Source of the DNA: Vibrio coralliilyticus
Lineage (GTDB): Bacteria > Pseudomonadota > Gammaproteobacteria > Enterobacterales > Vibrionaceae
Length of the DNA: 64,000 bases
Direction: 5' to 3'
Assembly: GCF_024449095.1 (NCBI RefSeq)
Contig: NZ_CP024627.1
Span: 496,001-560,000 of the forward strand
Part shown: positions 1 through 64,000 of the stretch, one piece after another
Layout: each line of letters begins with the position of its first letter
How positions within the stretch are numbered: the stretch's first letter is position 1
Notes under the pieces: model-generated
Database searches by the model: none
The model's input: the letters and a program-made list of their open reading frames with translations, nothing else
What the model was told of the DNA's origin: nothing
Program-made: the position numbers and the translations under genes

Positions 1-320
1 ACAATAAGACCTTGCTCATTTTCTGCCATTGCATTGATGGTCAGGTCTCGGCGATACAAGTCTTCTTCTAGCGTTACGTCTGGTGCAAAATAGCAGTCAA
101 AACCTTTGTAACCAGAGCCTGTTTTTCGTTCGGTTCTTGCTAGGGCATATTCTTGTTTGGTTTTAGGATGTAAGAAGACGGGGAAGTCTTTTCCAACCGC
201 GATAAAGCCTTGAGCGAGCAATTCTTGAGGCGAGGCACCAACTACCACCCAATCTTGGTCGTAAACCTCTATATTCAGCAATTTATCGCGGACTGCCCCG
301 CCAACCAGAAATATTTGCAC
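1..320 (-). CDS. cca: CCA-adding tRNA nucleotidyltransferase (5' part only)
   Basis: Adds or repairs the 3' CCA end of tRNAs using CTP and ATP. Only the first 106 residues lie in the window; the gene runs off the left edge. The start is a GTG at 318-320, giving [15 protein letters not shown], the class II nucleotidyltransferase opening. The GGAVRD loop is followed by a D-x-D metal-binding pair (YDQDW) about residues 20-24, and the basic [10 protein letters not shown] motif is present near residue 90. An upstream divergent neighbour is gspA at 411. Identity is secure from these motifs; whether the C-terminal HD phosphohydrolase domain is present cannot be seen. Confidence 0.95.
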
Positions 321-410
321 AGATGTCTCTCTTAAATTCGGATATTAGAATTGGCTATTCACTTCAGCAATGGTACTTTTCTTATCGGTAAATTCCCAGA
401 GACGAGAAGT

Positions 411-2018
411 ATGTATAAACAACATTTTGGATTCACAGAGCTGCCGTTTTCGATTGTGCCGAATTCTCGTTTCCTGTTCCAAAGCCAAAGGCACAAAGAA
501 GCGCTGTTTCGATTGCAAGCCGGCCTAGGAGAAGGCGGTGGCTTCGCAATGCTGTCGGGCGAAGTTGGGACAGGTAAAACAACCGTTGCTCGTGCGTTGC
601 TAAAATCATTGGGAAGTGATACTCAGCCAGGATTGATCCTAAACCCCACCTTTTCAAGCATAGAGCTGCTGGAAGCAATCTGCGATGAATTTTCGATTGA
701 GTACCAGACGGGGTCAACACTGAAGCAGCTCAATCAAAAAATCCATGAGTTCCTTCTATGCAGTTATGCGAATGGTGTGCAGACCCTACTGGTCATTGAT
801 GAGGCTCAGCATTTATCTGCCGAAGTATTGGAGCAGTTGAGGCTACTGACCAATCTTGAGACCGACAATCAGAAACTGCTCAAAGTGCTCTTAGTTGGTC
901 AACCTGAGCTACAGCAGAAGTTGCAAATGCCACAACTTCGTCAATTGGCACAGCGTATTACAGGCCGCTATCATCTGCTGCCTTTAGATATTAAAGAGAC
1001 GGCCAGTTATATCCAATATCGATTGGAGTTAGCTGGAGGCGAGCCGAGCCTATTTTCTGCTAGGTCACTCAAACATATTGCCCAACAGTCATTAGGGATT
1101 CCACGCCTGATCAACCTAATTTGCGATGCGGCTTTGAAGCGTGCATACAGTATTGGTGAAACGATTCCAAGCCATGCTAGTGTTGAGCAAGCTTGTGAAG
1201 AAATCATGAGTTTTCAGACGTCTTACCATCCACCACAAGCTGCGCAGCAAGAGCGCCGCCGTTCATCATTAGCCCTAGCGAGTGCCGTCGGCGCTATCTT
1301 TGCCGTTGGTAGTTATTGGTTGGCTCCTCAGCTGGTGAATCAACAAATTCAGGATCACCTTCGAGGGGCTTACCCACCTCAGCAGTCGATCACTGAGGAA
1401 AAAGAAGTGTTTCCAACGCAATTGCAAGCAACATTGGCGCGCTCAACCAATTTCCAGCAAGGGATCGCAGAGCTTTACCATGTTTGGGGGCTGAATGCTT
1501 CTGTGGCTGAACGTTTGTGTCAGCCAACTGATCAGAGTGTTTTTCGTTGTGCGGAGTCAAACGGTACACTGACTGAACTCAAACAAGCGAATGTGCCTGT
1601 ACTCTTATCGTTAAGAAAAGATGGCCTAGAGAGTTATGCAGTACTGTATAAGTTAAGCCATGATACTGCTCAATTACTACTAGGCACTGAGCGAATTGAG
1701 TTGCCTATTGCTAAGCTCAATCAACTTTGGCAAGGGCAGTATTATCAGATTTGGCAAAGTTATTGGCGTCAGACATTAAAACCTCGTATGTCAGGTCAAG
1801 CGATTGCTGTTCTCGATCAACGGCTGTCCGAGGTATTGGGAGAATCGCAAAGGCAATCCGATGTCTATGACCAAGAATTGATGCGTAAAGTAAAGCTATT
1901 CCAACAGTGGCAAGGCTTGCATGTGGATGGTATTGCTGGGCGTCAAACACTGCAACGTCTAGAAAAGCTTTCACAAGATAATGCACCTAACCTAAATGTT
2001 TCAGAGGAGAAAGCATAA
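411..2018 (+). CDS. gspA: General secretion pathway protein A (ExeA/GspA ATPase)
   Basis: Inner-membrane AAA-type ATPase that, with GspB, helps the type II secretion secretin assemble through the peptidoglycan in Vibrio and Aeromonas. Walker A (GEVGTGKTT) is near residue 50 and Walker B (LLVIDEAQ) near 130. One membrane segment (about 284-304) follows the ATPase part, and the periplasmic C-terminus ends with a peptidoglycan-binding fold (about 475-525: VKLFQQWQGLHVDGIAGRQTL). The ATG at 411 is chosen because the sequence MYKQHFGFTELPF is the typical family N-terminus and GAGACGAGA lies just before it; an in-frame TTG at 351 would add 20 unlike residues. The stop codon overlaps the gspB start (TAATG). 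Confidence 0.93.
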   Translation: MYKQHFGFTELPFSIVPNSRFLFQSQRHKEALFRLQAGLGEGGGFAMLSGEVGTGKTTVARALLKSLGSDTQPGLILNPTFSSIELLEAICDEFSIEYQTGSTLKQLNQKIHEFLLCSYANGVQTLLVIDEAQHLSAEVLEQLRLLTNLETDNQKLLKVLLVGQPELQQKLQMPQLRQLAQRITGRYHLLPLDIKETASYIQYRLELAGGEPSLFSARSLKHIAQQSLGIPRLINLICDAALKRAYSIGETIPSHASVEQACEEIMSFQTSYHPPQAAQQERRRSSLALASAVGAIFAVGSYWLAPQLVNQQIQDHLRGAYPPQQSITEEKEVFPTQLQATLARSTNFQQGIAELYHVWGLNASVAERLCQPTDQSVFRCAESNGTLTELKQANVPVLLSLRKDGLESYAVLYKLSHDTAQLLLGTERIELPIAKLNQLWQGQYYQIWQSYWRQTLKPRMSGQAIAVLDQRLSEVLGESQRQSDVYDQELMRKVKLFQQWQGLHVDGIAGRQTLQRLEKLSQDNAPNLNVSEEKA

Positions 2019-2785
2019 TGTCGAAAGTATTGCAGGCTTTAGAGCGCTCTGAACAAAACCACCAAGCGTTGAATGCAATGAACCACTTTGAGGTGGCCAA
2101 ACGCTCTTCGATAACTCGTACTGCACCCGGTTGGCTATTGGTCACGGTTGTCGTCGCGCCGGCATTACTGACTGGTGGGGCAGGGATTTATCAGAGCTAT
2201 ACAGAGCAGCGAGAGGCGTGGCTGGTGAATAATCAGGCGAAAACGCAGGTGTTGGAAGTACCGTTTGCTTATCAGAGTTTACCTTACCCGTCATTTACTG
2301 AGCTGCGTGAGACACATGATTTTGTGGGCTCTGGGAGTGAGGTTGAATTAGTCAGCCAAGCGGCTTTAGAGGATGTAGAGCTTCCACAAGTGGTTGAGTC
2401 ACGTATTGACCCTCAAACTCAGCCAGAAAATAATGCTTTATTGGAAGGTTTGGATTTGTCAGGGCTTTCACCTGAGCTAGCAATGCGTGTTGAATCGGCT
2501 CTTGAGTCCCATGAACCACCAGCCTCTCGTACCAACAGTCGGGCTTCAGATCTGGCGGTACACAGTAGGGATTGGCAAGGTAAGTTACCTGCGCTGAATT
2601 TTCAGACTCATGTGTACTCGAGTAACCCAGAGAAGCGTTGGGTGAAAATAAATGGCACGGAATATCGTGAAGGTGACTGGATCCGTAATGACATTCAGTT
2701 ACAGCATATTGAACCGCAACGTAGCACCATATCATTCAACGGTTCTGTTATTGAAGTGCCAGCTTTATATGATTGGAAAGGGTAA
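2018..2785 (+). CDS. gspB: General secretion pathway protein B
   Basis: Partner of GspA in secretin assembly for type II secretion. The 255-residue protein has a short cytoplasmic N-terminus (MSKVLQALERSEQNH), one membrane segment about residues 37-57, a low-complexity periplasmic linker rich in Glu, Ser and Pro, and the conserved C-terminal GspB domain (about 188-254, with WVKINGTEYREGDWI). It is translationally coupled to gspA: the ATG at 2018 uses the last base of the gspA stop, and the ribosome binding site AGAGGAGA lies inside the gspA 3' end. A strong hairpin terminator follows at once. The linker is poorly conserved in this family, so the C-terminal domain carries the assignment. Confidence 0.9.
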   Translation: MSKVLQALERSEQNHQALNAMNHFEVAKRSSITRTAPGWLLVTVVVAPALLTGGAGIYQSYTEQREAWLVNNQAKTQVLEVPFAYQSLPYPSFTELRETHDFVGSGSEVELVSQAALEDVELPQVVESRIDPQTQPENNALLEGLDLSGLSPELAMRVESALESHEPPASRTNSRASDLAVHSRDWQGKLPALNFQTHVYSSNPEKRWVKINGTEYREGDWIRNDIQLQHIEPQRSTISFNGSVIEVPALYDWKG

Positions 2786-2786
2786 G

Positions 2787-2813
2787 AAAAAGGTCGCATT
2801 CGCGACCTTTTTT
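2787..2813. terminator. Bidirectional intrinsic terminator, gspB / SH3 gene
   Basis: Stem GGTCGC/GCGACC (2792-2797 with 2802-2807), loop ATTC, flanked by A5 on the left and T6 on the right, so it can end transcription from both convergent genes. Confidence 0.9.
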
Positions 2814-2825
2814 GGTGTTCTGTCT

Positions 2826-3437
2826 TTATGCCCAGCCAGAAGGGGAACGCTTCTTACGTGGGATAATATGCGGCAACAATAAGCCAAATAGCAATCCAAT
2901 ACCTGCGACACCACCACCGTACATAAAGTACTTCAACAGCAGGTCATCTTTTTGTGTATCTAGCTTGGCACGTAGATTACGGACTTCTTCCTGTGAAGCT
3001 GTCAGCTGTTGACTGATTTCACCGTAGCTCTTCTCAAGATCGGCAATCTGGCGATTACGGTTTTCTAGTGAGTCGGCTAAGCCGGCTTTTTCTTGGTCTG
3101 CATTCGAACGTGCATTGGCAAGCTTTTCTTTTACTTCAGCCAGTTCTTTTTCTAGCTTTGGTAGACGAAGTGCCATGCTTTCTTGTCTGGTCACGAAACG
3201 GCTTTCTACCCAGCCTTTGCGGCCTTTGGCATCTTCAATTTGCGTGTAGCCCGTATCGCGGTTGGTTGAAAGTTGCTTCACTTTGTCACCGGCATCGACA
3301 CTGCCGATGATACGAAATTGGTTACTAGGACCAGAGTGCATGTAGGTAAATAGCTTATCAGAAATGTATCGGTCTTGAGCCATTGCTGCTGGAACAGCGA
3401 GCATTGATGCTAGAACGAAGCAAACCAGTTTTTTCAC
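2826..3437 (-). CDS. TIGR04211-type SH3 domain membrane protein
   Basis: Periplasm-facing anchored protein of unknown exact role, probably linked to the cell envelope. The start is taken at GTG 3435-3437 (VKKLVCFVLASMLA), preceded by AAAGGATTTACC, because this gives a clean signal peptide cut near AMA-QD; the upstream ATG at 3480-3482 would place 15 polar residues before it. A bacterial SH3 (SH3b) domain occupies about residues 25-90 (KLFTYMHSGPSNQFRIIGSVDAGD), then a coiled coil (about 95-165, Glu/Lys/Leu/Gln rich), and one C-terminal membrane segment (about 172-192) ending with a basic tail HIIPRKKRSP. It resembles E. coli YgiM in layout, and like it lies in the cca-glnE-hldE neighbourhood. 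Confidence 0.82.
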   Translation of the reverse strand: MKKLVCFVLASMLAVPAAMAQDRYISDKLFTYMHSGPSNQFRIIGSVDAGDKVKQLSTNRDTGYTQIEDAKGRKGWVESRFVTRQESMALRLPKLEKELAEVKEKLANARSNADQEKAGLADSLENRNRQIADLEKSYGEISQQLTASQEEVRNLRAKLDTQKDDLLLKYFMYGGGVAGIGLLFGLLLPHIIPRKKRSPSGWA

Positions 3438-3510
3438 GGTAAATCCTTTAACAGTCTTTTGTCTATCACTTGCTAGTGCCAAATAGTAAGTAGTTTCCCC
3501 AATCTCTGCA

Positions 3511-3540
3511 ACAAAGAAGGGAGGCTAAGCCTCCCTTTCT
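3511..3540 (-). terminator. Hairpin after the phosphate permease gene
   Basis: Perfect 9-bp stem AAGGGAGGC/GCCTCCCTT (3517-3525 with 3529-3537) and loop TAA, read on the minus strand downstream of pit. The following T-tract is interrupted, so strength is uncertain. Confidence 0.7.
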
Positions 3541-3591
3541 GTGGATTTGAGTCAATAATGACAGTGAGTTAACACGTCATTGACCTGTTCT

Positions 3592-4851
3592 TTAGATGAA
3601 CATTGCCTGAATAGCGTAGAAGAAAACAACGGCCAACAGTGCACCTGCAGGTAAGGTGACAATCCAAGAGGCGACAATGTTACGTACCACACCTAGGTTT
3701 AAGGCAGCAATACCGCGAGCAAAACCAACACCTAATACCGCACCGACCAGTGTTTGTGTGGTGGAGATTGGTAAACCAGTACCTGATGCCAGAACCACCG
3801 TACACGCTGTTGCTAGCTGAGCTGCGAAACCGCGGCTAGGTGTCAGTTCAGTGATGCCTGTTCCTACGGTTGCCATTACTTTGTGACCTAGCGTAGCCAG
3901 ACCGACAACAATACCGAAACCACCAAGAGGTAAAATCCACCAAGCAATGGTGCTCTTACCAGAAATTTCACCCATGTGCTCAACCGTAGAGACAACAGCA
4001 GAAAGAGGACCAATTGCGTTAGCGACGTCGTTTGAGCCGTGAGCAAATGCCATCGCACACGCTGTGATAACCATGAGTACGCTGAAGATACCTTCAACAC
4101 CAGCAAAACCGTGGTCATCTTCGCGGCTTGAAAATTTCTTCTGAATGTAGAAGTAACCACCTGTCATAACCAGTGCTGATACTCCCGCAGCCCACATCCA
4201 CGCTTCCCCGTCTGAAAGGTGAAGACCAACGTGCTTAAGGCCTTTTTTGATCGTTACCAGTGCAATCACCATGGTGGTGATGAACATGTAGACTGGGACG
4301 AAACGCTTAGCGTTAAAGAGAGGCTTTTCAGTATCAAAGATTAGGCGCTGAGCGCTGACGAAAATCACGTAGGCAAAGAAACCTGAAATGACTGGAGTAA
4401 TGATCCAGCTACCAACGATGCCTTGAACTGAGCCCCAATCAACCGCTTCTGTCCCCACAGATACACAGGCAAAGCCGATGATGGCACCAATGATAGAGTG
4501 AGTGGTTGATACTGGCCAACCCATGTAAGAAGCAAGCAGAAGCCATGTTCCCGCAGCAAGCAGGGCGGACATCATGCCAAAGACAAGCACATCAGGCTGG
4601 CTGGCAAAAAGTGACGTTTCGATGACGCCTTTACGGATAGTGTCGGTGACTTCACCGCCTGCAAGGTATGCCCCCGCAAATTCAAAAATCATCGCGATAA
4701 TGATCGCTTGTTTTACGGTGAGAGCTTTAGAGCCTACCGATGTACCCATTGCATTGGCCACGTCATTCGCGCCAATACCAATCGCCATCATAAATCCAAA
4801 AGCTGCTGCAATAATAATCAGGACAGTGCCGTAGTTCGCAAGGATATCCAT
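3592..4851 (-). CDS. pit: Inorganic phosphate transporter, PiT family
   Basis: Low-affinity cation- or metal-phosphate symporter of the inner membrane. The 419-residue protein has the two PiT signature repeats, GANDVANAMGTSVGSKAL near residue 27 and GSNDVANAIGPLSAVVS near 275, each in a membrane-embedded half, plus about ten hydrophobic helices. The ATG at 4849-4851 (MDILANYGTV) is preferred: TAGGT lies 5-9 bases upstream, whereas the longer frame adds a Cys-rich unrelated stretch. It lies 130 bp downstream of a DUF47 gene on the same strand, the usual PiT partner, so the two are likely one transcript. No PhoB box was recognised upstream. Confidence 0.93.
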   Translation of the reverse strand: MDILANYGTVLIIIAAAFGFMMAIGIGANDVANAMGTSVGSKALTVKQAIIIAMIFEFAGAYLAGGEVTDTIRKGVIETSLFASQPDVLVFGMMSALLAAGTWLLLASYMGWPVSTTHSIIGAIIGFACVSVGTEAVDWGSVQGIVGSWIITPVISGFFAYVIFVSAQRLIFDTEKPLFNAKRFVPVYMFITTMVIALVTIKKGLKHVGLHLSDGEAWMWAAGVSALVMTGGYFYIQKKFSSREDDHGFAGVEGIFSVLMVITACAMAFAHGSNDVANAIGPLSAVVSTVEHMGEISGKSTIAWWILPLGGFGIVVGLATLGHKVMATVGTGITELTPSRGFAAQLATACTVVLASGTGLPISTTQTLVGAVLGVGFARGIAALNLGVVRNIVASWIVTLPAGALLAVVFFYAIQAMFI

Positions 4852-4981
4852 CGTAATACCTAGTTGTTGATAACAAGCGGAGCAAATTAGGCACGACAAA
4901 GCCCCTTCGGCGCCTCGTTATTTAACGCCTATCAGGGGAGTGCTATTAAGATGCTCTTCGTTATTTGGTTAACTTATTTGT

Positions 4982-5668
4982 TTATGAGCGAGATAACATG
5001 AGTTCCAGACGCGCACCAACACGTTGCGCCTGATCCGCTATGCCACCTACCCATTCAAGAATTTTATAAAGGAACATCACATCAATCGGATTCAGATCGC
5101 CTTCAATCACCATCAGTTGTTGGCGAAGTTGAATCTGCATCGCGTCTGTGTCGTCCTCAATCACATCCAGTTGGTGGATCATTTCAGCCACAAGTGTTAC
5201 TTCGCGGCCTTTGAACCCCGTTTCCAATAACTCGTCGAGCTCGTTGATGACTTTTTGCGCTTGATTCGCTGCATCTAGGCAACGTTTAACATACGCAATG
5301 AAGTTTTCCTGGAGTGGTTCTGGGATAGTCAATTGTCGACCGTACACACGGCCCGCAATATCTTTTGCTAGGTTTGCCAGTTTGTCTTGCTGAGTCAGCA
5401 GTTCAAGCATGTCGCTACGATCTACTGGCATAAACAAACCGCGAGGAAGTTTAAGGCGAATTTCGCGCTTAAGTACGTCAGCTTCTTTCTCTAGGTGAGA
5501 AATCTGTGCTCGAATTTCTGAAGCTTTCTCCCAGTCACCCTTTGAACTGACTTCAAAGAAATTAACCAGATGAGAACAACATTCGTTAACACACACAACG
5601 TGGCGCTGCAAAGGCTTAATAGGGGACTTTGCAAATAACCCCATAATTGTATTTACTGGCATGGTCAT
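4982..5668 (-). CDS. DUF47 (TIGR00153) phosphate transport regulator-like protein
   Basis: PhoU-like all-helical cytoplasmic protein that usually accompanies PiT transporters and is thought to modulate them. The sequence (MPVNTIMGLFAKSPIKPLQRH) is the standard family N-terminus; the 228-residue length fits. It is strongly helical and charged, with E/D-rich metal-binding-like segments (ISHLEKEADVLKREI and LDVIEDDTDAMQIQL). The ATG at 5668 follows TTAGGTTGA; an alternative ATG two codons in (5662) gives the more usual MPVNT start. It lies upstream of pit, and the 130-bp gap holds two copies of AAATAACGA whose meaning is unknown. Function in phosphate control is inferred from family and context. 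Confidence 0.87.
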   Translation of the reverse strand: MTMPVNTIMGLFAKSPIKPLQRHVVCVNECCSHLVNFFEVSSKGDWEKASEIRAQISHLEKEADVLKREIRLKLPRGLFMPVDRSDMLELLTQQDKLANLAKDIAGRVYGRQLTIPEPLQENFIAYVKRCLDAANQAQKVINELDELLETGFKGREVTLVAEMIHQLDVIEDDTDAMQIQLRQQLMVIEGDLNPIDVMFLYKILEWVGGIADQAQRVGARLELMLSRS

Positions 5669-5866
5669 TCAACCTAATTAATATAACCTAAAAATAACAT
5701 ACACCATTCGTGGTGAAATGTTGAACGATGGCTATAAAGGCGCGCATGGTAACGCATTAAATCCATCATTAAAACTGTTTTAGATCATCATTACGGCGAT
5801 ATTTCTTTCTTGCCCAGTGCGAAAATTGGCAATATCCTGTTCGTATCTGTTTTAAAAGGTATAGCT

Positions 5867-7384
5867 ATGGAAACCGAGATAGAACTGAAGTTTTTTGTTT
5901 CTCCTGATTTTTCAGAGACTTTGCGAAATAAAATCGCCCAAGCAAAAGTACTTCAGCACAGTTGTCGTGAGCTAGGAAATACCTACTTTGATACTCCCGA
6001 CAATTGGTTACGTCAGCATGACATTGGCTTAAGAATCCGTCGTTTTGATGATGTTTACGTTCAGACGGTCAAGACTTCCGGGCGTGTCGTCGCTGGGTTA
6101 CATCAACGACCAGAGTTTAACGCTGAACATGATAGTAACGAGCCACTTCTTTCTCTTCACCCGTCAGATATCTGGCCAACCGGTAAAGACGCCGACACAC
6201 TCCAATCTGAACTTATCCCGCTTTTCTCAACCAATTTTACTCGTGAACAATGGTTGATTGCGATGCCTGATGGCAGCCAAATCGAAGTTGCGTTTGACCA
6301 AGGCAATGTAGAGTCTGGTGATAAAGAAGATCCGATTTGCGAAGTGGAACTGGAACTGAAATCCGGTCAAACCGATGCCTTATTTACCTTAGCCCGTCGT
6401 TTTTCTGAAGAGGGGGGCATGCGCCTAGGTAACTTGAGTAAAGCGGCGAAAGGTTATCGCCTTGCTAGTGGTTATACTGGAGATGAAGTGAAGCCTATGG
6501 CGTTGGTGAGTACAGATAAACACGACACTGTGGAGTCTTGCTTTATCAACTCTCTGGAACATGGTTTATCTCATTGGCATTATCACGAACAAATTTATGC
6601 TGAACGTGAATCTGTCGAAGCCTTACATGAGATTAAAAACGCCATCAGTTTTATTCGTCAAGTTTTGACTGTATATGGCGGCGTGGTGCCGCGCCGAGCG
6701 AGTGCGTTAGTACGTCAAGAACTTAAGTGGCTTGAGCAAGAGCTAGAGTGGTTACATGACTATGACTACCTTGAGGCATTGCTCGACGATAAAGGCCATG
6801 CACTGCGCAAACTCGATGCGCGTAAGTTTCTGCTTGAAGAACTCAAAGTGATTCAGGAAGCGTTGCCTGCTCGTGAAGAAATACTGACCCTGTTAAATTC
6901 GGCCAGATACACAGGGCTCTTACTGGATTTAAGTCGTTGGATTTTAACGCGTGGTTGGCAACCATTTCTCGATGAGAAAGCGCGCGATAAGATGTCACTG
7001 ACGATTGAACCTTTCTCTGTCAAGCAGTTGGATCGCACTTGGGCTGAGTTAATGGAAGCTTTTCCGCCAGAGCGTGCCTTGAGCAGTCAGGACTATATCG
7101 ATCAGCAGTATCGCCTGATGCGCAACCTATACACCGGAGTCAGTTTTGCGAGTCTATTTGACTTCGAGGAGCGCAATAGCTTCCGTTTGCCTTGGAGCGA
7201 TTTGCTACATGGTATCGATGATCTACTGAAACTGCGTACTTTAGACAAGATGGTGAATAAACTGGAAGGCGAGGAGCAAGAACAGCTTCAACGCTGGTTG
7301 TCTCGACAGGAGCGTTCAATCCTCCATGCCATGGAGCAAACGCGCATCATTTGTATTGAAGCGGAACCCTATTGGCAAGACTAA
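5867..7384 (+). CDS. ygiF: CYTH-CHAD domain inorganic triphosphatase
   Basis: Predicted tripolyphosphate hydrolase. The N-terminal CYTH tunnel domain (about 1-200) opens with the diagnostic E-x-E-x-K motif (ETEIELKF), and further acidic/basic strands (LRIRRFDDVYVQTVKTSGRV, EVELELKSG) are visible. The C-terminal CHAD domain (about 215-500) is helical with repeated His/Arg/Lys-rich faces (LHEIKNAISFIRQVLTVYG) that bind polyphosphate. ATG 5867 is preferred over the upstream in-frame ATG at 5810 because AAAAGGT precedes it and METEIELKF is the family start. In E. coli ygiF is immediately upstream of glnE and hldE; here the same order holds but two genes have been inserted. Confidence 0.9.
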   Translation: METEIELKFFVSPDFSETLRNKIAQAKVLQHSCRELGNTYFDTPDNWLRQHDIGLRIRRFDDVYVQTVKTSGRVVAGLHQRPEFNAEHDSNEPLLSLHPSDIWPTGKDADTLQSELIPLFSTNFTREQWLIAMPDGSQIEVAFDQGNVESGDKEDPICEVELELKSGQTDALFTLARRFSEEGGMRLGNLSKAAKGYRLASGYTGDEVKPMALVSTDKHDTVESCFINSLEHGLSHWHYHEQIYAERESVEALHEIKNAISFIRQVLTVYGGVVPRRASALVRQELKWLEQELEWLHDYDYLEALLDDKGHALRKLDARKFLLEELKVIQEALPAREEILTLLNSARYTGLLLDLSRWILTRGWQPFLDEKARDKMSLTIEPFSVKQLDRTWAELMEAFPPERALSSQDYIDQQYRLMRNLYTGVSFASLFDFEERNSFRLPWSDLLHGIDDLLKLRTLDKMVNKLEGEEQEQLQRWLSRQERSILHAMEQTRIICIEAEPYWQD

Positions 7385-7400
7385 GCGGCGTATTAGGATG

Positions 7401-7430
7401 GAAGCGGGAGCCTTATGGCTCCCGTTTTTG
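7401..7430. terminator. Terminator overlapping the convergent stop codon
   Basis: Stem CGGGAGCC/GGCTCCCG (7405-7412 with 7417-7424), loop TTAT, then TTTTT. It ends ygiF; the loop holds the stop codon of the minus-strand channel gene, whose last codons form the 3' arm. Confidence 0.88.
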
Positions 7431-8177
7431 TTGAGTTTGCTGTTCCAAGCGCTCTAAGCGGTGCAAGATTTCGTTTTGTTTCTCTACCAACTCTAATAGT
7501 AAGCGTTCTTTATTCTCAGAGCGTTTGGCTTGGACTTCAGTAGGTGAAGTGATCAGCGAAGTGATCAGACCGGAAATCATACCAAAAATACCCACCCCAC
7601 ATATGATCAGACCTGAGGCAAGGATCTTTCCTGCATCAGTCACCGGAAAGTGATCGCCATAGCCTACGGTAGAGATGGTTACCAATGCCCACCACATCGC
7701 ATCCCCTCCCGTTTGAATATTGGCCTCCGGTGATTTTCCCTCCACGAATAGCATCATGCTTGAGCCTATGGTGAGCAAGACCACCATCAGTAATAGGATA
7801 GAAGCCAGAGTCGTTTCACGACGATTCACAAGTAGCTGCTTGATGAGAAGTTTGCTTGAACGGATGACCAGAATCACGCGCAGGATATGGAATAACCGAG
7901 CAAAGCGTAGTGGCTCGATCATTGGGATGCTGGCGATGAAGTCAATCCAGTGTCGTTTCATAAATTGCATGCGATCTGTAGAGCGGATCAAATCTACGCT
8001 TAGCTGAAGGAGAAAGACGCTACAGATAATAAAGTCTAAGCCGATAAGAACTTGTCGCGTTTGAGTGCTGAGTGGGAAGAACAGCAGGCCAGAGATCACA
8101 AATAGTGCCATGAAAGACAGGATTAGTGACAGTAAGCTCATTGGTTTTGTATCAGATTTGATATCATCTATATTCAT
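7413..8177 (-). CDS. Voltage-gated-type potassium channel protein
   Basis: Inner-membrane ion channel subunit of the six-helix type. Four hydrophobic segments (about 14-36, 43-63, 77-90, 93-112, the last with regularly spaced Arg as in an S4 sensor: RFARLFHILRVILVIRSSKLL) precede a pore module: outer helix about 122-143, pore loop with the potassium filter TVGYGD (about 168-173), inner helix about 183-205. The C-terminus is a coiled coil (KENERLLLELVEKQNEILHRLERLEQ type) likely for tetramer assembly. The start ATG at 8177 has a weak ribosome binding site; an internal Met (MSLLSL) at codon 13 is possible. It is divergent from a chemoreceptor gene. Confidence 0.9.
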   Translation of the reverse strand: MNIDDIKSDTKPMSLLSLILSFMALFVISGLLFFPLSTQTRQVLIGLDFIICSVFLLQLSVDLIRSTDRMQFMKRHWIDFIASIPMIEPLRFARLFHILRVILVIRSSKLLIKQLLVNRRETTLASILLLMVVLLTIGSSMMLFVEGKSPEANIQTGGDAMWWALVTISTVGYGDHFPVTDAGKILASGLIICGVGIFGMISGLITSLITSPTEVQAKRSENKERLLLELVEKQNEILHRLERLEQQTQQKREP

Positions 8178-8293
8178 ACGAGGCTCAAAATAAATATGTA
8201 TTCGCTATCTATCGATAGTCACGAGCGGCAGTTTACAGCCTCCTGAATGTGATCAGGAAAAACAAATATATAAGACTTAGCGGAGAACTAACA

Positions 8294-9550
8294 ATGACCA
8301 AGATGGCATTTAAGCCATGGGAACGAGTGATAACGGATATTCGTTTGGTTCCCAAAATGGTGATGTTGATGGTGTTCAGTACCATTTTGATCATCGGCAA
8401 GCAACTATGGGATGCGAGTACTTTTTATGATTCTCTTCTCGCCGCTACGAAAAATGTTCAGGTTGCGCAGGAACACTATGAGGCTTACATGGTGCAGGTG
8501 GCGTGGCAAACGGCCACTATGATCATTGTGTTTGTTGTCTTGCTTTTATTCGCTGCACGTATCATGTTACGTCAAACTCAATATCTTAGTGATGCGATCA
8601 AATTAATGGCAGATCGTAATTTATCAGTGCCAATTGAAATGGACTGTAAGGATGAATACGGTGACGTGGCTCGTGAATTGGAAAAGACGCGAGTGCAACT
8701 GCAGGACATGATCAAACTGCAAATTGAAGCATCACAGGAACTGGCAGGCCTAACAGAAGTCATGACCTTGAGCATGTCGGAAACCAAAGAGTCAGCGCAA
8801 GAAGAGTTTAACGAGATTGATCAATTGGCTACAGCAATGAGTGAGATGTCATCAACGGTCCAAACCGTCGCGGATCATGCGCAAAATGCGTCTTCGTTGA
8901 CTGAGAATGCTTCCGGTCAGGCGGAAAGTGGTCAGCGGTTTGTTCAGGATACCGTACATAAAATCAGCGAACTATCGAGAGATATTTCCGCTTCAGCACA
9001 GGCTGTGAATCAGGTTGAGGAGAGTGTCGAGTCAATCGGCAGTGTGGTTGGCACTATTCAAGGTATCTCAGAGCAAACAAACCTGTTGGCACTCAATGCT
9101 GCGATTGAAGCAGCGAGGGCGGGGGAAGCGGGTCGCGGATTTGCCGTCGTAGCAGATGAAGTTCGCAGCCTAGCCCAGCGTACTCAGAACGCGACAGTAG
9201 AAATTCAGGATATGATCACTCAGCTGCAATCCAGTGCGAGCTCTGCAGTTGAGCTGATGGAAAAAAGTGTGGTTGAGGCGGCTGAAGGCGTGGATTTGGT
9301 CACCAATGCCGGTAGTGAGTTGGATGGTATTGTCACGCAAGTCAACCAAATTAACGATATGAATTTCCAAATAGCGACCGCCGCAGGGCAACAAAGTAGT
9401 GTGGCAGAAGAGATGAATCAAAACCTCACGAACGTTCGTGAGCTGGTGGAAGCGTCGGTGACAGTGGTATCAGAATTACTTGAAACTTCAGAGATCATGC
9501 AGAAAAATGCTGAAGCCTTAGATGCCAAGATCACATCCTTTAAAGTCTAA
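8294..9550 (+). CDS. Methyl-accepting chemotaxis protein with minimal periplasmic part
   Basis: Membrane chemoreceptor that signals to CheA/CheW. ATG 8294 is preceded by GCGGAGAACTAACA, better than the upstream ATG 8249. Two membrane helices (about 20-36 and 67-88) enclose only about 30 residues, far less than a normal ligand domain. A HAMP region follows (about 90-145), then a long signalling coiled coil with the conserved hairpin tip [19 protein letters not shown] (about 262-280) and [18 protein letters not shown]. No C-terminal CheR-docking pentapeptide is seen. The lack of a sensor domain suggests it senses membrane state, energy level or a partner protein; the divergent potassium channel is a candidate partner, which is inference only. 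Confidence 0.92.
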
Positions 9551-9573
9551 TAGTCACAAGTCCTATGAATCAG

Positions 9574-9605
9574 CGCCCACTCAGTGTTAGTGGGCGTTTT
9601 TTATT
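9574..9605 (+). terminator. Intrinsic terminator after the chemoreceptor gene
   Basis: Stem CGCCCACT/AGTGGGCG (9574-9581 with 9589-9596), 7-base loop, then T6ATT. It separates the chemoreceptor from glnE. Confidence 0.92.
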
Positions 9606-9649
9606 GGTATAAAACGCTATCAAAGAATTTATCGAACCAAGGAAGAACC

Positions 9650-12490
9650 ATGCAATTGCCCGCAAGTCTTGCTTCTGTTTCTCAGACGGCTCTGGAATCC
9701 CTACTGCAACATCAGGCTATTCAAGAGTGGCCTGACTCTTATCGTAAGGAGCTTAGCTATGTGGCTGGGTTGAGTCAGTTTATTGTCGACACCCTGCAGC
9801 AAGATGAGTATTTGCATCAACATTTGCCTGAGATGTTGGAGGCAGAGTCTCGGCACGAAGCATATCGACAGCGTCTGGAAGAGTTATTGGCCGGATGCAG
9901 TGATGAAATGCAAGGTCACCGAGTACTCAGACAGTTTCGTAATCGCGAGATGACATACATTGCATGGCGAGATTTCATAGGCAGTTGGGAGCTTGAACAA
10001 AGCCTAGAGCACTTGTCTCAGTTGGCGGAGGCGATGATTTTTGAGACTTACCAATGGCAATACAAAGCGTGTTGTGATTTGTGGGGAACTCCTTGTAATG
10101 AAGCGGGTGAAGCGCAGCCAATGTTGATTATTGGCATGGGTAAGCTTGGTGGCGGAGAGCTGAACTTCTCCTCAGATATTGATCTTATTTTCACTTACCC
10201 AGAAAACGGTGACACTCAAGGTGTTCGTCGCAGTATTGCCAATGCTCAGTTTTTTACTCGCCTAGGACAACGCATTATCAAAGCGCTCGACCAGCAGACG
10301 TTTGATGGTTTTTGCTATCGCGTCGATATGCGGTTACGTCCTTTTGGTGACAGTGGCCCGTTGGTGATGAGCTATGCGGCGTTAGAGGACTATTACCAAG
10401 AGCAAGGACGCGATTGGGAGCGTTACGCGATGATCAAAGCGCGTGTAATGGGGCGTGAGATGTATCCGCAATATCAGGAATTACGTCAGATGCTGCGCCC
10501 GTTTGTTTTCCGCCGTTATATTGATTTCAGTGCTATTCAGTCGCTACGGCGCATGAAGTCAATGATCAGCAGCGAAGTTCGTCGTCGTGGTTTAACAAAT
10601 AATATCAAGCTAGGAGCGGGCGGCATTCGGGAAATCGAGTTTATCGCTCAGGTATTTCAGTTGATTCGAGGAGGCCGTGAGCCAAACCTGCGTCACCGAG
10701 GATTACTGATGACTCTCGATGCAATTGAAGAGCTGGAGCAACTAACCAGTGAAGAAGTGAGTAATCTCAAACATGCGTACAAGTTCCTTCGTCGCTTGGA
10801 AAACCTGCTTCAAGCAATGGCTGATAAACAAACGCAAACTCTACCAGAAAGTGAGATTGAACAGCTTCAACTTGCTATTGCCATGGGATTCTCGGATTGG
10901 ACTTCACTAATCGAGCAAGTGCGTGAGCATATGCGCAATGTCCATCAGGTATTCAATAGTTTGATTGGCGATGAAGAAGAGGAATGCTCCGAGGTCGCCA
11001 AGCATTTTCATGAGCTGTGGGATATGGCGGAGAAGCCAGATGTAATTGAAGCGGTACTTGAGCAGGATATTGCGAGCGGCGATGCTACTGAAATGGCATC
11101 AACCATTATTCAATTTAAACAAGATCTTGCGAAGAAGACACTGGGGCCTCGTGGTCGAGAAGTTCTGAACCGTTTAATGCCAAAGATCTTTGCGGCGATC
11201 TATTCTCATCAAGATGCCAAATATGGCTTACCCCGTGTCTTACATTTGCTGCATAAGATCGTGACTAGAACAACGTATTTGGAGTTATTGGATGAGCACC
11301 CTGCAGCGTTGACGCAGCTAGTTAGATTGTGCACGGCCAGCCCGATGATTTCTGAGCGGCTTGGACGTTATCCGATTCTGCTTGATGAGCTGATTGATCC
11401 CCAGCAGTTGTACAATCCCGTACCATTGGAAAGCTACCGTACTGAACTGCGTGATTTCCTTGCTCGTATCCCGGAAGACGATATGGAGCAACAGATGGAA
11501 GCACTGCGTCAGTTTAAGCAGATCTGTATTTTACGCATCGCTGCTGCAGACATTGCAGGAGTACTGCCTGTTATGAAAGTGAGTGATCACCTCACTTATC
11601 TGGCAGAGGCTATTGTGGAGTCGGTTGTCAATCAGGCGTGGCTGCAAATGGCGGAGAAATATGGTGAGCCAACACATCTAAAAGATAGAGAGGGTCGAGG
11701 TTTTGCTGTGATTGGTTACGGCAAAGTAGGCGGCTGGGAGCTAGGGTACAACTCGGATCTGGATATTGTGTTTATGCATGATTGCCCAGTTCATGCCTAT
11801 ACCGATGGGAAAAAAGAGATTGATGGTCGCCAATTCTACTTACGCTTGGCCCAGCGCATCATTCATATATTTTCAACAAGAACGGCGTCAGGCATCTTAT
11901 ACGAAGCGGATACCCGACTGCGCCCCTCAGGTGCTTCAGGGTTGTTGGTTAGTCCTGCAGATGCCTTTGATGAATACCAGCATAAAGAGGCGTGGACTTG
12001 GGAGCATCAGGCACTGGTAAGAGCACGAATGATCTATGGGGATCAGCCACTGCAACACGCGTTCTCCCAGACAAGACATAATATTTTGAGTTTGGTAAGA
12101 GAAGAGTCAAAGCTCAAAAAGGATGTCACGGAAATGCGAGTCAAGATGCGAGAGCACCTTGGAGGGAAAAAAGCAGGTCGCTTTATGCTTAAGCAAGATC
12201 CCGGTGGTATTACCGATGTGGAATTTCTTGCTCAGTACCTGGTCTTAAGGTACAGCCATGAAAAACCTAAGCTGACTCGATGGAGTGATAACGTCAGAAT
12301 CTTTGAATCCATGATGGCACAAGGCATTATGGATGAAGCTCCTGCGATGGCATTGACTCAGGCATACACAACGATGCGCGATCAAATTCATCATCGCAAT
12401 TTATTGAATCTTGAGGCCGATGTGGCTGAAGAAAAACTTGTCAGAGAGCGAGAGCTGGTTAAAGCGCTTTGGCATGAGTGGTTAGAATAG
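9650..12490 (+). CDS. glnE: Bifunctional glutamine synthetase adenylyltransferase/adenylyl-removing enzyme
   Basis: Adds AMP to, or removes it from, glutamine synthetase in response to PII and glutamine, setting ammonia assimilation. The 946-residue protein holds two nucleotidyltransferase domains: the N-terminal deadenylylating one with [20 protein letters not shown] (about 161-180) and the C-terminal adenylylating one with [20 protein letters not shown] (about 689-708), each with the G-S/N-S-D-x-D metal site. Helical linkers lie between and after. ATG 9650 ([10 protein letters not shown]) follows AAGGAAGAACC; an earlier ATG at 9584 lies inside the upstream terminator and is rejected. The gap to hldE is 60 bp without a terminator, so the two may be co-transcribed. 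Confidence 0.97.
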
Positions 12491-12550
12491 GTTTAGGGTC
12501 CTTATCCCCTGTGTTAAACTCTTGCCCGAATTAGAATTTGGAGACCCATA

Positions 12551-13981
12551 ATGAAACCAATCCTACCGAACTATAGTGATTCTGGAGTATTGATCATCGG
12601 TGATGTCATGCTTGATCGTTACTGGTATGGCCCGACTGGACGCATTTCCCCAGAAGCCCCAGTTCCTGTAGTAAAAGTAGAAAATAACGAAGAGCGTCCA
12701 GGTGGTGCAGCGAATGTGGCAATGAATATTGCTTCTTTGGGCGGCCATGCGCATATCGTGGGTTTAACTGGGATTGATGAGCCAGCTAAAGTGCTTAATG
12801 AGACGCTATCTGCACTGAAAGTAAAGTGTGACTTTGTGGCTCTGCCAAACTATCCAACCATTACTAAACTTCGCGTTTTGAGCCGTGGTCAGCAGCTGAT
12901 CCGCCTAGATTTCGAAGACAAATTTGAAAATACCGATGCCGAGCTGATTTTAGATCGTATGGAGCAGGCACTGCCAAAAGTGAAATCGGTTGTTCTGTCT
13001 GATTATGCGAAAGGTGCATTGGAGCACGTTCAGCAGTTTATTCAGAAAGCACGCGCCGCCAAGGTACCTGTGTTTATTGACCCTAAAGGTGCGGATTTTG
13101 AACGCTACCGTGGCGCAACATTACTGACCCCTAACATGGCTGAATTTGAGCTGGTTGTGGGGAAAGTGAAATCTGAACAAGACTTGGTTGAGAAGGGCTT
13201 AGCGCTGATTGAAGAGTTCGATTTTGATGCATTATTGGTGACGCGCAGTGAGCACGGTATGACCTTGCTGCGCCGTGGGCAGGAACCATTCCACCTACCA
13301 ACTCTTGCACAAGAGGTCTATGACGTAACGGGTGCAGGTGATACCGTGATTTCTGTGCTGGCGGCATCAGTGGCGGCGGGTAAGCCCCTTGATGAAGCTT
13401 GCGCATTGGCAAATGCAGCAGCAGGCGTCGTGGTTGGTAAGCTGGGTACATCCACTGTATCAACCATTGAACTAGCTGAAGCGGTTCATGGTAGTCAAGA
13501 CACTGATTTTGGTGTTATCACTGAACAGGCGCTGATTGAAGCGGTGAAGAACGCACAATCGAAGGGCGAGAAGGTAGTGATGACCAATGGTTGTTTCGAC
13601 ATTCTGCACGCTGGACACGTTTCTTATCTGAACCATGCTGCTGAATTGGGTGACCGCCTGATTGTTGCTGTGAACACCGATGAATCGGTGAAGCGTTTGA
13701 AAGGCCCTGGTCGCCCGGTTAACCCGACAGATCGTCGTATGGCGGTTTTGGCTGGCCTTGGTGCCGTAGATTGGGTTGTACCGTTTGGCGAAGAAACGCC
13801 TCAGCGCCTGATTTCAGAAGTTTTGCCAGACATGCTTGTCAAAGGTGGTGATTACAAACCTGAAGAGATTGCTGGTGGTAAAGAAGTGATTGCCAATGGT
13901 GGTGAAGTTAAAGTACTCAACTTTGAAGATGGTTGCTCAACGACTGAGATCATTGACGCAATCAAAGGTGGCAAAGGCTAA
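12551..13981 (+). CDS. hldE: Bifunctional heptose-7-phosphate kinase / heptose-1-phosphate adenylyltransferase
   Basis: Makes ADP-D-glycero-beta-D-manno-heptose for the lipopolysaccharide inner core. The N-terminal ribokinase-type domain (about 1-318) shows [15 protein letters not shown] near residue 50 and the catalytic GAGDT motif near residue 262. The C-terminal cytidylyltransferase-like domain (about 344-476) opens with [16 protein letters not shown], containing the HxGH nucleotide site. Length (476) matches the fused enteric enzyme. GGAGACCCATA precedes the ATG. It follows glnE and ends at a strong terminator facing arcA. Confidence 0.97.
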
Positions 13982-14074
13982 AGACACATCAGGCAGCGCG
14001 TTATTGAGCTCTGTCTGAATCAGGCTTTGTTCATAACTTGTTACCATTTAAGTCACAGCCGACAAAGAAAAAAC

Positions 14075-14104
14075 AAAAAATGGAGCCAATTGGCTCCATT
14101 TTTC
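14075..14104. terminator. Bidirectional terminator, hldE / arcA
   Basis: Stem TGGAGCCA/TGGCTCCA (14081-14088 with 14091-14098) flanked by A6 and T5, between convergent genes. Confidence 0.9.
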
Positions 14105-14121
14105 TTTCTTCGTCTTGGTGA

Positions 14122-14838
14122 TTATTCTTCTAAATCACCACAGAATCGGTAACCTTCACCGTGAATCGTCGCGATGATTTCTGGTGTACCTGAGACTGAT
14201 TCAAAATGCTTACGGATACGACGGATAGTCACATCGACAGTACGGTCATGTGGCTTAAGCTCACGACCAGTCATCTTCTTAAGCAGGTCAGCACGTGTCT
14301 GGATCTTGCCTGGGTTTTCACAGAAATGAAGCAGGGCACGGAACTCAGAACGTGGTAGCTTATAGCCATCGCCACTTGGGCTAATCAGTGAGCGGCTATT
14401 GATATCCAATACCCAGCCGTTGAATTCGTATTTTTCAACGCTGCGTTTTTCTTCCGTGACCACGCTGGTGCTCATAGAGCGATTTAGTAGGTTACGGGCA
14501 CGGATCGTTAGCTCACGCGGGTTAAATGGTTTGGTAATGTAGTCATCTGCACCGATCTCAAGACCAAGGATCTTGTCAACTTCGTTGTCACGACCAGTCA
14601 GGAACATTAATGCCACATTCGCTTGCTCGCGCAGTTCACGTGCCAGCAGAAGGCCATTTTTACCTGGAAGGTTGATGTCCATAATAACCAAGTTGACCTG
14701 GTTATTAGACAGCACCTGGTGCATCTCTTCACCGTCACTGGCCTCGAAAACAGCGTATCCCTCTGCTTCAAAAATACTCTTTAGAGTGTTACGAGTTACT
14801 TGCTCATCTTCAACAATAAGAATGTGCGGGGTTTGCAT
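14122..14838 (-). CDS. arcA: Aerobic respiration control response regulator ArcA
   Basis: OmpR-family regulator that, phosphorylated by ArcB under low oxygen, represses aerobic and some other genes. The receiver domain (1-120) has the acidic pocket (VEDE, residues 9-12), phospho-acceptor Asp54 in [10 protein letters not shown] and the conserved Lys in YITKPFNP. The winged-helix domain (about 135-238) contains [16 protein letters not shown] and the C-terminal [12 protein letters not shown]. The sequence is near-identical to the E. coli protein across long stretches, and length is the same (238). It is transcribed alone; the 300-bp upstream region carries an FNR box and ArcA-like repeats. Confidence 0.97.
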
Positions 14839-15045
14839 TGGCGGTACCTAAACTTGTGAAAAAATTGTGCTAATAGAATAAATTCTAGGCAAAAACCTAA
14901 CATACAGGTAATGTGATGTTGATAATAAACCAAAGACTGTAAAAATACATTGTTTCTTTGATTGCCCGCCTTCCTTGGTCCCAATTCGCTTCTTGAGGTC
15001 CCTTTTCCTCACACGCTCTATTAGTCTTTGAAGCGGATTCTATAA

Positions 15046-15080
15046 TGTTAACAGCATGCTAACAACGTCATAATGTTAAT
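15046..15080. promoter_or_regulatory. Predicted ArcA-binding direct repeats
   Basis: TGTTAAC (15046-15052) and TGCTAAC (15057-15063) start exactly 11 bp apart, the spacing of ArcA direct-repeat elements; a third TGTTAAT is at 15074-15080. They sit about 210-240 bp upstream of the arcA start and about 85-120 bp upstream of the divergent DUF3293 gene. Autoregulation is inferred. Confidence 0.6.
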
Positions 15081-15093
15081 TCCATGCACTTTG

Positions 15094-15107
15094 TTGATTT
15101 ATATCAA
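15094..15107. promoter_or_regulatory. Predicted FNR box upstream of arcA
   Basis: TTGAT-TTAT-ATCAA is a perfect match to the FNR consensus TTGAT-N4-ATCAA. In E. coli arcA is known to be activated by FNR when oxygen falls. The site lies 256 bp before the arcA start and 57 bp before the divergent gene, so it could serve either. Confidence 0.65.
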
Positions 15108-15163
15108 GAGTTCGAATGTAACAAATATTAATAGTCTAGAACAAATGTAAAACTGTGGTTTAC

Positions 15164-15553
15164 ATGATGATAGATGCGCAACTTTGGCAAGAATATTCAG
15201 ATCCTTATTTCAAGTTTTCTCGCAAACCAAGCACAACAAGGTTTGCGATTATAACTGCGTGGAATCCCGCGAGTCAGTGGTTGTCGAAGCCACAAAATGA
15301 TCGAAATAATCACGACTTAGCCCAAGATTTTGGCCATACTTACTTTGTTGAAGTATTAGTGGGAGATGAAAGTTTTGCTTGGGCTGAAGAGAGTTTCGCT
15401 GTCGATATTGAGCAACAACAAGCTCTGCTGTTAGGGCGTAAATATAAACAGAATGCAATCTATTATGTGGTAGGTGACGAGCTGTTTTTGCTCTCATGTT
15501 TAGCTGATGCGACTAAGGTCAACTTGGGGCAATGGCAATGTCGATGCAGGTAA
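15164..15553 (+). CDS. DUF3293 domain-containing protein
   Basis: Small soluble protein of unknown function. The sequence matches the DUF3293 pattern: an N-terminal aromatic-rich segment (LWQEYSDPYFKF), then FAIITAWNPASQ and the hydrophobic strands EESFAVDIEQQQALLLGRKYKQNAIYYVVGDELFLL. The start is uncertain: ATG codons at 15164 and 15167 and a GTG at 15155 are all in frame, none with a clear ribosome binding site. It lies 29 bp upstream of an RraA-like gene on the same strand and may form an operon with it; it is divergent from arcA and shares that promoter region. No signal peptide or membrane segment is seen. Confidence 0.8.
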   Translation: MMIDAQLWQEYSDPYFKFSRKPSTTRFAIITAWNPASQWLSKPQNDRNNHDLAQDFGHTYFVEVLVGDESFAWAEESFAVDIEQQQALLLGRKYKQNAIYYVVGDELFLLSCLADATKVNLGQWQCRCR

Positions 15554-15582
15554 GGATTTAAAGCCAGATTCATGGAGGAAAA

Positions 15583-16068
15583 ATGAAAGATATTACACCG
15601 GATATATGTGATAAGCATGAAGATAAAGTCACCTCATTAGATATCCCACTGCATACTTTTGGTAAGAAAAGTGCATTTTGGGGGGAGATAGTGACCGTTC
15701 GTTGTTATCACGATAACTCTAAAGTTAGGGAAACGTTGAGTCAGAACGGCAAAGGAAAAGTTTTGATTGTCGATGGGCATGGCTCCTGTCAGAAAGCTTT
15801 ACTTGGTGATCAACTGGCGATTCTTGCAATTGATAACCATTGGGAAGGCGTAATTGTGTATGGTGCTATCCGAGATGCTGCTGCAATGGCTGAAATGGAA
15901 CTTGGTGTAAAAGCTTTAGGGACTAGCCCATTTAAAACGGAGAAGCGAGGAGCTGGCGATACAAATGTGACACTGACGGTTCATAACCAAATGATTCAGC
16001 CTGGCGATTATGTCTACGCCGATTGGAATGGGGTGCTCATGTCTACTGAATTATTGGATTGGAGTTAG
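15583..16068 (+). CDS. RraA-like protein (ribonuclease E inhibitor family)
   Basis: Member of the RraA / HMG-CHA aldolase fold family. The 161-residue sequence has the family core: [20 protein letters not shown] near 23-42, [20 protein letters not shown] near 62-81, [14 protein letters not shown] near 90-103 and the final [14 protein letters not shown]. RraA of E. coli binds RNase E and slows mRNA decay; in this fold the same scaffold also gives oxaloacetate/HMG aldolases, where a G-x-x-RD motif binds substrate (AIRDA here). Vibrios typically carry two RraA paralogues, so this may be the second. ATG 15583 follows GGAGGAAAA. Its stop overlaps the convergent downstream gene by 4 bp. Confidence 0.82.
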
Positions 16069-16526
16069 AATCGAAAGCCGATACCAACTTCTAGTTCTTG
16101 TTGCCACTCTTGATGTTCGAGGGTGGCGTGAAGATCAAGGTTTTCAGTTAATCTCATACGGCTAGATACTTCGGCTGAGATGACTTTGTCAGTCCCTTCC
16201 TCAGTGCTGTCTTCATTGTAGGAGTGCAGAGTACTTTTTACTGAGACTCTTGGCGTTATCTGATAGCTAACGCCACTTAAAAAACCACTTTCATTGGTGT
16301 GATTCCCTTGATTGACTCTAGCCCCAACGTAAAGATCGATATTATCGAAAACATTGTATGAGTAGCCACCATCAATTTTCCAAGTATCAAAATCGTGTTG
16401 GTTAGCTTCACTAGATAGGAACAACTTGTGCGGAGAGTTTTTTTGCTGTGATGGTAAAGCTGGAAGCTCTGTTGCCATCGATGAGCACGCAACAAGAGTA
16501 AGCAAAAGGCTTAGTGTTGTTTTCAT
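16065..16526 (-). CDS. Small secreted protein, probable outer-membrane beta-strand protein
   Basis: Not recognised as a named family. The 153-residue product has a clear signal peptide ([18 protein letters not shown], cut near MA-TE). The rest alternates hydrophobic and polar residues in strand-like blocks ([48 protein letters not shown]) and ends in Phe after an aromatic/hydrophobic pattern, as is common for outer-membrane barrel proteins. About eight strands would fit a small barrel. The ribosome binding site AAGGAGTGGC lies before the ATG. It converges on the RraA-like gene with a 4-bp overlap and no terminator between them. Function unknown. Confidence 0.7.
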
Positions 16527-16727
16527 TTGCCACTCCTTGATTGTTACTTATCCACCGCAAGATCAATTAAAGCATAAAACCTCAGCTCTGGTAGTCACTT
16601 TTTCAGTAATTTCGTGAATTAGCCAATATGCAATCTTGTTTATATTTTAGATATAAAAGGTAACTTATTGAACTGGCTCACAGAAGACGAGCCGAACGAA
16701 GTGTAAACAAAAAATAAAAACTTTTCG

Positions 16728-16756
16728 TTGACTCATGCTAAACAAATAGGTTAAAC
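16728..16756 (+). promoter_or_regulatory. Probable promoter of the threonine operon
   Basis: TTGACT (16728-16733), 17-bp spacer, TTAAAC (16751-16756). This would start an RNA about 60 bases upstream of the leader peptide and 165 bases before the attenuator end. The -10 match is weak, so this is a prediction. The rest of 16527-16820 holds no gene that I can support. Confidence 0.5.
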
Positions 16757-16820
16757 GTATGGGTAAGCAAACACACAATCGCAACAAAAAATATATATGT
16801 ACAGCCATAGCCTAGTAGTA

Positions 16821-16874
16821 ATGACCACAACCATTATTATTACCGACATCACACATGTTGGGGCAGGCTGCTAA
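16821..16874 (+). CDS. thrL: Threonine operon leader peptide
   Basis: Seventeen codons encoding MTTTIIITDITHVGAGC: five Thr and four Ile codons, eight of the nine within the first ten codons, the two amino acids whose supply controls this operon. It plays the part of E. coli ThrL, ending in a similar GAG stretch, and its stop lies 18 bases before the attenuator hairpin. No clear ribosome binding site precedes the ATG; an in-frame ATG at 16797 would add eight residues. When Thr-tRNA or Ile-tRNA runs short the ribosome should stall on these codons and favour antitermination. Confidence 0.85.
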   Translation: MTTTIIITDITHVGAGC

Positions 16875-16891
16875 GCGAAAGAAATTCAAAG

Positions 16892-16929
16892 AAAAGGCCT
16901 GTATCCCACAAGATACAGGCCTTTTTTTA
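16892..16929 (+). terminator. Threonine operon attenuator
   Basis: Perfect 13-bp stem AAAGGCCTGTATC/GATACAGGCCTTT (16893-16905 with 16912-16924), loop CCACAA, and a T7 run to 16928. CAGGC at 16864-16868, at the end of thrL, can pair with GCCTG at 16898-16902 and so form a competing antiterminator. Confidence 0.9.
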
Positions 16930-16958
16930 TACCAATTTACAGACATTTGGAGAAAGGG

Positions 16959-19418
16959 ATGCGTGTATTAAAGTTTGGAGGTTCATCATTAGCAGATGCT
17001 GATCGTTTTTTGCGAGCAGCAGATATCATTGCTAATAATGCACAGCAGGAAGAGGTCGCTGTGGTTCTTTCAGCACCGGGTAAGACAACCAATAAACTCG
17101 TGGCCGTGATTGAGGGAGCACTGAAAAATGGCCAAGCGGAGTTACAAATCGCGGAGTTGGAAGATTCTTTTCGCGATCTGTATCAGGATATCAAGCAAGT
17201 TTTACCTAACATTGATGGCTCTGGCTATGACAATCAAGTCAAAACGTCTCTGACTCAGCTACGCCAATTTGTTCATGGCATCGATTTATTAGGGATGTGC
17301 CCAGATAACGTTAATGCTCGCATCATCAGTAAAGGTGAGCGTGTTTCCATTCAGCTTATGAAAGCGGTATTGGAAGCAAAAGGTCAACCTGCCAGCCTGA
17401 TTGATCCAGTTAAATACCTTTACGCAAACGGTGAACACTTAGAGGCGATGGTTGACGTTGAGGTCTCGACTCAGAATTTCCGTCAGAATCCATTACCACA
17501 GGGGCACGTTAACATCATGCCGGGCTTTACCGCGGGTAACGAAGAGGGTGAACTCGTCACTCTAGGGCGTAATGGCTCAGACTATTCGGCGGCGGTTTTA
17601 GCTGCGTGTTTACGTGCTGATTGTTGTGAAATTTGGACAGATGTCGATGGTGTATATAACTGTGACCCACGCTTGGTCGATGATGCGCGTTTACTCAAAT
17701 CGTTGAGCTACCAAGAAGCGATGGAGCTGTCTTACTTTGGTGCTTCTGTTCTTCACCCGAAAACCATCGCTCCAATTGCCCAATTCCACATCCCATGTTT
17801 GATCAAAAATAGCTTTAATCCTCAAGGAGCCGGTACATTAATCGGTCAAGATACGGGTGAAGATAATCTAGCGATCAAAGGCATCACTACGCTCAGTGAT
17901 CTGACTATGGTTAACGTCTCTGGCCCAGGCATGAAAGGCATGGTTGGCATGGCGAGTCGTGTGTTTGGTGCTATGTCTTCAGCGGGCGTATCGATTGTGT
18001 TGATTACCCAGTCCTCTTCTGAGTACAGCATTAGTTTCTGTATCGAAGCGGAAGATAAAGCCATCGCTCAGCAAGCGCTTAGCGACTCGTTCGAGTTGGA
18101 GCTCAAAGATGGTCTGCTCGAGCCAGTTGAGTTTATGGACGATGTAGCTATTGTGACACTGGTTGGCGATGGTATGCGTACTTCCCGTGGTGTCGCCTCT
18201 CAGTTCTTCTCTTCTTTAGCCGAAGTGAACGTGAACATCGTTGCTATCGCACAAGGCTCATCGGAACGTGCAATTTCTGCTGTGATTCCTGAAGATAAAA
18301 TTTCTGAAGCGATCAAAGCTTGTCATGAGAACCTGTTTAACTCTAAACACTTCTTGGATGTGTTTGTAGTCGGTGTTGGTGGTGTTGGTGGTGAACTGGT
18401 AGATCAAATCCAACGTCAGCAAGCGAAACTGGCGGAAAAAGGCATCATTCTAAGAGTGTGTGGTTTGGCGAACAGCAAAGGCCTCCTGCTCGATAGTGAA
18501 GGTCTACCCTTAGAACACTGGCGTGACCGTATGAACGACGCAACCGAAGAGTTTAGCCTTGCACGGTTGATTTCTCTGGTCCAGCGCAACCACATTATCA
18601 ACCCCGTTCTGGTGGATTGTACTTCTTCGGAATCTATCGCTAATCAGTATGCGGACTTCTTGGCGGCGGGCTTCCACGTTGTCACTCCAAATAAAAAAGC
18701 CAACACAGCGAGCATGGCGTATTATCATCAGCTGCGCGATATCGCCCGTAGTTCACGTCGCAAGTTGATGTATGAAACAACAGTTGGTGCAGGTCTACCA
18801 GTGATCGAAAACCTGCAAAACCTTATTTCCGCAGGGGATGAACTTGAGCGTTTTAGCGGGATTCTGTCAGGTTCGCTGTCATACATCTTCGGTAAGCTTG
18901 ATGAAGGTATGACGCTAAGTCAGGCAACCAATATTGCGAAAGACAATGGCTTTACGGAGCCAGATCCACGTGATGATCTGTCTGGTATGGACGTCGCTCG
19001 TAAGCTACTAATTCTGGCGCGCGAAGCTGGTATGAATTTAGAGCTGGAAGATGTGATTGTTGATCAAGCATTGCCACCAGGTTTTGATGATTCAGGCAGC
19101 GTAGATGAGTTTATGGCCCGATTGCCTGAGGCGGATGCTCACTTCCAAGAGTTGTCTGCCAAGGCCGCACAAGAAGGTAAAGTGCTGCGTTATGTCGGTG
19201 AAATCAATGACGGCCAATGTCGTGTTAGTATGGCTGCTGTGGATGAAAATGATCCTATGTTCAAGATCAAGGATGGTGAAAATGCACTCGCTTTCTATAG
19301 TCGCTATTACCAGCCTATTCCATTGGTGCTGCGTGGTTATGGCGCAGGTACAGAAGTGACGGCGGCTGGGGTTTTCTCGGATGTGATGCGTACTTTAGGA
19401 TGGAAGCTAGGGGTTTAA
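16959..19418 (+). CDS. thrA: Bifunctional aspartokinase I / homoserine dehydrogenase I
   Basis: Catalyses the first and third steps from aspartate to threonine. The N-terminal aspartokinase starts with [17 protein letters not shown] (1-17) and has the [15 protein letters not shown] substrate motif near 205; two ACT regulatory modules lie about 315-460; the homoserine dehydrogenase starts with the NAD(P) motif [14 protein letters not shown] near 470 and shows [11 protein letters not shown] and the [10 protein letters not shown] region. Length 819 matches E. coli ThrA. ATG 16959 follows TTTGGAGAAAGGG; the in-frame TTG at 16947 is rejected. It is the first structural gene after the attenuator. 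Confidence 0.98.
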
Positions 19419-19423
19419 GACGG

Positions 19424-20392
19424 ATGAGTAGTGGTATGGATGTGGTGGTTTACGCTCCAGCGTCAATCGGTAACGTGAGCGTTGGTTTTGATGTGTTGGG
19501 GGCAGCGGTATCGCCTATTGATGGCACCTTACTGGGTGATCGCGTGATGGTGAAAGCTGGAAAGGAGTCTTTTAGCCTCAAAACGGCAGGCAATTTTGTT
19601 TCTAAGTTACCGGAAAATCCTAAAGAAAATATCGTTTATGATTGCTGGCAAGTTTTTGCTAGAGAGTTGGATAAAAAGGGCGTGACTCTGTTACCGCTAG
19701 AGATGACGCTTGAGAAAAACATGCCGATTGGCTCTGGGTTAGGATCAAGTGCTTGTTCGATTGTCGCGGCTCTGGATGCGCTAAACCAATTCCATGGCAA
19801 TCCATTGGATCAAACTGAGCTATTGGCGTTAATGGGTGAAATGGAAGGGCAGATCTCTGGTGGCATTCACTATGATAACGTCGCTCCATGCTACCTTGGT
19901 GGTGTGCAACTAATGCTTGAAGAGCTTGGTATTATCAGCCAAGAAGTTCCTTGCTTTGACGATTGGTACTGGGTGATGGCGTATCCAGGCATTAAGGTAT
20001 CAACAGCGGAAGCACGTGAGATCCTACCTTCTCAGTATCGTCGTCAGGATATCATTGCTCATGGCCGACATCTGGCGGGCTTTATTCATGCTTGTCATTC
20101 CAATCAGCCAGAGCTGGCGGCTAAGATGATCAAAGACGTGATCGCTGAACCGTATCGTGAGAAACTGCTACCGGGCTTTGCTGATGCACGTAAATACGCG
20201 GCAACAGCAGGTGCTTTGGCAACCGGGATTTCAGGAAGTGGCCCGACGCTATTTAGTATTTGCAAAGAGAAAGATGTCGCTGAGCGAGTCGCTCGCTGGT
20301 TAGAACAAAATTACGTACAAAATCAAGAAGGATTTGTCCATGTTTGTCGCTTAGACAAGCAGGGCTCAATCGTTACAGGAAGTGAGCTATGA
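19424..20392 (+). CDS. thrB: Homoserine kinase
   Basis: GHMP-family kinase that phosphorylates homoserine. The N-terminal strand ([20 protein letters not shown]) and the phosphate-binding loop [17 protein letters not shown] near residue 99 are present, as is the C-terminal [12 protein letters not shown] glycine loop. The start is either ATG 19424, five bases after the thrA stop with GGGG ten bases upstream, or ATG 19436 four codons later, which gives a length closer to the E. coli enzyme. The stop overlaps the thrC start by 4 bp (ATGA). Confidence 0.97.
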
Positions 20393-21672
20393 AGCTTTAC
20401 AATATAAAAGAAAATGATGAACAAGTTTCCTTTGGTCAAGCCGTTCGCCAAGGGTTAGGTCGTAACCAAGGCCTTTTTTTCCCGTCAGAACTGCCAAGGT
20501 TTGATGATGTGGATACACTTTTAGCTGAGGACTTTGTTTCTCGTAGCACCAAGATTTTGTCTGCATTGATTGGTGATGAACTGGCGCAGGATAAAGTTCA
20601 CTCTATGGTTGATGCGGCATTCCAATTTCCGGCACCAATCAATGAAGTCAAACAAGGCGTTTACGCTCTTGAACTTTTCCATGGTCCAACTCTAGCGTTT
20701 AAAGACTTTGGTGGCCGCTTTATGGCGCAATCCTTAGCTGCGGTTTCAGACGGTGGTAAAATTACCATTTTGACTGCCACCTCTGGTGATACGGGCGCTG
20801 CAGTCGCGCATGCTTTCTACGGTATGGAAGACATCAATGTGGTGATTCTGTATCCGAAAGGCAAGATCAGCCCACTGCAAGAGAAATTATTCTGTACGCT
20901 TGGTAAAAACATTCACACCGTAGCGATCGATGGTGACTTCGATGCTTGTCAGGCGCTAGTTAAGCAAGCTTTCGATGACGCGGCATTGCGTGAAGAGATA
21001 GGCTTGAACTCAGCAAACTCAATCAACATTAGTCGCTTGATGGCGCAAATCTGTTACTATTTTGAAGCCGCAGCACAAATGAGTAAGGAAGAGCGCGAAA
21101 ACTTGGTCGTTTCTGTGCCAAGCGGTAACTTTGGTAACTTAACCGCAGGTCTACTGGCGAAAGCACTTGGCCTGCCAATTAAACGTTTTATTGCGGCAAC
21201 AAACGCTAATGATACTGTGCCGCGTTACCTAGAGACAGGTAACTGGGAGCCAAAGCCTACAGTTGCAACCACATCGAATGCGATGGATGTAAGCCAGCCA
21301 AACAACTGGCCGCGTATCGAAGAGCTATGCCGCGTGAAAGAGTGGGGCCTAGAGACATTAGGCAAAGGTGCGGTTTCTGATGAGCAAAGTGCTCAGTCAG
21401 TCAAAGAGTTGCACTCGCTTGGTTATCTTTGTGAGCCGCATGGTGCAATTGCATACCGCGTCCTTGAAGAGCAGTTGCAAGATGGGGAAACAGGGTTATT
21501 CCTTTGCACCGCTCACCCGGCAAAATTCAAAGAAGTTGTTGATGAGATTCTTGATTCAGATATCGCTCTACCAGGACCGCTCGCAAAACACGCTGAGATG
21601 GAATTGCTTTCTGAAGACTTAGCCAATGACTTCGATTTACTGAAAGACGTTCTGCGTCGAGTGCAAAAGTAA
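20389..21672 (+). CDS. thrC: Threonine synthase
   Basis: Pyridoxal-phosphate enzyme converting O-phosphohomoserine to threonine. The catalytic lysine lies in [14 protein letters not shown] (about residue 105), followed by the [15 protein letters not shown] motif near 128 and the phosphate-binding loop [12 protein letters not shown] near 244. Length 427 agrees with the enteric enzyme. Its ATG overlaps the thrB stop, which indicates coupled translation, and the operon ends at a terminator 17 bases on. Confidence 0.98.
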
Positions 21673-21688
21673 TTTATCGCTCAAAGCC

Positions 21689-21714
21689 AAAAGGTCACCT
21701 CGGTGACCTTTTTT
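21689..21714. terminator. Terminator of thrABC
   Basis: Stem AAAAGGTCACC with GGTGACCTTTT (core 21693-21699 with 21702-21708) and T6. A-tract on the left allows it to serve the convergent gene too. Confidence 0.9.
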
Positions 21715-21731
21715 ATGTTTAAACGCTTTAA

Positions 21732-22343
21732 TTAACGATTGAGCGCAAATGTTGGCAGAGACAAGTGCCAGCGAATAGCGCCTAAACGAATTAATAGGGT
21801 AGAAAATACGCCGGCCAAGAAAGCCGTGTCGGAATCATGGCCCATGGCGAGTGCTGTGGTATGAAAAACACCGCCGATAATACAGGCCGTCGCATACACT
21901 TCACTGCGCAGCACCATAGGAACTTCGCGAGCCAAAACATCACGAATGATCCCTCCACCGCACCCGGTAATCACACCCATAATGATGGCAACCAAGGCTG
22001 AATCTTGATAGGTCATGGTTTTATCCACACCAATACCAACGAAAACGGCTAGGCCAATCGCATCGCAGACAGGAAGAATCCACCAAGCCAGACGTTTGGG
22101 GCGACGGACGATGATCATGGTCAACAGACAAGTGATGAGAATGGTCCACAAATAGTTAGTATCAGTGATCCAAAAGACAGGGGTTGCGCCTAAAGCCATA
22201 TCTCGAATTGTACCTCCACCGATGGCAGTCACACTGCCTAATACGGCAACACCAAAAGGGTCCATTTTTAAGCGGCCAGCGAGTAGTACACCTGATACAG
22301 CGAAAATAGCGGTGCCGAATAAATCGACACTATAAAGCAGCAT
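21732..22343 (-). CDS. Trimeric intracellular cation channel family protein (YicG-like)
   Basis: Seven-helix inner-membrane protein of the TRIC / UPF0126 family, proposed to conduct monovalent cations. Two repeated halves show the signature: VTAIGGGTIRDMALG near residue 37 and VITGCGGGIIRDVLARE near 124, each followed by P-V-F/L. The family usually begins with MLL, so the ATG at 22343 is chosen; the GTG at 22352 adds three residues. No convincing ribosome binding site is seen for either. It lies alone between the threonine operon and the btuF group, on the same strand as the latter. Confidence 0.85.
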   Translation of the reverse strand: MLLYSVDLFGTAIFAVSGVLLAGRLKMDPFGVAVLGSVTAIGGGTIRDMALGATPVFWITDTNYLWTILITCLLTMIIVRRPKRLAWWILPVCDAIGLAVFVGIGVDKTMTYQDSALVAIIMGVITGCGGGIIRDVLAREVPMVLRSEVYATACIIGGVFHTTALAMGHDSDTAFLAGVFSTLLIRLGAIRWHLSLPTFALNR

Positions 22344-22433
22344 GGAGTTCACGGGGCTAATATCTCTTACAAAGGCTCAGTAGACTGAGTGACAAAAACG
22401 ACGCGGATTGTATGGTAACAGAGCGCATAGAAG

Positions 22434-23255
22434 TTAGCGATTTCGTCTCACTGTATCGAAGTGCTCACAAACTTCCTCGATCGCGTTGAGCGTTCTTTGG
22501 GTCGGGCGGTTCAACCAGTTAGAGTTGAGAGACCAAACGTGGTGGTTCTTCACGGCAGAAAGCTGCTGATTCCATTTATTCCATGGATGAATGTTAGCTA
22601 TGGCCGATTGTGAAGTGAAAATAACATCCGGGTTTTTTAATACGACTTGTTCTGTGCTCACTTGCGGATAGGGTGCTGAACTGCTCTCAAAGACATTGAT
22701 ACCGCCACAAAAGGAAAACACTTCGCTTGGCCAACTTCGTTTTGCAACAGTAATCATGGGTTGTTCGCTAAGCTGATAGAAATACGAAACCGGAATTTCA
22801 GTTTGATAGCGTTGTTTGAATTCGGCAAGCTGAGCTCTGAATTGCTGTGCGGCTTCGATACCAATCGATGGATTTTCTGCATATTTACTCAATTGCTCAA
22901 TATTTTTGGCAATATCGTCCAGTGAATTTGTGGTGGAAAAGTAAATATTGAGACCAAACTGTTTGAGCTTCTCAAGCTCTCTTGGGGGATTACCAGCAGG
23001 CCATGCGATGACTAAATCTGGTTGAAGAGCAATAATGCGCTCTAGCTTAATTCCCTGATAGTTAGAAACTTTTTCTATTTCCTTTGCTTGTTCGGGATAA
23101 TCACTATGCTCGCTCACGGCGATAAGTTTATCCCCCAGACCAGCTGCAAAAGCCATTTCAGTCGCGTGGGGGGCCAAACTGATTACACGCTTGGCTGGCT
23201 CGGCGTGGCTGAAGATTGGAAATAGTAGAAATAAAATAAGGGACAGTCGTGTCAT
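22434..23255 (-). CDS. btuF: Vitamin B12 ABC transporter periplasmic binding protein
   Basis: Binds cobalamin in the periplasm and delivers it to BtuCD. There is a signal peptide (MTRLSLILFLLFPIFSHA, cut before EPAKR), then the class III binding-protein pattern: RVISLAPHATEMAFAAGLGDKLIAVS near 24-48, the DYPEQAKEIEKV region, PDLVIAWPAGNPP near 82 and the C-terminal lobe with NPDVIFTSQSA. The 273 residues match BtuF. It starts 3 bases after the stop of the upstream CbiB-like gene, whose end supplies the ribosome binding site (AAGG). No btuC or btuD lies in the window. Confidence 0.88.
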   Translation of the reverse strand: MTRLSLILFLLFPIFSHAEPAKRVISLAPHATEMAFAAGLGDKLIAVSEHSDYPEQAKEIEKVSNYQGIKLERIIALQPDLVIAWPAGNPPRELEKLKQFGLNIYFSTTNSLDDIAKNIEQLSKYAENPSIGIEAAQQFRAQLAEFKQRYQTEIPVSYFYQLSEQPMITVAKRSWPSEVFSFCGGINVFESSSAPYPQVSTEQVVLKNPDVIFTSQSAIANIHPWNKWNQQLSAVKNHHVWSLNSNWLNRPTQRTLNAIEEVCEHFDTVRRNR

Positions 23256-23258
23256 TAT

Positions 23259-24212
23259 TTAAATGCCTTGATAGATTAAACCCATGATCGCACTCTGCAC
23301 TAATATCCAAGCAAACATCCGCCAAGCCAGTAAGCGTTGTACCTGAGCAATGTGGATTGCAGAAGGAGCTATTCTGCCACCTAGCTTACTTCGCACTGAT
23401 TTCTTCCCGTCGTAAATGGCAGGCCCTCCGAGCGATAGTTCTTGCTTCGCACCCACTGAAATGATCAGCCAAGATGGTCCTGGAAGTGGCCAACTACTTG
23501 CTTGCTGTTTCAACAGTGCAAACACTTCACTGGTTCGTTTTCCTAACGCTATGACCAGTGCAAATAGGCGAAGTGGAATATAGTCTAATACCGCGACAGC
23601 ACGGATAACAGGTAGACCAAAAGGAGAGAATTTCTCTCGAGATGGAGACCAAGCGCGAGCCAGTTCTACGGTCATACGATAAATGAAGGCACCAATCCCC
23701 CCTGCGATGGCGTACCAGAAAAGGACAGCGACGACATTGCGCCCGTAGGACATGATTAAGGTTTCTGCGCCCGCTTTACCTAAGCCGAGTAGCGATAGTG
23801 AGTCGGTTGAGCGATTTACTATTGGCTTGAGCAGCATTCTTGCGTGTTCTTTATCCTCTCTTGCGAGTGCTTCGACAAAATGTGCGGTGAATTTATCGGT
23901 GTTGCGCCAATCAATGGCAAGCAAGAGCAGAGCCAGCTCAAACAGCTGAGCTTGCCAGACAAGAGGTTTTAGGGCGATCAACACGATAAGCATAGGAATG
24001 GTCATCAACAACCACGCTAAAGTACCGGAGATCATACTCTGCGAATAACTGGAGTTGGTGTTGACCTTGTCAGCCAGTTGCTCAGCAAATTTATGCCATA
24101 AAATAGCAGGGTGGGCTTCTCGAGGGAAAGGAAGGATAAGGTGAAACAACAAAGCGCCCCATAATACGAGGAGCGCTCCATTTGAGTACAACTGATGAAA
24201 AAGTTCTTCCAT
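23259..24212 (-). CDS. CobD/CbiB-like cobalamin biosynthesis membrane protein
   Basis: Related to adenosylcobinamide-phosphate synthase, which joins the aminopropanol linker to cobyric acid. Seen: 317 residues (CbiB about 319), several membrane helices, the segments LFWYAIAGGIGAFIYRMT (about 166-183), a Tyr-Ile-Pro-x-R motif (LDYIPLRLFAL) and the C-terminal GGPAIYDGKK near 270. Odd: the E-N-x-x-D-G stretch that comes before the LFW motif in canonical CbiB is replaced by an SYGRNVVAV sequence, so catalytic activity is in doubt. It sits between mtnN and btuF in an apparent operon, and no other corrin-ring genes are present, which fits a salvage role if active. Confidence 0.75.
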   Translation of the reverse strand: MEELFHQLYSNGALLVLWGALLFHLILPFPREAHPAILWHKFAEQLADKVNTNSSYSQSMISGTLAWLLMTIPMLIVLIALKPLVWQAQLFELALLLLAIDWRNTDKFTAHFVEALAREDKEHARMLLKPIVNRSTDSLSLLGLGKAGAETLIMSYGRNVVAVLFWYAIAGGIGAFIYRMTVELARAWSPSREKFSPFGLPVIRAVAVLDYIPLRLFALVIALGKRTSEVFALLKQQASSWPLPGPSWLIISVGAKQELSLGGPAIYDGKKSVRSKLGGRIAPSAIHIAQVQRLLAWRMFAWILVQSAIMGLIYQGI

Positions 24213-24236
24213 GAATATCAGTCACTCTCTAGAGGA

Positions 24237-24935
24237 TTAAGCTTTTAACAAATCAACCATTTTTACTACCATCTCTGATGAGCTCTTAGCCGCTAATGGC
24301 AGGAACTCATCAAAGCTCATGCCCGCTTCCTTATCTGCGACGTCAGAGATAGCACGCACGACAACAAATGGTACCTTGAACTGGTGACAGGTTTGAGCAA
24401 TCGCTGAGGCTTCCATTTCAACGGCAATAACGGAAGGGAAGTATTTGCGAATAAAGGCTTGACGCTCTGCGCTTGCGACAAATGCATCACCAGTACAGAT
24501 TAAGCCACGTACGGCGTGTTTGTCGTCCATTTTCGCCAGTGCTTTTTCAGCGACATCCATCAGTTTATCATCTGCCATGAAAGCCGCTGGCTGACCAGCC
24601 ATTTGGCCCATTTCGTAGCCAAAGGCCGTCACGTCTGCATCGTGGTGACGAACTTCCGTTGAGATCACAACATCACCAAGGTTAAGGCTAGAGTCAAAGC
24701 CACCAGCAGAACCTGTATTAATCACGACGTCAGGCTGGTATTCATCCAGCAGAATAGTGGTTCCTATCGCAGCCGCGACTTTACCAATACCAGATTGAAG
24801 TAGCACCACCTCTACACCGTTAAGCTGACCTGCGTAGAAAGTACAGCCTGCTTTAGACGCTTCTTGGCAGTTTTCAATAGCTTGCTTAAGAATAGAGACT
24901 TCTTGCTCCATTGCACCGATGATGCCGATTTTCAT
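24237..24935 (-). CDS. mtnN: 5'-methylthioadenosine/S-adenosylhomocysteine nucleosidase
   Basis: Splits the glycosidic bond of methylthioadenosine, S-adenosylhomocysteine and 5'-deoxyadenosine, and supplies S-ribosylhomocysteine to LuxS for AI-2 synthesis. The N-terminus [13 protein letters not shown] contains catalytic Glu12, the ribose site [12 protein letters not shown] is near 172-183 and the catalytic Asp is in [10 protein letters not shown] near residue 197. Length 232 equals the E. coli enzyme. It is first in a likely mtnN-cobD-btuF transcript; the gap to cobD is 24 bp. S-adenosylmethionine enzymes release 5'-deoxyadenosine, a by-product this enzyme also clears. Confidence 0.97.
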
Positions 24936-25234
24936 AAGGAATCCTGTTAATTCAAATAGGTAGGTTTGGATAGGCTAAGTGTAACAGAAAAGGGGCATAA
25001 CGGAATGGACTTCATGTAAGCCCCGGTAGGGTTGTACGGAGTTTGTTTACTGAGAATGGCTGACGTTATTGTTCAAGCGAGTTTTCCTAATCGTTAAGAA
25101 TAGGTGCTGGATTGGTTCTCCCCAAATACTTATTGCTTAACCCGAGCTCATCCCCTATAATTCGCGCTCCTCGTGTCGGCTGAATCAGAGATTGGCTGGC
25201 ACAACGTTTAACCTACTCTTATTAGGAGAGAATT

Positions 25235-25504
25235 ATGTCTCTGAATGCAGAAACTAAAGCAGCAATCGTTGCTGATTACGCACGTGGCGAAGGCGACACA
25301 GGTTCACCAGAAGTACAAGTAGCTCTACTGACTGCTTCTATCAACCACCTACAAGGTCACTTCAAAGCGCATAAAGGCGATCACCACAGCCGTCGTGGTC
25401 TTCTACGTATGGTTTCTCGTCGTCGTAAGCTTCTAGATTACCTAAAAGGTAAAGATCTAGATCGTTACCACGACCTAATCAAGCGTCTAGGCCTACGTCG
25501 CTAA
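25235..25504 (+). CDS. rpsO: 30S ribosomal protein S15
   Basis: Binds 16S rRNA and helps assemble the central domain of the small subunit. The 89-residue sequence has the family motifs: [32 protein letters not shown], then [22 protein letters not shown] and the basic [23 protein letters not shown] precedes the ATG. Codons are of the highly expressed type (CGT, CTA, GGT). It is followed by a terminator and pnp, the usual order. The 299-bp gap before it (24936-25234) should contain its promoter; I see no other gene there. Confidence 0.99.
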
Positions 25505-25530
25505 TTAGCGACTGCATAGAGCAGTTTGTC

Positions 25531-25557
25531 GGAAAAGGGGCTTTTAGCCCCTTTTTT
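25531..25557 (+). terminator. Terminator between rpsO and pnp
   Basis: Stem AAAAGGGGC/GCCCCTTTT (25533-25541 with 25547-25555), loop TTTTA, T6. Confidence 0.92.
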
Positions 25558-25676
25558 GTTGCCAGTTATTTATTTTGGTTGGTATAACTTAGCCAAACAG
25601 AATTAATCCCGCTATAATACGCCCGCATGCTCTCGATGCTTTAATAAAAGATCAGAGTTTGTTCACAAAGCTCATA

Positions 25677-25771
25677 GCATTACAGTCAACCACGTCGACC
25701 AAAAGGTCGCGACTATTCAAAGTGAATTCAACCTATCTCAGTTCACTTTTACTAGTCGCGATTTGTAATGC
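25677..25771 (+). promoter_or_regulatory. pnp leader stem-loop, probable RNase III site
   Basis: A long interrupted hairpin in the pnp 5' leader: GCATTAC (25677-25683) pairs with GTAATGC (25765-25771), TCGCGACT (25707-25714) with AGTCGCGA (25754-25761), and AAAGTGAA (25719-25726) with TTCACTTT (25742-25749). In E. coli a similar leader duplex is cut by RNase III and then used by PNPase to repress its own synthesis. The position and nested pairing fit that role. Confidence 0.75.
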
Positions 25772-25835
25772 CTTGAGTATCAATCAATACACTCTAGATA
25801 CATTCATATGATGTGTTTAGAAACAAGGAATAACA

Positions 25836-27965
25836 ATGTTCGAAAAACCAGTTGTTAAAACGTTCCAGTACGGTAACCACACGGTTACTCTAGAAACTGG
25901 CGTTATCGCACGTCAAGCGACGGCAGCAGTAATGGTGACTATGGACGATACAGCAGTATTCGTTTCTGTAGTTGGTAAAAAAGAAGCGGTAGAAGGTCAA
26001 GACTTCTTCCCACTAACAGTAAACTACCAAGAGCGTACATACGCTGCAGGTAAAATCCCAGGTGGTTTCTTCAAGCGTGAAGGTCGTCCATCTGAAGGCG
26101 AAACGCTAACGGCTCGTCTAATCGACCGTCCAATCCGTCCACTTTTCCCAGATGCATTCAAAAACGAAGTTCAAGTTATCGCGACAGTTGTGTCTGTAAA
26201 CCCAGACGTTCAACCTGACATCGTAACTATGATCGGTACTTCAGCAGCACTTGCTATCTCTGGTATCCCGTTCAACGGTCCTATCGGTGCAGCGCGTGTT
26301 GGTCACGTAGATGGTCAACTAGTGCTTAACCCAAGCAACACTGAGCTTGAAAATTCTAAGCTAGACCTAGTCGTTGCAGGTACTGAAGGCGCTGTTCTAA
26401 TGGTTGAGTCAGAAGCTGACAACCTAACTGAAGAAGAGATGCTATCTGCTGTCGTTTACGGTCACGATCAACAGCAAGTTGTGATCAAGGCGATTAATGA
26501 ATTCAAAGCGGAAGTGGCTACTCCTGCTTGGGATTGGGTTGCTCCAGAAGAGAACACTGCGCTTGTAAACAAGATTGCTGAACTTGCAGAAGCTAAGCTA
26601 GTAGAAGCTTACCAAATCACTGAGAAGATGGCTCGTTACGACCGCATCCATGAGATTGCGGCAGAAGTAAACGAAGTGCTACTTGCTGAAGATCCTGAAG
26701 CGAACACGAAAGAAATTCACACTATCTTCCACGATCTAGAGAAGACAGTTGTACGTCGCAGCATTATCGCAGGTAACCCACGTATCGACGGTCGTGAAAA
26801 AGACATGGTTCGTGCGCTAGACGTTCGTACTGGCGTTCTTCCACGTACTCACGGTTCTTCACTATTTACTCGTGGTGAAACTCAGGCGCTAGTAACGGCG
26901 ACTCTAGGTACGCAGCGCGATGCTCAAATCATTGATGAGCTAACAGGTGAGAAGAAAGATCACTTCCTACTACACTACAACTTCCCTCCATACTGTGTAG
27001 GTGAGACTGGTTTTGTTGGTTCTCCTAAGCGTCGTGAAATCGGCCACGGTAAACTAGCTAAGCGTGGTATCGCTGCAGTAATGCCTTCTGTTGATGAGTT
27101 CCCATACACAGTCCGTGTTGTATCGGAAATCACTGAATCTAACGGTTCTTCATCAATGGCTTCTGTATGTGGTACATCTCTAGCGCTTATGGATGCTGGC
27201 GTGCCAATCAAGTCTTCTGTTGCGGGTATCGCAATGGGTCTTGTTAAAGAAGGCGACGATTTCGTTGTTCTTTCTGACATCCTTGGTGACGAAGACCACC
27301 TAGGTGACATGGACTTTAAAGTAGCAGGTACTAACACGGGTATCACAGCACTTCAAATGGACATCAAGATCGAAGGTATCACTAAAGAGATCATGCAAAT
27401 TGCACTTAACCAAGCGCAAGGTGCACGTAAGCACATCCTATCTGTAATGGATGAAGCGATTTCTGGTGCTCGTGAAGATATCTCTGAGTTCGCTCCGCGC
27501 ATTCACACAATGAAGATCAGCGCAGAGAAGATCAAAGACGTTATCGGTAAAGGTGGTGCCGTTATCCGTGCTCTAACTGAAGAGACGGGTACAACTATCG
27601 AAATCGAAGACGACGGTACTATTAAGATAGCTTCTGCTGAAGGCGCTGCTGCGAAAGAAGCAATCCGTCGTATTGAAGAGATCACAGCAGAAGTTGAAGT
27701 TGGCCGCATCTACACAGGTAAAGTAGCGCGTCTAGCTGACTTTGGTGCATTCGTAACTATCCTGCCAGGTAAAGATGGTCTAGTACACATCTCTCAAATT
27801 GCTGACAAGCGAGTAGAGAAAGTGTCGGACTACCTAGCTGAAGGTCAAGAAGTTCAAGTGAAAGTGCTTGAAATTGACCGCCAAGGCCGCGTTCGTCTAA
27901 GCATGAAAGAAGCCGTAGAAAAGACTGAAGAAGCAACGGAAGAAAAACCAGTAGCTGACGCATAA
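25836..27965 (+). CDS. pnp: Polyribonucleotide nucleotidyltransferase (PNPase)
   Basis: Phosphorolytic 3'-5' exoribonuclease and part of the RNA degradosome. The 709 residues hold two RNase PH domains (about 10-230 and 310-540) joined by a helical linker, then a KH domain (about 553-615, [20 protein letters not shown] with the GxxG loop) and an S1 domain (about 620-690, [20 protein letters not shown]). [12 protein letters not shown] and the phosphate-binding SSSMASVCG segment (about 440) are conserved. AAGGAATAACA precedes the ATG. Codon use is strongly biased, as expected for an abundant protein. The acidic tail [12 protein letters not shown] is typical. Confidence 0.99.
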
Positions 27966-28012
27966 TTTAGTCAACTATGGCGTATTAGCCTATTGTGCTA
28001 AAAGCATGTTAT

Positions 28013-28038
28013 AAAGGGAGCATTACGCTCCCTTTTTT
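28013..28038 (+). terminator. Terminator after pnp
   Basis: Stem GGGAGC/GCTCCC (28016-28021 with 28027-28032), loop ATTAC, A3 before and T6 after. Confidence 0.88.
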
Positions 28039-28086
28039 AATGCGGACCAGTCTGGGTTAAAGGCTCAGCAACAGGAGTATTTATTT

Positions 28087-29010
28087 GTGAAATGGTTTCA
28101 AACCGCAACACTTAGTTTGGCATTGTTAGTGACGGGCGGTTGTGCGTCTGTATTCGATCAGCAGCCTGATTGGATATTGCCGCCGATGGTTGAAGCGTTA
28201 CAGCCTACTTTGCAACAAGAAGTACAGATAGCCCGATTAAGCCAACTGCTACAGCGCCCCGATTTACCCAATGAAACGAGAGCTAAAATGCTTAACGAAA
28301 GGGGAAATCATTATGATAATGTTGGCTTGAGAAACTTAGCTCGATTGGATTATGAGCAATCATTGGCAATCTACCCTGCTCAGGCGGATCTCTTCAATTT
28401 GTTAGGAGTCTATTTCACAGAGAATAGAAACTTTGATGCTGCCTATGATGCATTTGATTCTGCTTTAGAGTTAGCTCCTGATAACTCATATGCGGCAAGA
28501 AATCGTGCTATTGCTTTGTACTATGGTGATCGAATTGAACTAGCGCTTGAAGACATGCAGTTACATTATGATCAAGACCCCAGTGACCCATTCCGAGCGC
28601 TTTGGTTATATATAGTCAAGTCTGAAGTTTCCCCTCATGTTGCGAAAGAAGAGTTACTGTCTAGGTACGCGGCCCGTGACAACCAGTGGGGGTGGTTTTT
28701 AGTCGGGATTGTTTTAGGTGAGGTGTCCGAGAGAGAGGCTTTTAAAGCTATTACGGAAGCCAGTAAGGAACGTACTGTTTTGGCTCAGCGCTTGACGGAA
28801 GCTTATTTCTATTTAGGTAAACGTTATCAAGCTCAAGGAACCGATGAAGGTCTAGCGAAAGCGATCTCATTCTATAAACTGGCTATTTCTTTCAATGTCT
28901 TTGAGTATGTTGAACATCGCTACGCATTTCTCGAACTACAGGGCATCTATGATGACGCGCATCAAAAGGGGATGGCTGATTCCCAAAATAAACAGGCCCG
29001 TTTAAAGTAG
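28087..29010 (+). CDS. nlpI: Lipoprotein NlpI
   Basis: Outer-membrane lipoprotein with tetratricopeptide repeats; in E. coli it scaffolds peptidoglycan hydrolases and presents MepS to the Prc protease. The start is GTG 28087 (MKWFQTATLSLALLV) after ACAGGAGTATTT. The lipobox LVTGGC places the lipidated Cys at residue 19, and residue +2 is Ala, so outer-membrane sorting is expected. TPR units are seen about 64-165 (NERGNHYDNVGLRNLARLDYEQSLAIYP; DLFNLLGVYFTENRNFDAAYDAFDSALELAP) and again about 235-265. Length 307 is close to E. coli (294). The order rpsO-pnp-nlpI is the same as in enterics. Confidence 0.95.
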   Translation: MKWFQTATLSLALLVTGGCASVFDQQPDWILPPMVEALQPTLQQEVQIARLSQLLQRPDLPNETRAKMLNERGNHYDNVGLRNLARLDYEQSLAIYPAQADLFNLLGVYFTENRNFDAAYDAFDSALELAPDNSYAARNRAIALYYGDRIELALEDMQLHYDQDPSDPFRALWLYIVKSEVSPHVAKEELLSRYAARDNQWGWFLVGIVLGEVSEREAFKAITEASKERTVLAQRLTEAYFYLGKRYQAQGTDEGLAKAISFYKLAISFNVFEYVEHRYAFLELQGIYDDAHQKGMADSQNKQARLK

Positions 29011-29030
29011 TCACTAGATATTTCAATTGG

Positions 29031-29056
29031 AACCGCTGCCTTGCAGCGGTTTTTTA
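29031..29056 (+). terminator. Terminator after nlpI
   Basis: Stem AACCGCTGC/GCAGCGGTT (29031-29039 with 29043-29051), loop CTT, T-tract. Confidence 0.9.
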
Positions 29057-29081
29057 TTGCCAAAAATCTACGCTAAGATTA

Positions 29082-29106
29082 ATATAGTTAGCCTTGCTAA
29101 CTATAT
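29082..29106. promoter_or_regulatory. Operator-like inverted repeat upstream of the MarR gene
   Basis: Perfect 11-bp arms ATATAGTTAGC/GCTAACTATAT around CTT. The core AGTTAGC-N3-GCTAACT (29086-29102) recurs upstream of the MATE gene. It ends 12 bases before the marR-type start codon, so bound regulator should block transcription or translation start. Confidence 0.8.
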
Positions 29107-29118
29107 TCTGGGTTTGTT

Positions 29119-29532
29119 ATGGAACTAGAGAATTGTTTGGTAGAACTGGAGCGTTTTTGTGCTAAAGCGTGGCGTGTGCACGCAAAAGAAGACCCATTAT
29201 CGTTATTGAGTTTCAACGAGTATGACTATCTACGGGCCATTGAAGAGCATCCGGAAGGGATCAGAATTACCGATTTGGCTAACGAGATGAAAGTCACCAA
29301 ACCTTCTGCGTCAAACATGGTGGCTCGGCTGCAAAAGAAAGGTTTGGTTGTGAGTGTGGCTTGTCATGAGGATGCACGCTCAAAGCGAGTTGTACTTAGT
29401 GAGCAGGTATTAAAAGACTTATCTAAAGAGCAGGTGGTATATCAGCATATTGCTCAAGCGATGAAGGGTAAATTAAATGACAAAGAAGCAGGACAGCTCG
29501 TGTCTTTGTTGGAAAAATCATTGAAAGGCTAA
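29119..29532 (+). CDS. MarR-family transcriptional regulator
   Basis: Winged-helix regulator of 137 residues, probably a ligand-responsive repressor. The helix-turn-helix (about 48-80: IRITDLANEMKVTKPSASNMVARLQKKGLV) and the wing with the conserved D-x-R (HEDARSKRVVLSE) are clear, flanked by N- and C-terminal helices for dimer formation. It lies between two copies of one inverted repeat, one just before its own start and one just before the MATE exporter 59 bp downstream, so it very likely controls both genes. Two Cys (residues 6 and 14) lie in the N-terminal helix and one in the wing; a redox or metal role is possible but not shown. Confidence 0.9.
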   Translation: MELENCLVELERFCAKAWRVHAKEDPLSLLSFNEYDYLRAIEEHPEGIRITDLANEMKVTKPSASNMVARLQKKGLVVSVACHEDARSKRVVLSEQVLKDLSKEQVVYQHIAQAMKGKLNDKEAGQLVSLLEKSLKG

Positions 29533-29562
29533 TGGGAAAACTGCCCTTCAATTTAACTATTT

Positions 29563-29579
29563 AGTTAGCATAGCTAACT
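29563..29579. promoter_or_regulatory. Second copy of the MarR-type operator, before the MATE gene
   Basis: AGTTAGC-ATA-GCTAACT has the same 7-bp arms and 3-base spacer as the repeat upstream of the MarR gene. It ends 12 bases before the exporter start codon. Confidence 0.78.
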
Positions 29580-29591
29580 TGTGGTGAAAAA

Positions 29592-30929
29592 ATGCAAACG
29601 TCCATATATAAACAATTTTGGAAATACACCATTCCAACCGTGGCCGCTATGTTGGTTAACGGTCTTTACCAAGTTGTTGATGGTGTATTTATTGGCCGCT
29701 ACGTCGGTGCCGATGGATTAGCAGGTATCAACGTTGCTTGGCCGGTTATTGGTTCCATTCTTGGTATTGGTATGCTGGTGGGAGTGGGTACCGGAGCGAT
29801 GACGTCTATTCGTCAGGGCGAAAAGGATACCTTAGGAGCAAAGCAAACCTTGGCGACAGGCCTAGTGTTGCTACTTGCGCTCACGCCCGTGGTATCAGGT
29901 GTGCTGTTTTTCTTTGCGGATGACTTTTTGTATTGGCAAGGCGCGCAAGGGCGAGTTTTCGAATTGGGATTGCAGTATCTGCATATTTTGATTGGTGCCA
30001 GTGTGTTTACACTTGGTTCGATAGCGATGCCATTTTTGCTGCGTAACGACGATAGCCCAAATCTCGCGACTTTGTTGATGGTCGTTGGAGCGGTGATCAA
30101 TATCATACTCGACTACTTATTTATTGCTTGGCTTGAGTGGGAATTAACAGGAGCAGCAATCGCGACAGGGATCGCCCAAATGGTGGTCACTTTGCTGGGC
30201 GTGGGGTACTTCTTTTCCGAGAGAGCCAAATTGCGTCTTCGGTTTCATGAGCTGAAATTGAGAGTAGCACTGATTCCAAAGATATTTTCTATTGGTACAT
30301 CCAGCTTTTTTATGTATGCCTATGGTTCAGTGATGGTGGCATTGCATAATAGCTTATTTGCTCAGTATGGCGATCAACTCATGATTGGTGCCTACGCGAT
30401 ATTAGGTTACATCGTTACAGTTTACTACTTAACTGCGGAAGGTATTGCCAATGGGATGCAGCCTTTGGTGAGTTTTAACCATGGTGCTCGTCATCAAGAA
30501 AACATTCGCAAGCTGCTTAAGGTCGCAATGGTGAGCTCTGTGATGCTAGGCCTAGTTTTTGTCATATTGCTGAATATTTTTCCGAATGAGTTTGTTTCGG
30601 TATTTAATTCTTCCGATGAAAAACTGATTGAAAACACGATATTAGGTGTCCGTTTACATATGTTTGCCTTGGCTTTAGATGGATTCCTTGTAGTGACAGG
30701 CGCCTACTACCAAGCGATTAACAAAGGCAGTAAAGCTATGTTTGTTACTATAGGTAATATGCTGATTCAACTGCCTTTTCTTTACGTTATGCCGAAACTG
30801 ATGGGGGTGCCGGGTATTTGGATTGCTTACCCATTATCCAATATTGCCCTCAGTATTGTGGTGTTGCTAATGCTATTAAGAGATGTACGTCGCTATCACA
30901 CACAACAGACAGAACACGTGATGGCTTAA
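29592..30929 (+). CDS. MATE-family efflux transporter
   Basis: Twelve-helix inner-membrane exporter that uses a proton or sodium gradient to expel cationic drugs or metabolites. The 445-residue protein has the two MatE halves; the first starts with FWKYTIPTVAAMLVNGLYQVVDGVFIGRYVGADGLAGINVAWP and the second near residue 235 with GTSSFFMYAYGSVMVALHN. The layout resembles the DinF/VmrA/MepA branch. It is 59 bp downstream of a MarR gene on the same strand, with a shared operator, the common arrangement for a regulated drug-efflux module. The substrate cannot be told from the sequence. Confidence 0.9.
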   Translation: MQTSIYKQFWKYTIPTVAAMLVNGLYQVVDGVFIGRYVGADGLAGINVAWPVIGSILGIGMLVGVGTGAMTSIRQGEKDTLGAKQTLATGLVLLLALTPVVSGVLFFFADDFLYWQGAQGRVFELGLQYLHILIGASVFTLGSIAMPFLLRNDDSPNLATLLMVVGAVINIILDYLFIAWLEWELTGAAIATGIAQMVVTLLGVGYFFSERAKLRLRFHELKLRVALIPKIFSIGTSSFFMYAYGSVMVALHNSLFAQYGDQLMIGAYAILGYIVTVYYLTAEGIANGMQPLVSFNHGARHQENIRKLLKVAMVSSVMLGLVFVILLNIFPNEFVSVFNSSDEKLIENTILGVRLHMFALALDGFLVVTGAYYQAINKGSKAMFVTIGNMLIQLPFLYVMPKLMGVPGIWIAYPLSNIALSIVVLLMLLRDVRRYHTQQTEHVMA

Positions 30930-30950
30930 TAGAAGTCGTGTTTGCAATGA

Positions 30951-30983
30951 ATCCGGTATAGGTGAGACTTATACCGGTTTTTT
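30951..30983 (+). terminator. Terminator after the MATE gene
   Basis: Stem CCGGTATA/TATACCGG (30953-30960 with 30970-30977), 9-base loop, T6. Confidence 0.88.
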
Positions 30984-31075
30984 CGTTTCTGATGCCTGCA
31001 ATATCAAGGAGGATTACACAGCAGCTTTGGCTCAATCTCTCTTTTTGTGCTTGGAAATGCATATTCACTTTGAAT

Positions 31076-31108
31076 GTTGTTCGAATTGTTGTTTGGAATT
31101 TATATAAT
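31076..31108 (+). promoter_or_regulatory. Tandem repeat and -10 box upstream of vpsR
   Basis: GTTGTTCGAATT (31076-31087) and GTTGTTTGGAATT (31088-31100) are tandem near-copies directly before a perfect -10 box TATAAT (31103-31108), about 119 bases before the vpsR start. They could be a regulator site overlapping the -35 region; none of the known VpsR or VpsT sites was matched with certainty. Confidence 0.45.
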
Positions 31109-31226
31109 TCACTGGCTAGTCTTATAGATGAGACAGATTATCTTGCCGAGTCTCTATAATGTAACGGCTGAATTTCATGTGCCTCTGGGCATTGCATTAA
31201 AATTTGAATCAATAGGGATACATTTC

Positions 31227-32561
31227 ATGGCTAATCAGTTCCGAATGGACTCCATTCCTGGTTCACTTGTCGTTGTCGGTGGTACGTACGAGCCCTGGCT
31301 GTCGGTGTTAGAGCAAGTTGGATGGCGTTGCACTCAATGTGCAGATTTACGCAAAGCAGATGCTTTGTTCAGTGAAACAGGGCCTTGTATTGGCATCGTC
31401 GATCTTAGCCATGATGAGTTCAGCCTCAATGGTATTGCGAATTTGGTTAGCACACACAAGCAAGTCCGTTGGCTCGCATTTATTCGTGAATCGCAGTTAA
31501 GCTCAGATACCATTTGCCAGTTTATTGTTAACTTCTGTATCGATTTCTTCACTGCGCCGATTCCGGATGCTCAGCTATTGGGCACGATTGGTCATCAACT
31601 TGGAATGCTTAAGCTAGAGAAAAAAGTCTGGCCACATTATGGCAGCAATAACGATATGGGATTGATTGGTGAGTCGATCCCCATGAAGCGTTTACGTGAC
31701 CAGATCAAGCGTATTGGCCCTACTGATGTCAGTATTCTTATTTATGGTGAGAGTGGTACTGGTAAAGAGACTGTGGCTCGAGCGGTTCATAAAACTTCTT
31801 CACGTGCGCAGAAAGAATTTATTTCAGTAAACTGCCGTGCAATGTCAGAAAGGCGTCTTGAAAGTGATTTGTTTGGTATTAATCGTGATGATGTTTCAGA
31901 GCCTTCTATTCTTGAGAAAGCCAATGGCGGCACCATACTGCTCAACGATATTCTGACCTTACCTAAATCCCAGCAACTGAATTTATTGCGCTTCCTTCAG
32001 GAAGGTACGATAGAAACGATAAATGGTCGCCAAGAAGTAGATGTGCGTATCCTAGCGGCAAATTCAGCAGATATTGAAAAAGCCTTGATCGATGGTGATT
32101 TCAATGAAGAACTCTATCACTACATCAATGTCTTGCGCATCAATGTGCCAAGCTTAAAAGAACGGGCAGGGGATATTGCGATATTGGCGCGTCATTTCTT
32201 GCAGGAATATTCGAAAGAATACAATGCTCAGGCTCGCAGCTACACTGAGGAAGCGACCCGCGCTCTGACTCGCTACCACTGGCCGGGCAATGTTCGCGAG
32301 TTAATGAATCAAATTAAGCGCATTGTTTTGATGTCTGAAACGGTGATGTTGGATGAGCAACACCTAGATTTACCTAAACGTAGCGATGGTAAGCGTAGCC
32401 TCAAGAGTATTCGTGAGCGCAGTGAGCGCGATGCTTTATTGCTGGTATTAGAGTCCCATTCTGGGCAGGTGTCGATGGCAGCAAAAGAGTTGGGTGTATC
32501 ACGCGCGACCATGTACCGATTGCTAAATAAGCACAACCTTATTAGTGACACAACGGTATAA
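31227..32561 (+). CDS. vpsR: Biofilm/exopolysaccharide transcriptional regulator VpsR
   Basis: Cyclic-di-GMP-responsive activator of exopolysaccharide and biofilm genes in Vibrio (CpsR in V. parahaemolyticus). The 444 residues hold a degenerate receiver domain (about 10-125, with Asp59 in IGIVDLSHDE), an AAA+ domain (about 145-370, Walker A GESGTGKE, Walker B GGTILLNDI) and a Fis-type helix-turn-helix (about 400-440, GQVSMAAKELGVSRATMYRLL). The GAFTGA loop needed for sigma-54 contact is missing: after SDLFG comes INRDDVSEPSILEK. This agrees with work showing that VpsR acts with sigma-70 polymerase. ATG 31227 (MANQFRMDSIPG) follows ATAGGGAT; 33 extra codons upstream are rejected. Confidence 0.95.
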   Translation: MANQFRMDSIPGSLVVVGGTYEPWLSVLEQVGWRCTQCADLRKADALFSETGPCIGIVDLSHDEFSLNGIANLVSTHKQVRWLAFIRESQLSSDTICQFIVNFCIDFFTAPIPDAQLLGTIGHQLGMLKLEKKVWPHYGSNNDMGLIGESIPMKRLRDQIKRIGPTDVSILIYGESGTGKETVARAVHKTSSRAQKEFISVNCRAMSERRLESDLFGINRDDVSEPSILEKANGGTILLNDILTLPKSQQLNLLRFLQEGTIETINGRQEVDVRILAANSADIEKALIDGDFNEELYHYINVLRINVPSLKERAGDIAILARHFLQEYSKEYNAQARSYTEEATRALTRYHWPGNVRELMNQIKRIVLMSETVMLDEQHLDLPKRSDGKRSLKSIRERSERDALLLVLESHSGQVSMAAKELGVSRATMYRLLNKHNLISDTTV

Positions 32562-32833
32562 ATAATTGTTTTAGCTATATAAAGTCACACGCTAACTGGT
32601 GTGTATCTATATTATCTCTAGTTAATATGTCGATTAATCTGATATTGCTTAGTGGAATATCTTATGTCATTAAGCTTTATTGGGTTATTTTTAGGTTAAT
32701 ACCTTGTATTTAAATTTTATCTAACAAAGTGGTTGAAATATCATCGTTGATGCATAGAATTTAACCATGAGCACACGCTCATAAATCGAAACACTTTTCT
32801 ATTTGGATTAATACGTTACTTAGGAGGCGCACA

Positions 32834-32950
32834 ATGAAACATTTCAAAGCTACTTCATTGTACATTGCGTCTTGCGATCACTCAGCGATCATGGCGACTA
32901 AACAAGATAAGTCTGCTGCATGTGATCCTAGCTCTACCCGAGTAATGTAA
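32834..32950 (+). CDS. Small ORF with a strong ribosome binding site, function unknown
   Basis: A 38-codon reading frame preceded by TAGGAGGCGCACA, one of the best Shine-Dalgarno sequences in the window. The product starts MKHFKATSLYIASCDHSAIM, is polar, has Cys at 14 and 30 and ends STRVM; it has no signal peptide or membrane helix. It lies 125 bp upstream of a DUF1127 gene on the same strand and 272 bp after vpsR. The gap after vpsR (32562-32833) is AT-rich and shows no gene. I do not recognise a family; the ribosome binding site is the main support. Confidence 0.55.
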   Translation: MKHFKATSLYIASCDHSAIMATKQDKSAACDPSSTRVM

Positions 32951-32969
32951 TTAGTCCGTATCCTTTTAT

Positions 32970-33003
32970 TTTTAATTGGCTGCGGAAAAGCAGCGAATTA
33001 AAA
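32970..33003 (+). promoter_or_regulatory. Stem-loop between the small ORF and the DUF1127 gene
   Basis: TTTTAATT and GCTGC (32970-32977, 32979-32983) pair with GCAGC and AATTAAAA (32990-32994, 32996-33003), one mismatch, loop GGAAAA. No T-run follows on the plus strand, so an RNA-processing or stability role is as likely as termination. Confidence 0.5.
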
Positions 33004-33075
33004 GTGCCCTCATTTTGTTGTCAGTTTATTCGTTGATCTTTTCCCAGCTGTCTATCATCCAACTGGAGAATTATC

Positions 33076-33327
33076 ATGAGCCATTCTGTATATCTAAAAC
33101 TTGCTACGCTATTGGTGAAAGCTGACCTACGTCGTGAAGAGCGTGAGTGGAAGCGTCGAGTTCGACGCAGTGCCTTCCATATCCCATGGGAAAATGAGCG
33201 TTTATTACGTGATATAGGTTTAGAAAGAGACGGTCGCCCTGTCGGTCATACAGAGCCAGATAGCGTAAAAGCTGAACGCCGTATTCGTCATCTTCGTCGA
33301 GTACTCAGTGCGCGAATACCGACGTAA
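33076..33327 (+). CDS. DUF1127 domain-containing small basic protein
   Basis: Arginine-rich protein of 83 residues. The C-terminal half holds the DUF1127 core: NERLLRDIGLERDGRPVG (about 39-56), where the family has the L-x-D-I-G-L pattern. The N-terminus carries many Arg/Lys/Glu (KADLRREEREWKRRVRRS). Members of this family in other proteobacteria affect small-RNA turnover and phosphate or C1 metabolism, but no general function is settled. The ribosome binding site is CTGGAGAATTATC. It is downstream of a 38-codon ORF and followed by two hairpins before the convergent tas gene. Confidence 0.8.
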   Translation: MSHSVYLKLATLLVKADLRREEREWKRRVRRSAFHIPWENERLLRDIGLERDGRPVGHTEPDSVKAERRIRHLRRVLSARIPT

Positions 33328-33333
33328 TTAAAA

Positions 33334-33393
33334 GGGCCAGTCTGCTTCGCTGGCCCGAACCTTATCAACCAGCTACTGATGCAGTAGCTGGTT
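33334..33393. terminator. Two hairpins between DUF1127 gene and tas
   Basis: First: GGGCCAG/CTGGCCC (33334-33340 with 33350-33356). Second: AACCAGCTACT/AGTAGCTGGTT (33367-33377 with 33383-33393). Neither has a strong T-run, but the pair separates convergent genes and probably ends both transcripts. Confidence 0.6.
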
Positions 33394-33398
33394 TCTCG

Positions 33399-34433
33399 TT
33401 AAGGGCAAGGATTGGAATAGGTCGTGCCAATCTCTTGAAGTCCCTGAAGCAATTCTTCACTTAATACGACATCAAGGCTGTCAATATTAGACTTGAGCTG
33501 TTCCAGGTTTGTTGCTCCTATGATATTGGAGGCGACGAACGGTCGTTGATTAACAAATGCTAAGGCCATTTGAGCAGGATCGAGCCCATGCTCTCTGGCA
33601 AGGTTGACGTAAGCTTGCGTTGCTTGGATGCCTTGCGGTGTAAAGTAACGCACAAAGCGCTCAAACAACGAACATCTTGCACCTTGTGGACGTGCATTAT
33701 CAAGGTATTTGCCACTCAAACAACCAAATGCCAACGGTGAGTAGGCAAGAAGCTGAACACCTTCATAATGGCTAATTTCAGACAAGCCAATTTCAAAACT
33801 GCGGTTAAGCAGGTTGTATGGGTTCTGAATGGAAACAATACGTGGCAGTTCATGTTTTTCTGCCAGACGTAATAACGTCATAACGCCCCAAGGGGTTTCA
33901 TTCGATACACCAATATAGCGAACCTTACCGGCTTTAATCAGTTCCGCCAAACTCTCGAGAGTTTCAATTAACGTGACTTCTTCCTGCTCATCTGGATACG
34001 GGTAATTGAGTTGCCCGAAGCAGTTTGTCTTACGTTGAGGCCAGTGCAGTTGGTACAGATCAACGTAATCAGTTTGCAGCCGCTGCAAACTTTGGTCTAT
34101 TGCTTGATGAATATTACGTCTATTCAAGCTCATATTGTCACGGATGTAAGGAACATTTCTTGGCCCTGCAATTTTGGTGGCCAGTACGACTTTCTCTCTC
34201 TTTCCCGATGTTTTCAGCCAGTTACCAATGTACTGCTCGGTTAGACCTTGAGTATTTGCTTGAGGTGGAACCGGATACATCTCAGCGGTATCGATAAAAT
34301 TCACACCACGTTCAAGCGCATAATCAAGCTGACTAAATGCTTCTTGTTCAGTGTTTTGCTCGCCAAATGTCATGGTACCGAGACAGATTTTACTAATTTC
34401 AAGAGTGGAATGCGGTAACTTGTTGTATTGCAT
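33399..34433 (-). CDS. tas: Aldo/keto reductase, Tas family
   Basis: NADPH-dependent oxidoreductase of the AKR fold. The N-terminus (YNKLPHSTLEISKICLGTMTFGEQN) and the catalytic residues Asp and Tyr (FIDTAEMYPVPPQ, about 46-58), Lys (VVLATKIAG near 83) and His (YQLHWPQR near 127) are seen, with the cofactor segment GVSNETPWG and SPLAFGCLSGKY. Length 344 is close to E. coli Tas (346). In E. coli tas lies near mutH and rppH, as here. The physiological substrate is not known; E. coli Tas was found as a suppressor of tyrosine auxotrophy under starvation. Confidence 0.93.
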   Translation of the reverse strand: MQYNKLPHSTLEISKICLGTMTFGEQNTEQEAFSQLDYALERGVNFIDTAEMYPVPPQANTQGLTEQYIGNWLKTSGKREKVVLATKIAGPRNVPYIRDNMSLNRRNIHQAIDQSLQRLQTDYVDLYQLHWPQRKTNCFGQLNYPYPDEQEEVTLIETLESLAELIKAGKVRYIGVSNETPWGVMTLLRLAEKHELPRIVSIQNPYNLLNRSFEIGLSEISHYEGVQLLAYSPLAFGCLSGKYLDNARPQGARCSLFERFVRYFTPQGIQATQAYVNLAREHGLDPAQMALAFVNQRPFVASNIIGATNLEQLKSNIDSLDVVLSEELLQGLQEIGTTYSNPCP

Positions 34434-34560
34434 TGAACTTCCTTACTCAATATCTCTTTGTTATCCCAATATAGGGCATCGTCACATGAGATGAAACGGG
34501 AACGATAACAATTTCGCAAAATCTGCGTAGTTAACTAGAATTTAAATACGGAGGTAAGCT

Positions 34561-34872
34561 ATGCAAAAAAGCCAATTAGATAAATGGATTCATGGACACC
34601 ATAAAGACAGTTATCAACCACCTAAAGTGTTTGTCATTGGTTGCTCAGATCTCTCACACTACCTTCTCGCGGTGGAGTATAAGCACAAATTGGAACCTAT
34701 TAAGCAAGATGATGAGACGATTCATTTCGAATCATTAGATTCTGTTAAAGAGGAGCTATTGCGGCTTGGTGTCGAAAGGGCTTATCTCAGGTTACATAAT
34801 GCCTATGACGAATGTGGCTCAGGGGATGCACCACTTTATCATGATGTAGAGCTGTCACTAACGACGCACTAA
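34561..34872 (+). CDS. Small conserved protein, possibly DUF6482 family
   Basis: 103-residue soluble protein that starts after a strong ribosome binding site (ACGGAGGTAAGCT). Features visible: VFVIGCSDLSHYLLAVEY (about 24-41), a mixed alpha/beta pattern, and the C-terminal RLHNAYDECGSGDAPLYHDVEL (key residues Cys, Asp, His). It resembles proteins that I associate with DUF6482 in Vibrio and Pseudomonas, though I cannot confirm this. It converges on mutH with only one base between the two stop codons and no terminator. Function unknown. Confidence 0.65.
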   Translation: MQKSQLDKWIHGHHKDSYQPPKVFVIGCSDLSHYLLAVEYKHKLEPIKQDDETIHFESLDSVKEELLRLGVERAYLRLHNAYDECGSGDAPLYHDVELSLTTH

Positions 34873-34873
34873 T

Positions 34874-35539
34874 TTAGACAAAGTGTTGTTCAAGAATTTT
34901 GGCAGTAAACTGAGTACGAAGATAGAATCCGCGCGGCAACGTCATTATAGGTTTGCCGCTCGCTCCATAGGCTTCGGTTAAAACACGACTGTTGGCTGCT
35001 TTTGGTCTTAGTTGAAGGACTTCGCCATGGCGCGCTGTAATTTGTTCGACTCTTCCTAAAACGATCATCTCCATCAGTTCTTCCCAGTCCGTTTTGAGCT
35101 GACATTCTTCGCTTTGGTTTGGTGACCAAATAAGAGGTGAGCCAACTCGACGTTCGGCTAATGGAATTTCTCGCTCTCCTTGTACGGGCACCCAAAGAAC
35201 ACGTGATAGCTTGTTGCGGACATGACTGGTTTCCCAAGTTAAACCTTGAACTCCTATTAATGGTGCGACACAAACAAAAGTGGTTTCTAAGGGTTTTCCG
35301 CTATGACTGATTGGGATTGTTTTAAGCTCTATGCCGAGTTGTTCAAAGTCTTGTTGCGGCTTGCTACCCGCTATGGCACCCAGATGCCATTCGAGTAGTT
35401 GTCCAACCCAGCCTTTGTCTCTTCTCAAATCAGGTGGAATGGTAAGCTCAGCTTCTGCGGCAAGCTCTTGAAAACTGATACCAGCAATCTCCCTTGCTCG
35501 GTCAAGCAGCTCTGTTTCTGACTTGGGTTCAGGTTTCAT
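34874..35539 (-). CDS. mutH: DNA mismatch repair endonuclease MutH
   Basis: Nicks the unmethylated strand at hemimethylated GATC sites during methyl-directed mismatch repair. The 221 residues show the restriction-like core: catalytic Asp in [15 protein letters not shown] (the E-x-K of ELKTI, near residue 70) with the Gly/Lys segment [16 protein letters not shown] upstream (about 40-55), and the C-terminal helices with [16 protein letters not shown]. Its presence shows that this organism uses Dam methylation. It is divergent from rppH, with the 620-bp DnaA-box region between, and convergent with a small unknown gene. Confidence 0.96.
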
Positions 35540-35587
35540 GTGGGTTTATCGGCTTGGTCAAATGTGATGGTCATTGTAACGGAATTT

Positions 35588-36125
35588 GATCCAAATGTGA
35601 CTGGTGAAAAATTGATCTTAGAGTTGAAAAGATCATCGTTTAATGAGTTATCCACAGAATTAGTCGTGTGCTAGTTGTAATTTTTCCATGTTGTATGAAT
35701 AAACAGTGCTTTTAATGCGAATTTTTACTTGAATTTTCCAACGCTAATTGTATTTGTTATTTTTTTTGTGGATAAATATAGTGCTGATGGATCTTTAACC
35801 GATCGTATTTGGGATTGTCTGTTTGATCATTACAGCATGATGTGAATTATCAATGTTTTCTTATCTTTTTGATTTTATTTCTATTTTTTGGTTTTTGATT
35901 TAAGGTTTTATCGAGTTTTAAGGTGTAATGGATAAACAACGATCACTTTCACTAAGATTCTACACATGGTTATACACAGAAAAGGTGTATAAATGTGGCC
36001 TGAGTCTCACCTTTGTGTGTATAACCTAGCTTTAGGCTAAAAGTTATCCATGAAAGGCAAGTTAAGCCATATTTTACGTATCAGTCACACTAGTAAGTTT
36101 GCTACATCTGGGGATATGTGGAAAA
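35588..36125. other. DnaA-box/GATC cluster in the mutH-rppH gap, probable DARS2-type locus
   Basis: The 621-bp gap 35540-36160 has no gene. It holds four perfect DnaA boxes of the TTATNCACA type: 35648-35656 (+), 35767-35775 (-), 35970-35978 (+) and 36016-36024 (-), plus one-mismatch boxes at 35984-35992 (-) and 36117-36125 (-). Three lie within 55 bp (35970-36024), as in a DARS core. Seven GATC sites fall in 35588-35944, where about 1.4 are expected by chance. TATCAATGTTTTC (35848-35860) matches the IHF consensus in 12 of 13 positions, and 35855-35900 is extremely T-rich. In E. coli, DARS2, which converts ADP-DnaA to ATP-DnaA, lies in the mutH-rppH gap. The role here is inferred. Confidence 0.7.
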
Positions 36126-36160
36126 ATCACTGTAATTAAGAATTTATTAGAGGTTGGCCA

Positions 36161-36679
36161 GTGATAGATGGCGATGGTTACCGCTTAAATGTGGGAATTG
36201 TAATCTGTAACAACCATGGTCAGGTCTTCTGGGCTAAACGATACGGGCAACATTCATGGCAATTTCCTCAGGGAGGAATTGACGACGGTGAAACTCCTGA
36301 GCAGGCAATGTACCGGGAGCTCTACGAAGAGGTTGGTCTTACTAAAAAAGAGGTAAAAATTGTAGCCACTAGCCGTCATTGGTTAAGGTATAAACTACCA
36401 AAACGATTAGTGCGCTGGGATTCGAAACCTGTCTGTATCGGACAAAAACAGAAATGGTTCCTTCTTCGTCTGGATTGTGATGAATCACGAATTAATATGC
36501 AGCGAGGGAATTCCCCTGAATTTGATGGTTGGCGTTGGGTGAGTTACTGGTATCCAGTCAGGCAAGTCGTATCCTTTAAGCGTGATGTTTATCGTCGAGC
36601 CATGAAGGAATTTGCCTCTGTCGCAATGCCATTTAAAGAACGCAGAGCGAAAGGTAAACGCAAACATAAAAGAGGATAG
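36161..36679 (+). CDS. rppH: RNA pyrophosphohydrolase
   Basis: Nudix hydrolase that removes pyrophosphate from the 5' end of mRNA and so opens it to RNase E. The Nudix box [23 protein letters not shown] (about 37-59) matches GX5EX7REUXEEXGU fully. The start is GTG 36161 ([18 protein letters not shown]) after AGAGGTTGGCCA. The 172 residues include a basic tail ([14 protein letters not shown]) suited to RNA binding. It is followed 2 bases later by ptsP, the same order as in E. coli. Confidence 0.97.
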
Positions 36680-36681
36680 AC

Positions 36682-38928
36682 ATGCTTTCTCAACTAAGGG
36701 ACATAGTTGAACGGGTATCTAAAGTCGAAGATGTGCATCAGGCACTAAAGGTTTTAGTAAAGCAAACATGCAGCGCCATGAACACGGAGTGTTGTACTGT
36801 CTATCTCGCTAATGAAGAAATGCAACGCCTTGAGTTAATGGCAACTCAAGGCCTTCGTTTTAAAGGTAATAAAATTCATATCAATTTCAGCGAAGGTTTG
36901 GTCGGCTTGGTCAAACGTAGCGCTGAACCTCTCAACCTTGCTGAAGCTTCTCGACATCCTAGCTTTAAATACTTTTCCCAGCTCGGCGAAGAGGTTTATC
37001 AAAGTTTTCTTGGCACGCCTATTATCTATCGCAAGCAAGTCTTAGGTGTTCTGGTTGTACAGCAAAAGCAGCCCCGTCAATTTGATGAGATGGAAGAGTC
37101 CTTTCTGGTGACTCTGGCGGCCCAGCTAGCGGTGATCATCGCTCATGCTCAAACGCAAGGTCACTGGCGCTTAGAGAAAAAGCAGCATGCCATCAAAGGT
37201 GTGCCAGCCTCGTCAGGGGTCGCGATTGGTGAGTTTTGGTGGGATGATACTCAACCAGATTTGACCGAGGTGTATCCCGCATCAACCTTAGATGTTGACC
37301 GTGAACAAGAGTGGTTATTGCTGGCAATTGAAGATGCGCTGAGCGATTTCCGTCGAATGCGTAAGAAGCTTGATAGTGAAATTAACAAAGACACTCTGGC
37401 TATTTTCGATTTGTTTACGCACTTGCTGAACGATCCGATGTTGCGCAAAGATCTCAAAGCACAGATCCAAAAAGGGGACCGTGCCGATTGGGCGTTAAGA
37501 CAAGTTGTTGAGAGCTACTCTAACCGATTTGCTCGTATGTCGGATGTCTACCTCAGAGAGCGAGCACAGGACATAAAAGAGCTGGGGCAGCGCTTATTGT
37601 TCTTTCTCCACAATACAGAAAAAGATCAACCCGAGATCGATAAACCCGTTATCTTGGTTGTGCGTGAACTCACGGCGACTTTACTGGCTTCTATCCCTAA
37701 AGAAAAATTGCTAGCGGTGATCTCTCTAGAAGGGGCCGCGAATTCCCACGCAGCGATTTTATCGCGAGCTTTAGGGATCCCAGCAGTGATGGGGGTGACG
37801 CTTAACCCTAAGCCAATCAATGGTAAGCGTGGCATTGTCGATGGTTACAGTGGCAAGATTTTTGTTTCTCCGGGGAAGCAGCTACTCAGAGAATACCGTG
37901 AGCTAGCTCATGAAGAGAGTGAGTTGGCGAGCATGGTTAACCAACGAATTCTTGAGCCGGCTTGTACAAGTGATGAGGTTCGTATCGAGGTGATGCTTAA
38001 TGCTGGTTTAAGCGCGGATGCCAATATCGCGGTGAACCAAGGGGTTGATGGCGTAGGTTTGTATCGGACTGAAATTTCTTTTTTGCTCCAACATCGATTC
38101 CCTTCTGAAGATGAACAAACGTTGCAGTATCAATCTGTCCTTAACACATATCCCGATAAACGTGTCGTTATGCGTACGCTGGATGTGGGTGGAGATAAGG
38201 CTTTACCTTATTTACCTATCGAGGAAGATAACCCATTTTTAGGCTGGCGGGGCATTCGATTTACTCTAGATCATCCAGATATCTTTTTAATGCAAATTCG
38301 GGCTATGATGCGTGCCAGTGCTGAGCACAATAACTTGAGTATACTTCTGCCTATGGTGTCTGGTGCTCAAGAGCTGGATGGTGCGATCGATCTCATCGAG
38401 CGTGCCTATCAGGAAGTCTCAGAGTTGGATGATAGGGTTGAGATGCCTGCGATTGGTGTGATGATTGAAGTGCCGTCGATGATTTATTTGCTGCCTTTGA
38501 TTGCAGAGAAAGTCGACTTTGTTTCTATCGGGACCAACGATCTAACCCAATATCTGCTGGCCGTTGATCGTAATAATGCACGGGTGTCTGATGTGTACGA
38601 ATCGATGCACCCCGCAGTGATCATGGCTTTAGATCATATTCAGCAGACATGCCAGCAACTGCAATTGCCAGTTTGTATCTGTGGTGAATTGGCTGGCGAC
38701 CCTATTGGCGCACTTCTTATGGTTGGCTTGGGTTATCGTAGTTTGAGTATGAATACATCCAATGTGGCTAAGGTCAAATACTTGCTGCGCCACACTGACA
38801 GTGGTGAATTAAGGCAACTTGCTGACAAAGCATTGATGCAACCGTATGGCAATGATATTTATACAATGATGCAAACTTTCTTTGAAGAGAAAGGCTTTGC
38901 AGGTTTTATCCGTGCAGGTAAACGATAA
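36682..38928 (+). CDS. ptsP: Phosphoenolpyruvate-protein phosphotransferase, nitrogen PTS enzyme I
   Basis: Enzyme I of the nitrogen PTS; passes phosphate from PEP to NPr (PtsO) and then PtsN. The 748 residues start with a GAF domain (about 1-160) that senses glutamine/2-oxoglutarate state in relatives, then the enzyme I modules: helical HPr-binding part (about 170-330), the phosphohistidine swivel motif EGAANSHAAILSRALG (His near 356) and the PEP-binding barrel with the catalytic Cys in VCICGELAGDP (about 665). It overlaps no gene but lies 2 bases after rppH. A TSUP permease and lgt-thyA follow. In E. coli, rppH-ptsP-lgt-thyA are also adjacent. Confidence 0.97.
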   Translation: MLSQLRDIVERVSKVEDVHQALKVLVKQTCSAMNTECCTVYLANEEMQRLELMATQGLRFKGNKIHINFSEGLVGLVKRSAEPLNLAEASRHPSFKYFSQLGEEVYQSFLGTPIIYRKQVLGVLVVQQKQPRQFDEMEESFLVTLAAQLAVIIAHAQTQGHWRLEKKQHAIKGVPASSGVAIGEFWWDDTQPDLTEVYPASTLDVDREQEWLLLAIEDALSDFRRMRKKLDSEINKDTLAIFDLFTHLLNDPMLRKDLKAQIQKGDRADWALRQVVESYSNRFARMSDVYLRERAQDIKELGQRLLFFLHNTEKDQPEIDKPVILVVRELTATLLASIPKEKLLAVISLEGAANSHAAILSRALGIPAVMGVTLNPKPINGKRGIVDGYSGKIFVSPGKQLLREYRELAHEESELASMVNQRILEPACTSDEVRIEVMLNAGLSADANIAVNQGVDGVGLYRTEISFLLQHRFPSEDEQTLQYQSVLNTYPDKRVVMRTLDVGGDKALPYLPIEEDNPFLGWRGIRFTLDHPDIFLMQIRAMMRASAEHNNLSILLPMVSGAQELDGAIDLIERAYQEVSELDDRVEMPAIGVMIEVPSMIYLLPLIAEKVDFVSIGTNDLTQYLLAVDRNNARVSDVYESMHPAVIMALDHIQQTCQQLQLPVCICGELAGDPIGALLMVGLGYRSLSMNTSNVAKVKYLLRHTDSGELRQLADKALMQPYGNDIYTMMQTFFEEKGFAGFIRAGKR

Positions 38929-38936
38929 GGAAAAAC

Positions 38937-39728
38937 GTGAATATTGAATTTGTTGTCTTGCTGCTCCTTCTAGGCAGTATTGTTGGGGTTATGGCGGGGC
39001 TTCTCGGCATTGGTGGCGGATTAATCGTTGTACCTGCTTTGCTCTTTTTACTACCTATGGCAGGCATTGACCCTGCTATCAGTATGCAAATCGCCTTGGC
39101 GACTTCTCTTGCCTCAATTATTGTCACTTCCGGTTCTTCTGCTTTAAACCACTTTAAGCTCGGTAACGTAGACATGTATGTAGTGAAGTGGTTGATGCCA
39201 GGTGTGGTTGTTGGTGGTTTTCTTGGAGCCAATGTGGCTGAATGGATCCCTTCTCAGTATCTGCCTAAGGTGTTTGGTGTGATTGTGCTGTGTTTAGCCA
39301 TACAAATGTTGTTTTCCATCAAAGGGCAGAGCCAGAGAGTCATGCCGGGTAATGGGGCAACATTGACAATTGGCACCGGGATTGGAATGGTCTCGAGCCT
39401 AGCGGGCATCGGTGGAGGCTCTTTATCTGTCCCGTTTTTGAACCGACATGGGATTGAAATGCGTAAAGCGGTTGGCTCCTCCTCAGTTTGTGGTTGCTTT
39501 ATTGCCATCTCCGGTATGATTGGTTTCATCTTGCATGGTTATCAGGCACAATCGTTGCCTTCTTACAGCTTGGGATATGTTTATGTGCCAGCGCTGATTG
39601 CGATTGCGTCGACTTCAATGTTGACGACCCGTGTCGGTGCCAAACTCGCCACCTCATTACCCACCGCAACATTGAAGAAAATTTTTGCAGTATTTTTACT
39701 CTTTGTTGCTGGAACTATGTTGCTGTAG
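38937..39728 (+). CDS. TSUP-family permease (TauE/SafE type)
   Basis: Inner-membrane protein of the sulfite/sulfonate exporter family, 263 residues with about eight helices in two repeated halves. The half-repeats show the family glycine motif: GLLGIGGGLIVVPALLFLLP (about 22-41) and SLAGIGGGSLSVPFLNRHG (about 153-171). GTG 38937 follows ATAAGGAAAAAC. It sits 8 bases after ptsP and 44 before lgt, an insertion relative to the enteric order. The transported anion is unknown; sulfur compounds are the family norm. Confidence 0.88.
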   Translation: MNIEFVVLLLLLGSIVGVMAGLLGIGGGLIVVPALLFLLPMAGIDPAISMQIALATSLASIIVTSGSSALNHFKLGNVDMYVVKWLMPGVVVGGFLGANVAEWIPSQYLPKVFGVIVLCLAIQMLFSIKGQSQRVMPGNGATLTIGTGIGMVSSLAGIGGGSLSVPFLNRHGIEMRKAVGSSSVCGCFIAISGMIGFILHGYQAQSLPSYSLGYVYVPALIAIASTSMLTTRVGAKLATSLPTATLKKIFAVFLLFVAGTMLL

Positions 39729-39772
39729 TGGAATCTCACCTAATTATCTAAATACCAAAAGAGTATAGTTTT

Positions 39773-40594
39773 ATGTCTCAGGGATATTTTGAATTTCCTA
39801 ATATCGATCCCGTTTTAGTTGCGATTGGACCTCTGTCCATTCGTTGGTACGGGCTGATGTATCTGGTTGGTTTTGCTTTTGCACTTTGGCTGGCAAATCG
39901 CCGTGCAGATAAGCCAGACAGCGGCTGGACACGCGAGCAAGTGTCAGACTTATTGTTTGCCGGTTTTCTTGGCGTCGTGATTGGCGGCCGAGTGGGTTAC
40001 GTGCTCTTTTATAACTTCGATTTGTTCCTACAAGATCCGCTTTACTTATTTAAAGTATGGACGGGTGGAATGTCATTCCACGGTGGCTTATTGGGTGTCA
40101 TTACTGCGATGTTGTGGTATGCCAAGAAGAATGGCCGTACCTTCTTTGGTGTCGCTGATTTCATTGCACCGCTTGTACCGTTTGGCTTAGGTATGGGGCG
40201 TTTAGGCAACTTTATGAACAGTGAGTTATGGGGACGGGTTACCGATGTGCCGTGGGCGATCGTTTTCCCTAATGGCGGGCCTTTACCTCGGCATCCCTCC
40301 CAGCTCTATGAGATGTTCTTAGAAGGTATTGTGCTGTTCTTCATTCTCAATTGGTTTATTAAAAAACCTCGCCCACTAGGCTCAGTATCAGGGCTATTTT
40401 TAGCGGGTTATGGTACATTCCGTTTCCTTGTCGAATACGTTCGTGAGCCTGATGCCCATCTGGGATTGTTTGGCGGATTTATCTCAATGGGGCAAATCCT
40501 GTCTCTGCCTATGGTTATCGTTGGTATCCTGATGATGGTTTGGGCTTACAAGCGTGGTCACTACAAAGATGAAATCCCACAACAAATGAAGTAA
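39773..40594 (+). CDS. lgt: Prolipoprotein diacylglyceryl transferase
   Basis: Transfers diacylglycerol from phosphatidylglycerol to the lipobox Cys of prolipoproteins, the first step of lipoprotein maturation. Seven membrane helices over 273 residues; the conserved HGG motif (SFHGGLLGV near 101-109) with the catalytic-site His, the signature [14 protein letters not shown] (about 142-155) with its essential Arg, and the C-terminal [15 protein letters not shown] segment are all present. It lies 9 bases upstream of thyA and probably shares its transcript. Its partner LspA is also encoded in the window (50779-51291). Confidence 0.98.
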
Positions 40595-40603
40595 GGACTT
40601 GGT

Positions 40604-41455
40604 GTGAAACAGTATTTGGATCTCTGTCAGCGTATCGTTGAGCATGGTGAGTGGATTGAAAATGAACGTACAGGAAAACGCTGCCTGACGGTCATCAACG
40701 CTGATCTGACTTACGATGTTGGCCACAACCAGTTCCCATTAGTGACAACACGTAAAAGCTTTTGGAAAGCTGCGGTGGCTGAGCTACTCGGTTATATTCG
40801 TGGTTACGACAGCGCGGAAGCTTTTCGTAAGCTCGGTACCAAAACTTGGGATGCGAATGCAAACCTAAACCAAGCTTGGCTTAAGAATCCTTATCGAAAA
40901 GGTGAGGACGACATGGGCCGCGTTTATGGCGTTCAGGGACGTGCATGGGCGAAACCAGACGGTGGTCATATCGATCAACTGCGTAAGATTGTCGATGACT
41001 TGACTCGAGGTGTGGATGATCGAGGTGAAATCTTGAACTTCTACAATCCCGGTGAATTTCACATGGGGTGCTTGCGTCCTTGTATGTATAGCCATCATTT
41101 CTCATTATTAGGTGATACTCTGTATCTCAACAGTACTCAGCGCTCATGTGATGTGCCTCTTGGCCTGAATTTCAACATGGTTCAGGTGTACGTGTTCTTG
41201 GCTATTATGGCTCAGATCACTGGCAAAAAAGCGGGCCAAGCCTACCACAAGATAGTGAATGCTCACATCTATGAAGATCAGCTTGAGTTGATGCGTGACG
41301 TTCAGTTGAAGCGAGAGCCTTTGGCATCACCTACGTTCCATATCAACCCGGATATCAAGTCTCTAGAAGATTTGGAAACTTGGGTCACATTGGATGACTT
41401 TTGGGTTGAGGGCTACGAGCATCATGACCCAATTCAATATCCATTCTCAGTCTAA
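40604..41455 (+). CDS. thyA: Thymidylate synthase (long Vibrio-type)
   Basis: Makes dTMP from dUMP and methylenetetrahydrofolate. At 283 residues it belongs to the longer ThyA form. The active Cys lies in [13 protein letters not shown] (about 146-158) and the dUMP site in [18 protein letters not shown] (about 174-191). These differ from the textbook PCH and LGLPFN signatures: Met follows the catalytic Cys and Asn replaces Pro. Both changes are shared by other Vibrio sequences as I remember them, so it is likely a variant group and not a defect. GTG 40604 follows AAGGACTTG. A terminator lies 19 bases after the stop. Confidence 0.95.
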
Positions 41456-41473
41456 TACGCACTAGATGTTAAA

Positions 41474-41502
41474 CAGCCGCCTAAAATTGGGCGGCTTTTT
41501 TA
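41474..41502 (+). terminator. Terminator after thyA
   Basis: Stem AGCCGCC/GGCGGCT (41475-41481 with 41490-41496), T6. The 41504-41670 stretch after it shows no supported gene. Confidence 0.9.
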
Positions 41503-41673
41503 TACGAGGAAGAACGGGCGGCACCTTATGGAGCGCTTTGGTACTGGAAAATCGGATCGAGCGTCGCCTTGTTGAAAACTAGTGTTGTTTACTTAACCAC
41601 AACTTAGCTCTTTATTTCTCCGCAGGATGAAATTCGTTCCCGTATCCTTCTTCATCAGCGAAGCTTAGACAAG

Positions 41674-41706
41674 CAAAAAGCCCGCAACCTAGGTTGCGGG
41701 CTTTGA
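41674..41706 (-). terminator. Terminator after nptA
   Basis: A perfect 28-bp palindrome, AAAGCCCGCAACCT with AGGTTGCGGGCTTT (41677-41704), followed on the minus strand by TTGCTT. It stands 23 bases after the nptA stop. Confidence 0.9.
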
Positions 41707-41726
41707 ATAAGCGATGGTTCTTCGAA

Positions 41727-42872
41727 TTAAGCAGTCAGCGCTAGGATGCTACCTGGCAGTACAAGGAATACCGCAATAAGGTAACCAGCCACTACAGCTT
41801 TGTTCTTCACTGCCATATCAGAGATGATGTCAGCGGCTTTAACTGGTAGTTCACGTAGGAACGGAATACCAAAGATAAATACTGTGGCTAGGATGTTGAA
41901 CGCTAGGTGTACCAAAGCAATTTGTAGAGCGAATACTGCGAACTCACCTGATGCTGCTGTTGCTGCCAATAGTGCGGTAATACATGTACCGATGTTGGCA
42001 CCTAGTGTGAACGGGTAGACATCACGAACTTTCAATACACCTGAACCTACAAGCGGAACCATTAGGCTGGTAGTGGTTGAAGACGATTGAACCAGTATAG
42101 TGACGACTGAACCAGAAAAGATACCGTGAATAGGGCCACGACCAATGGCGCTCTTTAAGATTTCACGAGCACGGCCAACCATTAGGCTCTTCATCAGTTT
42201 ACCCATCACAGTGATAGCAACGAAGATGGTTGCAATACCAAGCACGATAAGTAGTACGCCACCGACAGTATCACCAAAGGTTGCTAGCGGCTCTTTTACT
42301 GCGTTAACAACTGGCTTTGTGATTGGCTTGATGAAGTTCAGGCCTTTCATACTCATATCGCCAGTCGCGAGGAATGGTGATACTAGCCAGTGAGAAATTT
42401 TCTCAAGGATACCAAACATCATTTCGAGTGGTAGGAAGATTGCGACCGCGAGAAGGTTAAAGAAGTCGTGAATGGTTGCGCTTGCAAAAGCACGTTTAAA
42501 CTCTTCTTTATTGCGGATATGACCTAGTGAGACCAAGGTGTTGGTGACAGTGGTACCTATGTTGGCCCCCATGATCATAGGGATCGCGGTTTCTACTGGT
42601 AAACCGCCTGCCACAAGGCCAACAATGATCGATGTTACTGTACTGGAAGATTGGATAAGAGCGGTTGCGACAAGACCTATCATCAGGCCTGCTACTGGAT
42701 GAGAAGCGAATTCGAAGAGAACTTTAGCTTGATCGCCTGTCGCCCATTTAAAGCCACTGCCTACCATAGATACTGCCAGAAGCAGTAGGTATAACATGAA
42801 TGCCAAGTTAGCCCAGCGTAACCAGCGAGTAGTGCTCGATATCGGCGCCGCTGTAGTAGTAGCTTGGTTCAT
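41727..42872 (-). CDS. nptA: Sodium/phosphate cotransporter, NptA family
   Basis: Sodium-driven phosphate uptake protein of the inner membrane (SLC34-like), characterised in V. cholerae as an alkaline-pH phosphate transporter. The 381 residues hold two inverted repeats, each with the QSSS motif: ATALIQSSSTVTSIIVGLVAGG (about 69-90) and VVTILVQSSSTTTSLMVPLVGSG (about 254-276), and each followed by a GANIGT motif (MIMGANIGTTVTN, TLGANIGTCITAL). AGAAAATT stands before the ATG. With the PiT system at 3592-4851 the window encodes two independent phosphate importers. Confidence 0.94.
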   Translation of the reverse strand: MNQATTTAAPISSTTRWLRWANLAFMLYLLLLAVSMVGSGFKWATGDQAKVLFEFASHPVAGLMIGLVATALIQSSSTVTSIIVGLVAGGLPVETAIPMIMGANIGTTVTNTLVSLGHIRNKEEFKRAFASATIHDFFNLLAVAIFLPLEMMFGILEKISHWLVSPFLATGDMSMKGLNFIKPITKPVVNAVKEPLATFGDTVGGVLLIVLGIATIFVAITVMGKLMKSLMVGRAREILKSAIGRGPIHGIFSGSVVTILVQSSSTTTSLMVPLVGSGVLKVRDVYPFTLGANIGTCITALLAATAASGEFAVFALQIALVHLAFNILATVFIFGIPFLRELPVKAADIISDMAVKNKAVVAGYLIAVFLVLPGSILALTA

Positions 42873-43112
42873 AATTTTCTCCGTGGACCGTATAAATTTG
42901 TATTGGTCGGTTGTTGAAACTGTGGGCGATAGTAGAGGGGAAATATTTCATTAATATTACAGTTATGTGTAATGGGATTTTTTTTATCTCTCCGTCGCAA
43001 TTTTCAATGTTTATTTACTTTTATACTGCCTTTATGATATTGAAAAGTAATAGGTTTTATTGGTTTTTCTGAGGTTTTCTGAGAGTGTTGAAAAATGGAG
43101 TTATTTCACAAA

Positions 43113-43142
43113 TTGACCATGCTGTAACAAGCTTCCTAGTAT
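43113..43142 (+). promoter_or_regulatory. Candidate nhaR promoter in the nptA-nhaR gap
   Basis: TTGACC (43113-43118), 18-bp spacer, TAGTAT (43137-43142). The 406-bp gap 42873-43278 is AT-rich and otherwise shows only a doubled TTTTCTGAG (about 43064-43083). Prediction only. Confidence 0.45.
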
Positions 43143-43278
43143 GGCTTTGTCATATAACTTTTATTACTTATCGGTAAAATCTTGTTTTTTTTTCTATGAG
43201 ATCGGTTTTTTCGAAAGATTGTTGTCATTTGAAGCTTCTGCTATAACCATAGCCATACATAAAGCAGAGAGATTTTTC

Positions 43279-44169
43279 ATGTCGCATTTAAATTACAACC
43301 ATCTTTATTACTTCTGGATGGTATGTAAGCAGGGATCAGTGACCAAAGCTGCTGATGCGTTATTCCTCACTCCTCAGACGGTAACTGGGCAGATCAAAGC
43401 GCTTGAAGAGCGTATGGACGGTAAACTGACCAAAAGAAATGGTCGAAGTATCGAGCCAACCGAGCTTGGTCAACTGGTATTTAAATACGCTGACCGAATG
43501 TTTGGCTTAAGCTACGAGATGCTGGATATTGTCAACTATAGCCAGCGATCCAATATACTGTTTGATGTAGGAGTTGCTGATGCCTTATCAAAAAGGTTAG
43601 TCAGTAAAATTCTAATGACCACAGTTCCTCCTGATAACAGTATCCATTTACGTTGTTTTGAATCGACCCATGAAATGCTACTTGAGCAGTTATCTCAGCA
43701 TAAACTGGATATGATCTTGTCCGATTGCCCTGTTGACTCCAGTCAAAGTCCCGGCTTATACAGCAAGAAGTTAGGGGAGTGCAATATGAGCTTCTTCTCT
43801 AGCCGAAGTGTTGAACAGGTAAAATTTCCTGCAGTGCTTGAACAGCGGAAATTATTGATACCGGGGAGTCGAACGGCAATGGGGCGGAAAGTTCTTCAGT
43901 GGTTCGATCGTCAGGGGCTTCAACCAAACATTCTTGGTGAGTTTGATGATGTCGCTTTAATGAAATCTTTTGCTCGTTACCATCACGATGTTATTTTTCT
44001 TGCCCCTTCTTTATATGTGTCGGAAGTCGAAAGTGATTTACCTTTGCAGTTGATCGGTCATATTGATGAGCTTAAAGAAGAATATTACGTGATTTTCGCT
44101 GAGCGTATGATTCAACACCCAGCAGTGAAGAATGTCTGTGATGCAGACTTCACGAATCTCTTTCAGTGA
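43279..44169 (+). CDS. nhaR: LysR-family sodium-responsive activator NhaR
   Basis: Activates the Na+/H+ antiporter gene nhaA in response to sodium in enterics and vibrios. The 296-residue protein has the LysR helix-turn-helix near residues 18-45 ([28 protein letters not shown]) and a C-terminal inducer-binding domain. The start sequence [25 protein letters not shown] is the typical NhaR opening, so ATG 43279 is used rather than the in-frame ATG 138 bases upstream; GCAGAGAGA precedes it. nhaA is not in the window. Its neighbour nptA is also sodium-coupled, so a shared salt or pH theme is possible. Confidence 0.92.
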
Positions 44170-44296
44170 GAACCTTTTTCATTTCTACAAATAGATTACT
44201 GGATGTAAATAGATTAGTATCAGCTATAAATGTATCAATTTATTAATTACAGGCTGAGATTTGTTGATATTTTGTTGTTTCAAGGGGTACTAGCCG

Positions 44297-44602
44297 ATGA
44301 ATTTACAAGAAATGGAAAAGAATTCTGCCAAAGCGGTGGTACTACTTAAAGCGATGGCGAACGAGAGACGTTTGCAGATTTTATGTTTATTACATAACCA
44401 AGAGTTGTCTGTGGGGGAATTGTGCAGCAAGCTCGAATTAAGTCAGTCAGCGCTGTCGCAACACTTAGCTTGGTTGCGCCGTGATGGCTTAGTTGATACA
44501 CGTAAAGAAGCACAAACGGTCTTTTACACACTAAGCAGTGAAGAAGTGAAATCAATGATCCATTTACTACACAGCTTATACTGCAGTGAAATGACGGATT
44601 AA
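44297..44602 (+). CDS. hlyU: ArsR/SmtB-family virulence regulator HlyU
   Basis: Winged-helix regulator that in V. cholerae and V. vulnificus raises haemolysin or RTX toxin expression by displacing H-NS. The 101-residue sequence has the helix-turn-helix SVGELCSKLELSQSALSQHLAWLRRDGLV (about 38-66) and the wing RKEAQTVFYTLSS. The metal-binding Cys motif of ArsR proteins is missing. Cys30 and Cys96 correspond, by my alignment, to the redox pair Cys38/Cys104 numbered in the longer V. cholerae form; Cys43 is extra. Its start codon stands after TCAAGGGGTACTAGCCG. An AT-rich 127-bp region precedes it. It converges on rpsT. Confidence 0.92.
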   Translation: MNLQEMEKNSAKAVVLLKAMANERRLQILCLLHNQELSVGELCSKLELSQSALSQHLAWLRRDGLVDTRKEAQTVFYTLSSEEVKSMIHLLHSLYCSEMTD

Positions 44603-44650
44603 CCTACCATCGTTAGATATTGGGTACTCACTTTGTGAAATTCAAATATA

Positions 44651-44678
44651 AAAAAACCGGCCTGAGCCGGTTTTTTTT
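44651..44678. terminator. Bidirectional terminator, hlyU / rpsT
   Basis: Stem AAAAAACCGGC/GCCGGTTTTTT (44651-44661 with 44666-44676), loop CTGA, followed by more T. Confidence 0.92.
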
Positions 44679-44699
44679 CACTGGGAAATCAGAGTTCTA

Positions 44700-44960
44700 T
44701 TAAAGAGCTTTGATTGCAGCAGCGAAACGAGACTTATGACGAGCAGCTTTATTCTTGTGAATAAGGCCTTTAGTTGCCATGCGGTCTAGGATTGGTGTAA
44801 CTGTAGCAAATGCTTCAGTTGCAGCAGCTTTGTCGCCTGCTTCGATAGCAGCAACAGTTTTCTTCATGTAAGTGCGCATCATTGAACGACGGCTAGCATT
44901 GTGCTGGCGACGTTTCTCAGCCTGGATAGCGCGCTTCTTAGCAGATTTACTATTTGCCAA
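44700..44960 (-). CDS. rpsT: 30S ribosomal protein S20, TTG start
   Basis: Small-subunit ribosomal protein of 86 residues, Ala/Lys/Arg-rich ([34 protein letters not shown]). Translation must start at the TTG at 44958-44960, because the mature family sequence begins [11 protein letters not shown] directly there; the in-frame ATG five codons upstream (44975) gives a non-family MGVRP stretch. E. coli rpsT also starts with UUG, which is part of its autoregulation. The ribosome binding site is weak (AGTTAGACCC). The 260-bp gap to the divergent murJ should hold its promoter. Confidence 0.96.
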
Positions 44961-45220
44961 GGGTCTAACTCCCAAAAACTTTAGTTCGGTGACAATTTAA
45001 GGGCGAGGAATATCCCTCATTTGCGCCTAAATGTCAAATGATTTGTGCAAAAACCAATCGGAACCAAACAAATTTTGGATTAGAAAGGTCTTCACGGTTA
45101 AGATGGCGGGGATTCTATCAGTATTTTTTTTTCATTGCTAATACTAATCTTCTCTAGTCCTGACATTCCTGTCATAGAGTGGAGCCTTATTGAAAGTATT
45201 GCAGGATTCCCGAGGTAGCT

Positions 45221-46783
45221 GTGAGTAAACGTCTGCTCAAGTCTGGCCTAATTGTTAGTGCTATGACTTTGATTTCTCGTGTGCTTGGATTAGTGCGCGA
45301 TGTGGTAGTGGCGAATTTAATGGGGGCGGGCGCGAGTGCCGATGTCTTTTTCTTTGCCAATAAAATTCCCAATTTTTTACGTCGCCTATTCGCTGAAGGG
45401 GCATTTTCTCAGGCGTTTGTCCCTGTTTTAACGGAGTATCACGCTGCGGGTGACATGGATAAAACGAGACAACTGATTGCCAGAGCCGCAGGTACCTTAG
45501 GTGTGCTTGTCTCTATTGTAACTGTGCTGGGAGTTTTAGGTTCTGGTGTGGTAACGGCATTATTTGGCTTTGGATGGTTTCTTGATTGGTTGAATGATGG
45601 GCCATCGGCTGAAAAGTTTGAGCTGGCGAGCTTCATTCTCAAAATTACCTTCCCTTATCTATGGTTCATTACTTTTGTGGCCTTATCTGGTGCGATTCTC
45701 AATACCATGGGTAAGTTCGCGGTGTCATCTTTTACTCCGGTATTTCTCAACGTTATGATCATCCTCTCGGCGTGGTTTATTTCGCCGAATATGACTCAGC
45801 CTGAAATTGGCTTAGCGATTGGGGTGTTCTTAGGCGGCCTGGTCCAGTTTCTATTTCAGATCCCTTTCCTTATTAAGGCGGGTGTTATGGTGAGACCTAA
45901 ATGGGGTTGGCGCGATCCCGGAGTGGTCAAAATCCGTACCTTGATGATTCCCGCTCTATTTGGTGTTTCAGTCAGTCAGATTAATTTGTTGTTTGATACC
46001 TTTATTGCCAGTTTCCTTCAGACTGGCTCTATCAGTTGGCTTTACTATTCAGATCGCTTGTTGGAGTTTCCTCTTGGACTATTTGGCATCGCGATTGCCA
46101 CAGTGATACTGCCAGCGTTGTCGCGTAAACATGTCGATGATCATAGTGATGGCTTTGCCCAAACCATGGATTGGGGCGTGCGTATGGTAACGTTACTTGG
46201 AATACCTGCAATGCTTGGCTTGATGGTATTGGCAAAGCCAATGTTGATGGTGCTGTTTATGCGTGGTGAGTTCAGTCCTCAGGACGTACAGTTCGCATCG
46301 TTGTCGCTGATTGCTTATGCTTCAGGATTACTTAACTTTATGCTGATCAAGGTGTTAGCTCCCGGTTATTACTCTCGCCAAGACACGAAAACACCGGTCA
46401 AATATGGCATCATTGCGATGGTAGCTAACATGGTCTTTAATGCCATTTTTGCTTGGTTCTATGGCTATGTTGGTTTGGCTATCGCTACAGCACTGTCAGC
46501 ATTTGTCAATATGTCGCTGTTGTATCGTGGGTTACATGTTGCTGGGGTCTATACACTGACGCGCAAGACCCTGATCTTCATATGTAAGCTGGCATTGGCT
46601 GGGGGCTTGATGGTGACATCCATTCTCTGGCAGTTAGAGGAGATGTCGGTATGGCTTATGTGGAGCCTGCTTGAGCGGGTAACTTCACTGACAATCTTGA
46701 TCGGATTGGGAGCCGTCGTTTATCTGCTCACACTTGCTGTGTTAGGGGTGCGTTTAAAAGATCTAAAAGCAGCGACAGAATAA
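45221..46783 (+). CDS. murJ: Lipid II flippase MurJ
   Basis: Moves lipid II across the inner membrane for peptidoglycan synthesis (also called MviN). The 520-residue protein has about 14 membrane helices and the family N-terminus LLKSGLIVSAMTLISRVLGLVRDVVVANLMGAG, with the conserved Arg residues (R in SRVLGLVRD) and the FVPVLTEY segment. GTG 45221 follows CCCGAGGTAGCT. It begins a run murJ-ribF-ileS-lspA-fkpB-ispH on one strand and is divergent from rpsT; E. coli lacks murJ at this site. Confidence 0.97.
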   Translation: MSKRLLKSGLIVSAMTLISRVLGLVRDVVVANLMGAGASADVFFFANKIPNFLRRLFAEGAFSQAFVPVLTEYHAAGDMDKTRQLIARAAGTLGVLVSIVTVLGVLGSGVVTALFGFGWFLDWLNDGPSAEKFELASFILKITFPYLWFITFVALSGAILNTMGKFAVSSFTPVFLNVMIILSAWFISPNMTQPEIGLAIGVFLGGLVQFLFQIPFLIKAGVMVRPKWGWRDPGVVKIRTLMIPALFGVSVSQINLLFDTFIASFLQTGSISWLYYSDRLLEFPLGLFGIAIATVILPALSRKHVDDHSDGFAQTMDWGVRMVTLLGIPAMLGLMVLAKPMLMVLFMRGEFSPQDVQFASLSLIAYASGLLNFMLIKVLAPGYYSRQDTKTPVKYGIIAMVANMVFNAIFAWFYGYVGLAIATALSAFVNMSLLYRGLHVAGVYTLTRKTLIFICKLALAGGLMVTSILWQLEEMSVWLMWSLLERVTSLTILIGLGAVVYLLTLAVLGVRLKDLKAATE

Positions 46784-46855
46784 GGGGGATTAGTATATAA
46801 TCCGTCAGTTTCACACTTTGCTAATAATAAAGAAGACAGGAATTAGAAGCTTCCA

Positions 46856-47791
46856 ATGGAATTGATCCGAGGTATTCACAACATCAAAGCACATCATGCT
46901 GGGTGTGTCCTGACGATAGGAAACTTTGACGGTGTGCATTTAGGTCACCAAGCGGTACTGCGTCAAGTGTCTGAGCAGGCTGCTAAATTAGGCTTACCTG
47001 CAACGGTCATGACGTTTGAGCCTCAGCCTTTGGAGTTATTTGCAAAAGAGAGAGCGCCTGCGAGACTAACTCGGTTGAGAGACAAATTTGTCCAGCTGAG
47101 TAAATTGAGTATAGAACGCTTACTTTGTGTTAATTTCAACAAGCGCTTTGCCAATCAGACGGCAAATGAGTTTATTAGCGACTTGTTGGTGAAGCGATTG
47201 GGTGTTAAGTTTCTCGTTGTTGGTGATGATTTCTGCTTTGGTAAAGGCCGAAAAGGCAACTTCCATATGCTCAGAGAAGCCGGTAAAAAATACGGTTTTG
47301 AAGTCGTTAGCACACAAAGTTTCTGTCTCGAGCAATTGCGTGTCAGCAGTACAGCGATCCGCGAAGCCTTAGCAAGTGATGAGTTGCACTCAGCAGCAGA
47401 GATGCTGGGTCGAGATTACAGCATCAGTGGTCGAGTATCACACGGTCGTAAGTTAGGAAGAACCATTGGTTTTCCTACCGCGAATATCCCACTGAAGCGT
47501 TGCGTGTCACCTGTATCAGGCGTTTATATCGTTGAGGCTCTAGGCCTTGGAGACAAACCGATTGGGGGCGTAGCAAATATTGGCAACCGACCGACCGTGA
47601 ACGGAGTTCGCCAGCAACTAGAAGTACATTTATTTGACTTTCAAGCCAATTTATATGGCAAGCAGCTAGAAATTGTACTTTTAAATAAGCTTCGCGATGA
47701 GCATAAATTTGACTCATTTGAAGCATTGAAACAACAAATTGAATTGGATGCTGAAGCAGCAAGGGTGTGGCTGCGTCAGCGTAATAGCTAA
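46856..47791 (+). CDS. ribF: Bifunctional riboflavin kinase / FAD synthetase
   Basis: Makes FMN and FAD from riboflavin. The N-terminal adenylyltransferase domain (about 1-185) shows TIGNFDGVHLGHQAVLRQ (about 21-38) with the HxGH motif, and the KISSTAIRE-like VSSTAIREALA. The C-terminal kinase domain (about 187-305) shows GRVSHGRKLGRTIGFPTANI (about 192-211) and the NIGNRPTVNG motif with its catalytic Asn/Thr. Length 311 matches E. coli. It is upstream of ileS as in enterics, with a 64-bp gap and no terminator. Confidence 0.97.
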   Translation: MELIRGIHNIKAHHAGCVLTIGNFDGVHLGHQAVLRQVSEQAAKLGLPATVMTFEPQPLELFAKERAPARLTRLRDKFVQLSKLSIERLLCVNFNKRFANQTANEFISDLLVKRLGVKFLVVGDDFCFGKGRKGNFHMLREAGKKYGFEVVSTQSFCLEQLRVSSTAIREALASDELHSAAEMLGRDYSISGRVSHGRKLGRTIGFPTANIPLKRCVSPVSGVYIVEALGLGDKPIGGVANIGNRPTVNGVRQQLEVHLFDFQANLYGKQLEIVLLNKLRDEHKFDSFEALKQQIELDAEAARVWLRQRNS

Positions 47792-47855
47792 ACGGTCTAG
47801 TCCACCGCTTGGCATAATGTCTAACATTCGCCCAACACAACGGAATTAAGAATCG

Positions 47856-50702
47856 ATGAGTGAGTATAAAGATACCCTGAACCTTCCTGAAACAGGGTTT
47901 CCGATGCGCGGCAATCTGGCGAACCGCGAGCCAGAAATGCTTAAGCGTTGGTATAAAGAAGACCTTTACGGCGAAATCCGTAAAGCGAAGAAAGGCAAAA
48001 AATCTTTCGTTCTACACGATGGCCCTCCATACGCCAACGGTGACATTCATATTGGTCACGCACTAAACAAGATTCTTAAAGACATTATTATTAAATCCAA
48101 AACACTTTCAGGTTTTGACGCGCCTTATATTCCTGGCTGGGACTGCCACGGTCTACCTATTGAATTAATGGTAGAAAAAAAGGTGGGTAAGCCAGGTCAA
48201 AAAGTGACCGCCGCTGAGTTCCGTCAGAAATGTCGTGATTACGCAGCGGGCCAGGTTGAAGGTCAAAAGGAGAGCTTCAAACGCCTTGGTATCATGGGTG
48301 AGTGGGACAAGCCTTACCGCACTATGGATTTTGCTACCGAAGCAAACATCATTCGTGCTCTAGGTAAGATTGCTGATAATGGTCACCTACTGAAAGGTTT
48401 CAAACCTGTTCACTGGTGTACAGACTGTGGCTCAGCGCTTGCTGAAGCAGAAGTCGAGTACAAAGATAAAGTATCGCCATCTATCGACGTGCGCTTTAAA
48501 GCGGCCGATGAAGCAGCGCTTCTCTCTAAGTTCTCATTGAACGAAGGGCATGAAGGTGAAGGCGACATCTCTATCGTTATCTGGACAACTACACCATGGA
48601 CTCTGCCAGCAAACCGCGCAGTTTGTCTACGTGATGATCTAGAGTATGTATTGATCCAAGTTGAAGGTGATTCTAAAGAGCGAATCATCGTTGCTTCTGA
48701 ACTTGCGAAGGACGTGATGGATCGTGCGGGTATCGAGCACTTCCATAACCTTGGTTTTGCCAAAGGTAGCGATCTTGAGCTATCTCAGTTTAATCACCCA
48801 TTCTACGACTTCTCCGTTCCTGCGATCCTTGGCGATCATGTAACAACGGATTCTGGTACTGGTGTGGTTCACACAGCACCTGGCCACGGTCAAGAAGACT
48901 TTGCGGTCGGTAACAAGTACAACCTAGAAGTCGCTAACCCAGTAGGTTCAAACGGTGTTTACCTGCCGGATACTGAGCTATTTGCTGGTCAGCATGTATT
49001 CAAAGCGAACGATGCAGTGGTTGAGACGCTAAAAGAGAAAGGCGCGCTTCTACATCACCACGCTTACGAGCACAGCTACCCACATTGTTGGAGACACAAA
49101 ACGCCAATCATCTTCCGTGCAACGCCACAATGGTTTGTCTCTATGGACCAAGCAGGTCTACGTGCAAAAGCACTTGAGTCAATCAAAGGTGTTGAATGGA
49201 TGCCTGAGTGGGGTCAAAGCCGCATTGAAGGTATGATTGAAGGTCGCCCAGAGTGGTGTATCTCTCGTCAGCGTACTTGGGGTGTGCCAATTGCTCTATT
49301 CGTTCATAAAGAAACAGCAGAGCTTCATCCAAACACTTTAGAACTGATTGAGAAAGTTGCTCAGCTAGTTGAAGAGAAAGGCATTCAAGCTTGGTGGGAT
49401 CTAGAAATCTCTGACCTACTCGGTGAAGAAGCGGATAAGTACGAGAAAGTACTGGATACGCTAGACGTATGGTTCGACTCAGGTGTGACTCACTATTCAG
49501 TGGTTGATGCTCGTGAAGAGTACATTTTCCCTAATGAAGAAAAGGGCGCGTCGGCAGACCTATATTTAGAAGGCTCTGACCAACACCGTGGTTGGTTCCA
49601 GTCTTCACTCATTTCATCTATCGCGATGAAAGACGAAGCACCATACAAGCAAGTGCTTACTCACGGTTTCGTAGTTGACGGTCAAGGCCGTAAGATGTCG
49701 AAATCTATCGGTAACGTAGTTGCGCCCAAAGATGTGACTAACAAGCTAGGTGCTGACATTCTGCGTCTATGGGTTGCTTCAACGGACTACACGGGTGAAG
49801 TGGCGGTTTCTGATGAAATCCTAAAACGCTCTGCAGATGCGTACCGTCGTATCCGTAACACTGCGCGTTTCTTCCTTGCCAACCTAAGCGGCTTTAACCC
49901 AGCAACGGACCTTGTTCCTGCTGAAGAAATGGTGGCGCTAGACCGTTGGGCTGTAGGTCGTGCACTGGCTGCTCAAGAAGAGATCGTGAAAGCGTACGGT
50001 GAGTACAACACTCACGCAGTAACACAGCGTTTAATGCAGTTCTGTTCTATCGAAATGGGCTCATTCTACCTAGACGTAATTAAAGATCGTCAGTACACAG
50101 CGAAACGTGGCGGCCACGCTCAACGTAGCTGTCAGACTGCGCTTTACTACATCGTAGAAGCGCTTGTTCGTTGGATGGCGCCAATCATGTCGTTCACTGC
50201 AGACGAGATCTGGAACGAGATGCCGGGCGAACGCGATAAGTTTGTATTCACAGGCGAGTGGTACGAAGGTCTGTTTGGTCTAGCTGAAGGTGAAGAGCTT
50301 AACAACGAATTTTGGGCTGAAGTCCAAGCGGTTCGTGGCGCTGTGAACAAACTGCTAGAAGATGCTCGTAAAGAGAAGACCATTGGTGGTTCTCTGCAAG
50401 CAGAAGTGACCCTTTATGCTGATGATGCACTAGCGGCGAAACTAAACAAGCTTGAAGATGAGCTGCGTTTTGCGTTACTGACATCAGCGGCGGTTGTGAA
50501 GCCTCTAAGCGAGAAGTCAGAGGCTGCACAAGCAACTGATGTTGAAGGTCTGTTTGTTGAAGTGAAAGCAACGGAAAACGAGAAGTGTGACCGTTGTTGG
50601 CACCACACTCCAGACGTAGGCACAATCGCAGGTCACGAGAAGATCTGTGGTCGTTGTGTGTCTAACGTTGATGGTGAAGGTGAAACACGTCGCTTCGCGT
50701 AA
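47856..50702 (+). CDS. ileS: Isoleucyl-tRNA synthetase
   Basis: Class I synthetase of 948 residues that charges tRNA-Ile and edits valine. The HIGH motif is [13 protein letters not shown] (about 62-74), the editing (CP1) domain contains [13 protein letters not shown] (about 241-253) and [11 protein letters not shown], and the KMSKS motif is [12 protein letters not shown] (about 611-622). The C-terminus carries a zinc site, CDRCWHHTP and CGRCV (about 909-917 and 930-934). The initial ATG follows ACGGAATTAAGAATCG. Codon use is biased towards high expression. It is followed by a compact hairpin and lspA. Confidence 0.99.
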
Positions 50703-50740
50703 TTTATAGCAACTAGAAGTTGAACTTTATTGAGATAATA

Positions 50741-50764
50741 TAGCCCCAGTACTGACTGGGGCTA
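50741..50764 (+). terminator. Hairpin between ileS and lspA
   Basis: Perfect 10-bp stem TAGCCCCAGT/ACTGGGGCTA (50741-50750 with 50755-50764), loop ACTG, then CTTTTA. The T-run is short and lspA's Shine-Dalgarno (AGGA) begins 5 bases later, so it may be a partial terminator or translational control element within an operon. Confidence 0.6.
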
Positions 50765-50778
50765 CTTTTAGGAATTGT

Positions 50779-51291
50779 ATGAGCGAACAAGCACTCACTT
50801 TGAAGCAATCTGGCGTGCGCTGGTTGTGGCTAGCATTGGTTATCTTTCTAGCAGATATCGGTATTAAGCTGTTTGTGATGGATAACATGGGTTATGGCTG
50901 GGCGAACCGCATTGAGGTGTTGCCTTTCTTTAATCTGCTTTACGTACATAACTACGGTGCTGCATTTAGCTTCCTGAGCGATCAGGCTGGCTGGCAACGT
51001 TGGTTGTTTACGGGGATCGCTTTTGCGGTAACCGCTATGCTGACTTACTGGATGAGTAAACTGCCAGCAAAAGAGAAATGGAACAATGTGGCTTATGCCA
51101 TGATCATCGGTGGTGCGGTGGGCAATGTGTTTGATCGTGTGGTGCACGGTTATGTTGTCGATTACCTAGACTTTTTCTGGGGTGACTACCACTGGCCAGC
51201 GTTTAATTTGGCAGACAGTACGATTTGTATTGGTGCTGCAATGATTATCCTTGATGGATTTCGTAAAAAAGACGCTGAAAAAAAAGCGTAA
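50779..51291 (+). CDS. lspA: Lipoprotein signal peptidase
   Basis: Inner-membrane aspartyl peptidase that removes signal peptides from prolipoproteins after Lgt acts. The 170 residues form four membrane helices. Catalytic Asp residues lie in [21 protein letters not shown] (the Asp of VFDR is accessory; DYLDF near 127) and [11 protein letters not shown] (about 143-153). The short upstream gap (76 bp) contains a hairpin. In E. coli ileS and lspA are co-transcribed, and the same ileS-lspA-fkpB-ispH order is seen here. Confidence 0.97.
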
Positions 51292-51314
51292 GCTGATAAT
51301 GTTTGAATAACCCT

Positions 51315-51347
51315 AAGCGCTGTCTGTTGATTCAGAGAGCGCTTTTT
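51315..51347 (+). terminator. Terminator between lspA and fkpB
   Basis: Stem AAGCGCT/AGCGCTT (51315-51321 with 51338-51344) with an inner partial pairing, then T5. Moderate strength. Confidence 0.65.
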
Positions 51348-51407
51348 ACTATAACGAAGCCTCTATTGAATAGAAGCCAATATCTCCAATAACAAGGAAA
51401 CAGTATT

Positions 51408-51839
51408 GTGACCACTATTGTCCAGGAATCCGCAGTAACGCTGCATTTTACAATCAAACTTAAAGATGGCTCGGTTGCGGATAGCACGCACAACATGGGT
51501 AAGCCTGCCAAGCTCGTGATCGGTGACGGTAGCCTAAGTGAAAACTTTGAGCAATGCTTGCTAGGACTTGAAGTGGGTGAGCAAAAGGCGATTGAGCTGA
51601 AAGCGGAAGATGCCTTTGGTGCGCCGAATCCAGACAATGTGCATCATATGGATCGTGCAAGATTTGTTGGTGATGCAGAAGTTGAAGTGGGTACAATCAT
51701 GGCTTTCTCTGGCCCTGATGGTATGGAAATCCCTGGAATCATTACTGAAATTGCGGGTGAATCAGTGACGGTTGATTTCAACCACCCGCTAGCAGGGCAA
51801 GATGTGACTTTTGAAGTTGAAATTTTGTCAGTAGAATAG
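51408..51839 (+). CDS. fkpB: FKBP-type peptidyl-prolyl isomerase, SlpA/FkpB family
   Basis: Cytoplasmic proline isomerase of 143 residues related to SlyD but without its His-rich metal tail. The FKBP core is seen: VTLHFTIKLKDGSVADSTHNMGKPAKLVIGDGSL (about 9-42), the insert-in-flap region (about 65-125) and the C-terminal strand DVTFEVEILSVE. The start is GTG 51408, after ACAAGGAAACAGTATT. It lies 26 bp upstream of ispH, as in E. coli. Confidence 0.94.
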   Translation: MTTIVQESAVTLHFTIKLKDGSVADSTHNMGKPAKLVIGDGSLSENFEQCLLGLEVGEQKAIELKAEDAFGAPNPDNVHHMDRARFVGDAEVEVGTIMAFSGPDGMEIPGIITEIAGESVTVDFNHPLAGQDVTFEVEILSVE

Positions 51840-51865
51840 CGACCTGAAGCGATAAGATAATCACT

Positions 51866-52831
51866 ATGAGCAATGAAATGAAAATTCTTTTAGCCAACCC
51901 ACGCGGTTTCTGTGCTGGTGTTGATCGCGCGATCAGTATTGTTGAGCGTGCATTAGAAATGTACCAGCCACCGATTTATGTTCGTCATGAAGTCGTGCAC
52001 AACCGATTTGTGGTCGAGGGGCTGAAACAAAGAGGCGCTATCTTTGTGGAAGAACTTCATGAAGTGCCCGATGACAATATTGTGATCTTTTCTGCTCATG
52101 GTGTCTCTCAGGCGGTTCGTAAGGAAGCAAAAGAACGCGATCTGACGGTCTTTGATGCGACTTGCCCATTGGTAACCAAAGTTCATATGGAAGTGGCTCG
52201 TGCAAGCCGCCGTCATATGGAAGTGGTTTTGATTGGCCATGCCGGACACCCTGAAGTCGAAGGTACAATGGGCCAGTATGCCAGCGAAGAGGGTGGTATG
52301 TACCTAGTTGAGACGCCAGCGGATGTGGTCTCTCTTAAAGAGAAAGTCAAAGATCCGAGTAATCTTCATTATGTCAGTCAGACGACACTGTCTGTAGATG
52401 AAACCGCTGATGTCATTACCGAGCTGCGTCGTGTATTCCCTGATATTCAGGGGCCACGTAAGGACGATATCTGTTACGCCACGCAGAATCGTCAGGATGC
52501 GGTACGTGAAATGGCAACGGATGTGGATGTCGTGATTGTCGTCGGCTCGAAGAACTCGTCAAACTCGACTCGTTTGAAAGAGCTGGCGGAGAAACTCGGT
52601 ACACCAGGCTATCTCACCGATTGTTCTGAAGATATTAAGCCTGAATGGTTTGACGGAAAAATCAAGATTGGTGTCACTGCGGGTGCCTCTGCTCCAGAAG
52701 AATTGGTGAATCAGATCTTAGAGCGAATTCAAGAACTCGTGGGTACTCGATCAGTAGAAGAAGTATTGGGTCGTGAAGAAAATATGTTTTTTGAAGTTCC
52801 CAAAGAGCTACAGATTAAACAAGTCGACTAA
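51866..52831 (+). CDS. ispH: 4-hydroxy-3-methylbut-2-enyl diphosphate reductase
   Basis: Last enzyme of the MEP isoprenoid pathway, giving IPP and DMAPP. The three cluster-binding Cys are in [15 protein letters not shown] (Cys16), [12 protein letters not shown] (about 100) and an [11 protein letters not shown] region preceded by [11 protein letters not shown] (about 201). Other marks are [12 protein letters not shown] (catalytic His) and [14 protein letters not shown]. Length 321 is slightly above E. coli (316). A terminator follows. Confidence 0.98.
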
Positions 52832-52846
52832 CTGATAGTAGAATTT

Positions 52847-52873
52847 AAAAAGGTGGCTAAGCCGGCTTTTTTG
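52847..52873 (+). terminator. Terminator after ispH
   Basis: AAAAAG-GTGGC pairs with GCCGG-CTTTTT (52847-52857 with 52861-52871) with one G-G mismatch and a TAA loop, ending in T6. Confidence 0.7.
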
Positions 52874-52915
52874 TCTCTGGCCTTTGTCAGATAGATGTGA
52901 CTCAGTATAGAGATA

Positions 52916-52943
52916 AAGAAAAGGGCTCCTAATGGAGCCCTTT
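52916..52943 (-). terminator. Terminator after the CstA-family gene
   Basis: Stem AAAGGGCTCC/GGAGCCCTTT (52920-52929 with 52934-52943), loop TAAT; on the minus strand it is followed by CTTTA. Confidence 0.85.
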
Positions 52944-52962
52944 ACGTTTCTGTAATTATTGC

Positions 52963-54447
52963 TTATGCAGTCTTGGTCATCGCTTTTGGCTTCTCTTCAT
53001 CAGCCAGATCCAAGTCACCTTTGCCCTTAGAGGTCTTGATGACATAAGTCGTCACGCCAAGTGAGAACAAGATACCAGCGATGGTAGAAACGTTCATTGG
53101 TAGACCAAAACCTAGTGTGCTGTTATTGAGGATAAAGGTCACGACAACGGTCGTCATAAATACTGCAGGAATTGTGGTGATCCAATGCAGTTTGTTATGA
53201 CGAAGCAAGTAAGCTGAAGCCGTCCACAGCATCATGACAGCAGTTGTTTGGTTGGCAAAACCGAAGTAACGCCAGATAACACCGAAGTCGACTTGAGTTA
53301 GGATGCCACCAATCACGAAAAGAGGGACAGCCATCAGTAGACGGTTACGCAGCGTTTTCTGCTCCATATTGAAGTATTCAGCTAGAATCAGACGGCTAGA
53401 GCGGAATGCGGTGTCACCTGATGTGATAGGAAGAATAACTACGCCCAAGAAAGCAATCACGCCACCAAATACCCCCAGCAGACCAAATGAAGAGCTGTAA
53501 ACAACGTTACCTGGACCGCCGTTTTTCACGGCTTCAGACAGTGCCTCAAGGTTGCCGAAGAAAGACAGAGCAATCGCACACCAGATAAGCGCAATCACAC
53601 CTTCACCAATCATGGCTCCGTAGAAAACGAATCGGCCGTTTTTCTCATTTTCCATACAACGCGCCATCAAAGGTGACTGAGTGGCGTGGAAACCCGAGAT
53701 AGCACCGCAAGCAATGGTAATAAATAGCGCAGGCCATAGTGGCATGTCATTAGGGTTTAGGTTGGTAAACATATCTGTGACTTGGAAATCACCCATGACG
53801 GTGTGCTCGCTTGATAGCGCCACTGCTGTCATCAGGCCAACCGACATAAAGATAAGTAGAGCACCAAACAGTGGGTAAAAGCGACCAATGATTTTGTCGA
53901 CAGGGACGATCGTGGCAATGATGTAATAGGCAAAGATGGCAATGACCATGGAAGTCATGCTAACAGAAAAGCTTGTCTGGTCATTGATCAGGTTAGTGAT
54001 CATCCCTGCCGGTGCTGAAACGAATACCACACCGACCAGAAGTAACAGGACAATGGCAAAAATATTCATAAAGTGTTTTGCACCATTGCCTAGATAGCGA
54101 CCAGTGATGGTAGGAACGGAAGCGCCACCGTTGCGCACCGAAAGCATTCCTGAGAAGTAGTCGTGCACTGCGCCAGCGAAAATACAGCCAATGACAATCC
54201 ACAGCATAGCCGCAGGGCCGTAAAGCGCGCCCATGATTGGACCAAAAATCGGGCCTACGCCTGCGATGTTCAAAAGCTGAACGAGATAGACTTTCTTGGT
54301 CGACATAGGGACGTAGTCCACACCGTCCGCTTGGGTATGAGCTGGTGTCTGGCGCTTTTCATTGATGCCGAAGACTCTTTCAACAAAAGCCCCGTAGAGG
54401 AAGTATCCGCCTATAAGAGCGGCAACACAGGTTAGAAACCACAACAT
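52963..54447 (-). CDS. CstA-family (pyruvate-type) transporter
   Basis: Inner-membrane transporter of the carbon starvation family; E. coli members CstA and BtsT carry pyruvate, probably with protons. The 494 residues make the shorter family form (E. coli proteins are about 700). The N-terminus shows GYFLYGAFVERVFGINE, then DGVDYVPMSTKKVYLVQLLNIAGVGPIFGPIMGALYGP (about 41-80) and LSVRNGGASVPTITGRYLG (about 101), all core CstA motifs, with about 13 hydrophobic helices. Three direct repeats of the BtsR binding type lie 83-130 bases upstream of its ATG, and a BtsS/BtsR-like pair is encoded at 61685-64000. Control by pyruvate is therefore likely. Confidence 0.88.
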   Translation of the reverse strand: MLWFLTCVAALIGGYFLYGAFVERVFGINEKRQTPAHTQADGVDYVPMSTKKVYLVQLLNIAGVGPIFGPIMGALYGPAAMLWIVIGCIFAGAVHDYFSGMLSVRNGGASVPTITGRYLGNGAKHFMNIFAIVLLLLVGVVFVSAPAGMITNLINDQTSFSVSMTSMVIAIFAYYIIATIVPVDKIIGRFYPLFGALLIFMSVGLMTAVALSSEHTVMGDFQVTDMFTNLNPNDMPLWPALFITIACGAISGFHATQSPLMARCMENEKNGRFVFYGAMIGEGVIALIWCAIALSFFGNLEALSEAVKNGGPGNVVYSSSFGLLGVFGGVIAFLGVVILPITSGDTAFRSSRLILAEYFNMEQKTLRNRLLMAVPLFVIGGILTQVDFGVIWRYFGFANQTTAVMMLWTASAYLLRHNKLHWITTIPAVFMTTVVVTFILNNSTLGFGLPMNVSTIAGILFSLGVTTYVIKTSKGKGDLDLADEEKPKAMTKTA

Positions 54448-54529
54448 AGCACTCGTTCCTTAGTGATAATTTAATAAGTTCAGCGTCGATATTACGCTTC
54501 TGATTAGCAAGGCTCATCCGAATTTGAGT

Positions 54530-54577
54530 TGAGTGGTCGTATGGCGGCGCCAGTGGTAATTGACACCATTAAGCGGT
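54530..54577 (-). promoter_or_regulatory. Three 8-bp LytTR (BtsR-type) direct repeats upstream of cstA-like gene
   Basis: On the minus strand: ACCGCTTA (54570-54577), ACCACTGG (54550-54557) and ACCACTCA (54530-54537). Starts are exactly 20 bp apart, two helical turns. The first and third match the E. coli BtsR/YehT motif ACC(G/A)CT(C/T)A; the middle one matches in 6 of 8. A weaker fourth (GCCACCGA) lies in phase at 54590-54597. Confidence 0.7.
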
Positions 54578-54654
54578 TTTTAACCGATCTCGGTGGCAAA
54601 GTTGGTCATTTAGTGTTTTGATTAAGATAGCTTTAATAAAAACAAGGAAAAACA

Positions 54655-55005
54655 ATGAGAAAACTCATTTTTTTGTTGTTGGTATCTACGTTAGTTGCCT
54701 GTGCGGCAAGCCCAGAACAATTGGCTGAGGAAGGAGACTGGTACGAAATTGGTTATCAAGATGGTGTCCGAGGTCACACTCAACGTTCTTTTAAAGAGCT
54801 AGCCAGCTTAGGCAGTGTTAAACAAGGGGATTATGATCAGGGCTACCTGACAGGAATCCAAGAATACTGCAATCCTAACTTTGCGTATCAGATTGGTTTA
54901 ACGGGGCAGTATTATGAAGGTGTGTGCGAGGGCACTGAAGAGGCGCAGAAGTTTCGCATGGAGTGGAAGCGTGGCTGGGATGAGCACGCTAATAAGTATT
55001 ATTGA
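54655..55005 (+). CDS. DUF2799 lipoprotein
   Basis: Small lipoprotein of 116 residues, function unknown. The signal MRKLIFLLLVSTLVACA has a lipobox (LVAC) with Cys16; residue +2 is Ala, so outer-membrane location is expected. The mature part is rich in Gly, Tyr and acidic residues with repeats of the type WYEIGYQDGVRG, QGDYDQGYLTGIQEYC and YQIGLTGQYYEGVC, the DUF2799 pattern. An AACAAGGAAAAACA site precedes the ATG. It is divergent from the cstA-like gene and ends at a hairpin shared with murQ. Confidence 0.82.
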   Translation: MRKLIFLLLVSTLVACAASPEQLAEEGDWYEIGYQDGVRGHTQRSFKELASLGSVKQGDYDQGYLTGIQEYCNPNFAYQIGLTGQYYEGVCEGTEEAQKFRMEWKRGWDEHANKYY

Positions 55006-55009
55006 TGAA

Positions 55010-55037
55010 ACAAGGCTTGGTTGAGGCCAAGCCTTGT
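55010..55037. terminator. Bidirectional terminator, DUF2799 gene / murQ
   Basis: Stem CAAGGCTTGG/CCAAGCCTTG (55011-55020 with 55027-55036), loop TTGAGG, between convergent genes. Confidence 0.85.
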
Positions 55038-55057
55038 TTATTTTACTTGTAAGATCT

Positions 55058-55993
<936 letters not shown>

Positions 55994-57103
55994 TTAATCG
56001 GCAAAGTACATTACACCAAGAGAAGCTTCTTGGCTTGCTCCGGTGACTTCTGGCAAATTGCTTGGCAGGTTGTGAATACGGCGATAAGCAAGCCAAGCAA
56101 ATGCCATCGCTTCCATATTTTGACTGTCGACACCTTGTGAGTCTGTTGGACTCACACTCCATCCGGGAAGTAAGGCTTTAAGGCGTGCCATTAATAAAGG
56201 ATTGTTGGCACCGCCACCGCATACTAATAGCTGTGGTTGCTCACCTTGAGTGTATTTGTCGACTTCATGGCTGATAGTTCGTGCAGTGTATTCACACAAG
56301 GTACGCTGAACATCCTCAACTGAGCAGTTGTGATGACTGAGAATCGCTTCTAACCATGGTAGGTTAAATAACTCTCGCCCTGTGCTTTTTGGTGCTTTCG
56401 CTGCAAGGTATGGCTCCTGGAGTAAGGAGCTGAGTAAATCTGAATCTACATTACCTTGCTGGGCAAACAATGCGTCTTTGTCATACGGGTGACCACGGTG
56501 TTTCGCACACCAAGCATCCATTAGCATGTTACCAGGCCCCGTATCGTAGCCAATGACAGGGTGGTCATGACGAAGGACGGAAATATTGGCGATACCACCA
56601 ATGTTGAGCACCACTGTACTGGCTTCGTTTGATTCAAATAAAGCGCGATGGAAAGCGGGAACCAACGGCGCCCCTTGTCCGCCCAGTGCCATATCTTTGC
56701 GTCTGAAATCCGCAATGGTCGTAATGCCGGTTCGTGTTGCAATGATATTGGCATCACCAAGCTGAGTGGTAAACGGAGTTTCTCCAGTTGGCTGATGGAA
56801 AACCGTCTGACCGTGATTACCGATCGCGGTAATTTGCTCTTTACTATGGCCTGTTTTTTCAAGCAAAGCCAATACTGCTTCGGCGTACAAGTGGCCTAGC
56901 TGATGGTCGAGAGCCCCAATTTGTTGTAGGTCAGTTTGCTGACCCAGACAAATGTCGAGTACCTGTTGCTTTATTGATGACGGAATCGGGTAATCTTGGT
57001 TGTCGATTAACTGAATCTGTCCATTCATGACTTCAATTAGGGCGACATCAATACCGTCCAAACTGGTACCAGACATGATGCCAATATAAAGTTCTTTACT
57101 CAT
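55994..57103 (-). CDS. anmK: Anhydro-N-acetylmuramic acid kinase
   Basis: Phosphorylates 1,6-anhydroMurNAc with ring opening to give MurNAc-6-phosphate, the MurQ substrate. The 369-residue protein of the sugar kinase/Hsp70 superfamily begins YIGIMSGTSLDGIDVALIEV (about 6-25) and shows GNHGQTVFHQP, a catalytic Asp in IADFRRKDMALGGQGAPLVPAFH and the nucleotide loop LLVCGGGANNPLLM. Its start overlaps the end of the upstream kinase gene by 8 bases, which shows an operon. Confidence 0.97.
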   Translation of the reverse strand: MSKELYIGIMSGTSLDGIDVALIEVMNGQIQLIDNQDYPIPSSIKQQVLDICLGQQTDLQQIGALDHQLGHLYAEAVLALLEKTGHSKEQITAIGNHGQTVFHQPTGETPFTTQLGDANIIATRTGITTIADFRRKDMALGGQGAPLVPAFHRALFESNEASTVVLNIGGIANISVLRHDHPVIGYDTGPGNMLMDAWCAKHRGHPYDKDALFAQQGNVDSDLLSSLLQEPYLAAKAPKSTGRELFNLPWLEAILSHHNCSVEDVQRTLCEYTARTISHEVDKYTQGEQPQLLVCGGGANNPLLMARLKALLPGWSVSPTDSQGVDSQNMEAMAFAWLAYRRIHNLPSNLPEVTGASQEASLGVMYFAD

Positions 57104-57974
57104 TGTAATTTTCCACCTGTTGTCTGGCTAGCAGAGTCGCACCGTCAAGTGCGTCGCCTTTAGGAGTGATGAGTCTTGAGGACCATTTGGGGCTGAGATG
57201 TTGTTGATAGTATGCGCCCAAACTGCCTAAAAAAGCGATGTCTAGCTTGTTATTATCACAGCACTTTGCCACCAGGCTATCAATATGCTGTTGGCCTCTG
57301 TTTACGATTGTTGTGCTTACTGGGCAACCTTGTTGCGCGTGGTCCAATACGGCAGGAGCAAGCTGAGCAAAGCGTGAAGCATTGGCCGTGGTTAACCATT
57401 GTAAAACCTCTCCCCGTTGGCCACCTAAGTGTTGGGTCAAATAGTCGGTGAGTGGGTGGGAGGTTTCTTGTTCAAGCGCTTCAATGAGTGCTTGAACGGC
57501 TTGTTGTCCCAGCCAGGCACCTCCGCCATGATCGCCAATTGGAAACCCCCAGCCGCCATACATCTTACTGTGCCCGTCGGCATCCAGTTGTGTGGCGACG
57601 CTGCCTGTACCAATGGCAATGCAATTCACGGCCTGACCGTGATTGACGCCCAGCAGTGAAATATGTGCATCTGTTGTGACTACGCAATGAGGGTAGATTT
57701 GCAATGATTGTTCAAGAGCAAGCTTTGCTTTCGCGTTACCTGCCCCAGCGACACCAATCACAATAGAAACATGACTGGCCGCCAGTTTTATTTGCTGTAA
57801 GCAAGCCCCAATCGCTTGATGTAGTTGCTGATGAGCTTGCTCCCCTTGTTGTGTGAGAGATGACGGACCCAGAGTCAAAGTAAAAATCGGGTCCGTCATT
57901 AGGGGGTCTATTGACGTTAGACGTAAGGCGGTTTTCGTTCCGCCTCCATCTATAGCGAGTAAGTGCGTAATCAT
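57096..57974 (-). CDS. BadF/BadG-type amino-sugar kinase (probable N-acetylglucosamine kinase)
   Basis: ATP-dependent sugar kinase of 292 residues in the BcrA/BadF family. The N-terminal phosphate loop is THLLAIDGGGTKTALRL (about 3-19), the second is GTGSVATQLDADG (about 128-140), then GGWGFPIGDHGGGAWLG (about 144-160). ATG 57974 overlaps the stop of the symporter gene (ATGA); the longer frame upstream is only overlap with that gene. Relatives in Vibrio include GlcNAc kinases and the glucosamine-specific GspK. Beside NagZ, AnmK and MurQ, phosphorylation of the GlcNAc freed by NagZ is the most sensible role; glucosamine is the main alternative. Confidence 0.82.
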   Translation of the reverse strand: MITHLLAIDGGGTKTALRLTSIDPLMTDPIFTLTLGPSSLTQQGEQAHQQLHQAIGACLQQIKLAASHVSIVIGVAGAGNAKAKLALEQSLQIYPHCVVTTDAHISLLGVNHGQAVNCIAIGTGSVATQLDADGHSKMYGGWGFPIGDHGGGAWLGQQAVQALIEALEQETSHPLTDYLTQHLGGQRGEVLQWLTTANASRFAQLAPAVLDHAQQGCPVSTTIVNRGQQHIDSLVAKCCDNNKLDIAFLGSLGAYYQQHLSPKWSSRLITPKGDALDGATLLARQQVENYNE

Positions 57975-59563
57975 AAGCGAGCCGCTTGTAGTTGCTCTTG
58001 TGGCTGTGCTTTGCCACATAGGCAGACCGCAAATGAAACGAAAGTACCGATACACAGCTGGTAAGGAAACGCTAGGCTCAGCCCAACCCAGTCAGGGTTC
58101 AGTAAGCCGAATGTGTTATCCCAGACATAAGCTTGAAGTAACAGTGTGGTTAGAAAGCCTGCCACCAGTGCCATGGCAACGGAACGTTCACTGCCTCGGT
58201 CAGTAAACAAAGCGGTGAAGTAGACGCCAAGTAATCCTGTGTAGGCAAATACCATCACGCTGAGAGCAAAAGCAAGTAGTGGCATATCTGTGTATTGTTG
58301 CCAGTAAAAACACAGGATCCCCATGCTGCCAAGTGCTATGGCTGCGGCTGCCATACCCAATCGGCCAACTTTGACATAATGCGCATCATCTTGTTTGCCA
58401 TCACGGGCTTCTTTCCAAGGTTTGTAAAGATCTTGAGTGGCGACAGAAGACATTGAATTCAAACCCGAATTTAATGTTGAAAGCGCGGCAGCCACTACAC
58501 CTACGGTGACTAAGCCACGTAGACCCGCAGGCATCTCATTAAGAACGTAATACATGAAGATGGTGACACTCTCGCCATTGAAGTTCTGTACTACATCTTG
58601 CCCTTCTCCTCCCATTAGGTCCGGACGTTGATAGAATACGTACAATAGCAAACCAATGGTCATGAAAATCAGAACAATTGGCAGTGAAAAGATGATCGAA
58701 TTGATCATGGCCTGTGAGCCCTGCTTGGCATTCTTACAGGTTAACACACGTTGAGTCATATCCTGATCGAGGCCAAACGCACCGATGTTCAATAGCACAA
58801 AGCCAGTAATACAGGCCCAGAAGCTAAATGTACCAGCGGGTGAGAAATCGAGGCTGAAATCGAATAAGGTAAGCTTTGAAGCCTGATCCGGCCCTGGGTT
58901 GTCTAAGACCTGAATGATCTGACTAAGATCGGCGGGAATTTGTCCAAGTAGGTAAATGATGACAGCCACAGCAGCACCAACGTACACAATCAGCTGAATA
59001 AGATCACTCCAAATAACAGAGCGAATCCCCCCCATGTAGGTGTAGGCGAGACCGACAACAACCAATATCACGATGGAAGCAATAACGCTGATAGGATCAA
59101 TATTGGTAAACAGGATCATAGAAACGGCAATAGCGGCCATGTACAGGCGAGAGCCAGAAGCAAACACACGCCCGATAAGATACATCAAGCCTGCCCGTTG
59201 CTTGGTTTTTTCACCAAAACGAACTTTGAGCAACTCATAAACGGTCGAGACTTTGTTTTGGTAAAAACGAGGAATCAGCACCCAAGCCACAAATAGAGCG
59301 CCAAGAATACCGCCGATGTTCGTTGCAAGGTAAGTTAAGTCGCCACGGTAGCTGGAATCTGGCCCACCTAAAAAGGTTGCGGCAGATTGTGAGGTAGCCA
59401 GAACAGAGACTGCCACCACCCACATAGGCATACTATTTCCCCCGAGGAAGTAGTCCTTCGTCGAGGTGATTTTGACTCGGCTGAAATGCCAGCCAGTGTA
59501 GGCAATGATCGCAAAATATAAGGCGAACACTAACCAGTCTAGAGAGGTAAATAAAGAATTCAT
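57971..59563 (-). CDS. Sodium/solute symporter (SSS family), probable amino-sugar uptake
   Basis: Inner-membrane sodium-coupled transporter with about 14 helices in 530 residues. Family marks: DYFLGGNSMPMWVVAVSVLATSQSAATFLGGP (about 37-68), the YMGGIRSVIWSDLIQ segment (about 176-190) and VAAALSTLNSGLNSMSSVATQDLY (about 366-389), which includes the Na2-site Ser/Ser pattern. It resembles SglT/NanT-type sugar carriers. As first gene in the run symporter-kinase-anmK-murQ, it probably imports a muropeptide sugar such as GlcNAc-anhydroMurNAc, MurNAc or GlcNAc, a role filled by PTS proteins in E. coli. The substrate is inferred from context. Confidence 0.85.
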   Translation of the reverse strand: MNSLFTSLDWLVFALYFAIIAYTGWHFSRVKITSTKDYFLGGNSMPMWVVAVSVLATSQSAATFLGGPDSSYRGDLTYLATNIGGILGALFVAWVLIPRFYQNKVSTVYELLKVRFGEKTKQRAGLMYLIGRVFASGSRLYMAAIAVSMILFTNIDPISVIASIVILVVVGLAYTYMGGIRSVIWSDLIQLIVYVGAAVAVIIYLLGQIPADLSQIIQVLDNPGPDQASKLTLFDFSLDFSPAGTFSFWACITGFVLLNIGAFGLDQDMTQRVLTCKNAKQGSQAMINSIIFSLPIVLIFMTIGLLLYVFYQRPDLMGGEGQDVVQNFNGESVTIFMYYVLNEMPAGLRGLVTVGVVAAALSTLNSGLNSMSSVATQDLYKPWKEARDGKQDDAHYVKVGRLGMAAAAIALGSMGILCFYWQQYTDMPLLAFALSVMVFAYTGLLGVYFTALFTDRGSERSVAMALVAGFLTTLLLQAYVWDNTFGLLNPDWVGLSLAFPYQLCIGTFVSFAVCLCGKAQPQEQLQAARL

Positions 59564-59627
59564 CGCAGCTCCATAGCTTGAATCATGTAGGGAATCTATT
59601 TATCGTTTTTTAGCAGTATGCTGATAT

Positions 59628-59747
59628 GAATAACTCATTCCTAAATCTATTCTATGGTGGAATAATGACCGCTTTGATTCTATGATCCTGTTCTCAGTTC
59701 AAGCGTTAGCCTATTCCAAATACGGTTTTAACTTGGAATAACTATTC
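59628..59747. promoter_or_regulatory. GAAT/ATTC inverted repeats in the recycling-cluster promoter
   Basis: The 236-bp divergent gap has GAATA-ACT-CATTC (59628-59640), ATTC-N7-GAAT (59649-59663), TATTCCAA-N13-TTGGAATA (59712-59740, perfect 8-bp arms) and GAATA-AC-TATTC (59736-59747). They lie between the symporter start and the RpiR-type gene and are likely its operators. No CRP site was certain. Confidence 0.6.
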
Positions 59748-59799
59748 TCCAGCGACATAGCCCTGAGTAAACTGCAAACCATATAAAAGGAGAGGGAAG

Positions 59800-60648
59800 A
59801 TGAAAGGTTTAGCCCGAATTCGAGCATTGCTACCACAATTGTCGCCTGCTGATAACAAGATCGCCCGTTATCTGCTCGAATATCCTCAACAGGTCAAACA
59901 GTTTTCTTCTCCAGAGCTAGCCAGAGCAATTGGTGTGAGCCAGTCGACGATAGTTAAGTTCAGTCAAAAGATCGGCTACAGCGGATTTTCCGATTTAAAA
60001 GTCCGCCTCTATGAGAGTGAATTGGCGTACCAGCCAAGTTCAAAAAAAGCGATTCATGGCACCATTTCACGCAGTGATAACATGACGTTGGTGATGGCTA
60101 AGCTCCTTTCAAGCAAGCAGCAATCGCTCGACCGAACCGTTGCTCTCAATGATGAACAAACCATTCAGCGGGCAGCGGGGTATTTGCATCTGGCGGGTAA
60201 AATTCAAATCGCTGGAGTAGGGGCTTCTTCGCTGGTGGCAAAGGACTTGAGCTATAAACTGACCAAAATTGGTCATGCCGTCCATTGTGAATACGATACG
60301 CATATTCAGGTGGCGAATGCGGCGGCATTGAGTGAAAACGATGTATTGGTGGCGCTGTCTTACTCAGGGCGAAGTCGAGAAGTTTTGAGCATTGCTCAGC
60401 TGGCTCGTAGTAAGGGGGCCAAGGTGATTATCATTAGCCAGCTTGCCCCTACACCATTGGACAAATACGCGGACATTAAGCTGATGACCGCCGCAGATGA
60501 AGAGCAGATTCGAAGCTCTTCCATTACCGCGCGTGATAGCCAGCTTTTGATGACCGATCTGCTCTTCATTGCTGTGACTCAGCAGGAAGAGAGCGCGGAT
60601 CAATTAATTGAACAAAGTAAATCCGCCGTAGCGGCTTTAAAACAGTAA
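59800..60648 (+). CDS. MurR/RpiR-family transcriptional regulator
   Basis: Sugar-phosphate-responsive regulator of 282 residues. The N-terminal RpiR helix-turn-helix (about 1-77) contains SPELARAIGVSQSTIVKFSQKIGYSGFSDLKVRL, and the C-terminal SIS domain (about 125-260) contains IQIAGVGASSLVAKDLSYKL and the sugar-binding VALSYSGRSREVLSIAQLA. ATG 59800 follows AAAGGAGAGGGAAG. It is divergent from the symporter-kinase-anmK-murQ run and 9 bases upstream of nagZ. By analogy to E. coli MurR, which answers to MurNAc-6-phosphate, it probably controls both transcripts. Confidence 0.9.
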   Translation: MKGLARIRALLPQLSPADNKIARYLLEYPQQVKQFSSPELARAIGVSQSTIVKFSQKIGYSGFSDLKVRLYESELAYQPSSKKAIHGTISRSDNMTLVMAKLLSSKQQSLDRTVALNDEQTIQRAAGYLHLAGKIQIAGVGASSLVAKDLSYKLTKIGHAVHCEYDTHIQVANAAALSENDVLVALSYSGRSREVLSIAQLARSKGAKVIIISQLAPTPLDKYADIKLMTAADEEQIRSSSITARDSQLLMTDLLFIAVTQQEESADQLIEQSKSAVAALKQ

Positions 60649-60657
60649 GGAATAATT

Positions 60658-61641
60658 ATGGGACCTTTATGGCTTGATGTAGAAGGTTGCGAACTGAGCG
60701 CAGAAGATAAAAATATTCTTGAGCATCCAACGGTTGGTGGAGTGATTCTGTTTGCACGAAATTACCACGATAATGAGCAATTATTAGCACTGAATAAGTC
60801 GATTCGCCAGGCTGCGAAGCGTCCCATCTTGATTGGCGTTGATCAGGAGGGAGGGCGAGTTCAACGCTTCAAAGAAGGCTTTTCTCTGATCCCTGCGGCA
60901 GAAGCGTACGCTAAACACAATGATGGTGAAAAGTTGGCTGAGCAAGGTGGCTGGTTGATGGCAGCTGAGTTGATTGCTCATGACATTGATCTAAGCTTTG
61001 CTCCGGTACTCGATAAAGGCCATGAGTGTAAGGCGATTGGTAGCCGCTCATTTGGTGAAGACGTCGATACCATCATCCGTCACAGCAATGCCTACATGCG
61101 CGGCATGAAAGCGGTGGGCATGGCAACGACAGGCAAACATTTCCCGGGCCATGGTGGGGTGGTGGCGGATTCTCACTTGGAGACTCCTTACGATCATCGG
61201 GACTCGATTATTGAACAAGACATGGCGATTTTTAAAGCTCAGATCGAGGCTGGCTTGCTGGATGCCATGATGCCTGCGCATGTGGTGTTCCCTCATTATG
61301 ACGACCAGCCTGCCAGTGGCTCTGAGTTTTGGCTTAAGAATGTGCTGAGAAAACAATTGGGCTTCAATGGCATTATTTTCTCTGATGACCTGACGATGGA
61401 AGGCGCGTCTGTGATGGGTGGCCCTGCCGAGCGTGCGCATCAATCTCTGGCATCGGGTTGTGACATGGTACTAGTGTGTAATCAGCGTGATGCGCAGATT
61501 GAAGTGTTGGATAACCTGCCTGTAATGGAAACACCACAAGCTAGTCAGCTATTAAAGAAACAATCTTTCACTTTGTCTGATCTGCGTAGCAGTGACGAGT
61601 GGAAGCAGGCATCCGAAGCCATGAAACGCGTTATTGGATAA
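60658..61641 (+). CDS. nagZ: Beta-N-acetylhexosaminidase NagZ
   Basis: Cytoplasmic family 3 glycoside hydrolase that removes GlcNAc from GlcNAc-anhydroMurNAc(-peptides) in wall recycling; its products can also trigger AmpC induction. The sequence shows [20 protein letters not shown] (about 60-79), [20 protein letters not shown] (about 158-177, with the mobile catalytic His loop) and the nucleophile Asp in [12 protein letters not shown] (about 238-249). Length 327 is close to the V. cholerae enzyme. It lies 9 bases after the RpiR-type gene, tying its expression to that regulator. Confidence 0.97.
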
Positions 61642-61660
61642 GTTGAAAGTAACGAGTGAA

Positions 61661-61686
61661 CAAGAGCCGCAACCGCGGCTCTTTTT
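61661..61686. terminator. Terminator between nagZ and the LytTR regulator gene
   Basis: Stem AAGAGCCGC/GCGGCTCTT (61662-61670 with 61675-61683), loop AACC, then T3. The T-run reaches into the stop codon of the convergent gene at 61685. Confidence 0.85.
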
Positions 61687-62407
61687 AGTGGAAGCCAAGC
61701 ATCTCTTTGAGGTTTTTCAAATAACGACGGCTAACGGGGATAGGGTGATCACTGACTGTGATGATTTCTGCTAGCCCATTCTCAAGTAATTTGATCTCTT
61801 TTATGGCTTTGATGTTGACCAAAAACTGGCGGTGGCAGCGCACTAACGGGGTTTTCTCTTCCAGTACTTTGAGTGTTAGTTGTGAAGTGGCTTTCTGCTC
61901 TGCTGTTTGGACGTGCACACCACCGATATCACTGTAGGCAAACTCTACATCTTGAGTTGGAATGATGACAATCCGATTGAGTCCGGTACAGGGTACCTGA
62001 TCTAAGCTGGTCGGTGTGAGAGCGGAGATTTGTTGTTGAGTATTATGAGTGACGGACCTAAGAAGTCGTTTAATGGTTTTCTCTAATCGACAAGTATCAA
62101 TGGGCTTTAACAAGTAATCGAATGCGTTGTCTTCGAATGCCTGAATAGCGAACTCATCGTAGGCGGTGACAAACACAACTTTCGGCATGGTGTCTGGATC
62201 GAGCATACCTAGTAGTTCAATGCCTGTGATTTGTGGCATCTGTATATCAAGAAACACTACATCGGGCTTGAGTTGATTGATTTTTTTTAAGCCTTCAATA
62301 GCATTACTTGCCTGCTCCAAGACGGTGACCTTTCCTGATTCTTCAAGCAGCTCTGTCAGCTCTTCTCGAGCAAATAATTCGTCATCTATGACTAAAGCAG
62401 AAAGCAT
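61685..62407 (-). CDS. LytTR-family response regulator, BtsR-like
   Basis: Two-component regulator of 240 residues. The receiver domain (1-118) has the DDE acidic pair (VIDDELFAREEL), phospho-acceptor Asp54 in VVFLDIQMPQITG and Lys in YLLKPIDTCRLEK. The LytTR DNA-binding domain (about 140-240) shows the strand pattern DVEFAYSDIGGVHVQT, LVRCHRQFLVNIKAI and PIPVSRRYLKNLKE. This layout equals E. coli BtsR (YehT) and YpdB. It lies 9 bases downstream of the sensor kinase gene, so the two form one operon. The BtsR-type repeats before the cstA-like gene make that gene its best target. Confidence 0.92.
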   Translation of the reverse strand: MLSALVIDDELFAREELTELLEESGKVTVLEQASNAIEGLKKINQLKPDVVFLDIQMPQITGIELLGMLDPDTMPKVVFVTAYDEFAIQAFEDNAFDYLLKPIDTCRLEKTIKRLLRSVTHNTQQQISALTPTSLDQVPCTGLNRIVIIPTQDVEFAYSDIGGVHVQTAEQKATSQLTLKVLEEKTPLVRCHRQFLVNIKAIKEIKLLENGLAEIITVSDHPIPVSRRYLKNLKEMLGFH

Positions 62408-62416
62408 GTTTGTTTC

Positions 62417-64000
62417 CTAATCGATATTTTTCTCGGGAATGAGGAAGCTCATTCGAGTCAGTTGGTGTGGCGTCACATCAATATTGAGTGATGCCGTCTG
62501 ACCAAACTTGTTGGTTAAGCGCTTATCGACGATTTGCATCCCGAGCCCCTGATGATTATCAGCTGGTGGTTTGTAACTGCCTGCGTTGTCTTCCACACAC
62601 AGCTGATACCCCTGCTCAAGTTTCTGGCTGTAAATGCGGACCTTTCCTCCTTCCAGTAGGTTTGATATGCCGTGCTTAATGGCGTTCTCGACTAAAGGTT
62701 GTAGGGTAAAGGTCGGCAGTTTGCGCTCCAGCAATGCGGAATCAATGTCAACGTCTACCTCTAATCGGTCGGTAAAGCGCGCTTTTTCTATGGTGAGATA
62801 AGCATTAACGTGCGCTAATTCTTCTTTAAGGGTAACCGTTTCTACATTTTGTTTGAGGTTGCTGCGAAAGAAATGTGACAGATGCTGAATCAACTCCCTC
62901 GCCTTAGGTGGATCGCGTCGAATCACGGCGCTAATCGTGTTGAGTGCGTTAAATAAAAAGTGTGGGTTGACTTGTGCATGGAGCAGCTTTATTTCAGCTT
63001 GGGAAAGTAAGGTACGTTTTTGCTGATAGTCACCAAACAAGATCTGACTGGAAAGTAATTGAGCGATGCCTTCAGCCATGGACATATTAATGGTTGAAAA
63101 GAGCTTACGTTTAGGCTCGTACAGCTTAATGGTGCCAATAACCTTGTCACCTGCATGCAAAGGAATAATCAGAGCAGACCCTAGTTTGCAGTTTTTAGAC
63201 AGGGAACACTGATAAGGTTTGTCTTTGCCATCGAGGTAAATGATGTCATTACGTGCAATGGCGTCTAATGTGCTTTGTGATGAAATAGGGGTTTCAGGTT
63301 TGTGATGGTCATCGCCGATACCGACAAAGGCAAGTATCTTCTCATTGTCTGTGATTGAAACCGCCCCTACGTTGGTTTCCTCATACACGATACGCGCAAT
63401 CTTCTCGGCATTATGGGTATTGAAACCCGAAGCGAGTATACCGACCGAACGCTCAGCAATGTTTAATGCTCGGCGTGAAAAGGTCGCCGAGTACTCTTCA
63501 AAGATAGTTTTTCGATCTTGCAGTATGCTCATAAACAGCGCTGCGCCGACTGAGTTTGCGATGATCATTGGTGCTGCAATCGCAGAGACTAATGAATATG
63601 CCTGATCAAATGGTTTAGCGACGATCAGAATGATCGCCATCTGGGCGATTTCCGCCACTAAGGTGACTGCAAATACCACGCTTGGGTTAAAGAGTTGGGC
63701 ACCTTTGCCCCGCCTGAGCAGATAGGTGTGTAATAAGCCACCAATCAAACCTTCTGCGGTGGTCGAGATAGCACAAGCAAGGTCGGTAAAGCCGCCAAGT
63801 GAGTAGCGATGCAAACCACCTGTTAACCCGACAAAGAACCCAACTACAGGCCCACCAAATAAACCACCCATCACGGCTCCTATCGCTCGGGTATTGGCAA
63901 TCGCATCATTGATCTGCAAACCAAAGTACGTCCCCATGACACAAAACAGGGAAAACAGTACGTAGACACTGAGTTTGTGCGTTAGGCGATTAGAGATACT
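62417..64000 (-). CDS. LytS/BtsS-type sensor histidine kinase (5' end outside window)
   Basis: Membrane sensor kinase; the frame is open to the right edge (readable upstream of ATG 63937 as SNRLTHKLSVYVLFSLF), so the start is not seen. Order: 5TMR-LYT membrane sensor (GAVMGGLFGGPVVGFFVGLTGGLHRYSLGG), GAF-like domain (visible around ILAFVGIGDDHHKPETPIS to GTIKLYEPKRKLFS), then HisKA_5TM kinase with the phospho-His in LLHAQVNPHFLFNALNTISAVI and ATP-binding LVENAIKHGISNLLEGG. E. coli BtsS of this type binds pyruvate. The downstream gene is its response regulator. Confidence 0.9.
   Translation of the reverse strand, partial: SISNRLTHKLSVYVLFSLFCVMGTYFGLQINDAIANTRAIGAVMGGLFGGPVVGFFVGLTGGLHRYSLGGFTDLACAISTTAEGLIGGLLHTYLLRRGKGAQLFNPSVVFAVTLVAEIAQMAIILIVAKPFDQAYSLVSAIAAPMIIANSVGAALFMSILQDRKTIFEEYSATFSRRALNIAERSVGILASGFNTHNAEKIARIVYEETNVGAVSITDNEKILAFVGIGDDHHKPETPISSQSTLDAIARNDIIYLDGKDKPYQCSLSKNCKLGSALIIPLHAGDKVIGTIKLYEPKRKLFSTINMSMAEGIAQLLSSQILFGDYQQKRTLLSQAEIKLLHAQVNPHFLFNALNTISAVIRRDPPKARELIQHLSHFFRSNLKQNVETVTLKEELAHVNAYLTIEKARFTDRLEVDVDIDSALLERKLPTFTLQPLVENAIKHGISNLLEGGKVRIYSQKLEQGYQLCVEDNAGSYKPPADNHQGLGMQIVDKRLTNKFGQTASLNIDVTPHQLTRMSFLIPEKNID

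Follow-up and report, generated by a model that had tools for sequence, protein, structure and literature searches.

A probable Vibrio orthologue of DARS2 between mutH and rppH, and a DARS-core-like DnaA-box trio on chromosome 2

Does the cluster of DnaA boxes between mutH and rppH in this Vibrio genome correspond to DARS2, the site that regenerates ATP-DnaA in Escherichia coli, and does the core of such a site recur elsewhere in a two-chromosome bacterium? In the window, that is, the whole stretch of 64,000 nucleotides that was analysed, mutH (34874-35539, minus strand, PF02976) and rppH (36161-36679, plus strand, NUDIX, PF00293) form a divergent pair that encloses a gap of 621 bp (35540-36160). 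Four perfect TTATNCACA boxes start in it at 35648(+), 35767(-), 35970(+) and 36016(-), and seven GATC, at 35588, 35614, 35631, 35790, 35801, 35825 and 35941, span 357 bp; on these counts, and on the length of the gap, a recount agrees with the preliminary description of the locus. That description gave two one-mismatch boxes, whereas we count five in 35588-36125, at 35694(-), 35841(-), 35958(+), 35984(-) and 36117(-). Under the consensus TT[A/T]TNCACA, the box at 36117 becomes perfect and a further one at 35603(-) has one mismatch.

Such numbers have to be weighed against chance. Over the whole window, perfect boxes are in mild excess (6 against 2.68 expected, with 6 of 100 shuffles reaching 6), and one-mismatch boxes show no excess (57 against 65 expected). 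The unusual feature is the clustering of the boxes, not a window-wide richness in them: among 400 Markov sequences of 64 kb none exceeded two perfect boxes per 400 bp, against the four of the gap, and none of 5000 sequences with the composition of the gap held at least four. At least seven GATC occurred in 13 of 5000 gap-composition sequences, and only one of 1273 stretches of 357 bp from the window, whose mean is 2.63 GATC per 621 bp, contained seven. An Rfam scan of window positions 35400-36300 returned no match at E up to 1.

The comparison with E. coli is what gives the cluster a name. In MG1655 the genes run lgt-ptsP-rppH-ygdT-mutH-ygdQ-ygdR-tas, with the small ygdT frame inside the gap, so that DARS2 is indeed seen between the same two genes, as the preliminary description had stated. 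The window runs from a tas-like frame through a small frame, mutH, the gap, rppH, a ptsP-like frame and another frame to an lgt-like one, the tas-, ptsP- and lgt-like frames being presumed such by eye. The E. coli boxes at 230+, 349-, 534+, 546+, 560- and 592- have counterparts in the same orientation at 35648+, 35767-, 35958+, 35970+, 35984- and 36016-, and four of the five spacings (119, 12, 14 and 32 bp) are identical; the exception is the distance from box V to the core, which is 6 bp longer in the window (V to II, 197 bp in E. coli against 203 bp). The first of these window boxes, TTATCCACA at 35648-35656(+), we would label VI, since the 119 bp that separate it from box V equal the E. coli distance; box V itself is the perfect TTATCCACA at 35767-35775(-), and the flanking TTATACACA at 36016-36024(-) would, by its E. 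coli spacing, be box IV.

In the cores of both DARS1 and DARS2 of E. coli, box I is followed after 5 bp by a reversed box II and, 3 bp further on, by a reversed box III; the minus strand of the window from 35992 to 35958 gives the identical reading. On the plus strand this is box III (TTCTACACA, 35958-35966, plus), 3 bp, box II (TTATACACA, 35970-35978, plus), 5 bp and box I (TTATACACC, 35984-35992, minus), which opposes box II head to head. Three boxes within 55 bp (35970-36024) had been likened to a DARS core; the count of three is right, but the core trio lies at 35958-35992. The double boxes reported under DnaA ChIP peaks, TTCTTCACA-act-CTATCCACA for DARS2 and TAATACACA-tgg-TTATCCACA for DARS1 (Stringer et al. 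2024, PMC11317965 Table 1), are the same III-II pairs, and the trio 35970-36024 is therefore not the core.

Between box V and the core lie the elements that would serve accessory proteins. Of the single IHF-like site described earlier, the presence stands but not the number: there are two sites with one mismatch, GAAAACATTGATA at 35848-35860(-) and TATCTTTTTGATT at 35862-35874(+), the latter scored against TAAnnnnTTGATW and situated 96 bp before the core. A Fis-site-like block at 35785-35804, which is conserved and aligns with E. coli FBS2-3 (TGATGGATCTTTAACC), holds the GATC at 35790 and 35801; its fit to the Fis consensus, judged by eye, is partial. A second GATC pair (35614 and 35631, within 35614-35634) lies outside the 35648 box. 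The family alignment adds a conserved island between boxes VI and V (TGTATGAATAAACAGTG at 35692-35708, Vibrionaceae consensus TGnATnAATAAACAGGG), a weak conserved box (TTATCCATG, 36044-36052, plus) and, just before rppH, a Vibrionaceae-conserved block at 36098-36129 with the box TTTTCCACA(-) at 36117-36125, where the aligned E. coli position has no box. This last block is possibly a DnaA-regulated rppH promoter.

Taken with the flanking genes, the box order, the near-equal spacing, box V, the placed IHF site and the aligned Fis-site-like block, the gap is very probably the Vibrio orthologue of DARS2, and the earlier proposal of a Vibrio DARS2 is supported. A passive site for DnaA titration, or an inactivation site of the datA type, could look similar, as datA too combines a box cluster with an IHF site (PMC4245941), but the place, the core layout, box V and the position of the IHF site all fit DARS2, and we regard this alternative as very improbable. 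In E. coli the two kinds of site have opposite effects, loss of datA giving more origins and loss of DARS2 fewer (PMC4585315 Table 2).

The preliminary description had suggested aligning the gap across Vibrionaceae and E. coli by box order and spacing. We found rppH in 150 of 150 family genomes and took gaps from 70 of these (the 30 with the best scores, among them the window's own genome, and 40 hand-picked for spread), plus E. coli; with L009 (the window again), L039 (a 135-bp gap), L040 (no mutH match) and L053 (a 1507-bp gap) excluded, the counted set is 68, namely 67 Vibrionaceae and E. coli. In all 68 the core is intact in its exact spacing with at most three summed mismatches, and in 67 each core box has at most one. 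The best box in the box V stretch is perfect in 60 of 68, the distance from box V to the core is 189-195 bp in 62, and the 36016 box is present with at most one mismatch at the window spacing in 61; box VI, perfect at exactly 119 bp, is found in only 23. A core is present in the long gap of L053, each of its boxes with one mismatch, and the reduced family genomes L039 (G001) and L040 (G002) showed no core upstream of rppH, their best mismatch sums being 10 and 6. The islands of conservation in the alignment are the boxes, the Fis-like block, the place of the IHF site, 35692-35708 and 36098-36129. With up to one mismatch allowed, 34 of 67 gaps have an IHF match whose start lies 95-98 bp ahead of the core, and with up to two, 60 of 67; other 4-bp slots between 40 and 156 bp gave 0-4 genomes in the same test, except the overlapping slot 96 (31). 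The E. coli match, at 87 bp, falls outside 95-98.

The boxes might instead serve chiefly DnaA control of mutH or rppH transcription, a role that would be compatible with DARS2. The divergent genes invite this idea, and so does the family-conserved block with TTTTCCACA directly before rppH; on the other hand, 168 bp separate the core from the start of rppH and 418 bp from that of mutH, and in E. coli the corresponding core has been shown to be a DARS (PMC4245941). We consider it unlikely as their main purpose.

The site also holds a similar place on the chromosome: in 13 genomes it is found 0.31-0.36 of the way from ori1, marked here by a weak ParA-like match, to the opposite point. The corresponding figure for E. 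coli is 0.41, measured from the textbook position of oriC. The DARS2 layout of E. coli is thus kept piece by piece, and at a similar relative distance from the origin, in a bacterium with two chromosomes.

The GATC content of the gap departs from E. coli. A GATC element had been guessed at, and the family bears this out in part: the 67 gaps contain 389 GATC against 129 expected from the dinucleotides of each gap, a threefold enrichment with every gap above expectation (67/67), and seven other palindromic tetramers occur 35-110 times each in the same gaps. Of the 67 gaps, 58 have a pair of GATC at most 40 bp apart in the segment of box V and the Fis-like block, and 49 have one near box VI, 440-290 bp ahead of the core. 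Position by position the picture is uneven, as only 35790 (59/66), 35614 (44/66) and 35801 (35/66) are kept in place in more than half, 35631 being kept in 15/66; the idea that all seven are conserved is ruled out, with 35588 and 35825 kept in 0/66. The main texts of Kasho 2014 and 2021 do not mention GATC, SeqA or Dam, and other papers mention DARS2, SeqA and GATC together. The GATC pairs in Vibrionaceae DARS2 gaps, usually near box V, look new, and they suggest a methylation input into DARS2.

By analogy, the biochemistry of DARS2 would be carried over from E. coli. ADP-DnaA would bind boxes I (35984-35992) and II (35970-35978) head to head, with box III (35958-35966) as the tandem partner of box II. 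An IHF bend near 35848-35874 would bring the core and Fis, which would occupy about 35785-35800, near each other. ADP would leave DnaA, and the freed protein could then load ATP; later, ATP-DnaA at box V would displace Fis. After passage of the fork, Dam methylation and SeqA at the GATC pairs might in addition gate the binding of Fis or DnaA.

Does the core occur elsewhere? A palindromic pattern, TATNCACAGAAAAGGTGNATAA, matched in 116 of 295 genomes but did not separate DARS2 from other inverted pairs; the three-box pattern was used instead. With up to three mismatches the latter finds three places in this genome: C2:875156-875190 (no mismatch), DARS2 (one) and DARS1 (two); the reversed-pattern control gives one match. 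The DARS1-type core lies at G000:C1:2278075-2278109(-), upstream of a frame that we take, by eye, to be uvrB. The best match of all, a DARS-core-like trio of DnaA boxes at G000:C2:875156-875190 on the minus strand (L121, L218), is in the terminus half of chromosome 2, a replicon of 1,539,034 bp with presumably parA2/parB2-like genes, identified by eye, at its start; a dif-like site at 772239 lies roughly 103 kb away from the element. It stands between an FtsX-type permease gene (PF02687) and an FAD oxidoreductase gene (PF01266). All 17 genomes that could be placed, being those of 45 with known chromosome-2 length, have it far out from parA2, at a fraction of 0.78-1.00 (median 0.95) of the way to the opposite point. 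An Rfam hit to rliB in the surroundings of the element (22.2 bits, where the gathering score is 40; E 0.024) is taken as chance.

The locus is stable within the genus. A search with the tail of the permease matched in 59 of 61 same-genus genomes, and 57 of the 60 loci in these 59 carry the core at exact spacing; the exceptions are L165 (G452), where the core lies farther on, L167 (G443), with none within 420 bp, and L175, where the other G431 locus is intact. Box II mostly has one mismatch in these copies and box III one or two. Among the loci listed in a scan of named genomes (80 of 103), the permease gene was found in 73 of 80 and the FAD gene in 72 of 80. The core is far more alike than its flanks: 42 non-redundant permease-anchored copies have an identity of 0.91 across the 35 bp of the core but of 0.36 in the right flank, and an 81-copy set, anchored on the letters of boxes I and II and partly picked by the named-genome-scan pattern, gives 0.91 for the core against 0.35-0.36 for the flanks. 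At this pairwise flank identity no conserved IHF/Fis arm or accessory flank was found beside the element.

How widely the pattern is spread was counted per genome at up to two mismatches and whatever the locus, some genomes also matching at the fetB-focA-type site described below: 131 of 197 family genomes match, 95 of 95 in the same genus and 36 of 102 in other genera, against 0 of 197 for the reversed control. In five of the 95 (G050, G054, G062, G481, G498) box I reads TTACCCACA. Across the order, the pattern is found in 73 of 394, and outside the family in 40 of 360; the control gives 0. Among the matches listed in the scan of named genomes (80 of 103 stretches), 78 are Vibrio, one an Aliivibrio MAG and one Candidatus Photodesmus. 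Plesiomonas reportedly has a second chromosome related to that of Vibrio.

Three further observations concern relatives of the pattern. Genus g3 (L200-L212) has diverged matches with TTACCCACA as box I and with neither neighbour found in the stretch examined; genus g11 (L187-L198) has diverged matches with GTGGGTAA in box II and keeps the FAD gene as neighbour. At G000:C1:2140234-2140256 (L120; also L115 and L116) two perfect DnaA boxes stand head to head 5 bp apart, between what we take by eye to be FetB/YbbM-like and formate-transporter-like genes, and a like sequence without a good box III occurs in other Vibrio genomes.

What could hold 35 bp constant in this way? Boxes I and II are inverted repeats, so that an RNA could fold, and the element might be a hairpin or a terminator belonging to the permease gene upstream; the outer arms are longer in some copies, and an outer A-T pair at -2/+2 forms in 78 of 81 copies. 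Yet at the other outer positions (11 of 12) no more than 24-53 of 81 copies form a pair; the permease-anchored copies, a set not anchored on letters, read TTATCCACA as box I in 57 of 57, and their arms show no compensatory change. The distance past the permease stop varies from 0 to 348 bp, and positions 900-1400 of L218 contain 0 terminator-like sites. The element moreover persists in two genomes of about 1 Mb without the permease gene beside it, and an RNA structure is quite improbable.

These two genomes, G442 and G506 (1.0 and 1.1 Mb), have the element beside an rplT-like frame, with neither the permease nor the FAD gene adjoining, and the permease search in G442 gave no match at all; L294, from Candidatus Photodesmus, has the same frames as the G506 locus. 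At up to three mismatches the three-box pattern finds in them only the element and a DARS1-type place, which in G442 matches on both strands and lies beside frames that are, presumably, rsxA-like and plsX-like (by eye). It returned no DARS2-type match in either genome, and in G080 the same pattern finds the core about 170 bp before rppH, that is, DARS2.

A site for RctB or another protein is a rival raised by the conservation of the spacer: the A-rich 5 bp between the boxes (AAAAC in 41 of 57 copies) and about four outer bases are conserved too, which the boxes alone do not explain. An A-rich spacer is, however, conserved in DARS2 as well (GAAAA in 47 of 67), the RctB motifs TGATCA and TTACGG given in PMC11711613 are absent from the element, and in G442 the spacer has changed to TTTTT while boxes I to III each stay within one mismatch. 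We hold this alternative to be unlikely.

The element has the I-5-II-3-III core of DnaA boxes that characterizes DARS, and we find it likelier to be some sort of DnaA site than to reactivate DnaA. Reactivation, judged from sequence, is possible rather than probable. We tentatively suggest that the element may be a third Vibrio DARS, in the terminus half of chromosome 2, whose late doubling would raise the regeneration of ATP-DnaA towards the end of chromosome 2 replication and so provide a feedback from chromosome 2 to chromosome 1. The need of DARS1 for a flanking DNA region (PMC4585315), together with the absence of a conserved flank at the element, counts against this. The recurrence of the three-box core outside DARS1 and DARS2 looks new; the part of the open-access literature available to us yielded no report of a chromosome-2 element. 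For the question of how chromosome 2 might report to chromosome 1, a conserved 35-bp trio of DnaA boxes near ter2 offers a target for deletion.

Set beside known systems, the site in the window shares with E. coli DARS2 the mutH/rppH flanks, the I-5-II-3-III core, box V, the IHF site and equal outer-box spacings; it differs in the distance between IHF site and core (96 against 87 bp), in its seven GATC against two in the E. coli gap, one at the window's 23-bp offset from box V and one near box VI, and in the extra conserved block before rppH. With E. coli DARS1, beside bioD and upstream of uvrB, it shares the core but not the locus. In Vibrio cholerae, DARS-like sequences at the same places are mentioned (PMC6090056, citing Fujimitsu 2009), and PMC8682772 describes the core of DARS2 as conserved in relatives together with FBS2-3 and either box V or weak boxes, V. 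cholerae N16961 being named in the legend of its Fig. 8. That homologue, likened here by its description rather than letter by letter, has the same locus and belongs to the same family, and since it is in print the window site joins a known class as a new example. The chromosome-2 element stands further off: along the A-rich spacer strand, the spacer itself being common to both, its third box lies on the opposite side from that of DARS2, and of its two inverted boxes the weaker one is II rather than I. Sites for IHF and Fis are required by DARS2 and a flanking region by DARS1, with no need for IHF or Fis described for DARS1 in the available text of PMC4585315; the element is without a conserved flank. 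A functional parallel is crtS on chromosome 1 of V. cholerae, an off-origin site that remodels an initiator and has been likened to DARS (PMC3937223, PMC6139311), although its target is RctB and not DnaA; if the tentative reading of the element is true, chromosome 2 would feed back on the initiation of chromosome 1, the reverse of crtS.
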